Assembly (NCBI RefSeq): GCF_024464595.1
Contig: NZ_JANHAW010000002.1
Location: forward strand, 1,240,001-1,304,000
Direction of reading: 5' to 3'
DNA: 64,000 nucleotides
Origin: Halobellus litoreus
GTDB taxonomy: Archaea > Halobacteriota > Halobacteria > Halobacteriales > Haloferacaceae
Positions 1 through 64,000 of the stretch are shown here, piece after piece; the first letter of the stretch is position 1, and each line of letters opens with the position of its first letter. A model generated the notes under the pieces. The model saw nothing but the letters and a program-made list of their open reading frames with translations. It was not told where the DNA came from and ran no database searches. A program made the translations under genes and the position numbers.

Positions 1-2119
1 AGTTCGAGAGCGGCGCGAGCCGCGAGCCCCACTTCGAGGCCGCGTCGATGTTCCCGAACAGCTTCGAGCGCAGCCCCGATCCCTCCTCCTCGTGGTATTG
101 GTGCTTGAGTTCGGCCTTGAGCTTCGCCATATCGACGCCGGTCGGACAGTCCGATTTGCAGCCCTTGCAGCCGACGCAGAGATCGAGGACGTCCTCCTGG
201 AAGTCCGCTGACCGCAGGCGCTCTTCGGGAATCTCGCCGCTTATTGCTGCCCGGAGCATATTCGCGCGTCCCCGCGTCGTCGCCAGTTCGTCGTCGGTGG
301 CGCGGTAGGTCGGACACATCACGTCGGTGTCCTGCTGGCGACACGTCCCGCAGCCGTTGCACAGTTCGACGAGGTGAGAGAAGCCGCCCTCCTCGGAGAA
401 GTCGAGTTTCGTCTGCGGTTCGATCGAGGAGTACGCCGCCCCGTAGCGGAGGTGCTCTCGCATATCCGTCGGGTCGTCGTCGCGGTAGACGACCTTCCCC
501 GGGTTCATCCGCCAGTCGGGGTCGAACGCCGTTTTGAGCTCTTGGAACGCCGTCCAGAGCTGTTCGCCGTACATCTTCGGGTTGAACTCGGTCCGCGCGA
601 GCCCGTCGCCGTGCTCGCCGGAGAACGCGCCGTGGTGTTCGACGACGATGTCGGTGACGTCGTCGGTGATCGAGCGCATCGTCTGGACGCCCTCGTCTTC
701 CTTCAGCGAGAGAATCGGCCGGATGTGCAGCGTGCCGCTCCCGGCGTGCGCGAAGTACGCCGCGGAGGTCCCGTGGTCGTCGAGGATGTCCATGAACTTC
801 TGCGTGTACTCGGCGAGTTCCGCCGGCGGGACGGTCGCGTCCTCGATGAACGGGTACGGCTTCGGGTCGCCTTCGAGGCTCATCAGGAGCGGAATCGCCG
901 CCTTCCGGAGCTTCCAGAGGTCCGCCTGCGACTCGTCGGTGTAGGCCTCGATGACGTCGAAGGCGTCGCCGCCGTCGACGAATCGGTCGGTGACCTCGGC
1001 GATCGCCGCCCCGAAGTCGTCGACGAGTTCGGAGTCGAACTCGATCATCAGCGCCGCGGCCGTGCCTTCCGGAATCGGTTCCTCGTAGCGGGCGTACTGC
1101 TCGGATTCCCTGGCGAGCCGGAACACCTCCGCGTCCATCAACTCGACGGCGCTCACGTCGTGTTCGAGGGCCCTGGGCACGGCCTCGAGCGCGTCGATCA
1201 GGTCGTCGAAGCAGTACAGCGCCAGCGCCGTCTCCTCTGGCTTCGTGACGAGCGACAGTTCGGCCTCGACGACGACGCCGAGCGTCGACTCGGCCCCGAC
1301 GAAGAGCTTCGAGAGGTTGATGACCTCGTCGCCGGCGTCGTTCTCGTAGATCACCTTGTCGAGGTTGTACCCCGAGACGTTCCGCTTCAGGTCGGGGTAG
1401 CGGGCGTCGATCTCCGCGTCGTTCTCCTCGACCATCCGGCGGACCGTGCGATGCAGTTCGGCCTCGCGCGTGTCGCGGGCGAGGAGTTCCTTCCACTCCG
1501 GCCCGTCCAGGACGACCTCTCTCGTTTCGATCAGGCTGCCGTCGGCGAGGACGACCGTCAGCCGCTCGGTGTACGCGTCGGTGATCCCGTATCTGACCGA
1601 GTGCGCGCCCGTGGAGTTGTTGCCGATCCCGCCGCCGACCGTCGCCCGGTTCGACGACGCCGGGTCGGGCGCGAACTTCAGCCCGTCCTCGGCCAGGCGC
1701 GCGTCGAGGTGGTCCTGGACGACGCCCGGCTGGACCACCGCCCGCTGCTCCTCGGGCCGGACGTCGAGGATGTCGTCCATATGCGTCGAGACGTCGACGA
1801 CCAGACAGCCGGGACCGACCGCCTGTCCGCCGAGCGACGAGCCGGTCCCGCGGGCGATGACCGGGACGTCGTGGTCGGCGGCGGTCGCGACTGCGGCCCG
1901 GACGTCGTCGACGTGTTTCGGCTCGACGACGCCCGCGGGGCGGGCCTGGTAGATGCTGCCGTCGGTCGCGTAAAGGACCTGTGCGTACTCGTCGAAGCGC
2001 ACTGCGCCGTCGACTGCCGCCCGGAGGTCCGCAGCCAACGCCGCGTACTCCGCTCCCTCGTCCCTAGGTGACGGAGGCGCGGCTGCACCGTCGGTTTTCG
2101 GGACGGTCTTTTGTGACAT
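1..2119 (-). CDS. FAD-linked 2-hydroxyacid (D-lactate/glycolate type) oxidase with C-terminal Fe-S domain, 3' end outside window
   Basis: The frame reads from ATG at 2119 off the left edge, about 706 codons. The N-terminal half is a GlcD-type FAD-binding module with ARGTGSSLGGQ and GGGIGNNSTGAHS motifs, followed by the FAD-oxidase C-terminal domain (SGEHGDGLAR). The last visible part has two ferredoxin-like cysteine groups: LCNGCGTC near 345-366 and LCVGCKGCKSDCP near 160-185. This fused GlcD/GlcF architecture is known for D-lactate and other 2-hydroxyacid dehydrogenases that feed electrons to the membrane. The substrate cannot be read from sequence; mandelate-like acids are possible given the neighbours. 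Family members run to about 1000 residues, so roughly 300 are missing beyond the edge. Confidence 0.9.
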   Translation of the reverse strand, partial: MSQKTVPKTDGAAAPPSPRDEGAEYAALAADLRAAVDGAVRFDEYAQVLYATDGSIYQARPAGVVEPKHVDDVRAAVATAADHDVPVIARGTGSSLGGQAVGPGCLVVDVSTHMDDILDVRPEEQRAVVQPGVVQDHLDARLAEDGLKFAPDPASSNRATVGGGIGNNSTGAHSVRYGITDAYTERLTVVLADGSLIETREVVLDGPEWKELLARDTREAELHRTVRRMVEENDAEIDARYPDLKRNVSGYNLDKVIYENDAGDEVINLSKLFVGAESTLGVVVEAELSLVTKPEETALALYCFDDLIDALEAVPRALEHDVSAVELMDAEVFRLARESEQYARYEEPIPEGTAAALMIEFDSELVDDFGAAIAEVTDRFVDGGDAFDVIEAYTDESQADLWKLRKAAIPLLMSLEGDPKPYPFIEDATVPPAELAEYTQKFMDILDDHGTSAAYFAHAGSGTLHIRPILSLKEDEGVQTMRSITDDVTDIVVEHHGAFSGEHGDGLARTEFNPKMYGEQLWTAFQELKTAFDPDWRMNPGKVVYRDDDPTDMREHLRYGAAYSSIEPQTKLDFSEEGGFSHLVELCNGCGTCRQQDTDVMCPTYRATDDELATTRGRANMLRAAISGEIPEERLRSADFQEDVLDLCVGCKGCKSDCPTGVDMAKLKAELKHQYHEEEGSGLRSKLFGNIDAASKWGSRLAPLSN

Positions 2120-2214
2120 ACGTGAGCCGTTGCCGATGAAGCGATGTAAATCTGCGGGATGGGGCGACCGGCGCGCTCACACGGGGACGCTCGCCGGGGG
2201 TGACAGTCGCAGCG

Positions 2215-2315
2215 ACGCCGTCGCACCGACGAGAGCAACGCCGTCGTACCGACGACACCGACGCCACCGCACCGACGAGGGAAACGCCGTCGCATCAACG
2301 ACAACAACGCGCCGG
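2215..2315. repeat. Degenerate 23-bp tandem repeat, four units plus a partial fifth
   Basis: The word ACGCCGTCG or a close variant recurs at 2215, 2238, 2261 and 2284, exactly every 23 bp. A weaker fifth unit starts at 2307. It lies between the minus-strand oxidase start and the EamA gene end, in a stretch with no credible gene. Confidence 0.7.
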
Positions 2316-2324
2316 CGACGCGGT

Positions 2325-3233
2325 TCAGCCGAAGGCAGTGATCAGAAGCACCCCGGAGACGACGACCGCGGCGGCGGCGAACAGCCCCCAGGTGACCCGC
2401 TCCAGTCGCTGCGGCATAACCAGCGCCGCGAGGACGACGACGAACAGCGTGTTGGTCACGACGATCGGGCTCACGACGTTCACCGGGGCGATCGAGAGCG
2501 CGACGTAGTAGCCGAGGAGAAACGCCGTGTTCAAGAGGCCCGCAAGCACGAACCACCGCGCGTTCGTCCCGCGGAGGACCGACCGCCCGGGGAGGTCGTC
2601 GTCCCACCAGAGGTACAGGCCGAACCCGAGGGCGGCGGCGACCGACTTCACGGCGAGGCCGACGAGCGGCGGCGTCCCCTCGTCGAAGCCGACGTTCGCG
2701 AAGATCGGTTCCCAGCCGACCGCGACCGCGGCACCGAAGGGGATGAGGATGCCGACGAGCAGTTCGCGCCGTGGGAGGTCCTCGGGGTTGTCGTTGCTCG
2801 TCAGCCACGCGATGACGGCGACGCCGCCGACGACGAGGAGGATCCCGACGCCGTGCACCGCCGACAGCGTCTCGTCGAGGAAGACGACCCCCAAGATGGT
2901 CGAGATGAGCGCCCACGAGGCGACGATCGGGGCCGTTCGGCTCGCGCCGATCTTTTCGATGCTGACGAAGTTCAGCGCCCGACCGATCAGCGTCCCCAGG
3001 ATGCCGGCGACGGCGAAGGACGCCAGCGATACCCGCGTCAAACCGTACGTCGGATAGTATCGAATCGCCACGACCGGTAGCAGGACGACCACGTTGACGA
3101 TCGAGACCACGAAGATGGCGTCCTCGGTCGTGCCGCTGTCGGTGCCTCGCCTGACGCAGAGGTTCGAAGACGCCGACGAGAGGGCGGCACCCAGCGCTAA
3201 TCCGACAGCGAGCAGATGCGACGCCGCGACCAT
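2325..3233 (-). CDS. EamA/DMT family membrane transporter
   Basis: This 302-residue protein is almost entirely hydrophobic with about ten membrane segments. It shows the two-fold EamA (drug/metabolite transporter) layout: an N-terminal half with SSASSNLCVRRG after the first helix, and a second half starting near GILIPFGAAVAVGWEPIF. Length matches the family. EamA proteins move small metabolites across the cytoplasmic membrane, but the substrate cannot be predicted. A TATA element at 3256-3263 lies 27 bp upstream of this ATG, which supports the start and a leaderless mRNA. It is divergent from the aminotransferase gene. Confidence 0.85.
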   Translation of the reverse strand: MVAASHLLAVGLALGAALSSASSNLCVRRGTDSGTTEDAIFVVSIVNVVVLLPVVAIRYYPTYGLTRVSLASFAVAGILGTLIGRALNFVSIEKIGASRTAPIVASWALISTILGVVFLDETLSAVHGVGILLVVGGVAVIAWLTSNDNPEDLPRRELLVGILIPFGAAVAVGWEPIFANVGFDEGTPPLVGLAVKSVAAALGFGLYLWWDDDLPGRSVLRGTNARWFVLAGLLNTAFLLGYYVALSIAPVNVVSPIVVTNTLFVVVLAALVMPQRLERVTWGLFAAAAVVVSGVLLITAFG

Positions 3234-3255
3234 TGCCGAACACGTCTCGGCCAGG

Positions 3256-3263
3256 TATAAATA
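3256..3263 (-). promoter_or_regulatory. TATA box of the EamA transporter gene
   Basis: The plus strand reads TATAAATA, centred about 27 bp from the start codon at 3233. That is the archaeal TATA-to-TSS distance for a leaderless transcript. Confidence 0.65.
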
Positions 3264-3316
3264 CTCTTTCGTAACGCCGCCGGGTCAGTCCAGCGGCGAC
3301 GAGCGGACATATATTG

Positions 3317-3323
3317 TTTTATT
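3317..3323 (+). promoter_or_regulatory. TATA box of the aminotransferase gene
   Basis: TTTTATT is centred about 29 bp before the ATG at 3349, implying a leaderless or nearly leaderless transcript. Confidence 0.55.
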
Positions 3324-3348
3324 ACCCCGCTGATCCGAATGCTCTCTT

Positions 3349-4491
3349 ATGCAGCAACCACCGGATACCGACCCGCTCAATCCGCCGCAACGGACGCTGA
3401 TGGGCCCCGGGCCGAGCGAAGTGCACCCGCGCGTGCTCCGAATTATGAGCGCGCCGCTCATCGGCCACCTCGACTCGGCGTTCATCGAGATTATGGACGA
3501 GGTCCAGGAACTCCTCCGCTACACGTTCCAGACGGAGAACCGCTGGACGATCCCGGTGAGCGGAACCGGATCGGCATCGATGGAGACCGCGTTCGGGAAC
3601 CTCGTCGAACCGGGCGACACCGTCCTCGTGCCGACGAACGGGTACTTCGGCGGCCGGATGGAGTCGATGGCGGAGCGGGCGGGCGGCGACGTCGTCCACG
3701 TGGACGCGCCGTGGGGCGAACCGCTCGACCCCGACGACGTGGCCGCGGCGTTCGACGAACACGACCCCGACGTGTTCGGGTTCGTCCACGCGGAGACGAG
3801 CACCGGCGTCCTCCAGCCGCAGGTGCCGGAACTCACGAGCATCGCCCACGAGCACGACGCCTACGTCGTCGCCGACACCGTGACCTCGCTCGGCGGCGTC
3901 GAACTCCGCGTCGACGAGTGGGGCATCGACGTCGCCTACTCGGGCGGGCAGAAGTGCCTCTCCTGCCCGCCGGGCGCGAGTCCGCTCACGCTCAACGACC
4001 GGGCGATGGAGAAGGTGCTTGGCCGCGACACCGACGTCCGCTCGTGGTACCTCGACCTCTCGCTGCTCGAAGGCTACTGGGGCGAGGAGCGCTCGTATCA
4101 CCACACGGCACCGATCACGAACGTCTACGCGTTGCGGGAGGCGCTCCAGTTGGTTGCCGAGGAGGGTCTCGAAGCGCGTTGGGAGCGCCACCGGGAGATG
4201 GCCACCGAACTCAAGGAAGGCCTCGAAGAGATGGGACTGGAGATGAACCCCGACGACGAGTTCTGGCTGCCGTCGCTAAACGCGGTGCGGGTGCCCGACG
4301 GCGTCGACGACGGAAAACTGCTCGCGGAACTGCAGGACGAACACGACCTCGAAATCGCGAGTGGTCTGGGCGACCTGGAGGGCGAGATCCTCCGGATCGG
4401 CTGTATGGGCTACTCGGCGCGGACGCCGAACATCCAGTTCGTGCTCTCCGCGCTCGAAGAGGCGCTGGCGAACCAGGGCTACGAGGCGTAG
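3349..4491 (+). CDS. Class V aminotransferase (alanine-glyoxylate / serine-pyruvate type)
   Basis: This 380-residue PLP enzyme of fold type I opens with LMGPGPSEVHPRVL, the substrate-loop signature of alanine-glyoxylate/serine-glyoxylate aminotransferases. SGTGSASMET forms the phosphate-binding region and SGGQKCLSCPPG carries the PLP lysine. Length is typical. Such enzymes move an amino group between alanine or serine and glyoxylate or pyruvate. It converges with the ThDP-enzyme gene. A role in amino- or keto-acid catabolism fits the surrounding genes, but the exact substrates are inferred. Confidence 0.88.
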   Translation: MQQPPDTDPLNPPQRTLMGPGPSEVHPRVLRIMSAPLIGHLDSAFIEIMDEVQELLRYTFQTENRWTIPVSGTGSASMETAFGNLVEPGDTVLVPTNGYFGGRMESMAERAGGDVVHVDAPWGEPLDPDDVAAAFDEHDPDVFGFVHAETSTGVLQPQVPELTSIAHEHDAYVVADTVTSLGGVELRVDEWGIDVAYSGGQKCLSCPPGASPLTLNDRAMEKVLGRDTDVRSWYLDLSLLEGYWGEERSYHHTAPITNVYALREALQLVAEEGLEARWERHREMATELKEGLEEMGLEMNPDDEFWLPSLNAVRVPDGVDDGKLLAELQDEHDLEIASGLGDLEGEILRIGCMGYSARTPNIQFVLSALEEALANQGYEA

Positions 4492-4558
4492 CTCGGTAGC
4501 GAAGCGAGACGACGAATTAAACCTCGGGAGGACAGAACGCGGGGGGACCGCGACGCGA

Positions 4559-6283
4559 CTACGCCTGTTCGACCCGAACGTCCAGCACGGCCGGGTCACC
4601 GCGTTCGACCGCGTCGAGCCCCGCCCGGAGAGCGGATTCGAGGTCTTCGACCGACTCCACGACCGACGTGTGCGCGTCCACGACGTGTGCGGCGTGAGAG
4701 AGGTCCAGGATCGGGTCGAAGCGGCTCTCGGGGACGCTCGCCGCCGCGGCGCTCCCGTCGGGGTGCTGGTCGAGCGTCGAGGTCCGAACCGCGTTCCACC
4801 GCGAGTTGTTGTACACGACCGTCAGCGACGGCGCGTCGTGGGCGGCCGCCATCCACGCCGACGCCGTGGGGTTGCCGAAGACGTAGGAGCCGTCGCCGAC
4901 GAGCGTGATCACGGTCTGTTCCGGCGCGGCCAGTTTGACGCCCGTCGCGGCGCCGGGTGCCCATCCGAGCCCGGAGCCGTACGGCGAGCGGTAGCTCCCG
5001 GGCCGTTCGAGGTCCAGATGTTCCAGGACCGTGCGCTTGCTCGTCGTCGTCTCGTTGAGCACGATCGTCGAGGCGTCGACGACCTCGTCGATCGCGTCCG
5101 TCAGCACCGCGGGCGTCAGCGCCCCGTCGTCGTACTGTGCGTCCAGCGAGTCGGCCCGCCCTCGCAGACGCGCGTCGTGTTCGCTCTGCCAGGGTTCCCG
5201 GTCGGGCTCGCCGCCCTCCGATTCGAGCCGGTCGGCGACGGCGGCGAGCGTCGCACCGGGGTCGGCCCGGACCGCGAGGTCGGTCTCGAAGTCCCAGAGC
5301 GGGTACTGGGGCTTCTCCGGATCGATGTCGAGGTGCACGATCGGAACGTCCGCGTCGACGGGGCGCTCCGACGGCGGTTCCCAGGGGACGTCGGCGTCGG
5401 CGAGGACGACGAGATCCGCGCGCTCCATCGCCGCTTTCGGGTCGAAACCGACGTGAAGCGCGTGCGTCCGGGGGAAGTTCAGCGCCGTCGGCCGCTGTTC
5501 GACGACGCCCGCCCCCGCGGCCTCGGCGAAGCGCCGGAGTCGGTCGACCGACTGGTCGGGGCGGTTCGCCCCGAGTTTGCTGGTGACGACGAGCGGCGCG
5601 GTGGCGTCGCGAACCATCGACGCCACTCGACCGACCGTCTCGGCGTCCGCGGCGATCGGTCTGGCGTCCGTGAGCGAACGGGATCCGGGCGTCGAGTCGA
5701 CGGTCGTTTCGAGCGCCTCGCGGGTCGCCGCGAGATAAGTCGGTCCCCGCCGCGGCGTCGACGCGAGTTCCAGCGCCCGGGCGACGAACTCGTCGGGATC
5801 GGCGGGCGGGCGGTACTCGCCCGTCCACCGGCAGTACTGCTCGACGATCCCCTCCTGGTCGTAGACGTCCTGGATGTACTGGATGCCGCTGGAGCGCGCG
5901 CCCGGTTCGTCGCCGTGAGTGATCGGCGCCAAGCCCGCGAAGATGAGCACCGGAACGTCGCCGCGGTGGACGTTGTGGACCATCGCGCCGAGGTTCTGGG
6001 TCCCGACGTCGACGTGCACGAACACCGCCTGGGGTCGACCGGTCACCGCCGCGTAGCCGTCCGCCGCGCTCAGCGCCCCCGACTCGTGTGGGCAGGTCAC
6101 GAACGCCGGAATCGCGTCCGGGTCCTCCTCGCGGAGTCGCGCCGCCGCCTCCAGGAGCGGCGTGTGATCGGTCCCGAAGTTGCCGAAGACGTACTCGACG
6201 CCGTACTCGCGCAGCGATCGGAGCATCACTTCGGCCGCGGTCGGTGCTGTCCCGTCCGTATCGTCCGCTCCTGGGTCGCCCAT
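4559..6283 (-). CDS. Thiamine-diphosphate-dependent decarboxylase/synthase (benzoylformate decarboxylase or acetolactate synthase-like)
   Basis: Three ThDP-enzyme domains are visible. The pyrimidine-binding domain carries the catalytic glutamate in CPHESGALSAADGYA. A central domain follows, then a C-terminal pyrophosphate domain with the metal motif GDGSYVFGNPTASAW and a downstream NN. The open frame extends to 6376, but a TATA box at 6309-6315 lies about 29 bp before ATG 6283, so I take 6283 (574 residues). Nearby aldehyde dehydrogenase, hydroxyacid oxidase and ring dioxygenase genes fit a 2-ketoacid decarboxylase such as benzoylformate decarboxylase. The sequence alone does not exclude other 2-ketoacid enzymes. 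Confidence 0.85.
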   Translation of the reverse strand: MGDPGADDTDGTAPTAAEVMLRSLREYGVEYVFGNFGTDHTPLLEAAARLREEDPDAIPAFVTCPHESGALSAADGYAAVTGRPQAVFVHVDVGTQNLGAMVHNVHRGDVPVLIFAGLAPITHGDEPGARSSGIQYIQDVYDQEGIVEQYCRWTGEYRPPADPDEFVARALELASTPRRGPTYLAATREALETTVDSTPGSRSLTDARPIAADAETVGRVASMVRDATAPLVVTSKLGANRPDQSVDRLRRFAEAAGAGVVEQRPTALNFPRTHALHVGFDPKAAMERADLVVLADADVPWEPPSERPVDADVPIVHLDIDPEKPQYPLWDFETDLAVRADPGATLAAVADRLESEGGEPDREPWQSEHDARLRGRADSLDAQYDDGALTPAVLTDAIDEVVDASTIVLNETTTSKRTVLEHLDLERPGSYRSPYGSGLGWAPGAATGVKLAAPEQTVITLVGDGSYVFGNPTASAWMAAAHDAPSLTVVYNNSRWNAVRTSTLDQHPDGSAAAASVPESRFDPILDLSHAAHVVDAHTSVVESVEDLESALRAGLDAVERGDPAVLDVRVEQA

Positions 6284-6308
6284 CTCGTGGGTCAGTTCAG
6301 GGCCGGAG

Positions 6309-6315
6309 TATAAAT
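6309..6315 (-). promoter_or_regulatory. TATA box deciding the start of the ThDP enzyme
   Basis: The plus strand reads TATAAAT, about 29 bp upstream of the minus-strand ATG at 6283 and inside the longer open frame. It favours the internal start and a leaderless mRNA. Confidence 0.65.
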
Positions 6316-6427
6316 GAATTCGCTCCGGAACGGGACGAGACGGAACGGACGCGTTTCGCGCCGGGCGGTTCGGCACCGGGGACGATCGACCCGTCTGACC
6401 GGTCGGGCCGCTCGGACCGGCACCCGC

Positions 6428-7396
6428 TCACTGGTCGAATCGCCGCACGTCCGCTCGGACCGCGTCGTACGCCTCCCGGAGGCGGTCCGCCTCCGACACG
6501 TCGAGGTCCCACTCGATCGTCCGGTCGATCCCGCCGTCGGCCAGCGTCACGGGGACGCTCAGCGCGGCGTCGGTGAACCCGTACTCGCCGTCCAGCGGCA
6601 CGGAGAGACAGAGCGGATCGGTGGGAGTCGACGCGGAGACCCCGCGGAGAACCCGGAGGAGTCCCGCAGCCGACACCCAGCGCGAGGAGTCCCCGATTCC
6701 GCGTTTCTCGGCGATTTCGAACGGGACCTCCAGGATTTCGTCGACGATTTCGCGCCGTTCCGCACGCGTGAAGGACGCCGGTGTTCCGTCGACCGTCGCC
6801 CGGGAGAACACCGGCACGACGCGCTCGCCGTGTTCGCCCATCGTCGGACACGAGACCCGCGTCGGGTGGACGTCGCGTCGGCGGGCGATGGCGTCCGCGA
6901 CGCGGGCGGTCTCGGCCAGCGAGAACCCCAACACCGTCGAGCGGGGCCAGCCGAGCCGGTTCCAGAGTCGGTAGACGATGCGGTCGACGGGATTGGTCAC
7001 GACGACCGTCGGCACCGGCTCCAGCGCGTCGAGGGCGTCCGCGATGTCGTCGATGAGCGGGAGGTTGGCGTCCAGTTCGCGGGCCCGGGCGCCGCGTGCG
7101 CCCCGCTGGGTGTCGTCATCGCTCGGCGGAACCCGGGCGGTGATAACGATAGCGTCGAGATCGAAGTCGCCGATCTCGTCGGTCGGGGCGTACCTCACCT
7201 CGCCGATCTCGTCGGTCTCCGACAGCGGGGGGTCGGCCAGATGATAGCTCGCGTGTGTCAGATCCGTCGCGTGGCCCCACGCGGCGTCCAACGCCTCTTC
7301 GAACAGCATGACCGAGTGACGCGGGTCGTCACAGACGAGGCTGTACGCAAGCGTCGACCCGATCGTGCTCGCGCCGCCGATAATTCCGACGTGCAT
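6428..7396 (-). CDS. Divergent malate/lactate dehydrogenase family protein
   Basis: The N-terminal Rossmann motif IIGGASTIGSTLAYSL, TNPVDRIVY and the catalytic-histidine motif MGEHGE place this 322-residue protein in the LDH/MDH family. Two hallmarks differ from classical enzymes. The catalytic Asp of the usual LDSAR motif is Glu (LAETAR). The mobile-loop arginine of GIPRQPGQTR is missing, with RVPPSDDDTQR in its place. It may act on an unusual 2-hydroxyacid or be impaired. A TATA box sits 27 bp upstream at 7420-7426. It lies between the ThDP enzyme and a repeat-filled divergent intergenic region. Confidence 0.85.
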   Translation of the reverse strand: MHVGIIGGASTIGSTLAYSLVCDDPRHSVMLFEEALDAAWGHATDLTHASYHLADPPLSETDEIGEVRYAPTDEIGDFDLDAIVITARVPPSDDDTQRGARGARARELDANLPLIDDIADALDALEPVPTVVVTNPVDRIVYRLWNRLGWPRSTVLGFSLAETARVADAIARRRDVHPTRVSCPTMGEHGERVVPVFSRATVDGTPASFTRAERREIVDEILEVPFEIAEKRGIGDSSRWVSAAGLLRVLRGVSASTPTDPLCLSVPLDGEYGFTDAALSVPVTLADGGIDRTIEWDLDVSEADRLREAYDAVRADVRRFDQ

Positions 7397-7419
7397 ACCA
7401 CGACCGTCTCCGCTCGACG

Positions 7420-7426
7420 ATATATT
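7420..7426 (-). promoter_or_regulatory. TATA box of the malate/lactate dehydrogenase-like gene
   Basis: ATATATT is centred 27 bp upstream of the minus-strand ATG at 7396, indicating a leaderless mRNA. Confidence 0.6.
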
Positions 7427-7461
7427 TTTGTAGGGTTTTCAGCGACCGATACCGGCGGCGG

Positions 7462-7674
7462 CTCGTTCGGATGAAACGAGGTGTCCCGGACTCGTCCGAG
7501 TGAAACGAGCGACCCCCACAGTACCGCCCAAGTGAAACGGACGGCGTTCTCTCAGCGCCGTCCAAATGAAACGGACGAGGCTGCCCCCAAAACCGACCGA
7601 ACGGAACGGACAGCCAGGTCCCGGGATCGTCCGGGTGAAACAACCGTTTCTCGGGATGGTCGATGTGAAACGAG
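7462..7674. repeat. Seven-copy degenerate repeat with central TGAAAC, able to form small hairpins
   Basis: GAAAC (GGAAC in the fifth copy) recurs at 7473, 7502, 7534, 7568, 7603, 7637 and 7667, spaced 29-35 bp. The unit is about CNCGTCCRRRTGAAACGNG. Copies 1 and 2 form perfect CTCGT/ACGAG stems around a 9-nt loop. Copy 4 pairs as CCGT/ACGG and copies 3 and 5 as CCG/CGG; copies 6 and 7 have lost most pairing. It occupies most of the 398-bp divergent gap 7397-7794, where I see no gene. It could be an operator array, RNA hairpins or a degenerate tandem expansion. Confidence 0.7.
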
Positions 7675-7760
7675 CGCCGCCGTCTCAGACCCGGAAGCGG
7701 CCGAAATCGAGGTCAGGGAGAGAGCCGCGCGACTCCTTCACACGGGACCGACCGACAAGG

Positions 7761-7768
7761 TAATATAC
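7761..7768 (+). promoter_or_regulatory. TATA-like element of the amidohydrolase operon
   Basis: TAATATAC lies about 30 bp before the ATG at 7795, downstream of the repeat array. Confidence 0.5.
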
Positions 7769-7794
7769 GAAAGTGTTCAACCGGAGAAGTACCT

Positions 7795-8895
7795 ATGCGA
7801 ATGGGAAGATTCGTTATCGATACACACGTTCACGGCCAGCGGGTCGCCGTGAACTTCCAGGACAGGGACGAACGACCGGACTACGCCACGCTCAGTAAAC
7901 TGATGTGGCAGGCCGAGGACGCCGACCTCGCGGACGATGACGACGAGATCGTCACCTATCGTAACACGGACCGGCTTCTGTACGACATGGATCTGTACGG
8001 CGTCGATATGGTCTGTCTCCAGCCCGGCTTCGGGTTCAGCGACCGCCTCCACGGGAAGATGGTCGAGGAGCATCCCGACAAGTTCGTCGCGTTCGCTCAC
8101 CCGTACGAAACGAACCGCAAGGCGGTCGCCGGCGAGGAGGAGTGGGACATCGATCGGGCCTGTGAGGAACTCGACGAGCGACTCAGTCAGGACGGGTTCG
8201 TCGGCATCGGCGAGATGCTCCCGTTCGACCCGACGATCACCGAGCGGGCCGAGCGGATGCCGTGGGACGAGCGACACGACCAGCTCCGGAAGATCTACGA
8301 CGTGGCCGCGAAACACGACGTCCCCGTGCGGTGGCACCCCGGTTCCGTGAACGGCGGTTACGAGCGGGACCCGGGCACGCTCCTGCCCGACCGCCGGAGC
8401 ATCAAGTACGCCGTCGACCTCCACCTCGAGTACCCCGAAGTGCCGATCATCATCGACCACGGCGGCGTCCAGGGCAACTGGCGGAAGAACGTCGAGGAGT
8501 CCTGCAACGTGGCGGCGACGTACGACAACGTCTACATCGAGATCGGCAACTACTGGTCGGACCTGATCAAGCGCCCGATGAACGACCCGAACATCGGCCC
8601 CGAACAGCTGATCTGGGGGACCGACTGGGGCGCGTCCTGGATCGCGGCGAACAACCCGGCGAACCGGTCGACCGGCGAGTACGACTACCCGCCGCAACGG
8701 TGGACGCAGATCAAGAGCCGCGGCCTGCAGGCTCACCAGGCCGACGCGTGGGGCACTTCGATGCGGCAGATCGACAAGTACGCCCGCGAGGTCGACCTGC
8801 CCGCCGACGACCTCAACCTCATGATGGGCGGCAACGTCTGTCGACTGCTCGACATCGAGCCGCCGCACAAGCGACTCTTCCCCGAGTACATCTGA
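7795..8895 (+). CDS. Amidohydrolase_2 family metal-dependent hydrolase/decarboxylase
   Basis: This 366-residue TIM-barrel amidohydrolase has DTHVHG near residue 9 (metal HxH on strand 1), WHPGSVNGG (His), IDHGGVQGNW (His) and WGTDWG (catalytic Asp). These are the landmarks of the ACMSD/resorcylate-decarboxylase branch. Members decarboxylate or hydrolyse aromatic-derived acids. The acyl-CoA ligase start follows 11 bp later, so the two are likely one operon, consistent with processing an organic acid before CoA activation. The exact reaction is unknown. Confidence 0.85.
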   Translation: MRMGRFVIDTHVHGQRVAVNFQDRDERPDYATLSKLMWQAEDADLADDDDEIVTYRNTDRLLYDMDLYGVDMVCLQPGFGFSDRLHGKMVEEHPDKFVAFAHPYETNRKAVAGEEEWDIDRACEELDERLSQDGFVGIGEMLPFDPTITERAERMPWDERHDQLRKIYDVAAKHDVPVRWHPGSVNGGYERDPGTLLPDRRSIKYAVDLHLEYPEVPIIIDHGGVQGNWRKNVEESCNVAATYDNVYIEIGNYWSDLIKRPMNDPNIGPEQLIWGTDWGASWIAANNPANRSTGEYDYPPQRWTQIKSRGLQAHQADAWGTSMRQIDKYAREVDLPADDLNLMMGGNVCRLLDIEPPHKRLFPEYI

Positions 8896-8905
8896 CGCGG
8901 TCGCT

Positions 8906-10474
8906 ATGCAGGTACCATCCAGAGTAGAGCTGCCCAGGGTCCGGGAGTTGTCCAGCATCGCCGCCGAAAACAACCCGGACCGAGTCGCGTACGGGAACGG
9001 TGCATCGGGTCGCGAAGTAACGTGGGCGGAGTTCGACGCCGAGAGCAACCGCGGGGCGAACGCCCTCAGAGAGCACGTGGGACAGGGCGATCGGATCGCC
9101 TATCTCACGGAGGCGAGCGTCGAGCAGACGATACTCTGGAACGCCGGGCTGAAAGCGGGCTGTATCGTCTCGAACCTCCACATCCGCGACTCGCCGGAGC
9201 GGGTCCGAAGCTGTCTCGACTCGCTGCGGCCCCGGGTGCTCGTCGTCGACGAGGAGCGCTCGGCGTTCGTCGAAGACCACCTCTACGACGAGGCCTCGAC
9301 TGCGTTCGACGCGGTCGTCACGACCGGCGAAGCGCAGACGGAGTACGAGCAGCCGATGTCGTCGTTCACTGCGGGGTACCCGGCGACCGAGCCGGACGTG
9401 AAGGTCGACCCCGACGAAATCGCCGCAGTGATGTGGACCTCCGGCACGACGGGGGAGCCGAAGGGGTGGTCACACACCAACCGCGGGCTGGTCCACCGCG
9501 CGATGAAACTCGCCCACAAGAAGGACACCACGCGGCTGACCCGCGTGTCGAACTTCTTCACCCCCTCGTTCGCCGCGTGGTACTCGACGACGCTACCGAC
9601 GTTACTCGCGAACGGGGCCTCCTACTACGTCAAACAGTGGAGCCCGGAGGCGTACGTCGAACTCGTCGAGGAGCGGTCGATCACCAGTTCGAACCTGGTG
9701 CCGACGATGTGGCGCGAGGTGCTCCGCCTCGACGACCTCGACGACTACGACCTGAGCAGCCTCGAGACGGTCGAATCGGGCGGGGAGACGCTGAACACGA
9801 CGACCCTCGAAGGCCTGCAGGAGCACGTGTCGCCGTCGGTGTCGCAGTCGTACGCCGCGACCGAGGTGTGCGGGACGTACATCGACGCCGACGAGATGCG
9901 CGGCGAACGCATCGACAGCGTCGGCAAGCCGCTGCTCGGCGTGCAGGTCCGCGTCGTGGAGCGCGGCGGATCCCCAGACGACGTGAAGGACCCGGGCGAG
10001 GTGGGCGAGATCATCGTGAAATCGAGCGACGCCGCCGTGTGGGTCTGGGGAGACACCGAGAAGACGCGGCAGTCGTTCGAGGACGGCTGGTGGTACTCCG
10101 GCGACCTCGGGTACAAGGACGAAGCGGGGTATCTCTTCATCGAGGGTCGAGACGACGACATGATCCTCTCGAAGGGGATCAAGGTCTTCCCGGCCCCGGT
10201 CGAAGAACGGCTGAACGAGCACCCGGACGTCGTCGAATCGGCGGTCTTCGGCGTGAAAGACGACGAGTACGGCGAACGGGTGACCGCGGCCGTGCAGACG
10301 CCCGATGAAGCCCTCACCGCCGAGGACCTCGACGAGTGGTGCTTAGAGAGCGAGAAACTCTCCCGGTTCGAGCGCCCGCGGGAGTATCACTTCTACGCGG
10401 AGACGCTTCCGCGGACGGCCAGCGACAAACTGGACCGCGCGGCGATCAAGGAGCGTTCGATCGGGGGCCGTTAG
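8906..10474 (+). CDS. AMP-forming acyl-CoA synthetase (ANL superfamily)
   Basis: The 522-residue protein has the P-loop WTSGTTGEPKGWSHTNRG (near residue 180), SYAATEVCG (motif A5), YSGDLGYKDEAGY (A7) and RDDDMILSKGIKV (A8 hinge). The C-terminal catalytic lysine is in LPRTASDKLDR. It activates a carboxylic acid to an acyl-adenylate and then an acyl-CoA in the cytoplasm. Length is normal. It is coupled to the amidohydrolase and followed by an apparent terminator at 10535-10568. The substrate is not predictable; an aromatic or short branched acid fits the neighbourhood. Confidence 0.9.
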   Translation: MQVPSRVELPRVRELSSIAAENNPDRVAYGNGASGREVTWAEFDAESNRGANALREHVGQGDRIAYLTEASVEQTILWNAGLKAGCIVSNLHIRDSPERVRSCLDSLRPRVLVVDEERSAFVEDHLYDEASTAFDAVVTTGEAQTEYEQPMSSFTAGYPATEPDVKVDPDEIAAVMWTSGTTGEPKGWSHTNRGLVHRAMKLAHKKDTTRLTRVSNFFTPSFAAWYSTTLPTLLANGASYYVKQWSPEAYVELVEERSITSSNLVPTMWREVLRLDDLDDYDLSSLETVESGGETLNTTTLEGLQEHVSPSVSQSYAATEVCGTYIDADEMRGERIDSVGKPLLGVQVRVVERGGSPDDVKDPGEVGEIIVKSSDAAVWVWGDTEKTRQSFEDGWWYSGDLGYKDEAGYLFIEGRDDDMILSKGIKVFPAPVEERLNEHPDVVESAVFGVKDDEYGERVTAAVQTPDEALTAEDLDEWCLESEKLSRFERPREYHFYAETLPRTASDKLDRAAIKERSIGGR

Positions 10475-10534
10475 GACTGTGTTACAACTGTTACGGAGAG
10501 CGTTTGCAGGATCGAGCCACCGCAGATCGGAGAG

Positions 10535-10568
10535 AAAACACCGTGTAGGCGGGTCTCCCGGTGTTTTT
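10535..10568 (+). terminator. Stem-loop terminator after the acyl-CoA synthetase
   Basis: The arms AAAACACCG (10535-10543) and CGGTGTTTT (10559-10567) form a perfect 9-bp stem with a 15-nt loop, ending in a T-run. Confidence 0.6.
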
Positions 10569-10618
10569 CGATCCGGGCACCAAAACACTTAAACTGTAAT
10601 AATTATATTTGATCGAGT

Positions 10619-11743
10619 ATGGCAAACGATACCAGAGGCAACGGTAGCGCTAGCAGTACACGTCGACGCGGCTTCCTGAAGAAGGCCGGACTCCTCGGGA
10701 CGGTCGGTCTCGCAGGGTGTATGGGCGGCGGGGGCGGCGGATCGGGAGACGGTGACTCCGGGGGCGACAGCGGTGGCAGCGGCGGCGACTCTTCCGGGGG
10801 CGACAGCGGCGGCGAGGAGACGACCTCCGGTGGCGGGGGAAGCGGCGAGAAGACACTCGTTATGGGCACGGCCTCGGAGGTCAGCGCGAACTTCGCGATG
10901 ATGTCCGGACTCGGCGGTGTCGTGAACGAGAACACCGACGAGGTGTATATGGACGTCCGTCCGAGCGCCTCGATGGCCGCGAACATCGGGCGGATGTCGA
11001 GAGACGAGATCGACATCGGGTTGATCGAGAGCACGACGGCACACGACGTCAACGTGGGGAACGAGCCCTTCGGGGAGATCGGCGTCGACCTGCGGCAGAT
11101 CGTCCACGGCTCCACCTCGGACTGGTTCCTCTTCGCGGCGGACGACCAGTACTCGACGATCGACGACATCGGCCCGGACACGTACGTCGCGCCCGGTCCG
11201 TCCGGATCGCGCGTGACCGATATGGTCCGTCGGGTCCTCGAACTCGCCGGCGTCGAGTACCAGGAGCGGACGACCGGGTACGGCGATATGGGCGCTGCGG
11301 TCGCCGAGGGGCGCATCGACGTCGGTCTCGGCGCGTTCACGAACGTCCAGGTCGGAACCGTCACGCCGGGGTGGGTCCAGGAGATCAAGGGGACGGTCGA
11401 CGCCCGACTGCTCGGTCTCCCCGCGGAGCTCCAGAGCGGGATAAACGAGGAGGGCTGGGGGAACTCCTTCGAGTTCGACGTCGACGCCGAGGGCTGGGCG
11501 CACGTCCCCGACACGCCCCGCTCGATGTCGCAGGTGACGTGGCTCTACGGGACCGCGGAGACGTCCACGGACGCCGTCTACAATACTCTCGAGACGATGT
11601 ACGAGAACCGAGACTCGATGGGCGACTACCACGAGCTCCTCTCGTTCTACACGAACGACGACCACTGGACGAGAGAGCCGCATCCCGGCTTCTCGCTCCA
11701 TCAGGGCACGCAGGACTTCCTCGAGGAGTACGGCCTGAATTAG
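10619..11743 (+). CDS. TAXI-family TRAP transporter solute-binding lipoprotein
   Basis: A Tat signal RRRGFLKK (residues 15-22) precedes the lipobox LAGC with the lipid Cys at 34. A Gly/Ser/Asp-rich linker to about residue 75 follows, then the TAXI binding domain beginning KTLVMGTASEVSANFAMMS. The protein would be exported folded and anchored outside the membrane, delivering an organic acid to the permease encoded 28 bp downstream. The 374-residue length matches the family. CTTAAAC near 10589 may be the TATA element. The substrate is probably a carboxylate used by the surrounding catabolic genes (inferred). Confidence 0.9.
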   Translation: MANDTRGNGSASSTRRRGFLKKAGLLGTVGLAGCMGGGGGGSGDGDSGGDSGGSGGDSSGGDSGGEETTSGGGGSGEKTLVMGTASEVSANFAMMSGLGGVVNENTDEVYMDVRPSASMAANIGRMSRDEIDIGLIESTTAHDVNVGNEPFGEIGVDLRQIVHGSTSDWFLFAADDQYSTIDDIGPDTYVAPGPSGSRVTDMVRRVLELAGVEYQERTTGYGDMGAAVAEGRIDVGLGAFTNVQVGTVTPGWVQEIKGTVDARLLGLPAELQSGINEEGWGNSFEFDVDAEGWAHVPDTPRSMSQVTWLYGTAETSTDAVYNTLETMYENRDSMGDYHELLSFYTNDDHWTREPHPGFSLHQGTQDFLEEYGLN

Positions 11744-11770
11744 AGCCGTATTCTTTCTCCGCACTATACA

Positions 11771-13807
11771 ATGAGTACGTATTTCCGAAGGGAGCAGTTT
11801 CGACGGCTCGGCGACCGGAGCGTCTATCTCTTCGGGCTGGCCCTGGGCCTGCTGTTGCTGTACTACGCCGAGACGTTCTACGGGGCGAGGGTCCGTCACA
11901 CGAACCTGGTCCTCGGGCTGTGCCTGGCCATCTTCTATCTGGGTCTCTTTCGAGACGCGTTGGGGCCGGTCGAGGAGAAGACGGGAACCTCCCTGCGGTA
12001 CCTCTCGAACGGGCTCGATCGCGGCTACGTCCGGTTCGTCAGACCGGTGCTGTTCGTCGCGCTGGCGGCCGTCTCGCTCGTCGTGATGGTCTACATCGAC
12101 GTGCACCACGTGCGGCTGATGGAGGACGGGCCGATCGTCGGGTACCGGACGGCGGACTACGTGATCGGGGCGATCATCGTGTACCTCTGTACCGACGTCA
12201 CGGTCCGGTCCTTCGGGAAGCTGATGGCGTCGATCGTTCCCCTCGGGTTCCTGTACGGCTACCTCGGACCGTATCTGCCCGGGGCGCTCTACCACAGCGG
12301 GATGGGCACCGAGCAGTTGCTCCGACTGACGGTCCTCGGGATGCAGGGCGTCTACGGCTTCATCCTTCAGGTCGGCGCGACGTGGGTCGCGATATTCCTG
12401 CTGCTCGCCGGGCTGACCAAGGCGTACGGCATCCTCGATTACCTGATGGACGTGAGCAAGGAGGTGAGCAAACTGTTCAAGTCCGGTATCGTCCACGCGG
12501 CCGTGTTGGCCAGTCTGGCCTTCGGATCGATCACCGGCGCGTCGGCGGCGAACACGGCGACGACCGGGAGCTTCACCATCCCGCTGATGAAGAACCAGGG
12601 GGTCGACAAGGGGTACGCGGGCGGAATCGAAACGGTCGCCTCGATCGGCGGCCAGCTCGTGCCGCCGATTATGGGGATCGCGGCGTTCATTATGGCCGAT
12701 CTCCTGGGCCTCTCGTACGTCAGAATCATCCAGGCGGGGCTCATTCCGGCGGTGCTGTTCTACTTCAGCGTCGTCGTCTCCGTGCAGCTCCTGATTTACA
12801 AGTTCGGCTGGCAGACCACCCGTGACGTCGGGGACGTCGAGTACGGCGTCTTCTTAGAGATCCTCTGGTACGTCGCGCCGTTCGTCGTGCTGATCTACTT
12901 CCTGGCGTACCAGCAATACACGCCGTTGACGTCGGGGTACTACGCGACGCTGACGCTGATCGGGTTCGTCGCGGTGAAGTACCTCATCGAGCAGCGCGCC
13001 GCCGGCGTCGCGAACGCGGTCAAGGACACGGCCAACGGGCTGAAGGTCGGCTCCGAGGAGATGGCACCGCTGCTCGTCATCCTCGGCGCGATCGGGATCA
13101 TCATCGCGGTGTTCACCCAGACCGGGTTCGCCCAGCGGCTGAACACGCTGATGATCAGTCTCGCCGGCGGGAGCGTGCTGCTCCTGTTGCTCCTCGCGAT
13201 GGCCGTGAGCCTCATCTTCGGTCTCGGAATGCCGGCACCGGCGGCGTACGTCCTCGTCGCGTCCCTGGCGGGAGCGGCGATGGTTCGGTTCGGTCTGCAG
13301 GAACTGGTCGCGCATATGTTTGTCTTCTACTTCGCGATGTACTCCTCGCTCACGCCGCCGGTCGGTCCGTCGACGATCGTCGCCGCGAAGATCGCGGACG
13401 CGGAGTACATCGACACGGCGATCAAGTCCTCGAAGCTCGCGCTCTCGGGGTTCGTGATCCCCTTCATCTTCGTCGCGAACGACGTCCTCATCTACTGGGC
13501 GTTCCCGTCGACGATCCTCGTGACGTTCGCGATCCTCTCAGGCATCGTCGCCTTCTCGATGACCATCTTCGCGTACGACGGGAGCAGCCGGCTCTCGGTC
13601 GTCGGCCGGTCAGTCTACGGAGGGCTGGCCGTGCTGGGATTCTTCGGGACGTACCTGGGGCTCTTCGGGCTTACCACACAGGTGGGCATCGGCGTCGCGA
13701 TCATCGTGCTCGTCCTCGCCACGTCCGTGATGGAGGTCCCCGGCGTCTCGCGGATGTACGCGCAGTACCTCACGAAGCCGTCGCCGATGACCGACTCGGG
13801 TAACTGA
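11771..13807 (+). CDS. TRAP transporter fused permease (small plus large membrane subunits)
   Basis: This 678-residue membrane protein has the layout of fused 4TM/12TM TRAP permeases that partner TAXI receptors. The N-terminal part holds the DctQ-like helices. The large DctM-like part starts near residue 145 and contains FGSITGASAANTATTGSFTIP, LVPPIMGIAAFIM, GLGMPAPAAYVL and SSLTPPVGPSTIVAAK, the conserved TRAP-M elements. It forms the ion-driven channel for the substrate bound by the upstream lipoprotein. The FAH-fold hydrolase gene follows on the same strand. Confidence 0.92.
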   Translation: MSTYFRREQFRRLGDRSVYLFGLALGLLLLYYAETFYGARVRHTNLVLGLCLAIFYLGLFRDALGPVEEKTGTSLRYLSNGLDRGYVRFVRPVLFVALAAVSLVVMVYIDVHHVRLMEDGPIVGYRTADYVIGAIIVYLCTDVTVRSFGKLMASIVPLGFLYGYLGPYLPGALYHSGMGTEQLLRLTVLGMQGVYGFILQVGATWVAIFLLLAGLTKAYGILDYLMDVSKEVSKLFKSGIVHAAVLASLAFGSITGASAANTATTGSFTIPLMKNQGVDKGYAGGIETVASIGGQLVPPIMGIAAFIMADLLGLSYVRIIQAGLIPAVLFYFSVVVSVQLLIYKFGWQTTRDVGDVEYGVFLEILWYVAPFVVLIYFLAYQQYTPLTSGYYATLTLIGFVAVKYLIEQRAAGVANAVKDTANGLKVGSEEMAPLLVILGAIGIIIAVFTQTGFAQRLNTLMISLAGGSVLLLLLLAMAVSLIFGLGMPAPAAYVLVASLAGAAMVRFGLQELVAHMFVFYFAMYSSLTPPVGPSTIVAAKIADAEYIDTAIKSSKLALSGFVIPFIFVANDVLIYWAFPSTILVTFAILSGIVAFSMTIFAYDGSSRLSVVGRSVYGGLAVLGFFGTYLGLFGLTTQVGIGVAIIVLVLATSVMEVPGVSRMYAQYLTKPSPMTDSGN

Positions 13808-13876
13808 CGCCCGGGGCGGCGAACGCGGCGCCCGCCTTTCCGTCGGGTTTTTACAGGTCGGAAGGGTACCGCAGGT

Positions 13877-14590
13877 ATGCGAATCGCACGGCTGCAGACC
13901 CCCGAGGGACCGATCACGGGCCGGTACGAGGACGGCACCGTCGTCGCCGACGACGGGAGCTACGTCGTCGGGCGCGACGGCACGCTCACGTACCCCTGTT
14001 CGCCCTCGGCGCTCTACTGCGTCGGCCGCAACTACGCCGAGACGCTCGATCAGATGGACTACGACCGCCCCGAGGAGCCCGATTTCTTCATCAAGCCGCC
14101 GAGCGCCCTGATCGGTCCGAACGAGCCGATCCGGTATCCCTCGTGGACGGACGAACTGACGTACGCGGGCGAACTCGCCGCCGTCGTCGACGAGCGCTGT
14201 CACGACGTCGACCCCGAGGACGTTCCGGACGTGATCAGGGGGTACACGGTGATGAACGACGTCGACGCGCTGGACCAACAGGGGCGGACCGCCCGGAAGG
14301 CCTTCGACACGTCCGGGCCGCTGGGGCCGTGGATCGAGACGGACGTCACCCCGTACGACCTCGATATCCGGACCGAGATCAACGGCGAGGTGCGGCAGGA
14401 TTCGAACACGGAATTGATGCTGTTCGACCCCTACGAGGTCGTCTCGTTTCTCTCGCGGCGGTTCACGTTCCGCCCGGGCGACGTGATCGCCTTCGGCAGT
14501 CCGGCGAATCCGGGCACGATCGACCCCGGCGACGAGGTCGAGATCACCTACGAGGGCGTCGGGACGCTGAAAAACACCGTCGTCGGCTAA
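13877..14590 (+). CDS. Fumarylacetoacetate hydrolase family protein
   Basis: This 237-residue FAH-fold enzyme has YCVGRNYAETL, FFIKPPSALIGPNEPI, the metal-binding region YAGELAAVV, GYTVMNDVDALDQQ and KAFDTSGPLGPWIE. The C-terminal FRPGDVIAFGSPANPG also matches. Family members hydrolyse or decarboxylate 3-oxoacid-type intermediates in late aromatic ring-cleavage pathways. Its place after the transporter and before the dioxygenase cluster supports such a role; the precise substrate is unknown. It converges with the winged-helix regulator gene. Confidence 0.9.
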   Translation: MRIARLQTPEGPITGRYEDGTVVADDGSYVVGRDGTLTYPCSPSALYCVGRNYAETLDQMDYDRPEEPDFFIKPPSALIGPNEPIRYPSWTDELTYAGELAAVVDERCHDVDPEDVPDVIRGYTVMNDVDALDQQGRTARKAFDTSGPLGPWIETDVTPYDLDIRTEINGEVRQDSNTELMLFDPYEVVSFLSRRFTFRPGDVIAFGSPANPGTIDPGDEVEITYEGVGTLKNTVVG

Positions 14591-14675
14591 TACTATCAAC
14601 TGTACGTGTGTGAAGGACTTCGGGACGCCGGGGCCCCGCAGCGTGGAGCAGGTACGACCGACCGGGTGACTCGCG

Positions 14676-15281
14676 CTACTCCGCGTCGGCGGCGTCGGCT
14701 CCGGGAGTGGCGTCGGGGCCGGCTTCGGAATCGAGGTCGCCCCGTCGCTCCAGGTACTCGCGCCCCTCTTCGGTCTCGGAGATCAGGTCGTCGAAGATCG
14801 CCGCGTCAGTCTTGAACTTGTGGAGGTTGTGGACGGACGTCGTCTCGAACTCGTCGATGACGTCGCCGTGGTCCTCGAAGAAGGACGTCACCCACTCGTC
14901 CATCTGCTCGGTGCTCCGGAACTGGGTGATCAGCTGCCAGCGGTACTTGTGATCGGCGTTGAAGAACATCAGCACGTGGGGGTCTTCGACGAGCGCGTCG
15001 TAGCAGTCCTCCCAGTGGTCTCTGAAGTTCGGGTAGTGGAACGCGATCCGGAACACGTAGTGTTTGAACAGCGTCCGCCGGGGGACGACGGTCTTCCGAA
15101 AGAGCCCGTCGGTCTCCATCTCGCGCAGGAGCGTGTTCACGTGATTGTGGGACAGCGAGATGTCGTACTCCTCTTTGAGGATCTCGCTGAGTTCTCGACT
15201 CGACGCGGTCGGATTCGCGATGCGGGCCTGGAGGAGGATGAGATCCCGGGCGCCGATGTCGGCGAGTGTATCATCGGACAT
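14676..15281 (-). CDS. Winged-helix (Lrp/ArsR-like) transcriptional regulator
   Basis: I take ATG 15281 (MSDDTLADIG), giving 201 residues; the frame opens 33 bp earlier. A winged helix-turn-helix spans about residues 8-75 (RDLILLQARIANPTASSREL, then LSHNHVNTLLREME). An Asp/Glu-rich ligand or dimerisation domain follows, then a low-complexity tail. It probably controls the neighbouring catabolic operons, since it lies between the hydrolase and the ADH/dioxygenase promoters. That regulatory target is inferred from position only. Confidence 0.75.
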   Translation of the reverse strand: MSDDTLADIGARDLILLQARIANPTASSRELSEILKEEYDISLSHNHVNTLLREMETDGLFRKTVVPRRTLFKHYVFRIAFHYPNFRDHWEDCYDALVEDPHVLMFFNADHKYRWQLITQFRSTEQMDEWVTSFFEDHGDVIDEFETTSVHNLHKFKTDAAIFDDLISETEEGREYLERRGDLDSEAGPDATPGADAADAE

Positions 15282-15443
15282 AGCGTTTCCTGAGCCTATT
15301 CGGGCAGCCCTCAAAAGGACTGCGAGAACAGACGCGTCGATCCCGGGGGCGCTCTCACTGGCTCGCAGCGGGGCTGTCGCCGTCTCGCATCGGTTGATCG
15401 CGGTCAGGGGGCGGTCACCGGGGGTCGGAGGCGACGGTTCTCA

Positions 15444-16538
15444 CTATGCACCCTCGTCGAACCGGACGACGCTTCGGATCACCTCCCCGGCCGCGAGCGC
15501 GGCGAACGCCTCGTCGAGTTCGTCGAGTCCGTACCGGCGCGTGAGGATCGCGTCGAGGTCCAGATCGCCGTTCCGATACATCGCGGCGTACCGCGGGATG
15601 TCGACCCGGGGCTGCGTGAAGCCGACGATGTTGCCCACGACGGAGATGCCCGTCGTGAAGCGGCCGAGGTCGATCTCGGCCGGGGGCGTGCTGCTCGTCC
15701 CGGTGATCGCCGCCGTTCCGCCGGGGGCCAGCGACGCGATCGCCTGCTGGACCGTCTGCGGCGTGCCGATGCACTCGAAGGCGTAGTCGACCCCGTCGGT
15801 CAGCGCTTCGATCTCGGCGACGGGATCGGCGTCGCCGGCGTCGACAGTGTGTGTCGCGCCGATCTCGGCCATCGTTTCGAGCGTGTCCGAATCGAGGTCG
15901 ACCGCGATAATCGTCCCCGCACTGACGGCGTCGGCGGCGAGGACGGCCCCCGCACCGACACCGCCGCAGCCGAACACCGCGACCGACTCGCCGCCGTCGA
16001 CGTCGGCGATGTTCGAGACCGCTCCGAGCCCGGTCGTGACGCCGCAACCGAGGAGCGCCCCGATCTCGAAGGGAACTTCGTCGGGGACGGGAACCACCTG
16101 GCGCTCGGGGACGACGGCCATACTCGCGAACGACGACTGCGCGTAGAAGTGGTCGATCGGATCGCCGTCCCGGTGGAGGCGACGCGTCCCGTCCATCATC
16201 CGACCGCGCGTCTCGCGTCGGGCCTGGCAGAGGTACGGCCGGCCGCTCCGACAGTATTCGCAGTCGCCGCAGGAGGGCAGCACCCAGAGCACGACGCGGT
16301 CCCCCGGTTCGACGGTGGAGACGCCGTCACCGACGGCCTCGACGACGCCCGCTCCTTCGTGGCCGAGGACGAGCGGAAAGTCGGTGTCGTCGCTCGTGTA
16401 GGCGTGATAATCGGTGTGGCAGACGCCCGTCGCGCGCACGTCTACCAGTACCTCGCCCGATTGCGGATCGTCGAGCGTGACCGTCTCCACCGCGTGCTCC
16501 TCCGGTCCGTGGACGACGGCCGCGTCGATCTCACGCAT
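15444..16538 (-). CDS. Zinc-dependent alcohol dehydrogenase (class III/MDR family)
   Basis: This medium-chain dehydrogenase has the catalytic zinc site ATGVCHTDYH and GHEGAGVVEAVG. The structural zinc site is CGDCEYCRSGRPYLC and the NAD-binding motif is VAVFGCGGVGAGAV. I prefer MREIDAAVV at 16538 (364 residues); an upstream ATG at 16547 would add three residues. It oxidises an alcohol to an aldehyde with NAD(P), and an aldehyde dehydrogenase is encoded at 19319. It is divergent from the dioxygenase operon, sharing a 240-bp AT-rich control region. Confidence 0.9.
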   Translation of the reverse strand: MREIDAAVVHGPEEHAVETVTLDDPQSGEVLVDVRATGVCHTDYHAYTSDDTDFPLVLGHEGAGVVEAVGDGVSTVEPGDRVVLWVLPSCGDCEYCRSGRPYLCQARRETRGRMMDGTRRLHRDGDPIDHFYAQSSFASMAVVPERQVVPVPDEVPFEIGALLGCGVTTGLGAVSNIADVDGGESVAVFGCGGVGAGAVLAADAVSAGTIIAVDLDSDTLETMAEIGATHTVDAGDADPVAEIEALTDGVDYAFECIGTPQTVQQAIASLAPGGTAAITGTSSTPPAEIDLGRFTTGISVVGNIVGFTQPRVDIPRYAAMYRNGDLDLDAILTRRYGLDELDEAFAALAAGEVIRSVVRFDEGA

Positions 16539-16721
16539 CGCGATCACCGCGCAGGTGACCGCACGGCACAGCTACAGCGGTGGGCGCGGCTGCCGGGACC
16601 GATCCCGACGCCCCGCCGCCCGGATTGGATGTCGGCCGGTTCATTGCCAAACTATAGAGAACGTAGCGTAATATAATTTTGCCTTTTTGGAATACAATAA
16701 TTTGGTAAGTTGCTTTTAGAA

Positions 16722-16787
16722 ATTACAAACAACGCTATATTCGCAATATTTAAGTATCTATACACTGCATACTGATGCGTAAGTATG
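16722..16787 (+). promoter_or_regulatory. Promoter and candidate operator of the dioxygenase operon
   Basis: In an unusually AT-rich 140-bp stretch, ATTACAA (16722-16728) lies 19 bp upstream of the TATA-like TATTTAAG (16747-16754). The inverted repeat CATACT/AGTATG (16768-16773, 16782-16787) overlaps the start codon. Similar ATTACAA elements precede the genes at 21785 and 25717. Confidence 0.45.
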
Positions 16788-18182
16788 GCAGCAGGTGACA
16801 AACTCAGCGCGACGGAACGAGCGCTGCAGGACGCTCGCGACTCGCTCGACGAGGGGTTCTTTCCGCTCGAGTTCTTCCACGACGAGGACCTCCACGACCT
16901 GGAGATGGAGCGCATCATCGGACAGTCGTGGGTGTTCATCGGGCACGAATCGGAGATTCCGGAGCCGGGCGACTACGCCCGTCGGTACATCGGCGACGAC
17001 ACGTTCATTTTCGTACGCGACGAGCGCGGCGAGGTGAACCTGCTGTTCGATAGCTGTCGTCACCGCGGCGCGCAGGTCTGCCGCGCAGAGCAGGGCAACA
17101 CGTCGCACTTCCGGTGCCCCTACCACGGCTGGACGTACAAGAACGACGGCGACGCCGCCGGCATCCCGCAGAAGTCGAAGGCCTTCAAGAACCTCGACCG
17201 CGAGGAGTACGGGCTGGCGCACGCGCCCCGCTTGGAGAGCTACGAGGGCCTCGTGTTCGCCTCCCTCGCCGAGGAGGGCCCGTCGCTCGACGAGTGGCTC
17301 GGCGACTTCAAGTGGTACTTCGACGTCCACATGAAGCTTCCCGAGGGCGGGATGGAAGTCATCGGCGAGCCGCATCGCTGGGTCATCGACGCGAACTGGA
17401 AGACGATCGCCGACAACTTCAACGGTGACAGTTACCACACCGCGTGGGCGCACGGCTCGGTGCTCGACCTCGAACTGGGGGGCGAGGAGACGGTCGGCCA
17501 CGCGGGCACCGGCGACAGCCTCGACCGGCACATCCACTGCGACGGGCACACGACGAGTATGCGCGGCTTCGAGGACGAGGACGTCTTCCTCACGTATCCA
17601 GACGAGGTCGTCGAGGAACTGTTCACCAAAGAGGGCCTCTCGGATGCGCAGTGGACGCTCGCGAAACAGGCGCTGTCGTTCACCGGCGCGGTCTTCCCGA
17701 ACTTCGGATTCCTCCACTTCGGCGACACCACCGACGATCCGAACAAGGACGTCGCGCCCTTCTTCACCATCCGGAAGTGGCGGCCGCTCGGCCCCGACCA
17801 GATGGAGCTGTGGAGTTGGGGGCTGGCACCGAAGAACGCCCCCGAGGAGTTCAAACAGCGGATGTACAAGATGTACACCTCGAACTTCGGGCCGACGGGG
17901 AACTTCGAGCAGGACGACGTGCCCATCTGGAAGGGCATCACCGACTCCGCCAGCGGGCAGTTCGCCAGCAGTCAGAACCTCCAGTTGAACTACCAGATGG
18001 GCCTCGAGTGGATGAGCGAGATGGAACTCGACGAGGAGTGGCTCGGCCCCGGCTTCGCCTACTCGGAGAACCTCGAGGAGGGCGGGATGCGCCTGTTCCA
18101 CGAGCAGTGGTACGAGATGCTCGCGGGTAACGATCGAACCGACGCGACCGGCACGCCGATAAACATCCAGGAGGACCGGTGA
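16785..18182 (+). CDS. Aromatic-ring-hydroxylating dioxygenase, alpha (Rieske) subunit
   Basis: The Rieske [2Fe-2S] ligands are C91, H93, C111 and H114 (CRHRGAQVC and FRCPYHGW). The mononuclear iron site in NFNGDSYHTAWAH gives D215, H218 and H223, the Asp-x2-His-x4-His pattern of naphthalene/benzoate-type dioxygenases. Length 465 is typical. With the beta subunit it would form the terminal oxygenase that cis-dihydroxylates an aromatic ring. No ferredoxin or reductase gene is adjacent, so electrons must come from elsewhere. The beta gene overlaps its stop codon. Confidence 0.93.
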   Translation: MAAGDKLSATERALQDARDSLDEGFFPLEFFHDEDLHDLEMERIIGQSWVFIGHESEIPEPGDYARRYIGDDTFIFVRDERGEVNLLFDSCRHRGAQVCRAEQGNTSHFRCPYHGWTYKNDGDAAGIPQKSKAFKNLDREEYGLAHAPRLESYEGLVFASLAEEGPSLDEWLGDFKWYFDVHMKLPEGGMEVIGEPHRWVIDANWKTIADNFNGDSYHTAWAHGSVLDLELGGEETVGHAGTGDSLDRHIHCDGHTTSMRGFEDEDVFLTYPDEVVEELFTKEGLSDAQWTLAKQALSFTGAVFPNFGFLHFGDTTDDPNKDVAPFFTIRKWRPLGPDQMELWSWGLAPKNAPEEFKQRMYKMYTSNFGPTGNFEQDDVPIWKGITDSASGQFASSQNLQLNYQMGLEWMSEMELDEEWLGPGFAYSENLEEGGMRLFHEQWYEMLAGNDRTDATGTPINIQEDR

Positions 18183-18715
18183 TGTTGGCCGAACGCGAAT
18201 CGCAGTTGGAAGCCCTGCTCGTCGAACGCGAGGTCGAGCAGTTCCTCTACGAGGAGGCGGAACTGCTCGACAACCGCGAACTCCACGAGTGGTTCGACCA
18301 CGTCGCCGACGACATCAACTACCGGATGCCGCGGCGGCTGATGCGCGAGAACACCAGCAGCGTGTTCAGCGAACAGGGGTACTACTTCAACGAGGACTAC
18401 GGCTCGCTGAAGGCCCGCGTCGAGCGCTTCGACTCCGAGTACGCGTGGGCGGAGCGCCCTCCCACGCGAACGCGCCGCTACGTCACCAACGTGCGCGTCA
18501 CCCGGGAGGCCGAGGACCTCGCGGAGGACGAACTCTCCGTGGAGAGCAACCTCCTCGTGTACCTCAGCCGCGGCGACAGCGACGAGCACACGTTCTACTC
18601 GGCGCGGCGCGAGGACGTCCTCCGACGGCGCGGGGACACCTTCGAGATCGCAGACCGAGAGATCCGACTGGATCAGACGGTCTTGAGCACCGACAACGTC
18701 TCCATATTCCTATGA
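18182..18715 (+). CDS. Aromatic-ring-hydroxylating dioxygenase, beta subunit
   Basis: This 177-residue protein resembles small (beta) subunits of ring-hydroxylating dioxygenases, a SnoaL/NTF2-like fold: VEQFLYEEAELLDNRELHEW at the N-terminus, DDINYRMP, and a C-terminal RREDVLRRRGDTFEIADREI strand-rich region. ATG 18182 overlaps the alpha stop by one base; a GTG three bases upstream is also possible. It has a structural role in the alpha3beta3 oxygenase. Confidence 0.92.
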   Translation: MLAERESQLEALLVEREVEQFLYEEAELLDNRELHEWFDHVADDINYRMPRRLMRENTSSVFSEQGYYFNEDYGSLKARVERFDSEYAWAERPPTRTRRYVTNVRVTREAEDLAEDELSVESNLLVYLSRGDSDEHTFYSARREDVLRRRGDTFEIADREIRLDQTVLSTDNVSIFL

Positions 18716-19188
18716 CGGAGGATACCGACGCGGAACACTACCTCGAAGTCGCCGAAGAGACCGAAATCTGCGGCGACGACGCGACAGTGACCGTTCGACG
18801 GATCAGAACCCCCAAGGGTGAGCGGCTGGAGGTCCGCGCCGGCGACGACGTGCTCCGAGCCGACGCGCTCGGCCTCGAGAGCCTCTCGTGGCAGGACCTC
18901 GACGTCTTCGGGGACTTCCTCGGACACGAGTACGACCTCGCGACCCGCTCGGAATCGGCCGCGGACGACGACGTCGACTGCGAGTTCACGCTGAGCAACG
19001 AGTACGCCGACATCGTCGTCCGTAGCGTGGAGTCGCCGGACGGCGATCGCCTCGTGATCGAAGCACCGAAGAAGCACTTCAGCGTCCGCGTCGACGCCGA
19101 GGGCCTCACCGGTCTCGCCGCACAGGACACGAGCATCTTCTCGGAGTTCCTCGAGACGCCGCACGGCCCCGGTGGGCACGCGCACTGA
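18712..19188 (+). CDS. Third, unrecognised protein of the dioxygenase operon with an internally duplicated domain
   Basis: ATG 18712 overlaps the beta-subunit stop in an ATGA arrangement, implying coupled translation; the product has 158 residues. It consists of two similar halves. VTVRRIRTPKGERLEVRAGD with DVFGDFL in the first corresponds to IVVRSVESPDGDRLVIEAPK with SIFSEFL in the second. There are no cysteines or histidines arranged like a ferredoxin, so it is not an obvious electron carrier. I do not recognise the family. The coupling suggests a subunit, assembly factor or chaperone of this oxygenase. Confidence 0.8.
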   Translation: MTEDTDAEHYLEVAEETEICGDDATVTVRRIRTPKGERLEVRAGDDVLRADALGLESLSWQDLDVFGDFLGHEYDLATRSESAADDDVDCEFTLSNEYADIVVRSVESPDGDRLVIEAPKKHFSVRVDAEGLTGLAAQDTSIFSEFLETPHGPGGHAH

Positions 19189-19318
19189 CAGAGCGCTGCC
19201 GACGTGGACCGCCGGGCACTCGGGGTCGGCGCAGCACGGACAGCACCGCGAAGACGGACAGACAGACGATGGATATGCGGACGATCGACGCACGACCCGC
19301 GGACGAACCACCGACACA

Positions 19319-20821
19319 ATGACACAACAGTCATCACGAACACCAGGGGTAGAGGCGAGCAACTTCTCGATGGACGCGGACTGGACCGGCCTGTACGTCG
19401 GCGGCGAGTGGCGGTCGGCTGACGGCGAGGAGACGATTCCCGTCGAGAACCCCGCCACTCGCGAAGTGGTGAGCGAAGTCCCTGCCGGTACCGTCGCCGA
19501 CGTCGACGAGGCGTTCGAGGCGGCCGCGCGGGCGCAGGAAGAGTGGCGAGACGTCCTCCCGCAGGAGCGCGGCGAGATCATCCGCGACGTCCAGCACCTC
19601 ATCGAGACCTACCACGAGGAACTGACGGAACTGCTGGCGATCGAGTCCGGAAGCGCCCGGCCGAAGGCGTCTCGGGAGTTCACCTCGACGGGGGAGATGA
19701 TGCACGACGTCGCCACCTACCCCTTCCGGATGACGGGGAGCCACAGCCGATCGAAGATCGAGGGGAAGGAGAACATCGTCAAGCGCGAACCGGTCGGCGT
19801 CGTCAGCGTCATCTCGCCGTGGAACTTCCCGTTTCAGCTCTCGCTGCGTGCGGTCGCACCGGCGATCGCCCTCGGCAACAGCGTCGTGCTCAAACCTGCC
19901 ACCGAGACGCCGATCAGCGGCGGCCTCCTCATCGCGCGGCTGTTCGAGGCCGCCGGCCTCCCCGAGGGCGTCCTGAACGTCGTCACCGGTCACGGCTCGG
20001 AGATCGGCGACCGGGTCGCCTCCCATCCAGAGATGTCGGCCGTGGCGTTCACCGGGTCCACGTCAGTGGGACGGCGCGTCGCCCGCAACGCGGCCGGCGC
20101 ATTCGCGCTCCCGGCGATGGAACTCGGCGGCAACAACCCCCACGTCGTCCTCGACGACGCCGACGTCGAGCGCGCGGTCGACGCGGGGATCTTCGGCTCC
20201 TTCATGCATCAGGGGCAGATCTGCATCTCGATCAACCGCCACCTCGTCCACGAGGACGTCTACGACGAGTACGTCGAGCGGCTCGTCGAACGCGCGGCGG
20301 AACTGGCGGTCGGCGACCCCCTCGACGAGGAGACGATCGTCGGCCCGATTATCAACGAGGCCGAACGCGACGACATCCTCGCGTACATTGAGCAGTCCGT
20401 CGAACAGGGCGCGACGCTCGAACTCGGCGGCGACGCCGACGGCCTGCTGGTGGAGCCGACCGTGCTCTCAGATATGAGAAACGAGATGGCCGCCGCGTGC
20501 AACGAACACTTCGGTCCCGTCGCGCCGGTCGTTCCCTTCGGTGACGACGACGAGGCGGTCGAACTCGCGAACGACACCGAGTACGGGCTGGCCGCGTCGG
20601 TGCACTCCGAGCGGATCTCGCGTGCCCGCGACGTCGCCGACCGGATCGACGCCGGAATGGTCCACGTCAACGACCAACCGATCAACAACGAGCCCCACGT
20701 CCCGTTCGGCGGGACGAAGGCCTCCGGGATGGGTCGGTACAACGGCGAGTGGATCATCGACGAACTCACCGAGACGAAGTGGACGTCGATCCAGCACCAG
20801 CCGCGGGACTACCCGTTCTAA
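19319..20821 (+). CDS. NAD(P)-dependent aldehyde dehydrogenase (benzaldehyde/vanillin dehydrogenase-like)
   Basis: The 500-residue protein has ISPWNFPFQL, FTGSTSVGRRVA, the catalytic-Glu motif MELGGNNP and the catalytic-Cys motif HQGQICISINRHLV. PFGGTKASGMGRYNGEW follows near the C-terminus. I start at ATG 19319; the frame is open for another 49 codons of unlikely composition. It oxidises an aldehyde to an acid. The GQICISINR active-site context and the neighbours favour an aromatic aldehyde such as benzaldehyde, which is inference. It is 130 bp downstream of the dioxygenase operon. Confidence 0.9.
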   Translation: MTQQSSRTPGVEASNFSMDADWTGLYVGGEWRSADGEETIPVENPATREVVSEVPAGTVADVDEAFEAAARAQEEWRDVLPQERGEIIRDVQHLIETYHEELTELLAIESGSARPKASREFTSTGEMMHDVATYPFRMTGSHSRSKIEGKENIVKREPVGVVSVISPWNFPFQLSLRAVAPAIALGNSVVLKPATETPISGGLLIARLFEAAGLPEGVLNVVTGHGSEIGDRVASHPEMSAVAFTGSTSVGRRVARNAAGAFALPAMELGGNNPHVVLDDADVERAVDAGIFGSFMHQGQICISINRHLVHEDVYDEYVERLVERAAELAVGDPLDEETIVGPIINEAERDDILAYIEQSVEQGATLELGGDADGLLVEPTVLSDMRNEMAAACNEHFGPVAPVVPFGDDDEAVELANDTEYGLAASVHSERISRARDVADRIDAGMVHVNDQPINNEPHVPFGGTKASGMGRYNGEWIIDELTETKWTSIQHQPRDYPF

Positions 20822-20913
20822 TTCTCGCGTCACAGTGAGGGCAGCGCCGTCCGAGCGGGGACGGGAGACCGGAAGCGAGTCAGTCGCCCCGACGGGTCGT
20901 CCGACCGTACTGG

Positions 20914-21618
20914 CTACTCGACGGAGTCGGTGACGGAGCGCTTGGCCCGCCCGAACACCAGTTCGCCGTGTTCGAGGCCGTCGATCAGGGCCTCCGGGAG
21001 ACCGTGTTCGTCGACTTTCGCCTGGGTCTCCGCCTTGGGATACTCGACCCGGCGGAGATCGACGGTGGCCGACTCGACGTCGAGCACGGCGTACCCGGCG
21101 CGCCAGTCTCCGTCGCGAGGCAGCCCGACGCTGCCCGGGTTGACGACGACGCCCGCGTCGAACGCGGACTTCGCCTGGACGTGCGTGTGACCGACGACGA
21201 GTACGGACTCCTCCCCGAGGAGGTCCGCGGAGAAGTCCTCCGGGTAGGTGTAGGTGTTCGGCTTGTCGGGCGCGCCGTGGACGACTTTGACTTTTCCCCC
21301 GTACAGGTCGCGCTCGACCGGCAGCGACTCGATGTACGCGAGTTCGTCGTCGGTCAGGCGGTCAGTCGTCCAGAGTGCAGCCGATTTCGGAATCTCGTGG
21401 AAGTTGTCGTGGAAGTCGCCTAAGACCCCGCGGTCGTGGTTCCCCTGGATCGAGACGACGTCGTTCTCGCGGAACAGCTCGATGACCGCACTCGGAAACG
21501 GCCCGTATCCGACCACGTCGCCGGCGTGCACGACCGCGTCGACGTCGGGCATATCTTCCAGGACGGCTTCGAGGGCGGGGCGATTGGCGTGTACGTCACT
21601 GATGAGTCCGACTCGCAT
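20914..21618 (-). CDS. Calcineurin-like metallophosphoesterase (YfcE type)
   Basis: All two-metal phosphoesterase motifs are present in 234 residues: ISDVHAN, HAGDVVGYGP, QGNHDRG, VVHGAP and VVGHTHVQ, followed by NPGSVGLPRDG. Size matches small YfcE/MJ0936-type phosphodiesterases acting on small phosphoesters. It is divergent from the dikinase operon at 21785, with an AT-rich region between. Confidence 0.9.
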   Translation of the reverse strand: MRVGLISDVHANRPALEAVLEDMPDVDAVVHAGDVVGYGPFPSAVIELFRENDVVSIQGNHDRGVLGDFHDNFHEIPKSAALWTTDRLTDDELAYIESLPVERDLYGGKVKVVHGAPDKPNTYTYPEDFSADLLGEESVLVVGHTHVQAKSAFDAGVVVNPGSVGLPRDGDWRAGYAVLDVESATVDLRRVEYPKAETQAKVDEHGLPEALIDGLEHGELVFGRAKRSVTDSVE

Positions 21619-21725
21619 AGCGATACGTAGTAATTATAGTGTAATCAATCTACTCCTTTCTGCAGCAGTATTATTTCTCTTGTCCCGAGTTAAGAATACA
21701 ATAAAATCACTACTGGGGTAAATAG

Positions 21726-21760
21726 ATTACAAATTAAACCCACCTTCGTTAATTATAAAT
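21726..21760 (+). promoter_or_regulatory. Promoter of the split dikinase operon with ATTACAA element
   Basis: ATTACAA at 21726-21732 is followed 21 bp later by TTATAAAT (21753-21760), which lies about 27 bp before ATG 21785. The flanking sequence TAAATAGATTACAAA closely matches that upstream of 25717. Confidence 0.5.
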
Positions 21761-21784
21761 AGTTGTGCCACGCTGTCTATTCTC

Positions 21785-23695
21785 ATGGGATCAGATCAGG
21801 GTGCACCCGCGACGGCGGAAGAGGCTCCCAGTGACACAGTATCGTCCCGCGAGCGGTTTCCGTACGCCGGCGAGTTAGACCTGCCCGAAGAACTCGACGG
21901 GTGGGAGGAGATGTATCCGGAGTACTTCCAGTTCGAACTCACCGACGACCGGACCGACTACGAGCGCGGCCGGTTCTGGTTCTGGGACAAGAAGGACACC
22001 ACCGAGCCGGTGATGCCGTGGGACATGACGATCAGCGCGCAGGCCTGGCAGATCGCGATGGCACAGAACACGAGCCGGGTGTTCGCGATCCCGCCGTCGA
22101 TGTCGGTCGACATCCGCGTCGTCGCCGGCTACGCGTACTTCACCGGGATCAACGTCGAAGACGAGGAACTCCTGCAGGAACGCGCCCGGATCTTCGCCGA
22201 GCGCAGCGAGTACTACTACGAGAACTACGACGCGCTGTACAACGGCATCTGGCTCCCCGCCGTCAAGGAGATCGGCAACGAGATCGACTCCCTCGACGTG
22301 CCCGAAGAGCTCCCCGAATACGTCCCCGACGACGTCATCACCGAAGGGAAGGGACAGAGCCAGTCGACCCTCGACGTCATCAGGAACTACAACCGACTCA
22401 CCGAACTCGCGCTCGAAGGCTGGCAGCGCCACTTCGAGTTCCTGTACCTCGCGTACCTGGCGTATATGCAGTTCACCGAGACGAGTCGCGAACTGTTCCC
22501 GGACATCTCCGACGACGCGATCGGCAAGATGGTCTCGGCCGTCGAAGCCGACGTCTTCCGGCCGGATCAGGAGCTGAACGAGTTAGCCGAACTCGCCGTC
22601 GACCTCGGCGACGACGTCACCGACGTGCTGACGTCCGAAGCCGCCCCCGAGACGAAGATGGAACGCCTCCGGGAGACCGAGGCCGGGCGCGAGTTTATGG
22701 ATCGGTTCGACGCGGTCAAAGATCCGTGGTTCTATATGACCTACGGCGACGGGTTCCACAGCTACAAGGGCTCGTGGATCGAGGACCTCGAAGCGCCGTT
22801 CGACCACCTCGAATCCAAGATCGGCCGCCTGCAGGACGGCGAGGAGCTGGGTCGGGACTTCGAGGCCCTGCAGGAGGAGCGCGACGAGATCGTCGACGAG
22901 TACCGGCGATACCTCGACGCCGAGGAGCGCGAGGAGTTCGACCACGCCTACGAGACGTGTATGACGGTCTACGAGTACGCCGAGAACCACCAGTTCTGGA
23001 TCGAGAATTGGCTGCACACGATCGTCTTCCGCAAGATGCGAGAGTTCGGCCGACTGCTCGTCAACCACGGGCTGCTGGAAGACGCCGAAGACGTCTTCCT
23101 CTTCAACCGCTTCGAGGTCGCGGAACTCCTCGAAGAGGCCTGCGAGACGTGGGCGCTCGGGAAGGGCGCGTTCGTCTCCGAGCGCTGGCAGGACCGCGCC
23201 GCGAAGCGCCGGCAGACGTTCGAGGCGGCCAAGGAGTGGGACCCCTCGCCCGCGCTCGGCGACCCGCCCGAGGAGGTCACCGACCCGCTGATGCAGATGC
23301 TGTGGGGCATCACCACCGAGAAGGTCAACGACTGGCTCGACATCGAGTCCGACACGGGCGACGAGTCGCACCTGGAGGGGTTCGGTGCGTCGTCGGGCCG
23401 GGTCGAGGGGCCGGCGCGCGTGATCAACGATTCCAGCGACATCGACAAACTCGAAGAGGGGGAGGTGCTCGTCGCGCCCCTGACGAATCCCGCGTGGGCA
23501 CCGGTGTTCCCGCGGGCGGAGGGGGCCGTGACGGACGACGGCGGCATCACGAGCCACGCCGCGATCGTGTGCCGCGAGTACGGGCTGCCGGCCGTCACCG
23601 GCACCGGTCACGCCACGTCGTTCATCGAGACGGGCGACCTGATCCGTCTCGACGGCGAGACGGGCGAAGTCGATATCCTCGAGAAGGCGGAGTAA
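21785..23695 (+). CDS. PEP-utiliser mobile-domain protein, alpha subunit of a split dikinase (phenylphosphate synthase PpsA-like)
   Basis: The 636-residue protein ends with a swivelling phosphohistidine domain. GGITSHAAIVCREYGLPAV puts the phosphorylated His at about residue 591, only 46 residues from the end. There is no C-terminal PEP-binding barrel, so it is not an intact PEP synthase. The first 500 residues are an acidic, largely helical region with no catalytic motif I recognise, presumably substrate binding. An ATP-binding partner starts 33 bp downstream. Size and His position resemble the roughly 70-kDa alpha subunit of phenylphosphate synthase; rifampicin phosphotransferase uses the same order of modules. 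Confidence 0.82.
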   Translation: MGSDQGAPATAEEAPSDTVSSRERFPYAGELDLPEELDGWEEMYPEYFQFELTDDRTDYERGRFWFWDKKDTTEPVMPWDMTISAQAWQIAMAQNTSRVFAIPPSMSVDIRVVAGYAYFTGINVEDEELLQERARIFAERSEYYYENYDALYNGIWLPAVKEIGNEIDSLDVPEELPEYVPDDVITEGKGQSQSTLDVIRNYNRLTELALEGWQRHFEFLYLAYLAYMQFTETSRELFPDISDDAIGKMVSAVEADVFRPDQELNELAELAVDLGDDVTDVLTSEAAPETKMERLRETEAGREFMDRFDAVKDPWFYMTYGDGFHSYKGSWIEDLEAPFDHLESKIGRLQDGEELGRDFEALQEERDEIVDEYRRYLDAEEREEFDHAYETCMTVYEYAENHQFWIENWLHTIVFRKMREFGRLLVNHGLLEDAEDVFLFNRFEVAELLEEACETWALGKGAFVSERWQDRAAKRRQTFEAAKEWDPSPALGDPPEEVTDPLMQMLWGITTEKVNDWLDIESDTGDESHLEGFGASSGRVEGPARVINDSSDIDKLEEGEVLVAPLTNPAWAPVFPRAEGAVTDDGGITSHAAIVCREYGLPAVTGTGHATSFIETGDLIRLDGETGEVDILEKAE

Positions 23696-23728
23696 TCATA
23701 AGTACCAATCCCCCGTTACCGAACCATA

Positions 23729-24796
23729 ATGAACGATCCAACGTACACACTGCACTTCGGATCACCGGACTGTACCAAAGCGAACATCGGGCTCGTCGGC
23801 GGCAAGAACGCGTCGCTCGGCGAGTTGATGGAAGTCGGCGAGGGCGTTCAGGTCCCGCCCGGCTTCGCGGTCACGACCGACTTCTACGAGGCGTTCCTCG
23901 AGGAGCAATCGCTCGGCGAGTACATCGGAGAGCGACTGTCGACCGTCGAGATGGACGACGACAACGCCGTCGCCGCGGCGAGCGAGGACATCCGCGAGCA
24001 CATCGAGAGCGCGTCGTTCCCGGACTTTCTCGCCGACGAACTCGAATCCTCGTGGGAGACGCTCCAGGCCGAGACGGAGACGGACGAGCTGCAGGTCGCC
24101 GTTCGGTCCTCGGCGACCGCCGAGGACCTCCCCGACGCCAGTTTCGCCGGTCAACAGGACACCTACCTCAACGTCACCGACTTCGAGTCGGTCGCCCAGC
24201 GCACCAAGGAGTGTATGGCCAGCCTGTTCACGGCGCGCGCGATCACGTACCGCGAGGAGAACGGCTTCGACCGCGACGAGGTCCTCATCAGCGTCGGCAT
24301 CCAGAAGATGGTCGAGGCGCGGACCTCCGGCGTGATGTTCACGCTCAACCCCTCGAACGGGGACCAATCGAAAGTCCGTATCGAAGCGAACTGGGGACTC
24401 GGCGAGGCGGTCGTCAGCGGCGCGGTCACCCCGGACAGTTTCCTCGTCGACAAGCCCGTCTACAAGATCGTCGACCGCAACGTCCAGGAGAAGAGCGTGA
24501 TGACGGTCCCGACCGACGCCGGGACCGAAGAGGTCGAAATCGACGACGACAAGCGGGACGTGCCCTCGATCACGGCCGACGAGATCGTCAAACTGACCGA
24601 CCTCGCGAAGGCCATCGAACAGTACTACGACGAGCCGCAGGACATCGAGTGGGCGATCGAAGAGGCGGGCGACGACAAACGCTTCTACGTCCTCCAGAGC
24701 CGCCCCGAGACGACGTGGAACGAGGACGAGGAAACGACCGAGACCAGTACGACCTCGTCGCCGAGCACGGCAGAGCGGATTCTCGACCGACTGTAG
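23729..24796 (+). CDS. PEP synthase-type ATP-binding domain protein, beta subunit of the split dikinase (PpsB-like)
   Basis: The 355-residue protein is only the N-terminal ATP-grasp module of PEP synthases: VGGKNASLGEL, VRSSATAEDLPDASFAGQQD, GVMFTLNPSNGD, WGLGEAVVSGAVTPD, DIEWAIEEA and LQSRPETTW are all intact. It would use ATP to phosphorylate the histidine of the upstream subunit, giving AMP and phosphate. The mobile and PEP domains are absent, and length matches the roughly 40-kDa beta subunit of phenylphosphate synthase. It is almost certainly co-transcribed with 21785. Confidence 0.87.
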   Translation: MNDPTYTLHFGSPDCTKANIGLVGGKNASLGELMEVGEGVQVPPGFAVTTDFYEAFLEEQSLGEYIGERLSTVEMDDDNAVAAASEDIREHIESASFPDFLADELESSWETLQAETETDELQVAVRSSATAEDLPDASFAGQQDTYLNVTDFESVAQRTKECMASLFTARAITYREENGFDRDEVLISVGIQKMVEARTSGVMFTLNPSNGDQSKVRIEANWGLGEAVVSGAVTPDSFLVDKPVYKIVDRNVQEKSVMTVPTDAGTEEVEIDDDKRDVPSITADEIVKLTDLAKAIEQYYDEPQDIEWAIEEAGDDKRFYVLQSRPETTWNEDEETTETSTTSSPSTAERILDRL

Positions 24797-24871
24797 GGCG
24801 CGCGCTGCGGTCCCGACGTTCGACGACCCCCTCCCCGGATTCCGACTGTGCTATCGCCACGGAGGTACCGT

Positions 24872-25567
24872 TCAATCGACGGTCAGATCGACCGACGGCT
24901 CCGCCTGGCTGCCCACGACCTCGGCGTCCAGTACACCCCGTTCTTCGAGGAGCGGGACGATCTCGAAGAAGTTCTGTTCGTCGGTGGCGACGTCGGGGAC
25001 GTCGCGGACGGCGGGTTTCGGATCCATCGCGACCGAGAATCCGGCGCGCTCGAACAGGGGGATGTCGTGGGGGCCGTCCCCGACGGCGACGACCTGCTCG
25101 TGGTCGATGCCGAGCGCCGCGACCAGGTCGTCGAGGACGGGGCCCTTCCCCCGATCGACGATGTCGCCCCGGAGTTCGCCCGTGAGGACGCCGTCTTCGA
25201 CGACCGGATCGTTCGCGCGCCGCCAGTCGAAGCCCAGTTCGTCTGCGATCCGGTCGGCCAGCGGCGTCAGCGCCGTGAAGATAGCGGTCTGGCAGGTGAC
25301 GTTGCCGGCGACGGCCCGCGCGCCGGGCGCGAACGAAAGCGACTGCACGAGCCGGTCGAGTTCCGCCGCCGAGACCCCTTCGAAGAGCGGGAAGATCTGC
25401 TCGGAGAGCGCCTCCATCGCGTCGAGGTCGTGCTCCCAGACGTCGGTCTTTACCCGCTGGAACTCGTCTTCGACGCCGGCGTGGGCGGCGAGCGACTCGA
25501 CGATGTCGCCGTCGATGAGCGTCTCGTCGCCGTCGAAGACGACGAGTTCGTACGTCCTGTCGTTCAT
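24872..25567 (-). CDS. HAD-superfamily phosphatase (SerB/phosphoserine phosphatase-like)
   Basis: HAD motif I is FDGDETLIDGD at the N-terminus. A helical cap with the basic stretch FAPGARAV follows, then IFTALTPLA, the motif III lysine in VDRGKGPVLDDL, and motif IV GDGPHDIPLFERAG. ATG 25567 (231 residues) is preceded at 28 bp by TATTATAT near 25590-25598; the open frame extends 25 codons further. It is related to phosphoserine phosphatase, though motif I reads DGDET rather than the usual DxDxT. It converges with the dikinase operon and could act on its product, but serine metabolism is equally possible. Confidence 0.82.
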   Translation of the reverse strand: MNDRTYELVVFDGDETLIDGDIVESLAAHAGVEDEFQRVKTDVWEHDLDAMEALSEQIFPLFEGVSAAELDRLVQSLSFAPGARAVAGNVTCQTAIFTALTPLADRIADELGFDWRRANDPVVEDGVLTGELRGDIVDRGKGPVLDDLVAALGIDHEQVVAVGDGPHDIPLFERAGFSVAMDPKPAVRDVPDVATDEQNFFEIVPLLEERGVLDAEVVGSQAEPSVDLTVD

Positions 25568-25666
25568 CTCTCTCCGCGTACGCCGGGCGTCGATATAATA
25601 CGCCGGTATCTCCGCTCGTTCCGGTCGACCGATCTCACTCACTCCGGCGTCCAGCGGCTAAAACAG

Positions 25667-25691
25667 ATTACAATCGTTTCGGAATTTATAT
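25667..25691 (+). promoter_or_regulatory. Promoter of the acyl-CoA synthetase alpha gene with ATTACAA element
   Basis: ATTACAA (25667-25673), preceded by TAAAACAG, lies just upstream of TTTATAT (25685-25691). The latter sits about 28 bp before ATG 25717. Confidence 0.5.
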
Positions 25692-25716
25692 TTCGATCAT
25701 CCACGCTCGTCTATGT

Positions 25717-27042
25717 ATGGGAATCTCAGACTTGTTGGATCCGTCCGGCATCGCAGTGATCGGCGCGTCGGCGACGCCTGGCAAACTGGGGAACGACGCG
25801 ATGGCGAACGCCAAGGAGTTCGACGGACCCGTCTACCCGGTCAATCCGAAGGGCGAGGGCGAGGTCTACGGCTACGAGTTCGTCGACTCCGTCGCGGACA
25901 CCGACGCGGACCTCGCGCTCTGTTGTGTCCCGGCGCCCGCCACGCCCGGCGTCATCGAGGACTGCGGGGAGGCCGGCGTCGGTGCCGCCGTCGTCTTCGC
26001 GGGCGGGTTCGCCGAGGCCGGCGCGGACGGCGAAGAGCGCCAGGCGGAGATCCGCCGGACCGCCGAGGAGTACGACATCGCCGTGCTCGGCCCCAACACG
26101 GCGGGCCACATCATCCCGCACAAGAAGATCTTCAGTTCGTTCGTGCCCGGGTTCGACGAGATCGAGACGGGCGAGGTCGCGATCGTCGCCCAGAGCGGCG
26201 GGATCGGCGTGACGTCGACGTTCCAACTCGAACGCGAGGGCTACGGCATCTCGGGGATGTACGGCCTCGGCAACCGCGTGAACACGGACTTCGACGACGT
26301 CATCCCGATGCTCGACGACGACCCCCAGACGAAGGCGATCGGCCTCCACATCGAGGGGACCGCAGAGATCGACCAGTTCGAGGCCGTCGTCGAGGATGCC
26401 GACACGCCCATCGTCGCGCTCAAGTCGGGCAACCGGATGCACGAGTTCGTCAAGTCGCACACGGCCGCGCCGAACCAGGACTACGAGCGCTACGAGGAGA
26501 TCCTCACGAACAACGGCGGCGTGATGGCCGACTCCGTCACGGAACTGCTCGACGCGAGCCGCGTCCTCGGGAAGTCGCCCGTCCCCGACGGCCCGAACGT
26601 CGGCCTCGTCACGGCGCAGGCCGGTCCCGGCATTATGATGGCGGACTACCTCGCAGACCGCGGTGCCAACTTCCCCGAACTGACCGACGAGACCCACGAG
26701 CGCCTCGACGACCTGCTCCTCGGGTTCACGTACGACGAGAACCCCGTCGACACGGGGCGTCCGATGCCCGAGTTCGGCCAGGTCATCGACGCCGTCGCCC
26801 GCGACGACAACGTCGACATCGTCCTGGTCTACGAGATCTTCGAGCACTCGCTGGGCTACCCGGTCGAGGAACTCGAACAGCTGTCGGCGGACCTCGACAA
26901 GCCGATCGTCTTCACGGTCGCCGGACCGTACGACCCGCTCGAACCGGACCGAAAGCGGATGGAGGAACTCGGGATCCCGACGTTCGACGCCCCCGAACGC
27001 GGCGCGTACGCCACGTCGGTGCTCGTCGACTCGATCCGATAG
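25717..27042 (+). CDS. NDP-forming acyl-CoA synthetase, CoA-binding/ligase (alpha-type) protein
   Basis: The 441-residue protein starts with the CoA-binding Rossmann domain (LLDPSGIAVIGASATPGKLG, FDGPVYPVNPKGE). The ligase-CoA domains follow (VAIVAQSGGIGVTSTFQL, then VALKSGNRMHEFVKSHTAA with the candidate phospho-His). This matches the alpha half of ADP-forming acetyl-CoA synthetase. The ATP-grasp (beta) half is neither fused nor adjacent. It would make acyl-CoA plus NTP, or run in reverse, with a separately encoded beta subunit. Confidence 0.87.
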   Translation: MGISDLLDPSGIAVIGASATPGKLGNDAMANAKEFDGPVYPVNPKGEGEVYGYEFVDSVADTDADLALCCVPAPATPGVIEDCGEAGVGAAVVFAGGFAEAGADGEERQAEIRRTAEEYDIAVLGPNTAGHIIPHKKIFSSFVPGFDEIETGEVAIVAQSGGIGVTSTFQLEREGYGISGMYGLGNRVNTDFDDVIPMLDDDPQTKAIGLHIEGTAEIDQFEAVVEDADTPIVALKSGNRMHEFVKSHTAAPNQDYERYEEILTNNGGVMADSVTELLDASRVLGKSPVPDGPNVGLVTAQAGPGIMMADYLADRGANFPELTDETHERLDDLLLGFTYDENPVDTGRPMPEFGQVIDAVARDDNVDIVLVYEIFEHSLGYPVEELEQLSADLDKPIVFTVAGPYDPLEPDRKRMEELGIPTFDAPERGAYATSVLVDSIR

Positions 27043-27054
27043 ACGACCACGCGC

Positions 27055-27128
27055 GTTTTCGTCCCGGCCGGCGCGTGCGTTTTTCCGGACCGGTGCGCGC
27101 GTTTTTGCCCGGGCTGGCGGCGCGGTTT
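27055..27128. terminator. Tandem T-tract terminators between convergent genes
   Basis: Four T-runs follow GC-rich blocks at about 27055, 27079, 27101 and 27125, spaced 22-24 bp. The repeating unit is about GCGCGTTTTTNCCCGGNCCGG. Location between converging genes suggests redundant intrinsic termination. Confidence 0.5.
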
Positions 27129-27135
27129 CAGCCGA

Positions 27136-28482
27136 TCAGTCGTGATCCTCGCCGTAGCCGGCCGCGAACGCCCCGTCTTCGAACGCGATCGGCGACGGCT
27201 CAGCGACGACGCGGAGGTCCTCGCGCGAGCGGGCCTCCTCGACCAGCGCCGGCGACGCGTGCAGCCGGTGGAGACGCATCGTGTCCGGGGCGCGCAGGAC
27301 GCGGACGGTGTCGGTGTCGACGACGCCGATCGTCGAGAGCGCGGCGACGAGGCCCGCGCGGTCGGTCTCGACGACCGGCGGGAGTCGGACGCCCCGGATG
27401 GTGCTCGCGGTGAGCGCGTTGATAAGGGTCGTCGGGGCGTCCAGTTCGGCGACGATGTCCTCGTGGATCACGTCTGCGGAGCCGACGCCCATCGCGTTCC
27501 CGTGGGTGGTCTCCGTGAGGCCGCGGACGTAGATCCGCTTGATCCGCGGGCTCTCGGGCTCGGGTTCGTTGATGGCGAACGGTCGCCGTCCGATGACGTT
27601 CGTGTCGAGGCCCTGGCCGCTGACGTCCTTGCCCTGTCGGTCGAAGACGGCGACGTCGACCTCCTCGAAGGGGATCTTCGGCATTATCTCGTAGGCGGTT
27701 TCGAGCAGTTCGGCCTCGCGGTCGAGAAAGCCGCTCGGGGGGACGCCCTCCAGAATCGACGTGTCGTCGTGCTGGTCTTCGACGATCGCGACGCCGCCGA
27801 CGACGGGGAGTTCAGAGAGGAGCTGTTCGGTGATCTCCGGGATCATCTTCCGGAACGACCAGTCGACGGCCCACTCGTGGGCGATCTTCGCGCCGCGCTG
27901 TTTGCCCATCCCGATCACGAGCATCTTCGAGAGGCCGCTCTCGACGACGCCGTCGAAGTCAGTGTGGGGCTTGACGCGGTTGATCGGGACGATCCCGTCG
28001 GCCGCGGCCGCGTTGGCGTCGGCGACGACCGGCACGTCGCGCTCGGGCGTTCGACCGACCTCGACGACCTCCATACTCGAGCGGATCTCACAGCCGATCG
28101 CCTCCTCGGTCACGCCGAGCTCGTTGAGCATCTCCCGTTGTCCTTCACCGGTCGCGCCGCCGTGACTCCCCATCGCGGGGAAGACGAAGGGCTCGTAACC
28201 CGCTTCCGAGAGGGCGTCGACGACGCCGGCGACGATCTCCGGGAGGTTCGCGATGCCCCGACTTCCGACCCCGAGGGCGATTTCGCCGCCCTCGGGGACC
28301 GAATCGAGCGGCAGCGTTTCCGCGGCCCCCGCAGCCCGTTCGCGCACCTCGTCGCTCGGGATCGGGTCGGTGTCCCACACCTGTTCGATCACGCCCATCT
28401 CCGGAAGCGGCGGGTCGCCGCAGGCGTCCAGAATCGTGGCCTCGGGTACCGAAAGCGCCTCCACCGCGTCGTTGCCGTCCAT
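27136..28482 (-). CDS. LarA-like (lactate racemase domain, DUF2088-type) protein
   Basis: The 448-residue protein has the LarA/DUF2088 organisation. The N-terminal half holds LGVGSRGIANLPEIVAGVV, FPAMGSHGGATGEGQ and INRVKPHTDFDGVVESG. A long C-terminal half contains FDRQGKDVSGQGLDTNVIG. LarA is the nickel-pincer lactate racemase, but many haloarchaeal homologues have no established activity. TTTAATAT at 28504-28511 lies about 27 bp upstream. No larB/larC/larE-type accessory genes are seen, so the racemase label is tentative. Confidence 0.75.
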   Translation of the reverse strand: MDGNDAVEALSVPEATILDACGDPPLPEMGVIEQVWDTDPIPSDEVRERAAGAAETLPLDSVPEGGEIALGVGSRGIANLPEIVAGVVDALSEAGYEPFVFPAMGSHGGATGEGQREMLNELGVTEEAIGCEIRSSMEVVEVGRTPERDVPVVADANAAAADGIVPINRVKPHTDFDGVVESGLSKMLVIGMGKQRGAKIAHEWAVDWSFRKMIPEITEQLLSELPVVGGVAIVEDQHDDTSILEGVPPSGFLDREAELLETAYEIMPKIPFEEVDVAVFDRQGKDVSGQGLDTNVIGRRPFAINEPEPESPRIKRIYVRGLTETTHGNAMGVGSADVIHEDIVAELDAPTTLINALTASTIRGVRLPPVVETDRAGLVAALSTIGVVDTDTVRVLRAPDTMRLHRLHASPALVEEARSREDLRVVAEPSPIAFEDGAFAAGYGEDHD

Positions 28483-28529
28483 ACCCGCACGTCTCGTCGT
28501 TCGATATTAAACGTGGTCACCGGGACTGG

Positions 28530-28725
28530 CCGTCGGAAACCGACAATAAACATAACTTAGTTGTTATAGTATTATTTTAAATATATTTTTTATGTTTATT
28601 CCTTTTCATCCATCAATAACGGTCAAAAATTCTTATTTAATCAGATGACTGCACTTAAAATTTCATCTAAATTTTGATATGAATGTGGAATCGTAGTATA
28701 GCTGTTATATTTTCAGTCCTCGCAC
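28530..28725. other. AT-rich intergenic segment without genes
   Basis: About 190 bp are dominated by A and T, in contrast to the GC-rich surroundings. The segment sits upstream of the LarA-like gene's TATA element and has no open frame of note. Confidence 0.6.
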
Positions 28726-28779
28726 CTGACCGTCGTTTTCGTCAGAGTTCTCTTCCCCGCCGGGTCGACCGAAGGGGCG

Positions 28780-29301
28780 TCAGTACAGGAGTTGACTACA
28801 GGTCCCGCAGAGGTTCTCTTCCTTGACGTCGACCTCGCGGACCGTGGGAGAGAAAGACATCACGCACTTGCTGTTGTCGCAGTGTTCGAGTCCGAGCGTG
28901 TGGCCGATTTCGTGGACGACCTCTTTGCGAACGCGGTCGGCGAACACCTCCGACTGGGGTTTGGTGGTGATGCCGCCGTCGGAGGAGGTCTGCAGTCGGT
29001 GCGTCGAGATCACGGAGCCGTTGCCGTTCAGGTACGCCAGCCCGAACACGTAGTTGCGCCGCCGGTAGTAGAGGTCCTGCGAAGTGACGCCGATGTTCTT
29101 CTCGCCGGTGCCGACGCGACTCGCCAGTTCGATGAACTGCTCGGCTCGGTACTGGTTTCGGCTCCGATCGAACGCGCCGTCGGGGATCGACTGTTCCTCC
29201 TGAACCGTGACGTCGCAGTCGTAGACCCCTCTGAGCGCGGCCGACGCCTCGCGCTTTACTTGCGCGGAGAGGTCCCCGATCGGCACGATGTCGACGAGCA
29301 T
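28780..29301 (-). CDS. amzA: Archaemetzincin, zinc metalloprotease
   Basis: The 173-residue protein carries the extended zinc motif HEIGHTLGLEHCDNSKCVMSF followed by NLCGTCSQ. This is the archaemetzincin pattern HExxHxxGxxxCx4CxMx17CxxC, with three His ligands and a second four-Cys zinc site. I use ATG 29301; the long open frame upstream overlaps the UPF0146 gene. A TATA-like TGATAAATA (plus strand 29325-29333) lies 27-30 bp away. It is a cytoplasmic protease of unknown physiological target. Confidence 0.93.
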   Translation of the reverse strand: MLVDIVPIGDLSAQVKREASAALRGVYDCDVTVQEEQSIPDGAFDRSRNQYRAEQFIELASRVGTGEKNIGVTSQDLYYRRRNYVFGLAYLNGNGSVISTHRLQTSSDGGITTKPQSEVFADRVRKEVVHEIGHTLGLEHCDNSKCVMSFSPTVREVDVKEENLCGTCSQLLY

Positions 29302-29340
29302 AGAAGGGCTTAAGCGGGGTGGATTGATAAATATCCCGCC

Positions 29341-29775
29341 GTGGAAACGCGCCGTAATACCGCCCTCGTCGCCCGTTTTTCGGCGTACGAGACGGCGGTG
29401 GAGATCGGGATCGGCCGCCGTCCCGGGGTCGCCGCCAGCCTCGCCGACGCCGGGGTCGCGGTCGCCGCCACGGACGTCGCCGACGGCGACGACGTCGAGG
29501 TGCCCGCGGCCGTCTCGTTCGTCCGCGACGACGTCGTCGAGGCCGCAGCGCGCGACGACCCGGGCGACCCCTACGACGCGGACCTCGTCTACGCGCTGAA
29601 CCTCCCGCCGGAACTCCACCGGCCGGCGCTGGACGTGGCCGAGGCGGTCGACGCCGACTTCGCGTTCACGACGCTCGGCTACGACGCGCCCGCCGTGCCC
29701 TGCGGGACCGAGGCAATCCCCGGCGGGGAGACGCTGTACGTCGCCCGGGAGGAGGAGCGAAATTCTACGGCCTGA
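29341..29775 (+). CDS. UPF0146 family protein
   Basis: The 144-residue protein has a GTG start. The Rossmann-like sequence VEIGIGRRPGVAASLADAGV, VAATDV, then DLVYALNLPPELHRP and DFAFTTLGYDAPAV match the archaeal UPF0146 family, which resembles SAM-binding folds but has no proven function. It is divergent from archaemetzincin with only 39 bp between starts, so their promoters must overlap. Confidence 0.8.
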   Translation: METRRNTALVARFSAYETAVEIGIGRRPGVAASLADAGVAVAATDVADGDDVEVPAAVSFVRDDVVEAAARDDPGDPYDADLVYALNLPPELHRPALDVAEAVDADFAFTTLGYDAPAVPCGTEAIPGGETLYVAREEERNSTA

Positions 29776-29880
29776 AAGGAAACGAGGGGCGCAGCGGTGA
29801 CAGGAACGCGGAGTGAAAGGCGGTGGAAACAGGTTCTCCTCGGGACAGATTCGTCGCGCAGCCGGCTGAAAAACGGAGTT

Positions 29881-29911
29881 AGTCGAAAACCGCGAGTCGA
29901 AAACCGCGACT
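29881..29911. repeat. Short direct repeat AGTCGAAAACCGCGA, twice
   Basis: The 14-15-bp word occurs at 29881 and 29895. The second copy forms a perfect AGTCG/CGACT stem around AAAACCG. It lies in the 220-bp gap before the Hsp20 gene end and may be part of a terminator. Confidence 0.45.
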
Positions 29912-29995
29912 GACGAGAAACAAGACCCTTGAGAGCGGTCACAGAACCCGGGGAGCGGTCGAAACCGGAGCCGAGTGATATCGAGAGCGGAGCGG

Positions 29996-30436
29996 TTACT
30001 CGACGTCGATGTGGCGGGCGTCTTCGTCGTCGACGATCAGTTTGGGCAGCGTCACGGAGAGGACGCCGTTGTTGTACGTCGCCGAGGCGTCGTCAGCGTG
30101 GATCGCCGCGGGGAGTCGGATCGAGCGCCGGGCGGTGTCGGACCGTCGTTCGCGGTGGACGTAGTGGTCGTCGTCTGTCTCGACTGAGTCGGTCCGGGAC
30201 GCCTCGATCGTCAGCACGTCCTCGGTGACGGTGAGGTCGATGTCCTCCTTCTCGAACCCGGGGAGGTCGACGACGGCGACGAGGGAGTCACCGTCCTCGC
30301 GGATGTCGATGGCCATTTCGCGGCCGAACGAGCGTGTGCTGTCGAACTGTCGGCTCATCTCCTCGAACTGCCGGGACATCCGGCCGAAGAGGTCGTCGAA
30401 CTCGATGTCGTCGAAGCTGGGGGAACGTCTCATCAT
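29996..30436 (-). CDS. Small heat-shock protein, Hsp20/alpha-crystallin family
   Basis: The 146-residue protein has an alpha-crystallin domain from about residue 40: MAIDIREDGDSLVAVVDLPG, FEKEDIDLTVTEDVLTI, RRSIRLPAAIHAD, and YNNGVLSVTLPK near the end. The N-terminus is Met/Arg/Phe-rich (FGRMSRQFEEMSRQFD), typical of archaeal Hsp20. It is an ATP-independent holdase in the cytoplasm. Two adjacent Met codons open the frame. The IxI-type tail is weak or absent. Confidence 0.92.
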   Translation of the reverse strand: MMRRSPSFDDIEFDDLFGRMSRQFEEMSRQFDSTRSFGREMAIDIREDGDSLVAVVDLPGFEKEDIDLTVTEDVLTIEASRTDSVETDDDHYVHRERRSDTARRSIRLPAAIHADDASATYNNGVLSVTLPKLIVDDEDARHIDVE

Positions 30437-30542
30437 ACTATTTCACCAACGTGGAGGGACGCGCCGTGAGATAATAAATTCGACAGGACGTGTGATCGCA
30501 CTTCACACGCGAGACGGCCAGAAAGAGCCCGTTTATACTCGA

Positions 30543-31349
30543 TTAGTAGAGAACGTGTCGCTTGTCGTAGGATCCGAGCCGCTTGACCCACCCGTTCTCG
30601 GCGATCTCCTCGACGTCTTCGAGCGCCTCCTGAGCGCGGTCCTCGTAGAAGCCGGCGTCGAAGTCGATGTGGAAGAGGTAGTCGCCGAGGCGGTTGCCGC
30701 TCGGACGCGATTCGATTCGCGAGAGGTTGATGTCGCGCTCGGCGAACGCCTCGAGCAGTTCGAGCAGGAGGCCGGGGTAGTTCGCGTTCGGGTAGACGAC
30801 AATAGTGGACTTGCCGCCGCCGTCGGCGCGCTCATCGACCGGCGCGATGACCAGGAATCGCGTCGCGTTCGACGAGCGGTCCTGGATGTCCTCGGCGATG
30901 ACCGTGAGGTCGTCGCCGGCGTTGTCCGGGTGGCCGATGCCGGCGACCGTGGCGTCCTCGCGAGCGTACTCGACGCCGCGGGCGGTGCTCGTGACCGGCT
31001 CCAGCTCGGCGTCGGGGTACTCGCGTTCGAGGTAGGAGCGACACTGCGCCAGCGCCTGCGAGTGCGAGGCGACGGTGTCGAAGTTCGGCGACTGCGCGAG
31101 GAGGGCGTGGCGGATCGGGGTGACGATCTCCTGGATGACGGCGATATCCGCGTTCGCGATGGCGTCGAGCGTCTCGGTGACGCTCCCCTCGATGCTGTTC
31201 TCGATCGGAACGACGCCGCGGTCGTACTCGCCGCTGTCGACGGCGTCGACGATGCCCGAGACGGACTCGCGGAAGACGACGTCCTCGTCGACGGCGCGGG
31301 CGGCGCGGTGGGAGTACGTTCCTTCGGGACCCAACGTGACTACCTGCAT
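30543..31349 (-). CDS. pheA: Prephenate dehydratase with ACT domain
   Basis: The 268-residue protein begins MQVVTLGPEGTYSHRAARAV, with IENSIEGSVTETLDA. The catalytic Thr-Arg-Phe is in SSNATRFLVIA near residue 175. A C-terminal ACT regulatory domain follows, with the ESRP phenylalanine-binding motif (ISRIESRP-type, here LSRIESRPSG). It converts prephenate to phenylpyruvate in phenylalanine biosynthesis. There is no fused chorismate mutase, as usual in archaea. The frame is open far upstream through hisH, but ATG 31349 gives the canonical N-terminus. Confidence 0.95.
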   Translation of the reverse strand: MQVVTLGPEGTYSHRAARAVDEDVVFRESVSGIVDAVDSGEYDRGVVPIENSIEGSVTETLDAIANADIAVIQEIVTPIRHALLAQSPNFDTVASHSQALAQCRSYLEREYPDAELEPVTSTARGVEYAREDATVAGIGHPDNAGDDLTVIAEDIQDRSSNATRFLVIAPVDERADGGGKSTIVVYPNANYPGLLLELLEAFAERDINLSRIESRPSGNRLGDYLFHIDFDAGFYEDRAQEALEDVEEIAENGWVKRLGSYDKRHVLY

Positions 31350-31435
31350 GGCGCGCCCTACTCCGCGGGATCCTAAAAGCCCGTCGGGGAGAACGCAGAC
31401 GGTCCCGAACCGATCGACCGACGCGCCCCGGCGCC

Positions 31436-32098
31436 CTACCGCTCGGCGCAGTAGTCGACGAAGTTCCGAAGGATCCGCAGGCCGGTCTCGCCGGACTTCT
31501 CCGGGTGGAACTGGGTCCCGAAGACGGTGCCCGCCTCGTTGGCGATCACCGCCGGGAACGTCACCCCGTAGTCGGTGGTCGCGACGACGGCGTCGGGGTC
31601 GTCGGGCTCGGCGTAGTAGGAGTGGACGAAGTAGGCGTACTCGCCGTCGACGCCCTCGACGAGCGGGTGCTCGCGCTCGACGTGCAGTTCGTTCCAGCCC
31701 ATGTGCGGCACCTTCTGCTCCCCCTCGAACCGGACGTTGGTTCCGGGGACGAAGTCGAGCCCTTCGACCTGTCCCTGGCCCGCGTGGTCGGCCTCCTCGC
31801 TGGTGGTGAGAAGCATCTGCATCCCGAGACAGATCCCGAAGATCGGCTGTCCGCGCTCGGCGGCCGCCGCGAGCGGTTCGCGGAACGGCCCGGCGTTCTC
31901 CATCCCCTCGCTGAACGCGCCCACGCCCGGCAGGACGATCCCGTCCGCGGCCTCGAAGTCGGCCGGGTCGTCGGTGATCGAGACCGACGCGCCGGCGCGT
32001 TCGAGCCCCCGCTGGGCGCTGCGGAGGTTGCCGAGGCCGTAGTCGACGAGGACGATCTCTGCCAACGCCTCCTCGGGGGCTCCCGTCGTCGTGCTCAT
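31436..32098 (-). CDS. hisH: Imidazole glycerol phosphate synthase, glutamine amidotransferase subunit
   Basis: This class I amidotransferase of 220 residues has VDYGLGNLRSAQRGLERAG, LPGVGAFSEGM, the nucleophile Cys in GICLGMQML, and the His/Glu pair in TQFHPEKSGETGL. The WNELHVEREHP region matches HisH. It supplies ammonia to HisF for imidazole ring closure in histidine biosynthesis. HisF is not in the window. It lies on the same strand as pheA and the uracil-DNA glycosylase. Confidence 0.95.
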   Translation of the reverse strand: MSTTTGAPEEALAEIVLVDYGLGNLRSAQRGLERAGASVSITDDPADFEAADGIVLPGVGAFSEGMENAGPFREPLAAAAERGQPIFGICLGMQMLLTTSEEADHAGQGQVEGLDFVPGTNVRFEGEQKVPHMGWNELHVEREHPLVEGVDGEYAYFVHSYYAEPDDPDAVVATTDYGVTFPAVIANEAGTVFGTQFHPEKSGETGLRILRNFVDYCAER

Positions 32099-32187
32099 AC
32101 TCCGAATCGAGCGGGCGGAGCAAAGTCACTTTCTGTCGGTGCGAATCCCTCCGCCCGGTCGCCGCGCCGTTCGGTCGAGAGATGGTA

Positions 32188-32826
32188 TTAGAAGTCGCCG
32201 AGATTCGCCTGTCCGCCGTCGCCGTCACCGACGCCGGCGACGTCGGCCGCGCGGGCGATGGTCTCGAAGAACGTCTCCCGCTGGCTGCCGTCGTACAGCG
32301 TCGCCGCCGGGTGGACCGAGATCACGGTACGGTAGGAGCGCTCGCCGAGGCGGACGTCGACGACGTCGCCGGCCTCCGTCGTGACGGCGACCGACCGCTC
32401 CAGCAGGTGCTCGGAGGGCACCTTCCCGAGCGTGACGACGAGTTCGGGGTCGACGAGCGCCAGTTCGCGTTCGAGGTAGCCGCGGCAGTTCGCGAGCTCC
32501 TCGCTGGTGGGGTCTCTGTTCTCCGGTGGCCGGCACCGAACGCAGTTCGTGATCCGAACGTCGGCGCGGCCGAGTCCGGCGTCGCGAAGCGCGTCGTCGA
32601 GGATGCTTCCCGAGCGTCCGACGAACGGTTCGCCCTGCTCGTCCTCGTTCGCGCCGGGTGCCTCCCCGAGGAAGAGGAGGTCGGCGTCCGCGGGACCGAC
32701 GCCGTTGACGATCTGCGACCGCGAGTCGACGAGTTCGGGACAGCGCTCGCAGGCCCGGACGGCGAGTCCGTCCATCGAATCGGCGGCGGCGTCGGTCGTG
32801 GCCGTGTCGGTCTCCTCGCCAGTCAT
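32188..32826 (-). CDS. Uracil-DNA glycosylase, family 4/5 type with Fe-S cluster
   Basis: The 212-residue protein has the family signature [20 protein letters not shown] and the second motif [11 protein letters not shown]. Cysteine pairs CERCPELV near residue 26 and [13 protein letters not shown] in mid-protein likely hold a [4Fe-4S] cluster, as in thermophile-type family 4 UDGs. It removes uracil from DNA arising from cytosine deamination. The N-terminal 20 residues are low-complexity Thr/Asp. It lies close to the DUF99 gene (25 bp). Confidence 0.92.
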
Positions 32827-32850
32827 ACCGGAGAACCGGCCGGCGACGAC

Positions 32851-33483
32851 TTACTCGTGACGGTCCGGTTCGGTGCGCCGCGCCGCGCGCCACTGCCGCG
32901 CGGCGCGTGCGGCGAGCCGCGCGACGCGTACCGGCTCCGGCCGGCCGCCGGTCGGCGTGTACGCGCGGACGATCCGGGCGACCTCGTCGTCCGGGTGGTC
33001 GTCGGCGTCGACCGCCGAGGGTCCGGAATCGCCGTGTTCGAGGCCGACGCTCCGCACGAACAGCGTCTCGTCGTTCACGCGGAGCCGTCGCCGCGGCGGA
33101 AGCCGCTCGTAGGCGGCGAGGCGAGCGTCGAGCGCGTCGCCCGCGAACTGTTCGCGGAGCGCCGACTCCAGTCCCGGACTCTCCTCGTAGGACACCGAGA
33201 GTACCGGTCGCTCGGCGACGTCGGCGATCCGATCCAGATCGAGGACGTTGAACCACGCGGGCGCGACGCCCGAGACCAGTAGGTAGCGGACGTCCTCGCG
33301 GTCCAGTCGCTCGACGAGCGTGCAGACGGCGTCGGTGGCGTCGAGCCCGCCGACAGTCGCCGTCGCGTACGCGAAGCCGTCTGCGACGCGGTCGGCGCGG
33401 AGGACGGCGCCACAGAGGATACAGCGGTCGCTGGTCTCGTCCGTCGACTCCGCGATGCCGAGCGCCCGCGTGCCGGATTTCAC
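32851..33483 (-). CDS. DUF99 (UPF0215) family protein
   Basis: [50 protein letters not shown] and [18 protein letters not shown] are typical of archaeal DUF99 proteins, a family structurally related to endonuclease V. Function is not established; the fold suggests nucleic-acid repair, which fits the neighbouring uracil-DNA glycosylase. It has 210 residues and a C-terminal Arg-rich tail ([16 protein letters not shown]). Confidence 0.85.
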
Positions 33484-33522
33484 CCGCGGTTCAGTCCTCC
33501 GAGCGCCGCGGTCGGCCTGGCG

Positions 33523-33702
33523 TCACTCCCCCTCTTTGATGTCCTTGAGCCGGTCCAGGAGTTCGTCGTTCGATGCCCCAATCTCGAACTCGACGTCGCC
33601 CCCGTGGTCGGCCTGGGAGGTCGCGACCCCGTCGTCGTCGTCGAGATCGGTGTCGAAGTCCTGATTCTCTTGTTCGGACTCGTCGTAGCTCCCAAATCCC
33701 AT
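33523..33702 (-). CDS. Small acidic DUF5786-type haloarchaeal protein
   Basis: I place the start at ATG 33702 (MGFGSYDESEQENQ), giving 59 residues, because a TTTTATC element on the minus strand lies 27-30 bp upstream. The longer frame adds 12 hydrophobic residues read through the promoter. The sequence is highly acidic with a C-terminal helix (NDELLDRLKDIKEGE). Similar proteins are conserved in haloarchaea without assigned function. Confidence 0.75.
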   Translation of the reverse strand: MGFGSYDESEQENQDFDTDLDDDDGVATSQADHGGDVEFEIGASNDELLDRLKDIKEGE

Positions 33703-34134
33703 ACAGAGAAATATAGGAAGTAGTCCGATAAAAAACACACGCAGGATTCGACGGGAGCGAGCGGAGAGCAGAGTCAGTCAAAGCACCGCTCTCAGTGATG
33801 CCGGTGCCGGTCAGAGAACCGCCCTCGACGACTCGCCTCGCCGAGGGCGAATCGGTCTGCGACCTCGTGCGAGTCGTGGGCGAACAGTCGGCACACCGCT
33901 CGCGACGACGCGGTCGGTGGCGTCACCGCTATCGATTCCCGCGTCGACGTGCCGAGCAACCGCGGCGCGACGCGAGACCGCTGTCAGATCACACCGGGCC
34001 TGGTCGCTCGATCGTATATGAATCTACGTCGGCACCGGAGATAGCGCACATCGGAGTTCGAGACGAGTTGTGGGGCGGCACGGTGCGTCGCACGCCGGCC
34101 GAGCCTTTTTCGTCGGCGCACCGGAACGGTGCGT
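33703..34134. other. Intergenic region, 430 bp, nothing recognised
   Basis: Apart from the promoter of the DUF5786 gene near 33728-33734, I see no gene, RNA or repeat. A 124-codon plus-strand frame here has Arg-rich composition unlike haloarchaeal proteins. Confidence 0.5.
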
Positions 34135-34767
34135 ATGGAGATCCACACGGTCACCGAGGGAGCGACTGACTTCACCTGCAACGCCTATCTGCTCGCCGGC
34201 GATGATCCCGTCCTCGTCGACGCCAGCACGATGCCTGGCGTCGACGACGTCATCGCGTCGCACGTCGACGACCTCGACGCGGTCTATCTCACCCACCAGC
34301 ACCGCGATCACGTCGGCGAACTCGACGCCGTGCTCGACCGCTTCGACGCCGATCTGTACGCGTACGGCGACCATTCGCGGCGGACGGGAACGCTGGAAGA
34401 CGGTGAGACGGTCGACCTGTGCGGGGAGTCCTACGAGGTGGTGTACACGCCCGGCCACGCCGACGATCACGTCTCGCTCGTCGGTGAGGAGCGGGTCTTC
34501 AGCGGCGACGTCGTCGTCTACAACGACGGCGCGTTCGACGACGGAAGCTTCGGGCGGACCGATATGCCGGGGCAGTCCCGCGAGCGGCTCATCGAGAGCC
34601 TCCAGACGCTGCTCGATCGGCTCCCGGAGACGGTCTCGGCGCTGTACGCCGGTCACGGCGACGTCTATCGCGCGGCTCCCGACGGCGGCGACGACTCCGT
34701 TCGCGAGGTGATAGCGCGGGCGCTCGAACGGGCCGAGCGAAGAGAACCGAAGTATCCCGAGGAGTAG
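34135..34767 (+). CDS. MBL-fold metallo-hydrolase
   Basis: The 210-residue beta-lactamase-fold protein has the zinc motif LTHQHRDHVGELD. Later ligands are in YTPGHADDHVSL, VFSGDVVVYNDG and YAGHGDVYR. I start at ATG 34135 (MEIHTVTEG); a GTG six bases earlier is possible. Size suits a glyoxalase II-like thioester hydrolase, but the substrate is unknown. It converges with the L40e gene. Confidence 0.88.
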   Translation: MEIHTVTEGATDFTCNAYLLAGDDPVLVDASTMPGVDDVIASHVDDLDAVYLTHQHRDHVGELDAVLDRFDADLYAYGDHSRRTGTLEDGETVDLCGESYEVVYTPGHADDHVSLVGEERVFSGDVVVYNDGAFDDGSFGRTDMPGQSRERLIESLQTLLDRLPETVSALYAGHGDVYRAAPDGGDDSVREVIARALERAERREPKYPEE

Positions 34768-34775
34768 CGATCGAT

Positions 34776-34925
34776 CTAGGCCGCGCGGCGTTCCTTCGAC
34801 TTGGGTCGAAGGTTCTTGTACCCGCACTTGCGGCAGGCGTCGGCGCGCTGGGGGTTGCGGGCGTTACAGCGCATACAGATCTGCTTCTCCAGCATCCGTT
34901 TCACCGCAGCTTCGTTCTTAGCCAT
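34776..34925 (-). CDS. rpl40e: 50S ribosomal protein L40e
   Basis: The 49-residue protein is [14 protein letters not shown] followed by a four-Cys zinc ribbon ([10 protein letters not shown] and [11 protein letters not shown]). Length and sequence match archaeal L40e exactly. It is basic, unlike most proteins here, as expected for a ribosomal protein. The start is fixed by the universal MAK N-terminus. Confidence 0.95.
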
Positions 34926-35081
34926 ACAGGCGGGTTCCGGACGCGGAAGTATAACGCTTGCGAGACGGGCGACTCCGGGAGCTGCTCTCGGGGAGGGACC
35001 GAACAACAGCGGCGTCGGGTCGACTCGGCGTCGGACGCCCGTGAACGCCGAGCCGAATCGGGGGAAGCGTTCCGTGACGGT

Positions 35082-35360
35082 TCAGGCTCCGGCCGGCTGG
35101 ACGGCCCCTTTCAGCGCGGCCTCGATGTCCTCGCGCTGGGTGAAGCCGACGAAGCGATCGACGATCTCGCCCTCCCGTTCGATCACGATCGTCGGGAGCG
35201 AGCGCACCTGATACTGGTTCGCCACGTCCTGTTCCTCGTCGACGTCGATCTTCTGGAACTCGACGTCGCCGTAGTCGGCTTCGAGTTCCTCCAAGATCGG
35301 GTCCTGCTTCTTGCACGGGCCGCACCAGTCGGCGTAGAAATCGAGTACTCGGACGGTCAT
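35082..35360 (-). CDS. Thioredoxin-family protein with WCGPC active site
   Basis: It begins almost directly at the active-site strand (VRVLDFYADWCGPCKKQDP) and continues with IDVDEEQDVANQYQVRSLPT containing the cis-Pro. At about 92 residues from ATG 35360 it lacks the usual N-terminal strand and helix of thioredoxin. An upstream ATG at 35375 adds five residues only. It is likely a cytoplasmic disulfide reductase. Confidence 0.9.
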   Translation of the reverse strand: MTVRVLDFYADWCGPCKKQDPILEELEADYGDVEFQKIDVDEEQDVANQYQVRSLPTIVIEREGEIVDRFVGFTQREDIEAALKGAVQPAGA

Positions 35361-35532
35361 CGTGTGCGTCGCCACGTTGCGCGGGGCATCGCATAAGCGT
35401 TTCCACCGTCTCGAATCGACCCGGAGCCGTCCCGATCGAAGGCGGGAGAAGGCTTCCAGGCGGCAGATCGCACAGCGGGCGGGGTTCCGCCCGATCCGAA
35501 ACGTTTAGGCGAGACAGCACCGAGAAGGAGGT

Positions 35533-35697
35533 ATGAGCAGTGGTCAGAACAGCGGCGGCCTGATGTCGAGCGCGGGGCTCGTCCGCTACTTCGACGCCGA
35601 GGACCGAAACGCGATCCGCATCGATCCGAAGACCATCTTCGCGTTCGGACTCCTCTTCGGCGTCGGCGTCCTCGTGCTGAACGCCGTCGCGATCTGA
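35533..35697 (+). CDS. Preprotein translocase subunit Sec61-beta
   Basis: This 54-residue protein has a soluble N-terminus ([20 protein letters not shown]), then the conserved [11 protein letters not shown], and a single C-terminal membrane helix. This is the archaeal Sec61-beta pattern, a component of the SecYE-beta translocon. There is an AGGAGG-like ribosome-binding sequence (GAAGGAGGT) just upstream. Confidence 0.93.
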
Positions 35698-35801
35698 GCG
35701 TTCGGAGCGCCCCCGCAACGGCGTCGGCCTCGCAGGTCGCGGCCGTCGACAGCGAACCGGACAACGGACGCTTTTTGTCGATTCGACCCTGAGTCGCTGG
35801 T

Positions 35802-36398
35802 ATGTTACGAGCGGGCGTCGTCGCCGTCCAGGGCGACGTCACAGAGCACGCCGCGGCCATCCGTCGCGCGGGCGCGGCGCACGGCGAAGACGTCGAAGTC
35901 GTCGAGATCAGGCAGTCGGGGCGCGTGCCCGACTGCGACGTCCTGCTGCTCCCGGGCGGGGAGTCGACCGCCATCTCCCGGCTCCTGGCCCGCGAGGGCA
36001 TCGACAGGGAGATTCGCGAGCACGTCGCCGCCGGGAAGCCGGTGCTGGCGACCTGTGCGGGGCTCATCGTCGCCTCTCGGGACGCCAACGACGAGCGGGT
36101 CGAGACGCTCGACCTGCTCGACGTGACCGTCGACCGCAACGCCTTCGGGCGGCAGGTCGACAGCTTCGAGGCGCCGCTCGACGTCGCCGGCTTCGACGAG
36201 CCGTTTCCGGCCGTCTTCATCCGCGCGCCCGCCATCGACGAGGTCGGCGACGGCGTCGAAGTCCTCGCGGAGTGGGACGGCCGGCCGGTCGCCGTCCGCG
36301 ATGGCCCGGTCGTCGGCACCGCGTTCCACCCGGAGCTGACAGACGACAGCCGGATCCACGACCTCGCGTTCTTCGAAGACGTCGCCGTCGAGGCGTAG
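35802..36398 (+). CDS. pdxT: Pyridoxal 5'-phosphate synthase glutaminase subunit PdxT
   Basis: The 198-residue class I glutaminase has VVAVQGDVTEHAAAIRRAG, LLPGGESTAISRLL, the nucleophile Cys in VLATCAGLIV, and the His-x-Glu in GTAFHPELTDD. It feeds ammonia to PdxS for PLP formation. PdxS is not in the window. Confidence 0.95.
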   Translation: MLRAGVVAVQGDVTEHAAAIRRAGAAHGEDVEVVEIRQSGRVPDCDVLLLPGGESTAISRLLAREGIDREIREHVAAGKPVLATCAGLIVASRDANDERVETLDLLDVTVDRNAFGRQVDSFEAPLDVAGFDEPFPAVFIRAPAIDEVGDGVEVLAEWDGRPVAVRDGPVVGTAFHPELTDDSRIHDLAFFEDVAVEA

Positions 36399-36475
36399 TC
36401 GGCGTCGAAGCGTGGTCGTCGGGCGCGCGGTCCGTTCCCCCGAGGCTTTTCTACGACTGCGACGCACCTCCGAGT

Positions 36476-37651
36476 GTGAGCGCGAACCGGAGCGAAGTGA
36501 GAGCACTGACGCGCCGCCTCGTCTCGATTCCGAGCCACGGGGACGAGACGGCCGCCGGCGACGCCGTCGAGTCGTGGCTCTGCGCGGAGACCGACGCCGA
36601 CGTGACCCGCGACCGACACGGGAACGTCGTCGCGCGTCGTGGTGAGGGGCCGTCGCTGGCGCTCGTCGGCCATCACGACGTGGTCGACCCCGACGAGTCC
36701 CAGGTCGTCGATCCCGGCGGAAACGGGGCCGCGAACGAGGACGGACCCGAGGGGAAGGGCGTCCCCGACGGCGACGACGAGGACGACTCCGGCGGCGTCG
36801 CCCCCGAGTACCTCGTCGAGGAGCGCGACGGACGGCTCTACGGCCGGGGGACGGCCGATATGAAGGGATCGCTGGCGGCCGCGATGCTCGCCTTCCGCGA
36901 CGCCGACCCCGCGGGCGAACTCGTCTTCGCGTCGTTCGTCGGCGAGGAACAGGGCGGCGTGGGCGCCCGCGCGGCCATCGACGACGGGTTCGCGCCGGAC
37001 TACGCCGTCGTCGGCGAGGGGTCGACGAACTACGCGGGCGACGACCAGACGGACGTCGTCGTCGCCCACCACGGGCGGCGCGGATCGACGCTCACCGCGC
37101 ACGGGACCGCGGCCCACGCGAGCGAACCCGAGGCGGGAGAGAACGCGGTGTATCGCGCCTGCGACGCGGTCGACGTCGTCCGGGACCTCGACGCCCCCGC
37201 GGCGACGGTGCTCGGGGAGCGAGTGGCGGGGAGCCTCGTCGTCACCGAGATCGACGGCGGAACGGCCTGGAACGTCGTCCCCGAGCGCTGCACCGTGACG
37301 GTCGACGAGCGCACGGTGCCCGGCGAGCGCGCGCCCCTCGAACGCGTCGAGGACGTCGACGGCGTGACGTGGACGGTCGACCAGGACCTCCCGCCGATGG
37401 CGTGCGACGACGAGCGGTTCGCCGACGCCGCGCTCGACGCGGCAGACGCGTCGCAACCGGCGACGCCCGAACTCGTGACGAAGCCGCACGCGACCGACGC
37501 GGGCTGGCTCGCCGCGGCGGGAACGACCTGCGTCGTCTGCGGGGCCGCCGAGCCGGGAGAGGCCCACACCGCGGACGAGAGCGTCTCGATCGACGTGTTG
37601 GAGCGCTGTTACGAGATCTATCGGACGCTCGCGACGACGTTCCGCCCGTAG
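36476..37651 (+). CDS. M20-family metallopeptidase (ArgE/LysK-like deacylase)
   Basis: Metal and catalytic motifs are LVGHHDVVDP, YGRGTADMKGSLAA and FVGEEQGGVGA, followed by the lid region VVAHHGRRGSTLTAHGTAAH. I use GTG 36476; another GTG is at 36497, and the frame opens earlier across pdxT. The region between the first His motif and RGTADMKG contains about 30 extra Gly/Asp/Glu residues, a low-complexity insertion. The family removes N-acyl groups or terminal residues; LysK/ArgE-type activity in amino acid biosynthesis is plausible but unproven. Confidence 0.85.
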   Translation: MSANRSEVRALTRRLVSIPSHGDETAAGDAVESWLCAETDADVTRDRHGNVVARRGEGPSLALVGHHDVVDPDESQVVDPGGNGAANEDGPEGKGVPDGDDEDDSGGVAPEYLVEERDGRLYGRGTADMKGSLAAAMLAFRDADPAGELVFASFVGEEQGGVGARAAIDDGFAPDYAVVGEGSTNYAGDDQTDVVVAHHGRRGSTLTAHGTAAHASEPEAGENAVYRACDAVDVVRDLDAPAATVLGERVAGSLVVTEIDGGTAWNVVPERCTVTVDERTVPGERAPLERVEDVDGVTWTVDQDLPPMACDDERFADAALDAADASQPATPELVTKPHATDAGWLAAAGTTCVVCGAAEPGEAHTADESVSIDVLERCYEIYRTLATTFRP

Positions 37652-37875
37652 GGGATCGGGCGTGCGTTTTTTACCGTGGACGAACGAGGTAGCGCAACGA
37701 GTGATCCGACGAGCGCGGAGGCGGAGACGGTGACGGCGGCACCTGCGGGGCCTGACCCATCTCGCGCCCGCGATCGCGTTGCAGAATCGGTTCCGGCCGT
37801 GAACGGACGGACTTCGATTCCGGTCGTGGACGGACGGGCGCGGACGACCCCGCGAGTCGCCGGGAGGGAACACGC

Positions 37876-38664
37876 GTGAACGACGGCGAGATCTCGGAGG
37901 CCGCGTCCGAGCTCGTCTCCGAGAGCCGCCGCGTGTTCAGTTATCAGCAGAGCGCACTCGGCGAGACGCGGACAGTCATCGACCACCAGATCGACATCGC
38001 GGAGGACGCCGACAACGAGTCGCTCCGCATCATGCGTCTCAACTTCATCGTCATCGGCGCGTTCGTTCCGATCTTCGTCTCGACGCCGGAGTTGCTGGCC
38101 CCGGCGCTGCCGTGGGCCGTCATCGCGCTGTTGTTCTCGACGATGTCCGTGTTCGCCTCCGCGTACATCTACCGCGGACTGACGCTGTACGGCGGCTTCG
38201 GGGACTCACCGGACCTGACGGTCGACGCGCTGATCGAGGAGTTCGGCACCACCGAAGACGGCGGCCCCGACGTCTCGCAGGCGGCGTTCCAGAACCGATT
38301 GCTCGAGGACCACCAGGCCGGAATCCTGCACAACAACGTCGAGATCAAGCACCGGAGCGAGATCCACCAGCAAACGACGCTGCTCCTGTTGTTCGCCATC
38401 GTGCTCCTGGTCCTCGGCATCCTGCAGAGCATCACGAGTCTCCCGGCGGCGTACCGGTACCTCATCTACCTCGGCTCCGTCCCGCCGGTCGTCTTCGGGG
38501 TGCACCGCTCCGTCCGGGCGGCCAGTTTCATCTGCCGGCTCGAACGGCGGGGGGAGGACGAGGAACGGCTCGACTTCGACTACTCGTTCGCCCGCGAGTA
38601 CCCGTACATCTCGATGATGTGCTCCTGTCTGTTGTCCGTCTACGATCCGATGGACGAGGAGTGA
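37876..38664 (+). CDS. Unrecognised four-helix integral membrane protein
   Basis: The 262-residue protein (GTG start) has a soluble helical N-terminus of about 50 residues. Membrane helices follow at roughly 55-75, 80-100, 165-187 and 195-215, and a polar loop of some 60 residues separates the two pairs (GFGDSPDLTVDALIEE to IKHRSEIHQQ). The C-terminus contains a few cysteines (MMCSCLLSVYD). I recognise no family. A 67-codon GTG-initiated frame directly upstream (37676-37879) overlaps its start but is Arg/Pro-rich and doubtful. It converges with the borosin-type methyltransferase gene, ending 2 bp from it. Confidence 0.7.
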   Translation: MNDGEISEAASELVSESRRVFSYQQSALGETRTVIDHQIDIAEDADNESLRIMRLNFIVIGAFVPIFVSTPELLAPALPWAVIALLFSTMSVFASAYIYRGLTLYGGFGDSPDLTVDALIEEFGTTEDGGPDVSQAAFQNRLLEDHQAGILHNNVEIKHRSEIHQQTTLLLLFAIVLLVLGILQSITSLPAAYRYLIYLGSVPPVVFGVHRSVRAASFICRLERRGEDEERLDFDYSFAREYPYISMMCSCLLSVYDPMDEE

Positions 38665-38666
38665 CC

Positions 38667-39452
38667 TTACTCGTCGCGATCGGTCGTGATCTCGTCGAGC
38701 CGGTCCCGCGAGTGGAGTGATTCGAGATACCCTTCGTTCACGGGCCCGTCCGAACGGGCGGGGGGAACGTAGAGGGTGTGGCTCGGATGGACCGCGTCGG
38801 CCATCGATTCGAACGCCGACAGCTCGAAGGACTCGATCGCTCCCGACTCGAAGGGGAGCGTCGCCGCACGGACCAGCGACACCTCGTGGTCCGACGGATA
38901 GAACCGCTCCAGATAGCGCCGCAGCCGGGTGAACCGCTCGGGGGCGTTCGGCCGCGCGGTGTAGAGGCGGGAGCCGACGGTGCCGACCTGGAAGAGGAAC
39001 GCCGGAACCGACGGGTTCAGCGACAGTTCCCGGAGCAACAGATCGTTCACCTCGAACATCTGCAGTCCGGTCTCGAACGGGTTCAGCCCCAGATCGACGT
39101 ACATCGCGTCCAGCGACGAGATCCCGGGACGCACGTCGACGTCGACGCCGGCTCCCTCCGCTCGCTGGACGATGTCGTTCGTCGGCGTCACGCCGACGGT
39201 CGGATGTCCGTACGTGGCCAGCGCGACCGGCGAGTCGGCGTCGACCGCGGCGTCGACCACCCGGTCGACGATGCGGTCGTAGGCCGCCGACCGCGGCTGA
39301 CCCTCCTCGTACTCCGAACCCAGCCGTACCACGGTTCCGAACCGGTCCGAGAGCGCTTCGGCCACGATGTCGTGTGGGTGAAGCAGGTAGATCCGGTCCG
39401 AGCGGTCGAGCGCGACGGTGACCTCGTCGGTTAGTTGATTGCAACCGACCAT
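38667..39452 (-). CDS. Borosin-type peptide backbone alpha-N-methyltransferase (tetrapyrrole methylase superfamily), start uncertain
   Basis: From the first ATG the protein has 261 residues. LATYGHPTVGVTPTNDIV, RPGISSLDAMYVDLGLNP, PAFLFQVGTVGSRLY and a late TLYVPPARS align in order with fungal OphMA (YGHPGV, MLPGVSAED, FQVG, YIPP). The residues I remember as catalytic in OphMA correspond to Y48, R54, Y58 and Y81 here, with nearly identical spacing. The superfamily's first strand and glycine loop (RLYVVGLG) are encoded in frame just upstream of this ATG, where no ATG, GTG or TTG exists, so the true N-terminus is probably near 39485. It should methylate backbone amides of the peptide at 39552. 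Confidence 0.85.
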   Translation of the reverse strand: MVGCNQLTDEVTVALDRSDRIYLLHPHDIVAEALSDRFGTVVRLGSEYEEGQPRSAAYDRIVDRVVDAAVDADSPVALATYGHPTVGVTPTNDIVQRAEGAGVDVDVRPGISSLDAMYVDLGLNPFETGLQMFEVNDLLLRELSLNPSVPAFLFQVGTVGSRLYTARPNAPERFTRLRRYLERFYPSDHEVSLVRAATLPFESGAIESFELSAFESMADAVHPSHTLYVPPARSDGPVNEGYLESLHSRDRLDEITTDRDE

Positions 39453-39551
39453 TCCGAGTCCGACGACGTAGAGGCGAGTGGTGATAGTGACCCTCCGGGG
39501 TAAAAACGGGACGTCGCGTAGAAAGCCGCTGCGGTCGACCGCCGACCGCCG

Positions 39552-39731
39552 TCAGTTGTTAATGAGCCACGATCGCGGGTCGAAGTCCCCGTCCGGTTCC
39601 TCCGGGAGCCCGTCGACGTCGGAGAGTCCGTACTCCCGCAGGACGGCGTCGGGGTCGGCTCGGAACCGTTCGCGCACTTCCGCGTCCGAAACGATCGCTT
39701 TTCTGAGCGAGTGGATGTCGTCACCGGGCAT
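39552..39731 (-). CDS. Candidate split-borosin precursor peptide
   Basis: The 59-residue peptide starts at ATG 39731. A TATA element (39756-39762) lies 28 bp upstream, implying a leaderless mRNA. Residues 9-39 form a LigA/Nif11-like helical module (LRKAIVSDAEVRERFRADP, then DAVLREYGLSDVDG), the kind of binding domain found in borosin precursors. The tail after an acidic linker is DFDPRSWLINN, a short hydrophobic C-terminus suitable as core. The methyltransferase frame follows in the same frame after the TGA. Precursor identity is inferred from the gene pair and leader type. Confidence 0.72.
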   Translation of the reverse strand: MPGDDIHSLRKAIVSDAEVRERFRADPDAVLREYGLSDVDGLPEEPDGDFDPRSWLINN

Positions 39732-39755
39732 ACGAGACGCACGACGTATGATGAT

Positions 39756-39762
39756 CATAAAA
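39756..39762 (-). promoter_or_regulatory. TATA box of the borosin-like precursor gene
   Basis: The minus strand reads TTTTATGA around 39755-39762, 28 bp from ATG 39731. A second TATA-like run, GTTTTTAC at 39500-39507, lies upstream of the methyltransferase. Confidence 0.5.
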
Positions 39763-39819
39763 GTGTTTGGCCCAGACGGGTGCGAGATATTCGCCCGACA
39801 GCACGAGTGAAGACGACCT

Positions 39820-39885
39820 AACGCGACGACGCCGACGGGCGAACGCGGCGATGCCAACGGGCGAACGCGACGACGCCGACGCCAG
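39820..39885. repeat. Three tandem 22-bp repeats upstream of the precursor gene
   Basis: Units start at 39820, 39842 and 39864 with the pattern AACGCGACGACGCCGACGGG. The second and third differ at a few positions. They sit between the end of the surface protein gene and the precursor promoter. Confidence 0.7.
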
Positions 39886-39990
39886 TGTGGCTCACCCGAC
39901 TGGCCTCCGCCGCTGCGCCGGCGCGGACGGTCCCGAGCGTTCGAGGGCTGCCGCCCGTCAGCGGGATCGAGCGTGAGGGGCGGTTCGCGT

Positions 39991-41772
39991 TCACCGCCGA
40001 CGGGCGAGCAGGGCTCCCGCCCCGAGCACGGCGACGACGGCGATCGCGGGCGACAGCGGGAGGCTCGACTGGGACGCGCCGCTCGGCGGCAGTGCGGTCC
40101 GGGTGACGACCGGGTACGGCGTCGCCGTCGGGGTCGGGGTCTCGGTCGCCGTCGGACTGCTCGTCTCCGTCGGTGCCTCCGCGAAGTCGACGACTGCGGT
40201 GTCGTTGACGACGGTGTCGTTCTGTCGGTACAGATAGGCCTCGGCGTCGGGGGCGTAGGACTGCTCTTCGCCGGCTTTGCGGAGCTCGACGCGGACCCGT
40301 TGGGTTTCGAAAAGCGGCGTGGCTAATTCCGCGGAGACATCGGTGTACCGCCCCGGTTCGAGGTAGTCGCTGCGTCCGATAGGCTCGCCCTCCGCGTTCT
40401 CGAGGTGGACGAACCCGCCCGCCGGAATCTCGACGCGCTCGACGGTGACCGTCGTCCCGTTCGCCGTCTGGTTCGCGAGTTCCACTTGCGGGTCCGGTGC
40501 GACGAGCCGGATCTGTTGGGACGTCTGGTCGGAGTGGTTGTAGACCCACAGCGTCGCGTTCGTGCCGAGGGGGACGGAAGTCAGGTCGATCGACGATTCG
40601 AAGGTCCCGTTCGAATCGACCGTCGCGTCGCCCAATTCGAGGAACGAGTTCTCTTCGAACCCGCGAAGGCGAACTTCGAGCGGGGTGTTGGGTGCCCGGT
40701 TCGTCCGCCCCTCCACGGCGAGCGTGTCGGCGTCCCACGGGTGGTGGACGGAGTCGTTGACCGGCGACAGCGACACTGATGCCTCTCGGAGGTCGAACTC
40801 GGTCGTCGCGAGCGTCGTCTCCTCGTCGACGAAGCCGCTCTCGGCCGTCAGGATGATCTTCGCGTGGTATCGGTTGCGGTCCGGCCGGGAGGCGAGTTCG
40901 ACGCCGGTCGTGTCCCAGAGGACGTAGATTTCGTCCTCGGCGAAGTTCGGTAAGACGGTCACTCTGGGACTCTCGGTCGCGACGTACTCCAGGGCGTAGT
41001 CGTTCGCGTGCGGCGCTTCCTGTTCGACGCTGATCTCGAGTCCGTTCGCCGCGGCGCTTCCCGTGAGGTTGTCCGGGTTCAGCGCGGTCTCGAGCCCGCT
41101 CTCCTCGAACCGGGCGACGGCGTAATCGCGGCGCGTCACGTTCGGCCCCGCGGTCAGTACGTCGCGCAGCGGGCCGACGTCGGCGTCCCCGTCGTCGCCG
41201 TCGCCGAGGTATTCAGTGGGCTCGAACGAGCTGGGCGCGCGGTAGGCCTCACCGCTCATCTCCTCGCGCGGTTGGACGTCGAGTATCGTCACGTCCCGCT
41301 CGACGCCGTCGATGTCCACGCTGAGCGGATACCGAGCCGGTTTCATCGGTTCGTCGAGCGGCTTGGAGTGGAGCGTCGCCGAGCCGCCGTCGACGAACGC
41401 ACCCGCGTTCGACGCCGTTGTTCTGCGGGTGTCGAGCACGACTTCGCTCGTGCCGCTGCCACCGAGTTCGACGGTCACGTTGAAGCCGTAGTCATCGCCG
41501 CCGATCGTCAGCGTCGCCGCGTCCGAATGCGAGACCGCGATCGTGACTTCGTCGCCCCGGGTGACGGTGAGGTCGTCTTCGCTGATGGACGCGGACGCGT
41601 CCTGGACGTCCGGGAACGGCCGACCGTCCCCGAGCGCAGCGACCGTGTCGGTAGCGTCCGCACCCGTCGCTTCGCCGGCTGGCTCGACGCGGTCTCCCGC
41701 GACCGACGTCGCGCCGCCGGTAAGAGACGAGAGAACGACGATGAGGGCGAGGAGATACCGTGTGCGGGACAT
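39991..41772 (-). CDS. Large secreted surface protein with C-terminal membrane anchor
   Basis: The 593-residue protein has a Sec signal (YLLALIVVLSSLTGGATSVAG). The extracellular body is beta-rich with many N-glycosylation sequons (NLTGS, NDSVH, NGTFE, NATLW, NQTANGT), then a Thr/Pro linker (ETSSPTATETPTPTATPYP). The C-terminal helix is LPLSPAIAVVAVLGAGALL plus RRR. This resembles archaeosortase-type tails but lacks the PGF tripeptide. The architecture matches haloarchaeal BGTF-type surface glycoproteins; function is unknown. Confidence 0.82.
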   Translation of the reverse strand: MSRTRYLLALIVVLSSLTGGATSVAGDRVEPAGEATGADATDTVAALGDGRPFPDVQDASASISEDDLTVTRGDEVTIAVSHSDAATLTIGGDDYGFNVTVELGGSGTSEVVLDTRRTTASNAGAFVDGGSATLHSKPLDEPMKPARYPLSVDIDGVERDVTILDVQPREEMSGEAYRAPSSFEPTEYLGDGDDGDADVGPLRDVLTAGPNVTRRDYAVARFEESGLETALNPDNLTGSAAANGLEISVEQEAPHANDYALEYVATESPRVTVLPNFAEDEIYVLWDTTGVELASRPDRNRYHAKIILTAESGFVDEETTLATTEFDLREASVSLSPVNDSVHHPWDADTLAVEGRTNRAPNTPLEVRLRGFEENSFLELGDATVDSNGTFESSIDLTSVPLGTNATLWVYNHSDQTSQQIRLVAPDPQVELANQTANGTTVTVERVEIPAGGFVHLENAEGEPIGRSDYLEPGRYTDVSAELATPLFETQRVRVELRKAGEEQSYAPDAEAYLYRQNDTVVNDTAVVDFAEAPTETSSPTATETPTPTATPYPVVTRTALPPSGASQSSLPLSPAIAVVAVLGAGALLARRR

Positions 41773-41899
41773 TAGTGGGCGTTTGGGTGTCGGGGAGTAC
41801 CGACCACCGCGTATAAAATACTGCGTCGAAAGAATCAGGCCTGATACTCACGGGGCGGCGAGGAGGATCGATAGCGCAGCGAGGCGGAATTCCACGGCG

Positions 41900-42517
41900 C
41901 TAGCCGGGGGCAGGCTCCGACGCAGCGTCGGGGAACAGTCTGTGTTCGAGATACGCCGTGATCTCCGCCGTCGCCCGTGACGTCTTCTCCTCGTCGTCGT
42001 TCGTCGACCGGCGGAGAACGATACCGTTGAAGAACATCACGAGCGCCGCGGCGACCGCGTCGGGATCGACGTCCCGGAATTCGCCGGACTCGACGCCCGC
42101 CGCGATCACGTCCGACAGATAGTTCTCGAAGATTCGATCACTGCGGTTGAAGTGTCGGCGATACCGCTCGTCGTGGATCGCACGCGCCCGCAGTTCGAGC
42201 AGCGTTTCGAGGTGCCGCTGTTCCTCCGAGGAGCTACGCATCTGCTCGACAAACGTTTCGAGGTGCTCTCTCGGTTCCGTGATGTCGTTCGCCGTGAACT
42301 GCGCCTCGAAGCTATCCAGCAGAAATTCCAGCGTCTCGAGCACGAGTTCGTCCTTGTTCTCGTAGTGGTAGTACAGCAGGCTCGTGCTCTTGTCGAACTG
42401 GTCACCGATCCGCTGGATCGTGAGGTCCGAGTAGCCGTACTCGTGGAGCGCCTGGTACGTGGCTGCGAGGATCTCCTCGCGTGACCCCTCCGGATCGTCG
42501 AAGATATCGTCGTTCAC
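41900..42517 (-). CDS. TetR/AcrR family transcriptional regulator
   Basis: The N-terminal helix-turn-helix is SREEILAATYQALHEYGYSD, LTIQRIGDQF and SLLYYHYENKDELV; the C-terminal region is helical ligand-binding with a TetR_C-like FFNGIVLRR. I choose GTG 42517 (VNDDIFDDPEGS), which gives the usual short N-terminus. ATG 42562 would add 15 residues of poor composition. It is divergent from the surface protein/RND exporter operon and probably represses it through the palindrome at 42658-42679. Confidence 0.87.
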   Translation of the reverse strand: MNDDIFDDPEGSREEILAATYQALHEYGYSDLTIQRIGDQFDKSTSLLYYHYENKDELVLETLEFLLDSFEAQFTANDITEPREHLETFVEQMRSSSEEQRHLETLLELRARAIHDERYRRHFNRSDRIFENYLSDVIAAGVESGEFRDVDPDAVAAALVMFFNGIVLRRSTNDDEEKTSRATAEITAYLEHRLFPDAASEPAPG

Positions 42518-42657
42518 GGTTGCGGGGGGCCCGTTCGGGTGGCTGTGTTCGCGGGAGACCAACTGACGACGCGAGTCCGGTCACGGACCCCCGCAGACCG
42601 CTGGGACTGGACGGAATTCACTGTTATCGCTCACTTAGCGTGGAGCCTCTTAACCGG

Positions 42658-42688
42658 TTTGACTGAACGACCAATCAAAAAGAGTATA
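42658..42688 (+). promoter_or_regulatory. Candidate TetR operator and TATA box of the RND exporter operon
   Basis: An imperfect 22-bp palindrome (TTTGACTGAAC and GACCAATCAAA, 9 of 11 positions pairing) at 42658-42679 directly precedes TATA (42685-42688). TATA lies about 27 bp before ATG 42713. Confidence 0.5.
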
Positions 42689-42712
42689 ACCGCTGGGTAG
42701 AAGTACCCAACA

Positions 42713-42826
42713 ATGAGCCCGAAGTCCCCGCGTCGTGTCCGTCCCGCTCCGGGGCGGACCCTCCAGCGTCGGTCGATGACGAGCGAGCAGACTGCGTTTG
42801 CCGTCGACACTCGGTGGCTCCAATGA
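42713..42826 (+). CDS. Possible 37-residue leader ORF, translationally coupled to the surface protein
   Basis: ATG 42713 sits about 27 bp after the TATA box, exactly where a leaderless transcript would begin. Its TGA overlaps the ATG of the next gene (ATGA at 42823-42826). The product is basic (MSPKSPRRVRPAPGRTLQRR and 17 more residues), unlike typical haloarchaeal proteins. The peptide may matter less than the act of translating it. It could also be simple 5' UTR. Confidence 0.35.
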   Translation: MSPKSPRRVRPAPGRTLQRRSMTSEQTAFAVDTRWLQ

Positions 42827-44418
42827 AGTACGGCCGACGGGCCCTGATCGGCGGGATCGTGCTGTTGCTGATCGTGGGGTCGACCGGCGCACCGATGATC
42901 GTCGGCGCGCAAGAGAGCAGCGGCGTGACGAGCGGAGAACCCGATCTCGAGGTGTATCTCCCGGACAACGAACTGTTCCCCGGGACCGAGACGACCGTCG
43001 CCTTCCAGATCGCGAACGAGGGTGAGGTAGACTACGGATCGGCGGTCGAACAGGTCACGACGGCCCGCGGCGTGAGCCTCGAAATCGAGGACAGCGGCCC
43101 CTTCGAGGTGAAGACGGGCGAGACGCCGATCGGCCCGATCCAGGACGGCCGGGTCGGTGAGGCCACACAGCGAATCGTCGTTCCGGAGGACGTCGAGCCG
43201 GGCTCGTACGACATCGACGTGCGGGTTCGATACGACTACACGAACCGCGTGACGTCGAGCGGCACCCAGCGGCTCTCCGCCAGCGACAGACAGACGATCA
43301 CGATCGAGGTCCCCGAAGAGCCCGAGTTCGACGTCTCGAACGTCGAGACGGACGTCGGACCGGGAGCGAGCGGTGACGCGACGCTCGAAATCGAGAACAT
43401 CGGAACGGAGACGGCCTACGGCACGGAGGCGACGATCACCGGCAGCGGCGGCGTCGTCATCGACGGGGATGCCGCCGAGGAAGTGCTCGGCGACCTCGAA
43501 CCGGGCGAGTCGGTGAACGTGACGGTGAAGGCCGCGATCGACGAAGCGATCGGCGACGACGGCGCGAAGCCGCTGGACGTGGCGTTCACCTACGACGACG
43601 AGAACGGCATCGAACAGGACGGCGAGTCGGTGACCGCGAGCCTCGCGCCCGCGGCCGAACAGACGTTCGCCGTCTCCGGCGTGCAGAGTTCGCTCAGAGT
43701 CGGCGAGACCAACACGCTCTCGGGAACGATCACGAACACCGGACCGAACGTCGCCGACAACGCCGTCGTGACCTTCGAGGATCCGGGGCCGACCGTCACG
43801 CCCATCGAGACCGAGGTCGCCGTCGGCTCTCTGGACCCCGGCGAGTCCGCCGAGTTCGAGTTCGACGTGGAGATAACGACCAGTTCCACCGCGGGCCCGC
43901 GTCAGTTCGAACTCGGCGTCACGTACTGGGACCAGGAGAACACGGCGCAGCAATCCGACGCGCTCCCCACCCGCGCCGACGTCGGGCCGCAGTCGCCGGA
44001 GTTCGACGTCGAACCCGTCAACGGCACGTTCGGCGCGGGCTCCGGCGGGGAGTTCAGAGTCACTATCACGAACACGCGCGAGTACGCCGTCTCGGACGTG
44101 TCCGCGAAGATCTACACCGACTCGCCGCTGTCGACCTCCGACGACGAGGCGTTCGTCGACAGCCTCGAACCCGGCGAGTCCAAAGAGGTCGTCTTCCAGC
44201 TCAGCGCCGGCAGCGACGCGACCGCGAAGGTGTATCCGGTGAAGATGGACTTCCAGTACGACGACGAAGACGGTGACACGATCATCTCCGACACGTATCA
44301 GGTCCCCGTCGACGTCACGGCGTCAACCGACGGGGGCGGGCTTCCGGTCCTCCCGATCGCCGTCGGACTGGTGGTCCTCGCCGCCGGCGGCTTCCTCTAC
44401 TACCGTCGCCAGGGCTGA
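42823..44418 (+). CDS. COG1361/CARDB-like surface protein with C-terminal anchor
   Basis: The 531-residue protein from ATG 42823 starts with signal helix ALIGGIVLLLIVGSTGAPMI. Three or four Ig/CARDB-like beta modules follow (repeated GETNTLSGTITNTGPNVADN, VGSLDPGESAEFEFDVEI and SLEPGESKEVVFQL patterns). A final membrane helix (LPVLPIAVGLVVLAAGGFLY) and YRRQ end the protein. It ends 3 bp before the RND exporter gene, an arrangement frequent in haloarchaea, so it may be a periplasm-side partner of the exporter. Confidence 0.85.
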   Translation: MKYGRRALIGGIVLLLIVGSTGAPMIVGAQESSGVTSGEPDLEVYLPDNELFPGTETTVAFQIANEGEVDYGSAVEQVTTARGVSLEIEDSGPFEVKTGETPIGPIQDGRVGEATQRIVVPEDVEPGSYDIDVRVRYDYTNRVTSSGTQRLSASDRQTITIEVPEEPEFDVSNVETDVGPGASGDATLEIENIGTETAYGTEATITGSGGVVIDGDAAEEVLGDLEPGESVNVTVKAAIDEAIGDDGAKPLDVAFTYDDENGIEQDGESVTASLAPAAEQTFAVSGVQSSLRVGETNTLSGTITNTGPNVADNAVVTFEDPGPTVTPIETEVAVGSLDPGESAEFEFDVEITTSSTAGPRQFELGVTYWDQENTAQQSDALPTRADVGPQSPEFDVEPVNGTFGAGSGGEFRVTITNTREYAVSDVSAKIYTDSPLSTSDDEAFVDSLEPGESKEVVFQLSAGSDATAKVYPVKMDFQYDDEDGDTIISDTYQVPVDVTASTDGGGLPVLPIAVGLVVLAAGGFLYYRRQG

Positions 44419-44421
44419 CCG

Positions 44422-46974
44422 ATGGACCTCGACTACCAGCGCTTCGTCGACTGGGCGGACGACAAGATCGTCAACCATCCGAAACGGGTGATGGTGACGT
44501 TCCTGCTCGTGACGCTGCTGTTCTCGGCCGGGCTGGGAAACGTCTCCACCGAGGCGGGCACCCAGCAGTTCGCCGAGGACATCCCGGCCGCGGACGCGCT
44601 CGAACGCATCGAAAACGAGTTCGAACCGCCGTTCAGTCCCGACCCCGGGAGCACCCAACTCGTCCAGCGCGATCGGAACGTCCTCTCGAAGCAATCGATG
44701 CTCGCGATGCTGCGGGCCCAACAGGCGCTCGAAGAGCGCGACGATATGTACGTCTCCAGCACCTCCTCGGCGGCGGGTGTGGTGGCGCAGACCATCGACC
44801 CGGAGGCGACCACGCTCGAACGGCAGATCACGGCCCTCGAACGCGCGACGGGGGCGGACGTCAGAGAGGCCGTTCGGGAGAACGCCGACAACCCCGGGTT
44901 CACCGGAACGGTGAGCAACGACTTCAACGCGAGAGCCGCGTCGGCGTCGGCGACGATCGGCGTCGTCCAGCACGACCTGCCCGGCGGGGCCGGCGGCGGC
45001 ACGGCGGGGCAGTCCGGCGACAGCCCGCTGACGCCGATCCAGAACGACGCCCAGCGGATCATCGACGCGGAACTCGACACCGACATCACCGTCTTCGGCA
45101 GCGGGATCATCGCCGACGAGTTCGGCACCGTCATCACGGACTCGCTGCTCATCGTGACGCCCGCGGCCGTCCTCCTGATCGTGGGCTTCCTCGTCGTCGC
45201 CTACCGGGACTTGCTCGACCTCCTGCTCGGCGTCACCGCGCTGGCGATGGCCGTAATCTGGACCTTCGGGTTCCTCGGACTGGCGGGCATCCCGTTCAAC
45301 CAGATCATGATCTCGGTGCCGCCGCTGCTCTTGGCGGTCGGGATCGACTTCGGCATTCACGCGATCAACCGCTACCGCGAGGACCGCGCGACCGGCCTCG
45401 ACATCGAGTCGGCGATGCAGCGGGCGACCGACCAGCTGCTCGTCGCCTTCTTCATCGTCACCGGAACGACCGTCATCGGCTTCCTCTCGAATCTCGCCTC
45501 CGACCTGCCGCCGATCCGGGACTTCGGCATCGTCGCGGGCGTCGGCATCATCTTCACGTTCTTCATCTTCGGCATCTTCCTCCCGGCGGCGAAGGTCTGG
45601 CTGGACCGAAATCGGGACGGCTGGCCGATCCCGACGTTCAGCCAGCGCCCGCTCGGCGAGGAGGGGTCGGCACTCGGCGAGGTGCTCTCGGTCGGGGTCA
45701 CGCTCGCGCGGACGATTCCGGTCGTCGTCCTGGTCGTGATGCTGCTTTTCAGCGCGGGCGCGGCGGGCTACGCCACCGGCGTCGACACCTCCTTCTCCCA
45801 GGAGGACTTCCTCCCGCCCGAAGAGGTCTCGCCGCTTCTGAAGGCGCTTCCCGAGCCGTTCGCGCCGAGCGACTACGGCGTCGTCGGGACGCTGAACTTC
45901 CTCGAAGACAAGTTCACGAGCACGCAGGGGGGGTCAGTCACCATATATCTCGAGGGCCGGATGGAGAACGACGCGGCCCTCGAACGGATCCACCGCGCGG
46001 GCGAGGACCCGCCCTCGGAGTTCGTCACCGACGGCAACCGCCGCGCGGAGTCGACGAGCATCGTGACGATCATCCAGGATCGCGCCGAGCGGGATCCGGA
46101 GTTCGAGGCGCTCGTCGAGCGCAACGACCGCAACGACAACGGCGTGCCCGACGACAACCTCGATACGATCTACAGCGAACTGGCGTCCTCGCCGGCGGGC
46201 GACCGCGCCTCGCAGTACCTGGCCGACGACCGCCGCAGCGCGCGCATCGTCTACACGGTGTCGGCGGACGTCTCCGATCAGGAGGCCGTGGCCGCGGCCA
46301 ATGAGGTCTCGGAACGCTTCCGCGAGGACACGACGCCGACCGGAAACACGGTCGTCTTCCAGCAGGTCTCCGATCTCATCTTCGAGTCCGCGATCACGAG
46401 CCTGTCGCTCGCGCTCAGTCTGACGGTGGTGTTCCTGGTAATCGTCTACTGGGTCCTGGAGGGACTGCCCTCGCTCGGGATCGCGAACTTGGTGCCCATC
46501 GTCGTCGCCGTCGCGTCGGTCGCCGGGACGATGCGCCTGCTCGGGATCTCCTTCAACGCCTTCACCGCCACGATCCTCTCGCTGACCATCGGGCTGGGCA
46601 TCGACTACTCGGTCCACGTCGTCCACCGCTTCGTCGACGAGCGTCGCGAGCGGGCGCTGATCCCCGCGCTCCGGCGGACGGTCATCGGCACCGGCGGGGC
46701 GCTTCTCGGCAGCATGGCGACGACGGCGTTCGGGATCGGCGTGCTCGTCCTCGCGGTCCTCTCGGTGCTCGGGCAGTTCGGCGTGCTGACGGCGATCTCG
46801 ATCGTCTACTCCTTCCTCGCGTCGCTTCTCGTCCTCCCGTCGGCGCTCGTCGTCTGGGACCGCCTCGTCAACGGCGATCCCGACGTGCCGATGGGGTATC
46901 CCGACGAGGACGGGAGCGGGGCGGAGATGGCGGCCGACGGCGGGGTCGTCGTCGAGTCGCCGTCGGAGCCCTAG
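44422..46974 (+). CDS. RND-superfamily (MMPL-type) membrane exporter
   Basis: The 850-residue protein has the two-fold RND layout. Each half has a single helix, a large external domain, then a bundle of membrane helices. The paired motifs GIDFGIHAINRYREDR (first half) and GLGIDYSVHVVHRFVDERRE (second half) contain the intramembrane Asp used for proton or sodium coupling. It resembles hydrophobe exporter/MmpL-like proteins of archaea. Substrates may be lipids, isoprenoids or toxic hydrophobes. It is likely controlled by the TetR protein at 41900. Confidence 0.92.
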   Translation: MDLDYQRFVDWADDKIVNHPKRVMVTFLLVTLLFSAGLGNVSTEAGTQQFAEDIPAADALERIENEFEPPFSPDPGSTQLVQRDRNVLSKQSMLAMLRAQQALEERDDMYVSSTSSAAGVVAQTIDPEATTLERQITALERATGADVREAVRENADNPGFTGTVSNDFNARAASASATIGVVQHDLPGGAGGGTAGQSGDSPLTPIQNDAQRIIDAELDTDITVFGSGIIADEFGTVITDSLLIVTPAAVLLIVGFLVVAYRDLLDLLLGVTALAMAVIWTFGFLGLAGIPFNQIMISVPPLLLAVGIDFGIHAINRYREDRATGLDIESAMQRATDQLLVAFFIVTGTTVIGFLSNLASDLPPIRDFGIVAGVGIIFTFFIFGIFLPAAKVWLDRNRDGWPIPTFSQRPLGEEGSALGEVLSVGVTLARTIPVVVLVVMLLFSAGAAGYATGVDTSFSQEDFLPPEEVSPLLKALPEPFAPSDYGVVGTLNFLEDKFTSTQGGSVTIYLEGRMENDAALERIHRAGEDPPSEFVTDGNRRAESTSIVTIIQDRAERDPEFEALVERNDRNDNGVPDDNLDTIYSELASSPAGDRASQYLADDRRSARIVYTVSADVSDQEAVAAANEVSERFREDTTPTGNTVVFQQVSDLIFESAITSLSLALSLTVVFLVIVYWVLEGLPSLGIANLVPIVVAVASVAGTMRLLGISFNAFTATILSLTIGLGIDYSVHVVHRFVDERRERALIPALRRTVIGTGGALLGSMATTAFGIGVLVLAVLSVLGQFGVLTAISIVYSFLASLLVLPSALVVWDRLVNGDPDVPMGYPDEDGSGAEMAADGGVVVESPSEP

Positions 46975-47311
46975 TAGTCGCCTACCCCTCGCGGTCCGAA
47001 GACTATTTTCCGACAGTGTTGCTGTCGCGCACGAGCGCCGCGTGGACGGAGCGCGACGCCGTGCCGGACGGTCGACGGTCCAGCCGTCGGCGACCCGCGG
47101 GCGACGCTCGGGAGTCGCAGGGACGTCTGCGGGAAGTGGAATTTTGATAAGAAGCCAGATATTTTCGACGAATATGGACTCACAGACGGATATCTGGATA
47201 CCATATTTTAGACTTTCAAGCCAGTTAGGGACTGCTTAACGGTCTCGGGAGCCCGTTAGGCGTTTATTTAAGACAGAAGACATTTACCGGGGTCTCGCCA
47301 TCGTCTATCCG
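46975..47311. other. Intergenic region upstream of the first S-layer gene
   Basis: No credible gene. It holds the inverted repeat CCAGATAT/ATATCTGG (47155-47162 and 47190-47197). Two TATA-like stretches are present, TTTATTTAAG (47263-47272) and ACATTTACC (47280-47288). Confidence 0.5.
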
Positions 47312-47453
47312 CCCCTACCCCAAGCCAGCTTCAGTACGGAGTATCCAGTCGCCCCGGTTCCGCCGGCGCGGATGCGGTCCGCGCGGGTGCCGGGCGGTGG
47401 CTGTCGAAACTGCTGAATCTGCACGCGGTTGCGAATACAAACAAGAGCAAACT
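47312..47453 (+). promoter_or_regulatory. 5' leader of S-layer gene 1, conserved with gene 2
   Basis: About 140 nt between the probable transcription start and ATG 47454. It shares ordered blocks CCCCTACCC, GAGTATCCA and GATGCGGT with the leader at 51327-51440. Long leaders are known for haloarchaeal S-layer mRNAs, whereas most other genes here are leaderless. Confidence 0.55.
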
Positions 47454-50285
47454 ATGACAAACGGAAACTATCGACTCAAGGCACGCGCTGTGTTCCTCGC
47501 AGCGTTGATGGTCTTCAGCGTCTTCGCTGGGACTGTCGCGTTCGCGGGCACGGCCGCCGCTAATGCTAGTGACATTAGCGAAGTGAGTGCCGAAGACGTT
47601 CCAGTTGAACAGGACGAAGTAACACAAAAGATTGAACTCGATATCACGGTAACTGACGGCAACGACGATACGGTCAATATCGATACTGCTGATGTTCCCG
47701 CTGGTGTCTCCGTTGACAATATCGACGTAATATCGACCAACACCAGTGCTGTCTCCGTCAGCAGTATTAGCAGTAGTTCCTTCGACGTTGCTGACGAGAG
47801 TCCAAGTGGAGAAGACGGGACGGCAACGGTACTCGTCTACTTCGAACACAACACCGAAGGCCTCTCACCCCAGACAGGTGCCAACATCGACTTCAACGCC
47901 AGCAGCGGTGATGGCTCGGCGGAAGTCGCGTTCGACCTCGTCGCCGGTAACGACGCCCAGCTGAATTCAGGCTCGACGTACTGGCAGGGTCAGGAGACTG
48001 CCGTTTACGTTGATGGTAGTTTTTCCTCTGGTGGAGTAACCATTGAAGGAGACGACCAGCTCCAGATCCGGGAGTACGACACGAGCGGCGACGACCCCCA
48101 GATCGGGACGCTGCAGGACGAATTCAGTCTCGAAGGTGGCTATGCTGACGTCAGCACTGACGACCTTGACGGCGAATACGTCGTCACGCCGGCATCTGAT
48201 AGCTCGGTCGCGCTCGTCATCGATGACGGCGAGATCACTTCCGTCGTCGAGGAGAGTAACCTCGCTGCTAACACGGTCGCGTGGGAAGTTACTACGCAAG
48301 ACCTGAGCATCGACTTCGACGAGGAGTCGGTGACCAACAGTGGCGAGGACAGCGCCAACGAACTCGAAATCGAGACGAACCGCGGCAGCTCCGACATCGA
48401 AGTGAGCGCCGACGGTGACCTCGAACAGCAGGAACTCCTCGACATCTTCTCGGACTCGGCCTTCAACGCACAGCCGCTTCCGGACTACGACGACGATTCC
48501 GAGGACACGATCGTCCTCGGGAGCATCGGTGACGTGACGGAAGACACCGACTTCGAAGACATCGACGAGGGCGAGTACGAGTTCACCTTCGAGGTCTCGG
48601 ACTCGACCGCCGAGGATTCGGGCACGGTCGAAGTCACTGAATCCGACGTCGACGCCGGCTTCAGTCAGGGGACCTTCTCCCAGACCGCCGGCGACGTGGT
48701 CAATATGACCATTCAGCTGGAAGACACCGACAGCGCGTGGGTCCAGCTCGGTGACGAGGACTCCGGCTTCGTCGACATCCTCTACATCGAGGACGACGAC
48801 GACGACGACGAAGTGACCTTCTGGGTCAACACGCGTACGGTCGGGACGAGTGCGGCCTTCGACCAGACCTACTACAGTGAGGACGACATCGTCGAGAGCC
48901 AGATTCACGGTGGCATCGACGAGCCCGACAGCGGTCCCACCTTCGAGGACGAGGACGGGAACGACATCGGTACCTTCAGCGACTACCTCACTGAACTCGA
49001 TCTGATCGACAGCGACGAGGACCCGACCGATCAGCTCATCCGTCCGCTCCAGCCGACCACCTACGACGTCTCGGTTGGCGGAGACGAGGTCTTCATCGTC
49101 AACGACGACGACGAGTCCGAACTCAACGACGAGATCGGACTCGCCACGCTCGACCTGACCGAACCTGGCGTCGACAACCTCCAGACGTGGACCGCCCCGT
49201 CCGACAACGCCGACGCTGACGAGGAGCTCCAGGAGGTCCTCGATATCGTGACCCAGCAGACCGAGATCGCTGAGGACGACCGCCTCGTCATCCAGGCCGA
49301 GGCCAGCGGTATCTACGGCCACATGGTCGCGATCGACGAGAACGGCTTCGACGCGTTCGAAGACGGCTTCAGCGCGAGCACGCTCTACGAACTCGACGAG
49401 CGGGACGGCGAAGGTGTCGACTTCACCGTCGAGGCCGACGATGCGACTGGTAACCAAGAGGCCACCTCGCTGGACCTCGAGAACGTCGACAACCAGGACA
49501 TCTTCATCCTCGTCGACAACCAGGCGGGCCAGATGTTCATTATCGTGGACACGAGTTCGGACGACGCCTTCTCTGGCGGTGACATCGATACGCCTGAGGA
49601 ATTCACGGCCGACCTCACGTACGAGACCGACTCGAGCGACCGGTTCGAGTTCGACGGATCGGGCCCACTCGGTGGTGCGGACGGCGACACCGATGAAGCC
49701 GCCTACCCGTACTTCGACACGGGCGACGACCAGTCTCAGAGCGCTGAGTTCACGATCGCGGAGGGCAGCGCCACGTTCGACAACCAACAGGACGGCGTCG
49801 TCCAGATCGCCAACACCGGCGAGGCGACTGTCAGCGGTGAGACGAACATCGCGCCCGGTTCGGACGCCAGCGTCCGCGTCCGCTCCGACCAAGGCGTCTC
49901 GCCCTCGTTCGTGAAGACCGTCAGCACCGAAATCGGTGACGACGGCGTGTTCGAGGCGACGTTCGACTTCTCCGAACAGAGCGTTGGCGACACCGGTACG
50001 GTGTCGCTGCGCGTCGGTGGCAGTGCCTACGGCCAGACTGATGCGGAAATCGTCGAGGACGTCGGCACGGCGACGCCTGAGCCGGACACGGCAACGCCCG
50101 AACCGGACACGGCAACGCCCGAACCGGACACGGCGACACCTGAGCCGGACACCGCGACGCCCGAACCCGAGCCGGACACCGACACCCCCACCGAGACGGA
50201 CACCGGAACGCCCGGCTTCGGTGTGGTTGTCGCCCTGACCGCGCTCATCGCCGCGGCCCTACTCGCGATTCGCCGCGAAAGCTAA
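47454..50285 (+). CDS. csg: S-layer (cell surface) glycoprotein, paralogue 1
   Basis: The 943-residue protein has the classic S-layer signal peptide (ARAVFLAALMVFSVFAGTVA, then FAGTAAA cleavage region). The body is very acidic and beta-rich with the conserved poly-Asp segment YIEDDDDDDEVTFWVNTRT and several sequons. Five DTATPEP-type repeats follow (a 21-bp DNA repeat). The C-terminus is PGFGVVVALTALIAAALLAI plus RRES, a PGF-CTERM tail processed by archaeosortase A. I use ATG 47454, not the GTG 57 bp upstream inside the leader. It is highly similar to the next gene. Confidence 0.93.
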   Translation: MTNGNYRLKARAVFLAALMVFSVFAGTVAFAGTAAANASDISEVSAEDVPVEQDEVTQKIELDITVTDGNDDTVNIDTADVPAGVSVDNIDVISTNTSAVSVSSISSSSFDVADESPSGEDGTATVLVYFEHNTEGLSPQTGANIDFNASSGDGSAEVAFDLVAGNDAQLNSGSTYWQGQETAVYVDGSFSSGGVTIEGDDQLQIREYDTSGDDPQIGTLQDEFSLEGGYADVSTDDLDGEYVVTPASDSSVALVIDDGEITSVVEESNLAANTVAWEVTTQDLSIDFDEESVTNSGEDSANELEIETNRGSSDIEVSADGDLEQQELLDIFSDSAFNAQPLPDYDDDSEDTIVLGSIGDVTEDTDFEDIDEGEYEFTFEVSDSTAEDSGTVEVTESDVDAGFSQGTFSQTAGDVVNMTIQLEDTDSAWVQLGDEDSGFVDILYIEDDDDDDEVTFWVNTRTVGTSAAFDQTYYSEDDIVESQIHGGIDEPDSGPTFEDEDGNDIGTFSDYLTELDLIDSDEDPTDQLIRPLQPTTYDVSVGGDEVFIVNDDDESELNDEIGLATLDLTEPGVDNLQTWTAPSDNADADEELQEVLDIVTQQTEIAEDDRLVIQAEASGIYGHMVAIDENGFDAFEDGFSASTLYELDERDGEGVDFTVEADDATGNQEATSLDLENVDNQDIFILVDNQAGQMFIIVDTSSDDAFSGGDIDTPEEFTADLTYETDSSDRFEFDGSGPLGGADGDTDEAAYPYFDTGDDQSQSAEFTIAEGSATFDNQQDGVVQIANTGEATVSGETNIAPGSDASVRVRSDQGVSPSFVKTVSTEIGDDGVFEATFDFSEQSVGDTGTVSLRVGGSAYGQTDAEIVEDVGTATPEPDTATPEPDTATPEPDTATPEPDTATPEPEPDTDTPTETDTGTPGFGVVVALTALIAAALLAIRRES

Positions 50286-50343
50286 CGCTTTCGCGAGCCC
50301 TCGCCTTCGGCGAGGACGCCGTGAGAACTAAGGCGCTAAACCA

Positions 50344-50381
50344 CCGGATCTAATCCGGCCCCTTCGACACTTCCTTTTTTT
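50344..50381 (+). terminator. Hairpin and T-run after S-layer gene 1
   Basis: CCGGATCTAATCCGG (50344-50358), a perfect 6-bp stem with a 3-nt loop, is followed by a T-run at 50374-50381. The same element follows S-layer gene 2. A second hairpin, CCTCGCCTTCGGCGAGG, lies closer to the stop codon. Confidence 0.6.
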
Positions 50382-51295
50382 CGATGCGACGCCCGGTAGT
50401 ACGACAGCTTCTCGCGTAGTCCTGCCGCGGAGGAGATGTCAGGCTCGTACGCACGCAACGTCTCTGCCCTCGTAGCGTCTGCACGCGAGTGTCGACCGTC
50501 ACCCGGATGAAGACGTATAATCAACGCGCCCGCGGCATCAAGCGGATCGCTCCGGGCAGCGAGGAGTGCGTTGGCGTGATGCGGCCGCGGGACCTCTCAC
50601 ACCCAGAGCTTTCGCCGGTGAGGTCGCCTTCGGCGGCGAGCAGCTTCGCCTGTACGGCACTGTACGAGCGTGAAAATCTTGACTCAATCGCCAGCACCGT
50701 CGACGATCGGGCGCTCGCGCTCACGAATCAACGAAATGGGATCGGAGATGATCACGACGTACTCCCTATTGGTCTCGATGCGGGTCGAAGATGCTGAAGG
50801 AACGACCACGTCGGTGTCGATGTCGTCGAGACCGCCAGCTTGTGGGGCGGTTTTCGTGTGATATTCCGAGAGTGCGCACGAGGATTCCGGCGGGGTGACC
50901 ATCGGGTCGGCTTTCGGGCGTCGTTCAGCGGGTACGATAGCTAGCGGACGAAGACACCAACAGGAACGGTGTCACAGGTGAGTAGCGGAGTGTCACAGGC
51001 ACGACGACGGTGAGTGACACGCACGGGCGGGGCCGCGATCACTGGGGCCGACGGAGCGGCGTCAGTCGCGATCTCGCGAATCGATTCCCGGCCTTTTTCG
51101 ACCTCGCAGAGCGCCGACGACTACTCCAGCCGAGTGTCACCCGGTGGGACGTAGACGCCCGAACGAGCCGTTATTTCGGTCTTAACGCCGCTGTAAGGAG
51201 TTTCTACTCGCCCACCGTTCGTCAGACGAAATACGGCTCAAACCCTCGAATACGCCCGTGTGAGTCGTTATCATCGTCATAATAATCCCACAAAA
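50382..51295. other. Long intergenic region between S-layer genes 1 and 2
   Basis: Over 900 bp without a convincing gene. Several 60-100-codon frames exist on both strands, but none has haloarchaeal composition, a promoter at the right distance or a recognisable domain. The minus frame 50684-50902 looks least like noise. The region may contain remnants of a decayed gene or element. Confidence 0.45.
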
Positions 51296-51440
51296 CATAT
51301 ATAACGAGGAGCGTTTGATCCGGATGCCCCTACCCAAAGCGACAGCAGGCGAGTATCCACGTCCGGTCGTCCCGATGCGGTGCGATCGACGGGCCGACGC
51401 CGGAACGGAGAAAGATGCTGTGGCAATCACGAGATAAAAT
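51296..51440 (+). promoter_or_regulatory. Promoter and conserved 5' leader of S-layer gene 2
   Basis: ACATATATAAC (51296-51306) is a strong TATA box. About 27 bp later the leader begins with CCCCTACCC (51327), followed by GAGTATCCA and GATGCGGT blocks shared with gene 1, and runs about 114 nt to ATG 51441. Confidence 0.6.
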
Positions 51441-54281
51441 ATGACAGACGAAAACTATACACACAAGGCACGCGCGCTGCTTCTCGCAGCGCTGATGGTC
51501 TTCAGCGTCTTCGCTGGGACCGTCGCGTTCGCGGGTACGGCCGCTGCTGATGTCAGTGGCATCTCGGTATCGAATGCCGAAGATGTCCCGGTTCAGCAAG
51601 ATGAGGTAACGCAAGAAATAGAGCTCGAAGTGACGACTGATGGTACAGATACGATCAGTCTCAGTAGCTCTGACACAACTATTGAAGACCTCGACGTGAG
51701 GTCTGCCAATAGCAGTAATGTTTCCATTACTGATATTGGGAGTAGTTCCTTCGACGTAGATGGGAATGGTAATGCGGAAACCCTCTACGTCTCTATCCAG
51801 CACGACACGTCAGACGCTTCCCCTACTGAGGATGTAACTGTCACCTTCACGGATAAAAATAGTGATAGTACGCCCGCAACCTTCGATCTCATTGCTGGTG
51901 CTGATGCCCAGCTGAGCTCGGGCTCGACGTACTGGCAGGGCCAGGAGGGCGCTGTGTACAACAGCAGTACCACCGTTGACTACAACGACACCGGTAACCC
52001 ACTGGGCCTCGCCGATATCAATTCGCTCCAGATTCGCGAATACGACACGTCAGGCGACACCCCTGAGATCGGCTCCCTCGAAGACGAATTCGGATTCGAC
52101 GGAAACTACGCTGATATCAACACTGACGACCTCGACGGCGAATACGTCGTCACTCCGGCCGGGGATAGCTCCGTTGCCCTCGTCCTCGAGGGTGGAGACA
52201 TCGTCGGTGCGGTCAACGAAGGCAACCTCACCGACTACACGACTGCGTGGGAAGTCACCTCGCAGGATCTGAGCGTCGACTTCGATGAAGATTCCGTCAA
52301 CAACGGCGCGACCGATAGCGCCAACGAGGTTGACCTCAACACGAACCGTGGAAGCTCCGACGTCGAAGTGAGCGCCGACGGTCTCGAACAGGCTGACCTC
52401 CTCAGCATCTTCTCGGCGTCGGCTTTCAACGCACAGCCGCTTCCGAGCTACGACGACGACTCGGAATCCACGATCGTCCTCGACGGCGTCGGTGACGTGA
52501 CGGAAGACGCCGACTTCGAAGGCATCGACGAGGGCGAGTACGAATTCGAATTCGAGGTCTCGGACACGACCGCCTCGGACTCGGGAACCGTTGAAGTCAC
52601 TGAGTCGGACGTCGACGCCTCCTTCAGTCAGGGTACTTACTCCCAGGCTGCGGGTGACGTCGTCAACATGACCATCGAACTGGAAGACACCGACAACGCG
52701 TGGGTCCAGGTCGGTGACGAAGACTCCGGCTTCGTTGACGTCCTCTACGTTGAGGACGACGACGACGACGACGAGGTCTCCTTCGAGATCAACACCCGTA
52801 CGCTGGGTACGTCTCTGGGACCGGAAGTCGTCTACAACAGCGAAGACGACATCGTGCAGAGCGAGATGCACGGTGAGATCGGCCCTGACAACGAGCCTAA
52901 ATACGAGAACGCAGACGGTAACACCCTCTCGGAAGCAGATGGTGACCACGACTTCTCGGGCTATCTCGAAGCTCTCGACCTGATCGACACCGATCAGGAT
53001 AAGACGAATCAGCTCATCCGTCCGCTCCAGCCGACCACGTACGAAGTCGCAGTGGGCGGCGACAACGTCTTCGTCGTCAACGATGACGACGAATCCGAGC
53101 TCAACGACGAGCTCGAACTCGCCACGCTCGACCTGACCGAACCCGGCGTCGACAACGTCCAGACGTGGACCGCCCCGTCTGACAGCGCCGACGCTGACGA
53201 GGAGCTTCAGGAAGTCCTCGATATCGTGTCCCAGCAGAGCGACATCGCTGAGGACGACCGCCTCGTCATCCAGGCTGAGGCCAGCGGTATCTACGGTCAC
53301 ATGGTCGCGATCGACGAGGCCGGCTTCGACGCACTCGAAGACGGCTTCGACGCGAACACGCTCTACGAACTCGACAACCGCACTGGTGAAGGTGTCGACC
53401 TCACCGTCGAAGCAGACGACTCCACGGGGAACCAGCAGGCTACCTCGCTGAACCTCGAGGACGTCGCCAACCAGGATGTCTTCATCCTCGCCGACAACGA
53501 CGGTGGCCAGATGTTCATCATCGTCGACACGAGCTCGGACGCTGCCTTCTCCGGTAGCGTCGACACGCCGGCCGAATTCACGGCCGAGCTCACGTACGAC
53601 ACCGACTCGAGCGAACGCTTCGAGTTCGATGGTACTGGTGGTCCCCTCGGTAGCGCGGGCGGCGACAACGTCTACGATGGCGATGCCGCCTTCCCGTACT
53701 TCCAGGCAGACAGCGACCAGTCTCAGAGCGCTGAGTTCACGATCGCGGACGGCACCGCATCCTTCGACAACCAGAACGCAGATGAGGTCGTCCAGATCGC
53801 CAACACCGGCGAGGCGACCGTCAGCGGTACGACGAACATCGCGCCCGGTTCGGACGCCAGCATCCGCGTCCGCTCCGACAGCGATGTCTCGCCTTCCTTC
53901 GTGAAGACGGTCAACACCGAAATCACTGAGGACGGCACGTTCAGCGCGACGTTCGACCTCTCCGAACAGAGCGTCGACGACACCGCCACGGTGTCGCTCC
54001 GCGTCGGCGGCAGTGCCTACGGCCAGACTGACGCCGTCATCGTCGAGCAGGTCAGCGACGAGACGGCGACGCCTGAGCCGGACACGGCAACGCCCGAACC
54101 GGACACGGCAACGCCCGAACCGGACACGGCAACGCCCGAGCCTGACGACGACACGGCGACGCCCGAGCCGGACACCGACACCCCCACCGAGTCCAACACC
54201 GGAACGCCCGGCTTCGGTGTGGTTGTCGCCCTGACCGCGCTCATCGCCGCAGCCCTGCTCGCGGTTCGCCGCGACAACTAA
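51441..54281 (+). CDS. csg: S-layer (cell surface) glycoprotein, paralogue 2
   Basis: This 946-residue paralogue of 47454 has the same signal peptide (ALLLAALMVFSVFAGTVAFA). The body matches nearly segment by segment (YVEDDDDDDEVSFEINTRTL, YELDNRTGEGVDLTVEADDS), with DTATPEP repeats and a PGF-CTERM tail. The N-terminal 120 residues and the region around residues 440-500 have diverged most; the ends are nearly identical. It is probably glycosylated at NSS, NVS and NDT sites and anchored by archaeosortase-linked lipidation. The two genes may give alternative S-layers. Confidence 0.93.
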   Translation: MTDENYTHKARALLLAALMVFSVFAGTVAFAGTAAADVSGISVSNAEDVPVQQDEVTQEIELEVTTDGTDTISLSSSDTTIEDLDVRSANSSNVSITDIGSSSFDVDGNGNAETLYVSIQHDTSDASPTEDVTVTFTDKNSDSTPATFDLIAGADAQLSSGSTYWQGQEGAVYNSSTTVDYNDTGNPLGLADINSLQIREYDTSGDTPEIGSLEDEFGFDGNYADINTDDLDGEYVVTPAGDSSVALVLEGGDIVGAVNEGNLTDYTTAWEVTSQDLSVDFDEDSVNNGATDSANEVDLNTNRGSSDVEVSADGLEQADLLSIFSASAFNAQPLPSYDDDSESTIVLDGVGDVTEDADFEGIDEGEYEFEFEVSDTTASDSGTVEVTESDVDASFSQGTYSQAAGDVVNMTIELEDTDNAWVQVGDEDSGFVDVLYVEDDDDDDEVSFEINTRTLGTSLGPEVVYNSEDDIVQSEMHGEIGPDNEPKYENADGNTLSEADGDHDFSGYLEALDLIDTDQDKTNQLIRPLQPTTYEVAVGGDNVFVVNDDDESELNDELELATLDLTEPGVDNVQTWTAPSDSADADEELQEVLDIVSQQSDIAEDDRLVIQAEASGIYGHMVAIDEAGFDALEDGFDANTLYELDNRTGEGVDLTVEADDSTGNQQATSLNLEDVANQDVFILADNDGGQMFIIVDTSSDAAFSGSVDTPAEFTAELTYDTDSSERFEFDGTGGPLGSAGGDNVYDGDAAFPYFQADSDQSQSAEFTIADGTASFDNQNADEVVQIANTGEATVSGTTNIAPGSDASIRVRSDSDVSPSFVKTVNTEITEDGTFSATFDLSEQSVDDTATVSLRVGGSAYGQTDAVIVEQVSDETATPEPDTATPEPDTATPEPDTATPEPDDDTATPEPDTDTPTESNTGTPGFGVVVALTALIAAALLAVRRDN

Positions 54282-54293
54282 GGCGCTAAACCA

Positions 54294-54333
54294 CCGGATC
54301 TAATCCGGCCTTTCGACACTTCCCTTTCTTTCG
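54294..54333 (+). terminator. Hairpin and T-rich tail after S-layer gene 2
   Basis: CCGGATCTAATCCGG at 54294-54308 is followed by a T-rich run ending near 54333. It begins 13 bp after the stop and is almost identical to the element after gene 1. Confidence 0.6.
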
Positions 54334-54780
54334 GACGCTACACCGAATAGCGGTAGCACCGTGCACGCCGTCTGGGCGGAAACAGTCGTGAACGAGTTGC
54401 GTCTCCAACGTAACCCGGCGCTAATTCTCGACGTCTATTCATACATTTCTGGAGATCACAGTTGCGGACTCATCACGCACTCGATCGAGGCGACGGGGCC
54501 GCGGGGAACTCACGCCAATTCTCGGGACTTGCAGTCAGTTAAGGAACAGTAAACCGGGGGACAGCTTCCGAACGGGGACGAGGACGACCACCGTTCTCGC
54601 CTGGTGTCCCACCCCCGAACCACTGCCACCCCCGGAGACACAAGGTATTCGTAAGTATAGGATCAAAATCAGGTAGCCTCCCCCGGACCGATCGCCGTCG
54701 ACGAGTCGATCCGGGAGGGAACCACCGGTACTGAAGCGGTCCCCGGACAAACACAGCGACCGTTACACCACGACACTACT
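54334..54780. other. Intergenic region upstream of S-layer gene 3
   Basis: About 450 bp with no recognisable gene. It does not share the leader blocks seen before genes 1 and 2. AAGTATAGG near 54654 could be a weak promoter. Confidence 0.45.
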
Positions 54781-57700
54781 ATGCACGATAGCTCTCCACA
54801 CAAGACACGAGCCGTATTCCTCGCGGCCCTGATGGTTTTCAGCGTCTTCGCCGGCACCGTCGCGTTCGCGGGATCGACGAGTGCCGCCGCCACGGGCCTG
54901 GATATCGGGAGTGGCAGCGGAGCTGACCACACCGTCGATCAGGGCGAGACGCTCGATAGTATCGCCGTCGATGACAGCGACAGCGGCAACTCCACGATGT
55001 ACGTCTTCATCGACGAGGACGGCGACGGCGAATACGACGATAGCGATCCGAACGCGACCAACACCTCTGCGTACAATGGGGGCGCGTCAGGGATCGGTAT
55101 CGGATCGCTCGAAACGAGCGGAATCGCACCCGGTACGTACACCGTCTACGCGTACGAGAACGAGTCGCTCAACCCCGGCGACAACACCTTCGACACGAAC
55201 GTCGCGCTGACGGTCGACGCGGTCCCCGGCGCGGCGAATCTCGACCTCGGGAGCGGTGACGGCAACACGCACACGGTCGCTCCCGGGACGGATCTCCAGA
55301 ACGTCCAAGTCGACGACGAGACCGACGGCAGTTCCGGGATGTACGTCTTCGTCGACGAGAACGGCAACGGAGACTACGACACCGGCGAGGCGAACGCGAC
55401 CAATGCGTCCGCCTACAGCGGCAACGACGGCAACATCGATATCGGAACGCTCTCGACGGACGGGCTCGGCGAGGACACGTACACCGTCTACGCCACCGAG
55501 AACGAGTCGCTGAACGACGGCGACAGCGGCTTCGAGACCAGTACCCAGTTGACGATCGAGGAACCCTCCGGCGCGGCGAACCTGGATCTCGGGAGCGGTG
55601 ACGACACCGACCACACTATCGACCGCGGGACGGACCTCGACAACGTCCAGCTCGACGACGCCACCGCCGGTACCTCCACGCTGCACGTCTTCGTCGACGA
55701 GAACGGCAACGGCGAGTACGACTCGGGCGAGATAGCTGCGACGAACGAGTCCGCGTACACGGCTAACCAGGACAACGTCGCAATAGGGACGCTCGCGACG
55801 GGCAATCTCGGCGTCGACACGTACGACGTCTACGCGGTCGAGGCCGCCTCGCTGAACGACGGTGACAGCACTTTCGACACCAGCGTCGAGTTGACCGTCC
55901 AGAGCACCGTTGATCCCAACACCTACGACGAGGAGATCGCGTCCGGTTCGACCTTCTGGGCCGGACAGGACCTCCTCGTCGCCGCCGGAAGCGAGCTGGA
56001 TCCGAACACGGAGCTGCAACTCCGCAGTTGGGACTCCGGCGACAACCAGGTCGGCGGGCTCGAAGAGGAGTTCTCCCTCGAGGACGGCAGCGCCATCTTC
56101 GAGACCGACGGCCTCGAGGGCCAGTACGTGCTCGTGCTGGCGAGCAACAACAACGAGATCGTGCAGTTCGACGGCGCGAACGGCCAGGCGACCGGGACGA
56201 CCACCGACGCCGAGAACGAGGGCGACGGCGCGGCGTTCGAGATCGCTGAACAGAACCTCGACGTCTCCTTCGACGACGACGAGGTCAGAGAACAGGGCAC
56301 GACCACCGTCGAGTTCGACTCGAACCGCGGCTCCTACGCGGTCAACGTGAGCGCCGACGGCCTCGACGCCGAAGAAATCGCGACCATCTTCGGCGACGGC
56401 GAGGATCAGAACGGCGAACTTGCGATCGAGGCGGTCGACGACGACGAGGACCGTATTATGCTCGCCACACTGAACGACGGCGAGTACGACATCGGCTTCA
56501 CCGGCATCGACACCGGCGAGTACGACTTCGAGTTCGAGGTGACGGACACGACCGCCTCCGATAGCGCCACCATCGAGGTTACCGAACTCGACGTCGACGG
56601 ACAGTTCGGCGAGAGCTCCTACACCTACACTGCCGGCGACGTCGCCGAGATGACGGTCGAACTCGAAGACACCGACGACGCGTTCGTCCAGTTCGGCGAC
56701 GAGGACGCCGGCTTCATCGACGTGCTCTACATCGAGGACGACGACGACGACGACGAGGTGACCTTCCAGGTCAACACCCGCGCGCTCGGCGCGAACGCAG
56801 AGTACGACGCGGTCTACCACAGCGAGGACGACATCGTCGAGAGCGAGCTCCACGGCGGCATCTCCACGCCCGACCGGGACCCCGTCTTCGTGGACGAGGA
56901 CGGCAACGAGATCGCCGCGGGCGGCGCGAGCGACGGGTCCTTCGCGGCGTACCTCGACGAACTGGGGCTGATCAACGCCGACGGCGAGAGCCCCAACGAG
57001 CAGCTCGTCCGACCGCTGCAACCCACCCAATACGACATCTCCGTCGGCGGCAACAACAGGTTCGTCGTCAACGACGGCGAGTCCGAGCTCGACGACGAAC
57101 TCGATCTCACCGTACTGGATCTGGCCGAGCCTAGCCTCGGCGAGGTCGAGACGTTCGCCGCGCGGGCCGACAACGCAGACGAGAACGAGGAACTCGACGA
57201 ACTTCGGGACATCATCACCGAACGCGAGGATATCGCCCTCGAAGATCGGCTGGTCATCCGCGCGGAGGCCAGCGGGATCTACGGCCACATGGTCCTGATC
57301 GAGGAGTCCGAGGAGGGCGGCGGCTTCGACGCGCTTTCGGAGGGCTTCAGCGCGAGCACGCTCGCCACGCTCGACGAGCGCGACGGCGAGGGCGTGAACA
57401 TCGAGGTCGAAGCCGACGACGCCGTCGCCAACCAGGAGGCCACGTCGCTGAACTTCGGAAGTGACGCGGTCAACGAGCAGGACATCTTCGTGCTCGCCGA
57501 CAACGCGGAGGGTGAGCTGTACATCGTCGTCGACACGAGTTCGAGCGACGCGTTCACTAACGACGTCGACGAGGAGACCGACTTCACGGCCGAGTTCGAG
57601 TACGAGACCGACGAGGACGAACGCTACGAGTTCGAGGACGGGACGGGACCGCTCGGCGGTGCCGGCGGTGACCCGGACGCGGCGGCGTTCCCGTACTTCG

Positions 57701-58278
57701 GGGAGGGGGACACCCAGTCCGCTGATGCCGGGTTCACGCTCGCCGAGCGCGAGGTCACCTTCGCCAACCAGAACGACGACGGCGTCGTCGAGGTCGCCAT
57801 CGGCGGCGTCACCGACGCGGGCCAGGGGACCATCTTCGGCGAGACCAACGTCGCGCCCGGGTCGGAGGCGAGCGTCCGAATCCGTTCGGACCGCGACGTG
57901 TCGCCGACGTTCGCCGGAACGGCCGACGTAGAGATCAACGAGGACGGGGAGTTCGAGGTGACGTTCGACTTCGACGAGGAGAACCTCGACGACCCCGGAA
58001 CGGTGTCCCTGCGCGTCGGCGGCAGCACGGTCGGCTCGAACGAGATGGTCGTCGTCGACCAGCTCACGCCGACGCCGACAGAGACGACCACGACGGAGGA
58101 ACCGACCGAGACGACTACCGAAACTCCGACCGAGACCACGACGACAGAAGCGTCGACGCCGACCACGGAGGTCAGCACACCGATCCCCACGGTGACGACC
58201 ACGCCCGGGTTCGGCGTCGTGGCCGCGCTGATCGCGCTCGTCGCCGCGGCGCTGCTCGCGGTCCGTCGCGAACGCTGA
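54781..58278 (+). CDS. S-layer-type glycoprotein, paralogue 3, with three N-terminal repeats
   Basis: The 1165-residue protein has the S-layer signal peptide (AVFLAALMVFSVFAGTVAFA). Three repeats of about 108 residues follow (39-147, 153-260, 266-374). From about residue 380 comes a body homologous to paralogues 1 and 2 (GSTFWAGQDLLVA, YIEDDDDDDEVTFQVNTRAL). A Thr/Pro/Glu linker leads into a PGF-CTERM tail (PGFGVVAALIALVAAALLAV plus RRER). Each repeat has a DxDGDGxYD-like loop suggesting calcium binding. It lacks the leader and terminator conserved in the other two genes, so it is regulated separately. Confidence 0.9.
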   Translation: MHDSSPHKTRAVFLAALMVFSVFAGTVAFAGSTSAAATGLDIGSGSGADHTVDQGETLDSIAVDDSDSGNSTMYVFIDEDGDGEYDDSDPNATNTSAYNGGASGIGIGSLETSGIAPGTYTVYAYENESLNPGDNTFDTNVALTVDAVPGAANLDLGSGDGNTHTVAPGTDLQNVQVDDETDGSSGMYVFVDENGNGDYDTGEANATNASAYSGNDGNIDIGTLSTDGLGEDTYTVYATENESLNDGDSGFETSTQLTIEEPSGAANLDLGSGDDTDHTIDRGTDLDNVQLDDATAGTSTLHVFVDENGNGEYDSGEIAATNESAYTANQDNVAIGTLATGNLGVDTYDVYAVEAASLNDGDSTFDTSVELTVQSTVDPNTYDEEIASGSTFWAGQDLLVAAGSELDPNTELQLRSWDSGDNQVGGLEEEFSLEDGSAIFETDGLEGQYVLVLASNNNEIVQFDGANGQATGTTTDAENEGDGAAFEIAEQNLDVSFDDDEVREQGTTTVEFDSNRGSYAVNVSADGLDAEEIATIFGDGEDQNGELAIEAVDDDEDRIMLATLNDGEYDIGFTGIDTGEYDFEFEVTDTTASDSATIEVTELDVDGQFGESSYTYTAGDVAEMTVELEDTDDAFVQFGDEDAGFIDVLYIEDDDDDDEVTFQVNTRALGANAEYDAVYHSEDDIVESELHGGISTPDRDPVFVDEDGNEIAAGGASDGSFAAYLDELGLINADGESPNEQLVRPLQPTQYDISVGGNNRFVVNDGESELDDELDLTVLDLAEPSLGEVETFAARADNADENEELDELRDIITEREDIALEDRLVIRAEASGIYGHMVLIEESEEGGGFDALSEGFSASTLATLDERDGEGVNIEVEADDAVANQEATSLNFGSDAVNEQDIFVLADNAEGELYIVVDTSSSDAFTNDVDEETDFTAEFEYETDEDERYEFEDGTGPLGGAGGDPDAAAFPYFGEGDTQSADAGFTLAEREVTFANQNDDGVVEVAIGGVTDAGQGTIFGETNVAPGSEASVRIRSDRDVSPTFAGTADVEINEDGEFEVTFDFDEENLDDPGTVSLRVGGSTVGSNEMVVVDQLTPTPTETTTTEEPTETTTETPTETTTTEASTPTTEVSTPIPTVTTTPGFGVVAALIALVAAALLAVRRER
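54895..55902 (+). repeat. Three in-frame repeats (about 342 bp each) in S-layer paralogue 3
   Basis: Units start at residues 39, 153 and 266 with GLDIGSGSGADHTVD, NLDLGSGDGNTHTVA and NLDLGSGDDTDHTID. Each contains YVF(I/V)DE(D/N)GNG(E/D)YD or similar, followed by TYTVYAxENESLN. Confidence 0.85.
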
Positions 58279-58461
58279 CGGCGAGGCCGCGCCTCCCGGT
58301 GGGACCGCCGCGAGGGATAGCGCTCTCACGAAACTCGACCATCCGAGAATCGTTCCGTGGGTAGTGCAAGTCGGAGCAGCCGCCGGATCGACGGATCCCA
58401 GCTGCGGAATCGAACGATTCGGCAGTAAGACTAAGTAGTGGTACGGTATACCATAGCGTGT

Positions 58462-58644
58462 ATGGCCTCAGCACCGAGCTCCGACGACGCGCTGTTCGAC
58501 CAGTTCCTCGACGACCGCGGTCACGACATCGAGACGGTAGACTGGGAGACGTCGTATAACAAGAAGCAGTGTCCGGAGTGTGGTGCACTCCACGACGACA
58601 CCGCGACCGCCTGCGGGGTCTGCGGCTGGGACCCCCGAACTTGA
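58462..58644 (+). CDS. Small HVO_0416-type zinc finger protein
   Basis: The 60-residue protein from ATG 58462 has an acidic N-terminus (DDALFDQFLDDRGHDIETVD) and a C-terminal zinc ribbon CPECGALHD/ACGVCGWDP with two CxxC pairs. I start at the internal ATG rather than 24 bp earlier, because the upstream part runs through the probable TATA region near 58430. It probably mediates protein or nucleic-acid contacts; function is unknown. Confidence 0.82.
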   Translation: MASAPSSDDALFDQFLDDRGHDIETVDWETSYNKKQCPECGALHDDTATACGVCGWDPRT

Positions 58645-58718
58645 CCGGGGCGAGCGGGTCCTGACTCGGTTCTTTCGAAACACGTCCTTTATCAGGTACA
58701 AGCGCGTGGAACTGTCCA

Positions 58719-60575
58719 ATGAGCGACTCGGACGCGGAAGTCACCCGATTGTTCGGTGGCCCCGGGAGCGGGAAGACGACGGCGCTGCTCGATCGGGTCG
58801 ACGAACTGCTGGAGCGCGAGGACGTCTCGATCCGCGACATCCTCGTCGTCTCCTACACGCGGGCGGCCGCAGCGGAGGTCCGCGAGCGGCTCGCGGAACG
58901 ACGCGACATCTCGCCGCGCGCCCTGAAGGGCAACGTCGCGACGATGCACGCGAAGGCGTACGAACTGCTGGATCTGTCCCGAAACGACGTCGTCGGCGAG
59001 AGCGACAAGAAGGAGTTCTGTGAGGAGTACGGCATCGAGTTCGAAGACGAGTACGGCGGCGCGGGGCGGCGGACCGCGCGCTCGACGACGATCGGGAACA
59101 AGATCATCGCGACGAGTCAGTGGCTCCAGCGGACCCGCCGCGACGTCTCCGACTGGTACGACGTGCCCTTCCAGTGGAACGTCGAGGAGGTGCGACTCCC
59201 CCCCGAGGTCGACCCGAACGCCCAGGAGGGCAACAAGTACACCCCGACGTGGCCCTCCGACGACGACCGGATCGACGTCCCCGAGGTCATCCGGGCCTGG
59301 CGGGCCTACAAGGGCGAACACGGCCTCGTCGGCTTCGCCGATATGCTGGAGCGCGTGAAGGAGCGCTCGCTCGTTCCCCACGTCGACTACCTCGTCATCG
59401 ACGAGTTCCAGGACATCACGACCCTCCAGTACGACGTCTACCAGGAGTGGAAACCCCACATGGAGCGCGTTCTCATCGCCGGCGACGACGACCAGGTCGT
59501 CTACGCGTGGCAGGGCGCCGACCCCAACCTCCTCTTGGACGCCGACCGCGACGAGGACGTCGTCCTCCCGAACTCCTATCGGCTCCCCTCGAACGTGCTC
59601 AACGTGGTCAACCAGGAGATCCGCCACATCGACAAGCGCCAGGAGAAGGACCTCCACCCGCGGAAGGAGGGCGGCGTCGTCGAGGGAATCGAGTCGCCGT
59701 CGATGCTCGATCTCGCGCGCAACGTCCGTTACACGATCGAGCAGGGCGACGACGACGAGACCGTGATGATCCTGTTCCGCGCGCGGTATCAGCTGTTCCA
59801 GTTCATCGACGAGTTCCTGCCGCTCGGGATGCCGTTCTCCGCGCTCACCGACCAGCGGATGTGGACCGATCGGCTGACCCAGTACGTCCGCGCGGTGGAG
59901 GCACTCGAAAACGAGGAGCCCGTCGACGGACTCCAGGCGCGGCGGCTCGCGGATATGCTACAGGACTCCGCGTTCGGCGCGAACGACCGCGACGAACTGT
60001 TCGACCGCATCGACGAACTGGAGGAGGCGGCGGGCGTCGACGACCTGACCGACCTCAGCGTCGACCCCGACGTGATCTCGGAGTTCGCGCCGTTCGCGCC
60101 CGGGACCAAGGACGCGGGCGATATGCTCCGGAAGGTGACGTCGTTCCAGCGGAAGTCCGTCGAGGCGTACTTCTCCGGCGAGTACGCGGGGATGGACCCC
60201 AGCCGCGTCCGGATCGGCACGATCCACTCCGCGAAGGGTCGCGAGGCCGACCACGTCTTCGTCGCGACCGACCTGACCGAGAAGGTCGTCGAGCAGATGG
60301 CCGCCTCGGTGGAGGACGAGGAGGTCGACGGCGTCGAGGAGTTCACCTCGACGACCGACCCCGTTCCGATTCTCACCGACAACGAGCGCCGGGTGTTCTA
60401 CGTCGGGATGTCCCGTGCCCGCGAGCGACTCGTCCTCCTCGAGAACCTCGTCAGCGGCGCGCCGACGCTCCCCGTGAGCGTCCTGCTGCACAACGAGATC
60501 CGCGACGAGTCGGTCGAGGCGCTCCTGGAGGACGCCCAGGAGGGCGAAGTCCCGGCCCCCGAACCGGACGCCTGA
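58719..60575 (+). CDS. UvrD/Rep-type superfamily 1 DNA helicase
   Basis: The 618-residue helicase has Walker A LFGGPGSGKTTALLDRV, SYTRAAAAEVRERL (motif Ia), GNVATMHAKAYELL, Walker B LVIDEFQDITTLQYD, GDDDQVVYAWQGAD (motif III), YRLPSNVLNVVN (IV), TIHSAKGREADHVFVA (V) and RVFYVGMSRARERLVLLE (VI). It is shorter than bacterial UvrD because the 1B/2B subdomains are reduced. It probably unwinds DNA during repair. The next gene starts 4 bp after its stop. Confidence 0.93.
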   Translation: MSDSDAEVTRLFGGPGSGKTTALLDRVDELLEREDVSIRDILVVSYTRAAAAEVRERLAERRDISPRALKGNVATMHAKAYELLDLSRNDVVGESDKKEFCEEYGIEFEDEYGGAGRRTARSTTIGNKIIATSQWLQRTRRDVSDWYDVPFQWNVEEVRLPPEVDPNAQEGNKYTPTWPSDDDRIDVPEVIRAWRAYKGEHGLVGFADMLERVKERSLVPHVDYLVIDEFQDITTLQYDVYQEWKPHMERVLIAGDDDQVVYAWQGADPNLLLDADRDEDVVLPNSYRLPSNVLNVVNQEIRHIDKRQEKDLHPRKEGGVVEGIESPSMLDLARNVRYTIEQGDDDETVMILFRARYQLFQFIDEFLPLGMPFSALTDQRMWTDRLTQYVRAVEALENEEPVDGLQARRLADMLQDSAFGANDRDELFDRIDELEEAAGVDDLTDLSVDPDVISEFAPFAPGTKDAGDMLRKVTSFQRKSVEAYFSGEYAGMDPSRVRIGTIHSAKGREADHVFVATDLTEKVVEQMAASVEDEEVDGVEEFTSTTDPVPILTDNERRVFYVGMSRARERLVLLENLVSGAPTLPVSVLLHNEIRDESVEALLEDAQEGEVPAPEPDA

Positions 60576-60579
60576 GGGC

Positions 60580-64000: not shown

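Follow-up and report, generated by a model that had tools for sequence, protein, structure and literature searches.

The window, a stretch of 64,000 nucleotides from the haloarchaeon Halobellus litoreus, carries on its minus strand a gene for a short precursor peptide followed by a gene for a borosin-type methyltransferase that lacks a canonical start codon (Table 1). Comparative sequence evidence makes it highly probable that the two genes form a split borosin pair, in which the precursor is started at AUG, probably on a leaderless mRNA, and the methyltransferase is initiated independently at an AUC codon (position 39485). An earlier note on this DNA had listed four explanations for the missing start without ranking them: a rare start codon (ATC 39485 or GTC 39491), read-through of the precursor TGA, a truncated enzyme or a sequence error. 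On the comparison of two genomes the ATC start is strongly favoured, and GTC, error, truncation and read-through are disfavoured. Read on the minus strand, the coordinates first given for the TGA, ATC, GTC and ATG codons hold exactly. The 33 codons from 39551 to 39453 are indeed open in the methyltransferase frame and free of ATG, GTG and TTG, and the first ATG (39452) does lie 3' of the first strand and glycine loop, a loop that homologues retain upstream of this position.

Table 1. Features of the precursor and methyltransferase locus (positions in the window)
Feature	Position	Strand	Remarks
Promoter-like element of precursor gene	39753..39772	-	GGCCAAACACTTTTATGATC; TTTTAT starts 31 nt 5' of ATG
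Precursor gene	39731..39552	-	ATG 39731-39729 to TGA 39554-39552; 59 aa (MPGDD...RSWLINN)
LigA/borosin-binding-domain-like leader and short C-terminal core	within precursor, 39552..39731	-	
Linker from precursor TGA to ATC	39486..39551	-	66 nt here, 69 nt in orthologue; codon-unconstrained
Shine-Dalgarno element GGAGG	39492..39496	-	6 nt 5' of ATC; kept in orthologue
GTC, alternative candidate start	39491-39489	-	AAC in orthologue
ATC, proposed methyltransferase start codon	39483..39485	-	same spacing in orthologue; homologues have their Met starts in the same N-terminal region
Borosin-type alpha-N-methyltransferase	38667..39485	-	272 aa from ATC; stop TAA 38669-38667
First in-frame ATG, internal Met12	39450..39452	-	mechanical ORF call begins here, giving a truncated 261-aa product

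A split borosin-type pair in Halobellus

Read from ATC, the methyltransferase frame matches the Pfam family TP_methylase (4.5e-17); its matches among structures in the PDB are SonM (about 1e-23), dbOphMA and OphMA. In an AlphaFold2 model built from a seven-sequence alignment (mean pLDDT 77) the first strand comprises residues 5-9 counted from ATC, and a Foldseek search with this model placed SonM (7ltc) at rank 1 (E 3.5e-22). Residues Y59, R65, Y69 and Y92 align with Y58, R67, Y71 and Y93 of SonM, whose roles we take from the published work on that enzyme (PMC8429565), and do not vary among 10 haloarchaeal homologues; every homologue examined has strand 1 and the SAM loop. On the precursor side, eight haloarchaeal precursors were combined into a profile, which matches the leader of SonA (E about 4e-6); the window precursor alone reaches only E 0.0004 against Pfam LigA, below the Pfam cut-off. 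The earlier identification as a borosin system, with a SonM/OphMA-like enzyme and a SonA-like leader, thus stands, and by sequence the precursor and enzyme are an archaeal split borosin-type pair of the SonA/SonM kind, for which methylation is predicted. The enzyme would act as a SAM-dependent backbone N-methyltransferase on a separate precursor, whose core would be the methylated part.

The closest known system, SonA/SonM of Shewanella oneidensis (PDB 7LTC; PMC8429565), is a type IV split borosin. It likewise combines a separate LigA-like leader with an alpha-N-methyltransferase of the TP-methylase fold, and the Halobellus pair agrees with it in the fold, in four active-site residues and in the leader profile. 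In contrast to SonA/SonM, the Halobellus pair is archaeal, shares 28% identity with it in structural alignment and is a predicted methylation system; its precursor of 59 residues has a short RSWLINN end, and its enzyme is without a canonical start codon. The fungal fused borosins OphMA and dbOphMA have the methyltransferase fold and catalytic residues in common with the Halobellus enzyme, but their core is fused behind the enzyme, whereas the Halobellus precursor is a separate upstream gene. With this locus, the range of split borosin-type pairs takes in haloarchaea. A literature search found no account of haloarchaeal borosins; because the main genome-mining papers lay outside this search, we make no claim of priority for archaeal borosins.

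An exhaustive search of the family, covering 170 genomes, yielded one close orthologue of the enzyme (86% amino acid identity) in another Halobellus species. The precursor is 90% identical there, and omega values from this two-species comparison place both genes under purifying selection (0.16 for the precursor; 0.17 for the methyltransferase, with dS 0.50, NG86). The element CCAAACACTTTT is kept at an equal distance from the precursor ATG in the orthologue, its TATA-like part lying 31 nt 5' of the ATG, a position that points to a probably leaderless precursor mRNA. The last 33 coding nucleotides of the precursor (39555-39587, DFDPRSWLINN) are identical in the two species, synonymous sites included.

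Proposed initiation of the methyltransferase at AUC

The orthologous locus is arranged alike, with the precursor TGA, an open linker, GGAGG, 6 nt and ATC in the same order, and the 32 nt from ATC onward are identical in both species; the identity at synonymous sites after ATC is only mildly unusual (p about 0.03). The 16S rRNA of the same genome ends in ...GGATCACCTCCT, and its anti-Shine-Dalgarno (anti-SD) sequence CCUCC is complementary to GGAGG. By chance, GGAGG is expected 5-9 nt before a given triplet in 0.9% of cases, and ATC is the only ATN near-cognate codon in frame that the two species have in common. ATG, GTG and TTG are absent from all three frames of 39551-39453 and from the orthologous interval, which removes an out-of-frame canonical start there from consideration; neither linker contains CTG in any frame. 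Of random 22-codon stretches with the same composition, 26% had neither a stop nor a start, and an open, start-free frame is not in itself improbable. The part that chance does not explain is the retention of the upstream strand and glycine loop, the purifying selection on the enzyme and the occurrence of GGAGG, 6 nt and ATC in both species. In Haloferax, coupling of termination and reinitiation is gone beyond about 20 nt (PMC10666635); the 66-nt gap is too far for reinitiation, and independent, SD-guided initiation at AUC is therefore the best reading.

In mechanistic terms, GGAGG would place the ribosome, Met-tRNAi would start the enzyme at AUC 6 nt downstream, and the product would be a 272-aa protein beginning (M)TTRLYVVGLG. 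Initiation at AUC is presumably weak, so that little enzyme would be made per precursor, which suggests a role in dosage. That the AUC start is kept by selection as a translational governor, keeping the amount of RiPP enzyme small against that of its leaderless, AUG-started substrate, we regard as possible rather than probable; if true, the locus would lend comparative support to AUC initiation as a programmed event in archaea. A parallel is Escherichia coli infC, where, according to titles cited in PMC9845219, an AUU start limits synthesis of IF3 and where initiation likewise occurs outside AUG, GUG and UUG and restricts expression; infC is bacterial, uses AUU and is autoregulated by IF3, whereas the Halobellus codon is a predicted AUC in an archaeon.

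Two points from the literature count against the AUC reading, namely that SD motifs in Haloferax 5'-UTRs are rare and reported to be non-functional (PMC8576121) and that aIF1 discriminates against non-canonical starts (PMC8211752). Comparative power is also limited, because the ATC form is present in no more than two genomes. A 2021 review confines the non-canonical translation events demonstrated in archaea up to then to elongation and termination (PMC8211752). An AUC conserved downstream of a strong SD element in a haloarchaeon, a group otherwise thought to depend little on SD motifs, offers a compact system for testing how start codons are selected and how SD elements are used within operons. 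RNA folding around the start gave a window structure no better than shuffled sequences and an orthologue structure with z -2.6; since the window fold is at shuffle level and the two folds differ, we claim no conserved structure at the start. The linker also has a TTTTTA tract, a conceivable promoter for a leaderless enzyme mRNA; we did not adopt it, because its distance from ATC is about 20-25 nt and not the same in the two species. A scan for intrinsic terminators found none.

Alternative readings of the locus

Among the alternatives, read-through of the UGA fares best, although we judge it improbable. It would give a precursor-linker-methyltransferase fusion that modifies its core in cis or serves as the enzyme, and it draws on the shared frame, on a linker that is free of stops in both species despite several indels (66 versus 69 nt) and on the C that follows UGA in both. 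Read as codons, the linker nevertheless has an omega of 1.14 (NG86), where the genes on either side give 0.17 and 0.16, with 23/66 nucleotides identical in a right-anchored alignment and a sequence that is near random save for the SD element; the chance of a kept frame is 1 in 3, and that of an open 22-codon frame about 0.6. By these rates the enzyme is maintained by selection and the linker is not maintained as protein, and the neutral evolution of the linker together with the kept GGAGG-ATC element argues against a fusion. Elsewhere in the family, precursor and methyltransferase share one frame in L013 and L014, but the frames differ in L008, L010 and L012, and stops intervene in L011; because the family has same and different frames alike, the shared frame in the window needs no explanation. 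Archaeal read-through, where reported, serves selenocysteine and pyrrolysine (PMC8211752).

That the truncated 261-aa enzyme is the real product is less probable still. ATG 39452 is the first canonical start, and a mechanical ORF call begins there in both species, but the protein would be missing its first strand and the greater part of the GxG loop, both of which every homologue examined retains. The 33 nt 5' of this ATG are kept (11/11 at the protein level, 32/33 at the DNA level), unlike the linker, and GGAGG is missing before it. The earlier note had proposed aligning the N-termini of homologues; in those examined the upstream strand is conserved. ORF calling based on ATG removes the strand of the SAM loop, and a clone made from such a call would therefore probably yield a dead protein.

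Two further readings have very little probability. A dying gene that lost its start by mutation would account for the canonical start being missing here and present in other homologues, but the frames of 272-278 codons are intact in the two species with an omega of 0.17 after a dS of about 0.5, the active-site residues are intact and the SD element is retained. Just as faint is the prospect of another near-cognate codon, or of an out-of-frame start followed by slippage. A precedent is HVO_1510, whose haloarchaeal orthologues likewise have a conserved N-terminal region without a canonical start and are suspected of atypical initiation (PMC8305020); that case concerns a different enzyme with CTG or slippage as the candidate, and the passages on it make no mention of a conserved SD-ATC element. 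At the Halobellus locus a GTG within the precursor gene opens a frame+1 ORF that extends past ATC in both species, but these GTG codons stand at different places in the two species, the linker lacks ATG, GTG, TTG and CTG in all frames, and GTC 39491, proposed earlier as a start, is AAC in the orthologue. The recurrence of the ATC and of the missing start in the second, independent genome makes a sequencing error unlikely.

Homologues and gene neighbourhood

In contrast to the ATC form, a usable ATG, GTG or TTG stands 5' of the same strand in all relatives whose starts were surveyed: the haloarchaeal homologues L008-L014, the relatives of bacterial or archaeal origin L036-L041 and L042, a copy on a Haloarcula plasmid. 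More distant matches also lie on plasmids. The ATC form, seen in two species, is probably the derived state. An alignment-based scan of contigs returned six relatives, and a protein-only scan of the same genome contigs returned none; viral contigs yielded none either.

The two Halobellus loci are syntenic, with 84-87% nucleotide identity, as far as the precursor gene. Synteny stops at about 39733, beyond which the genes are unrelated; by eye, they are a surface-domain protein and TetR here and a UvrD/PcrA-like helicase there. On the other side, a convergent membrane protein with weak DUF4231 similarity (37876-38664, plus strand) adjoins the enzyme in both genomes.

The C-terminal ends of other haloarchaeal precursors read VLVVVVNN or VVIIVVV, in contrast to RSWLINN in the window precursor. 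Two LigA/BBD-like precursors stand in tandem 5' of the methyltransferase in L008 (G049), one of them with a V/I-rich end (VLVAVVVTIARA). On plasmid unnamed4 of Haloarcula sp. CBA1115 (L042:2728-5879), a short hypothetical gene that is likely a precursor, a borosin-type methyltransferase and a serine peptidase of the prolyl oligopeptidase family follow one another, and the gene for an ABC transporter ATP-binding protein lies close by on the opposite strand. This gene order resembles the precursor-enzyme-peptidase logic of omphalotin clusters, in which the peptidase is OphP.
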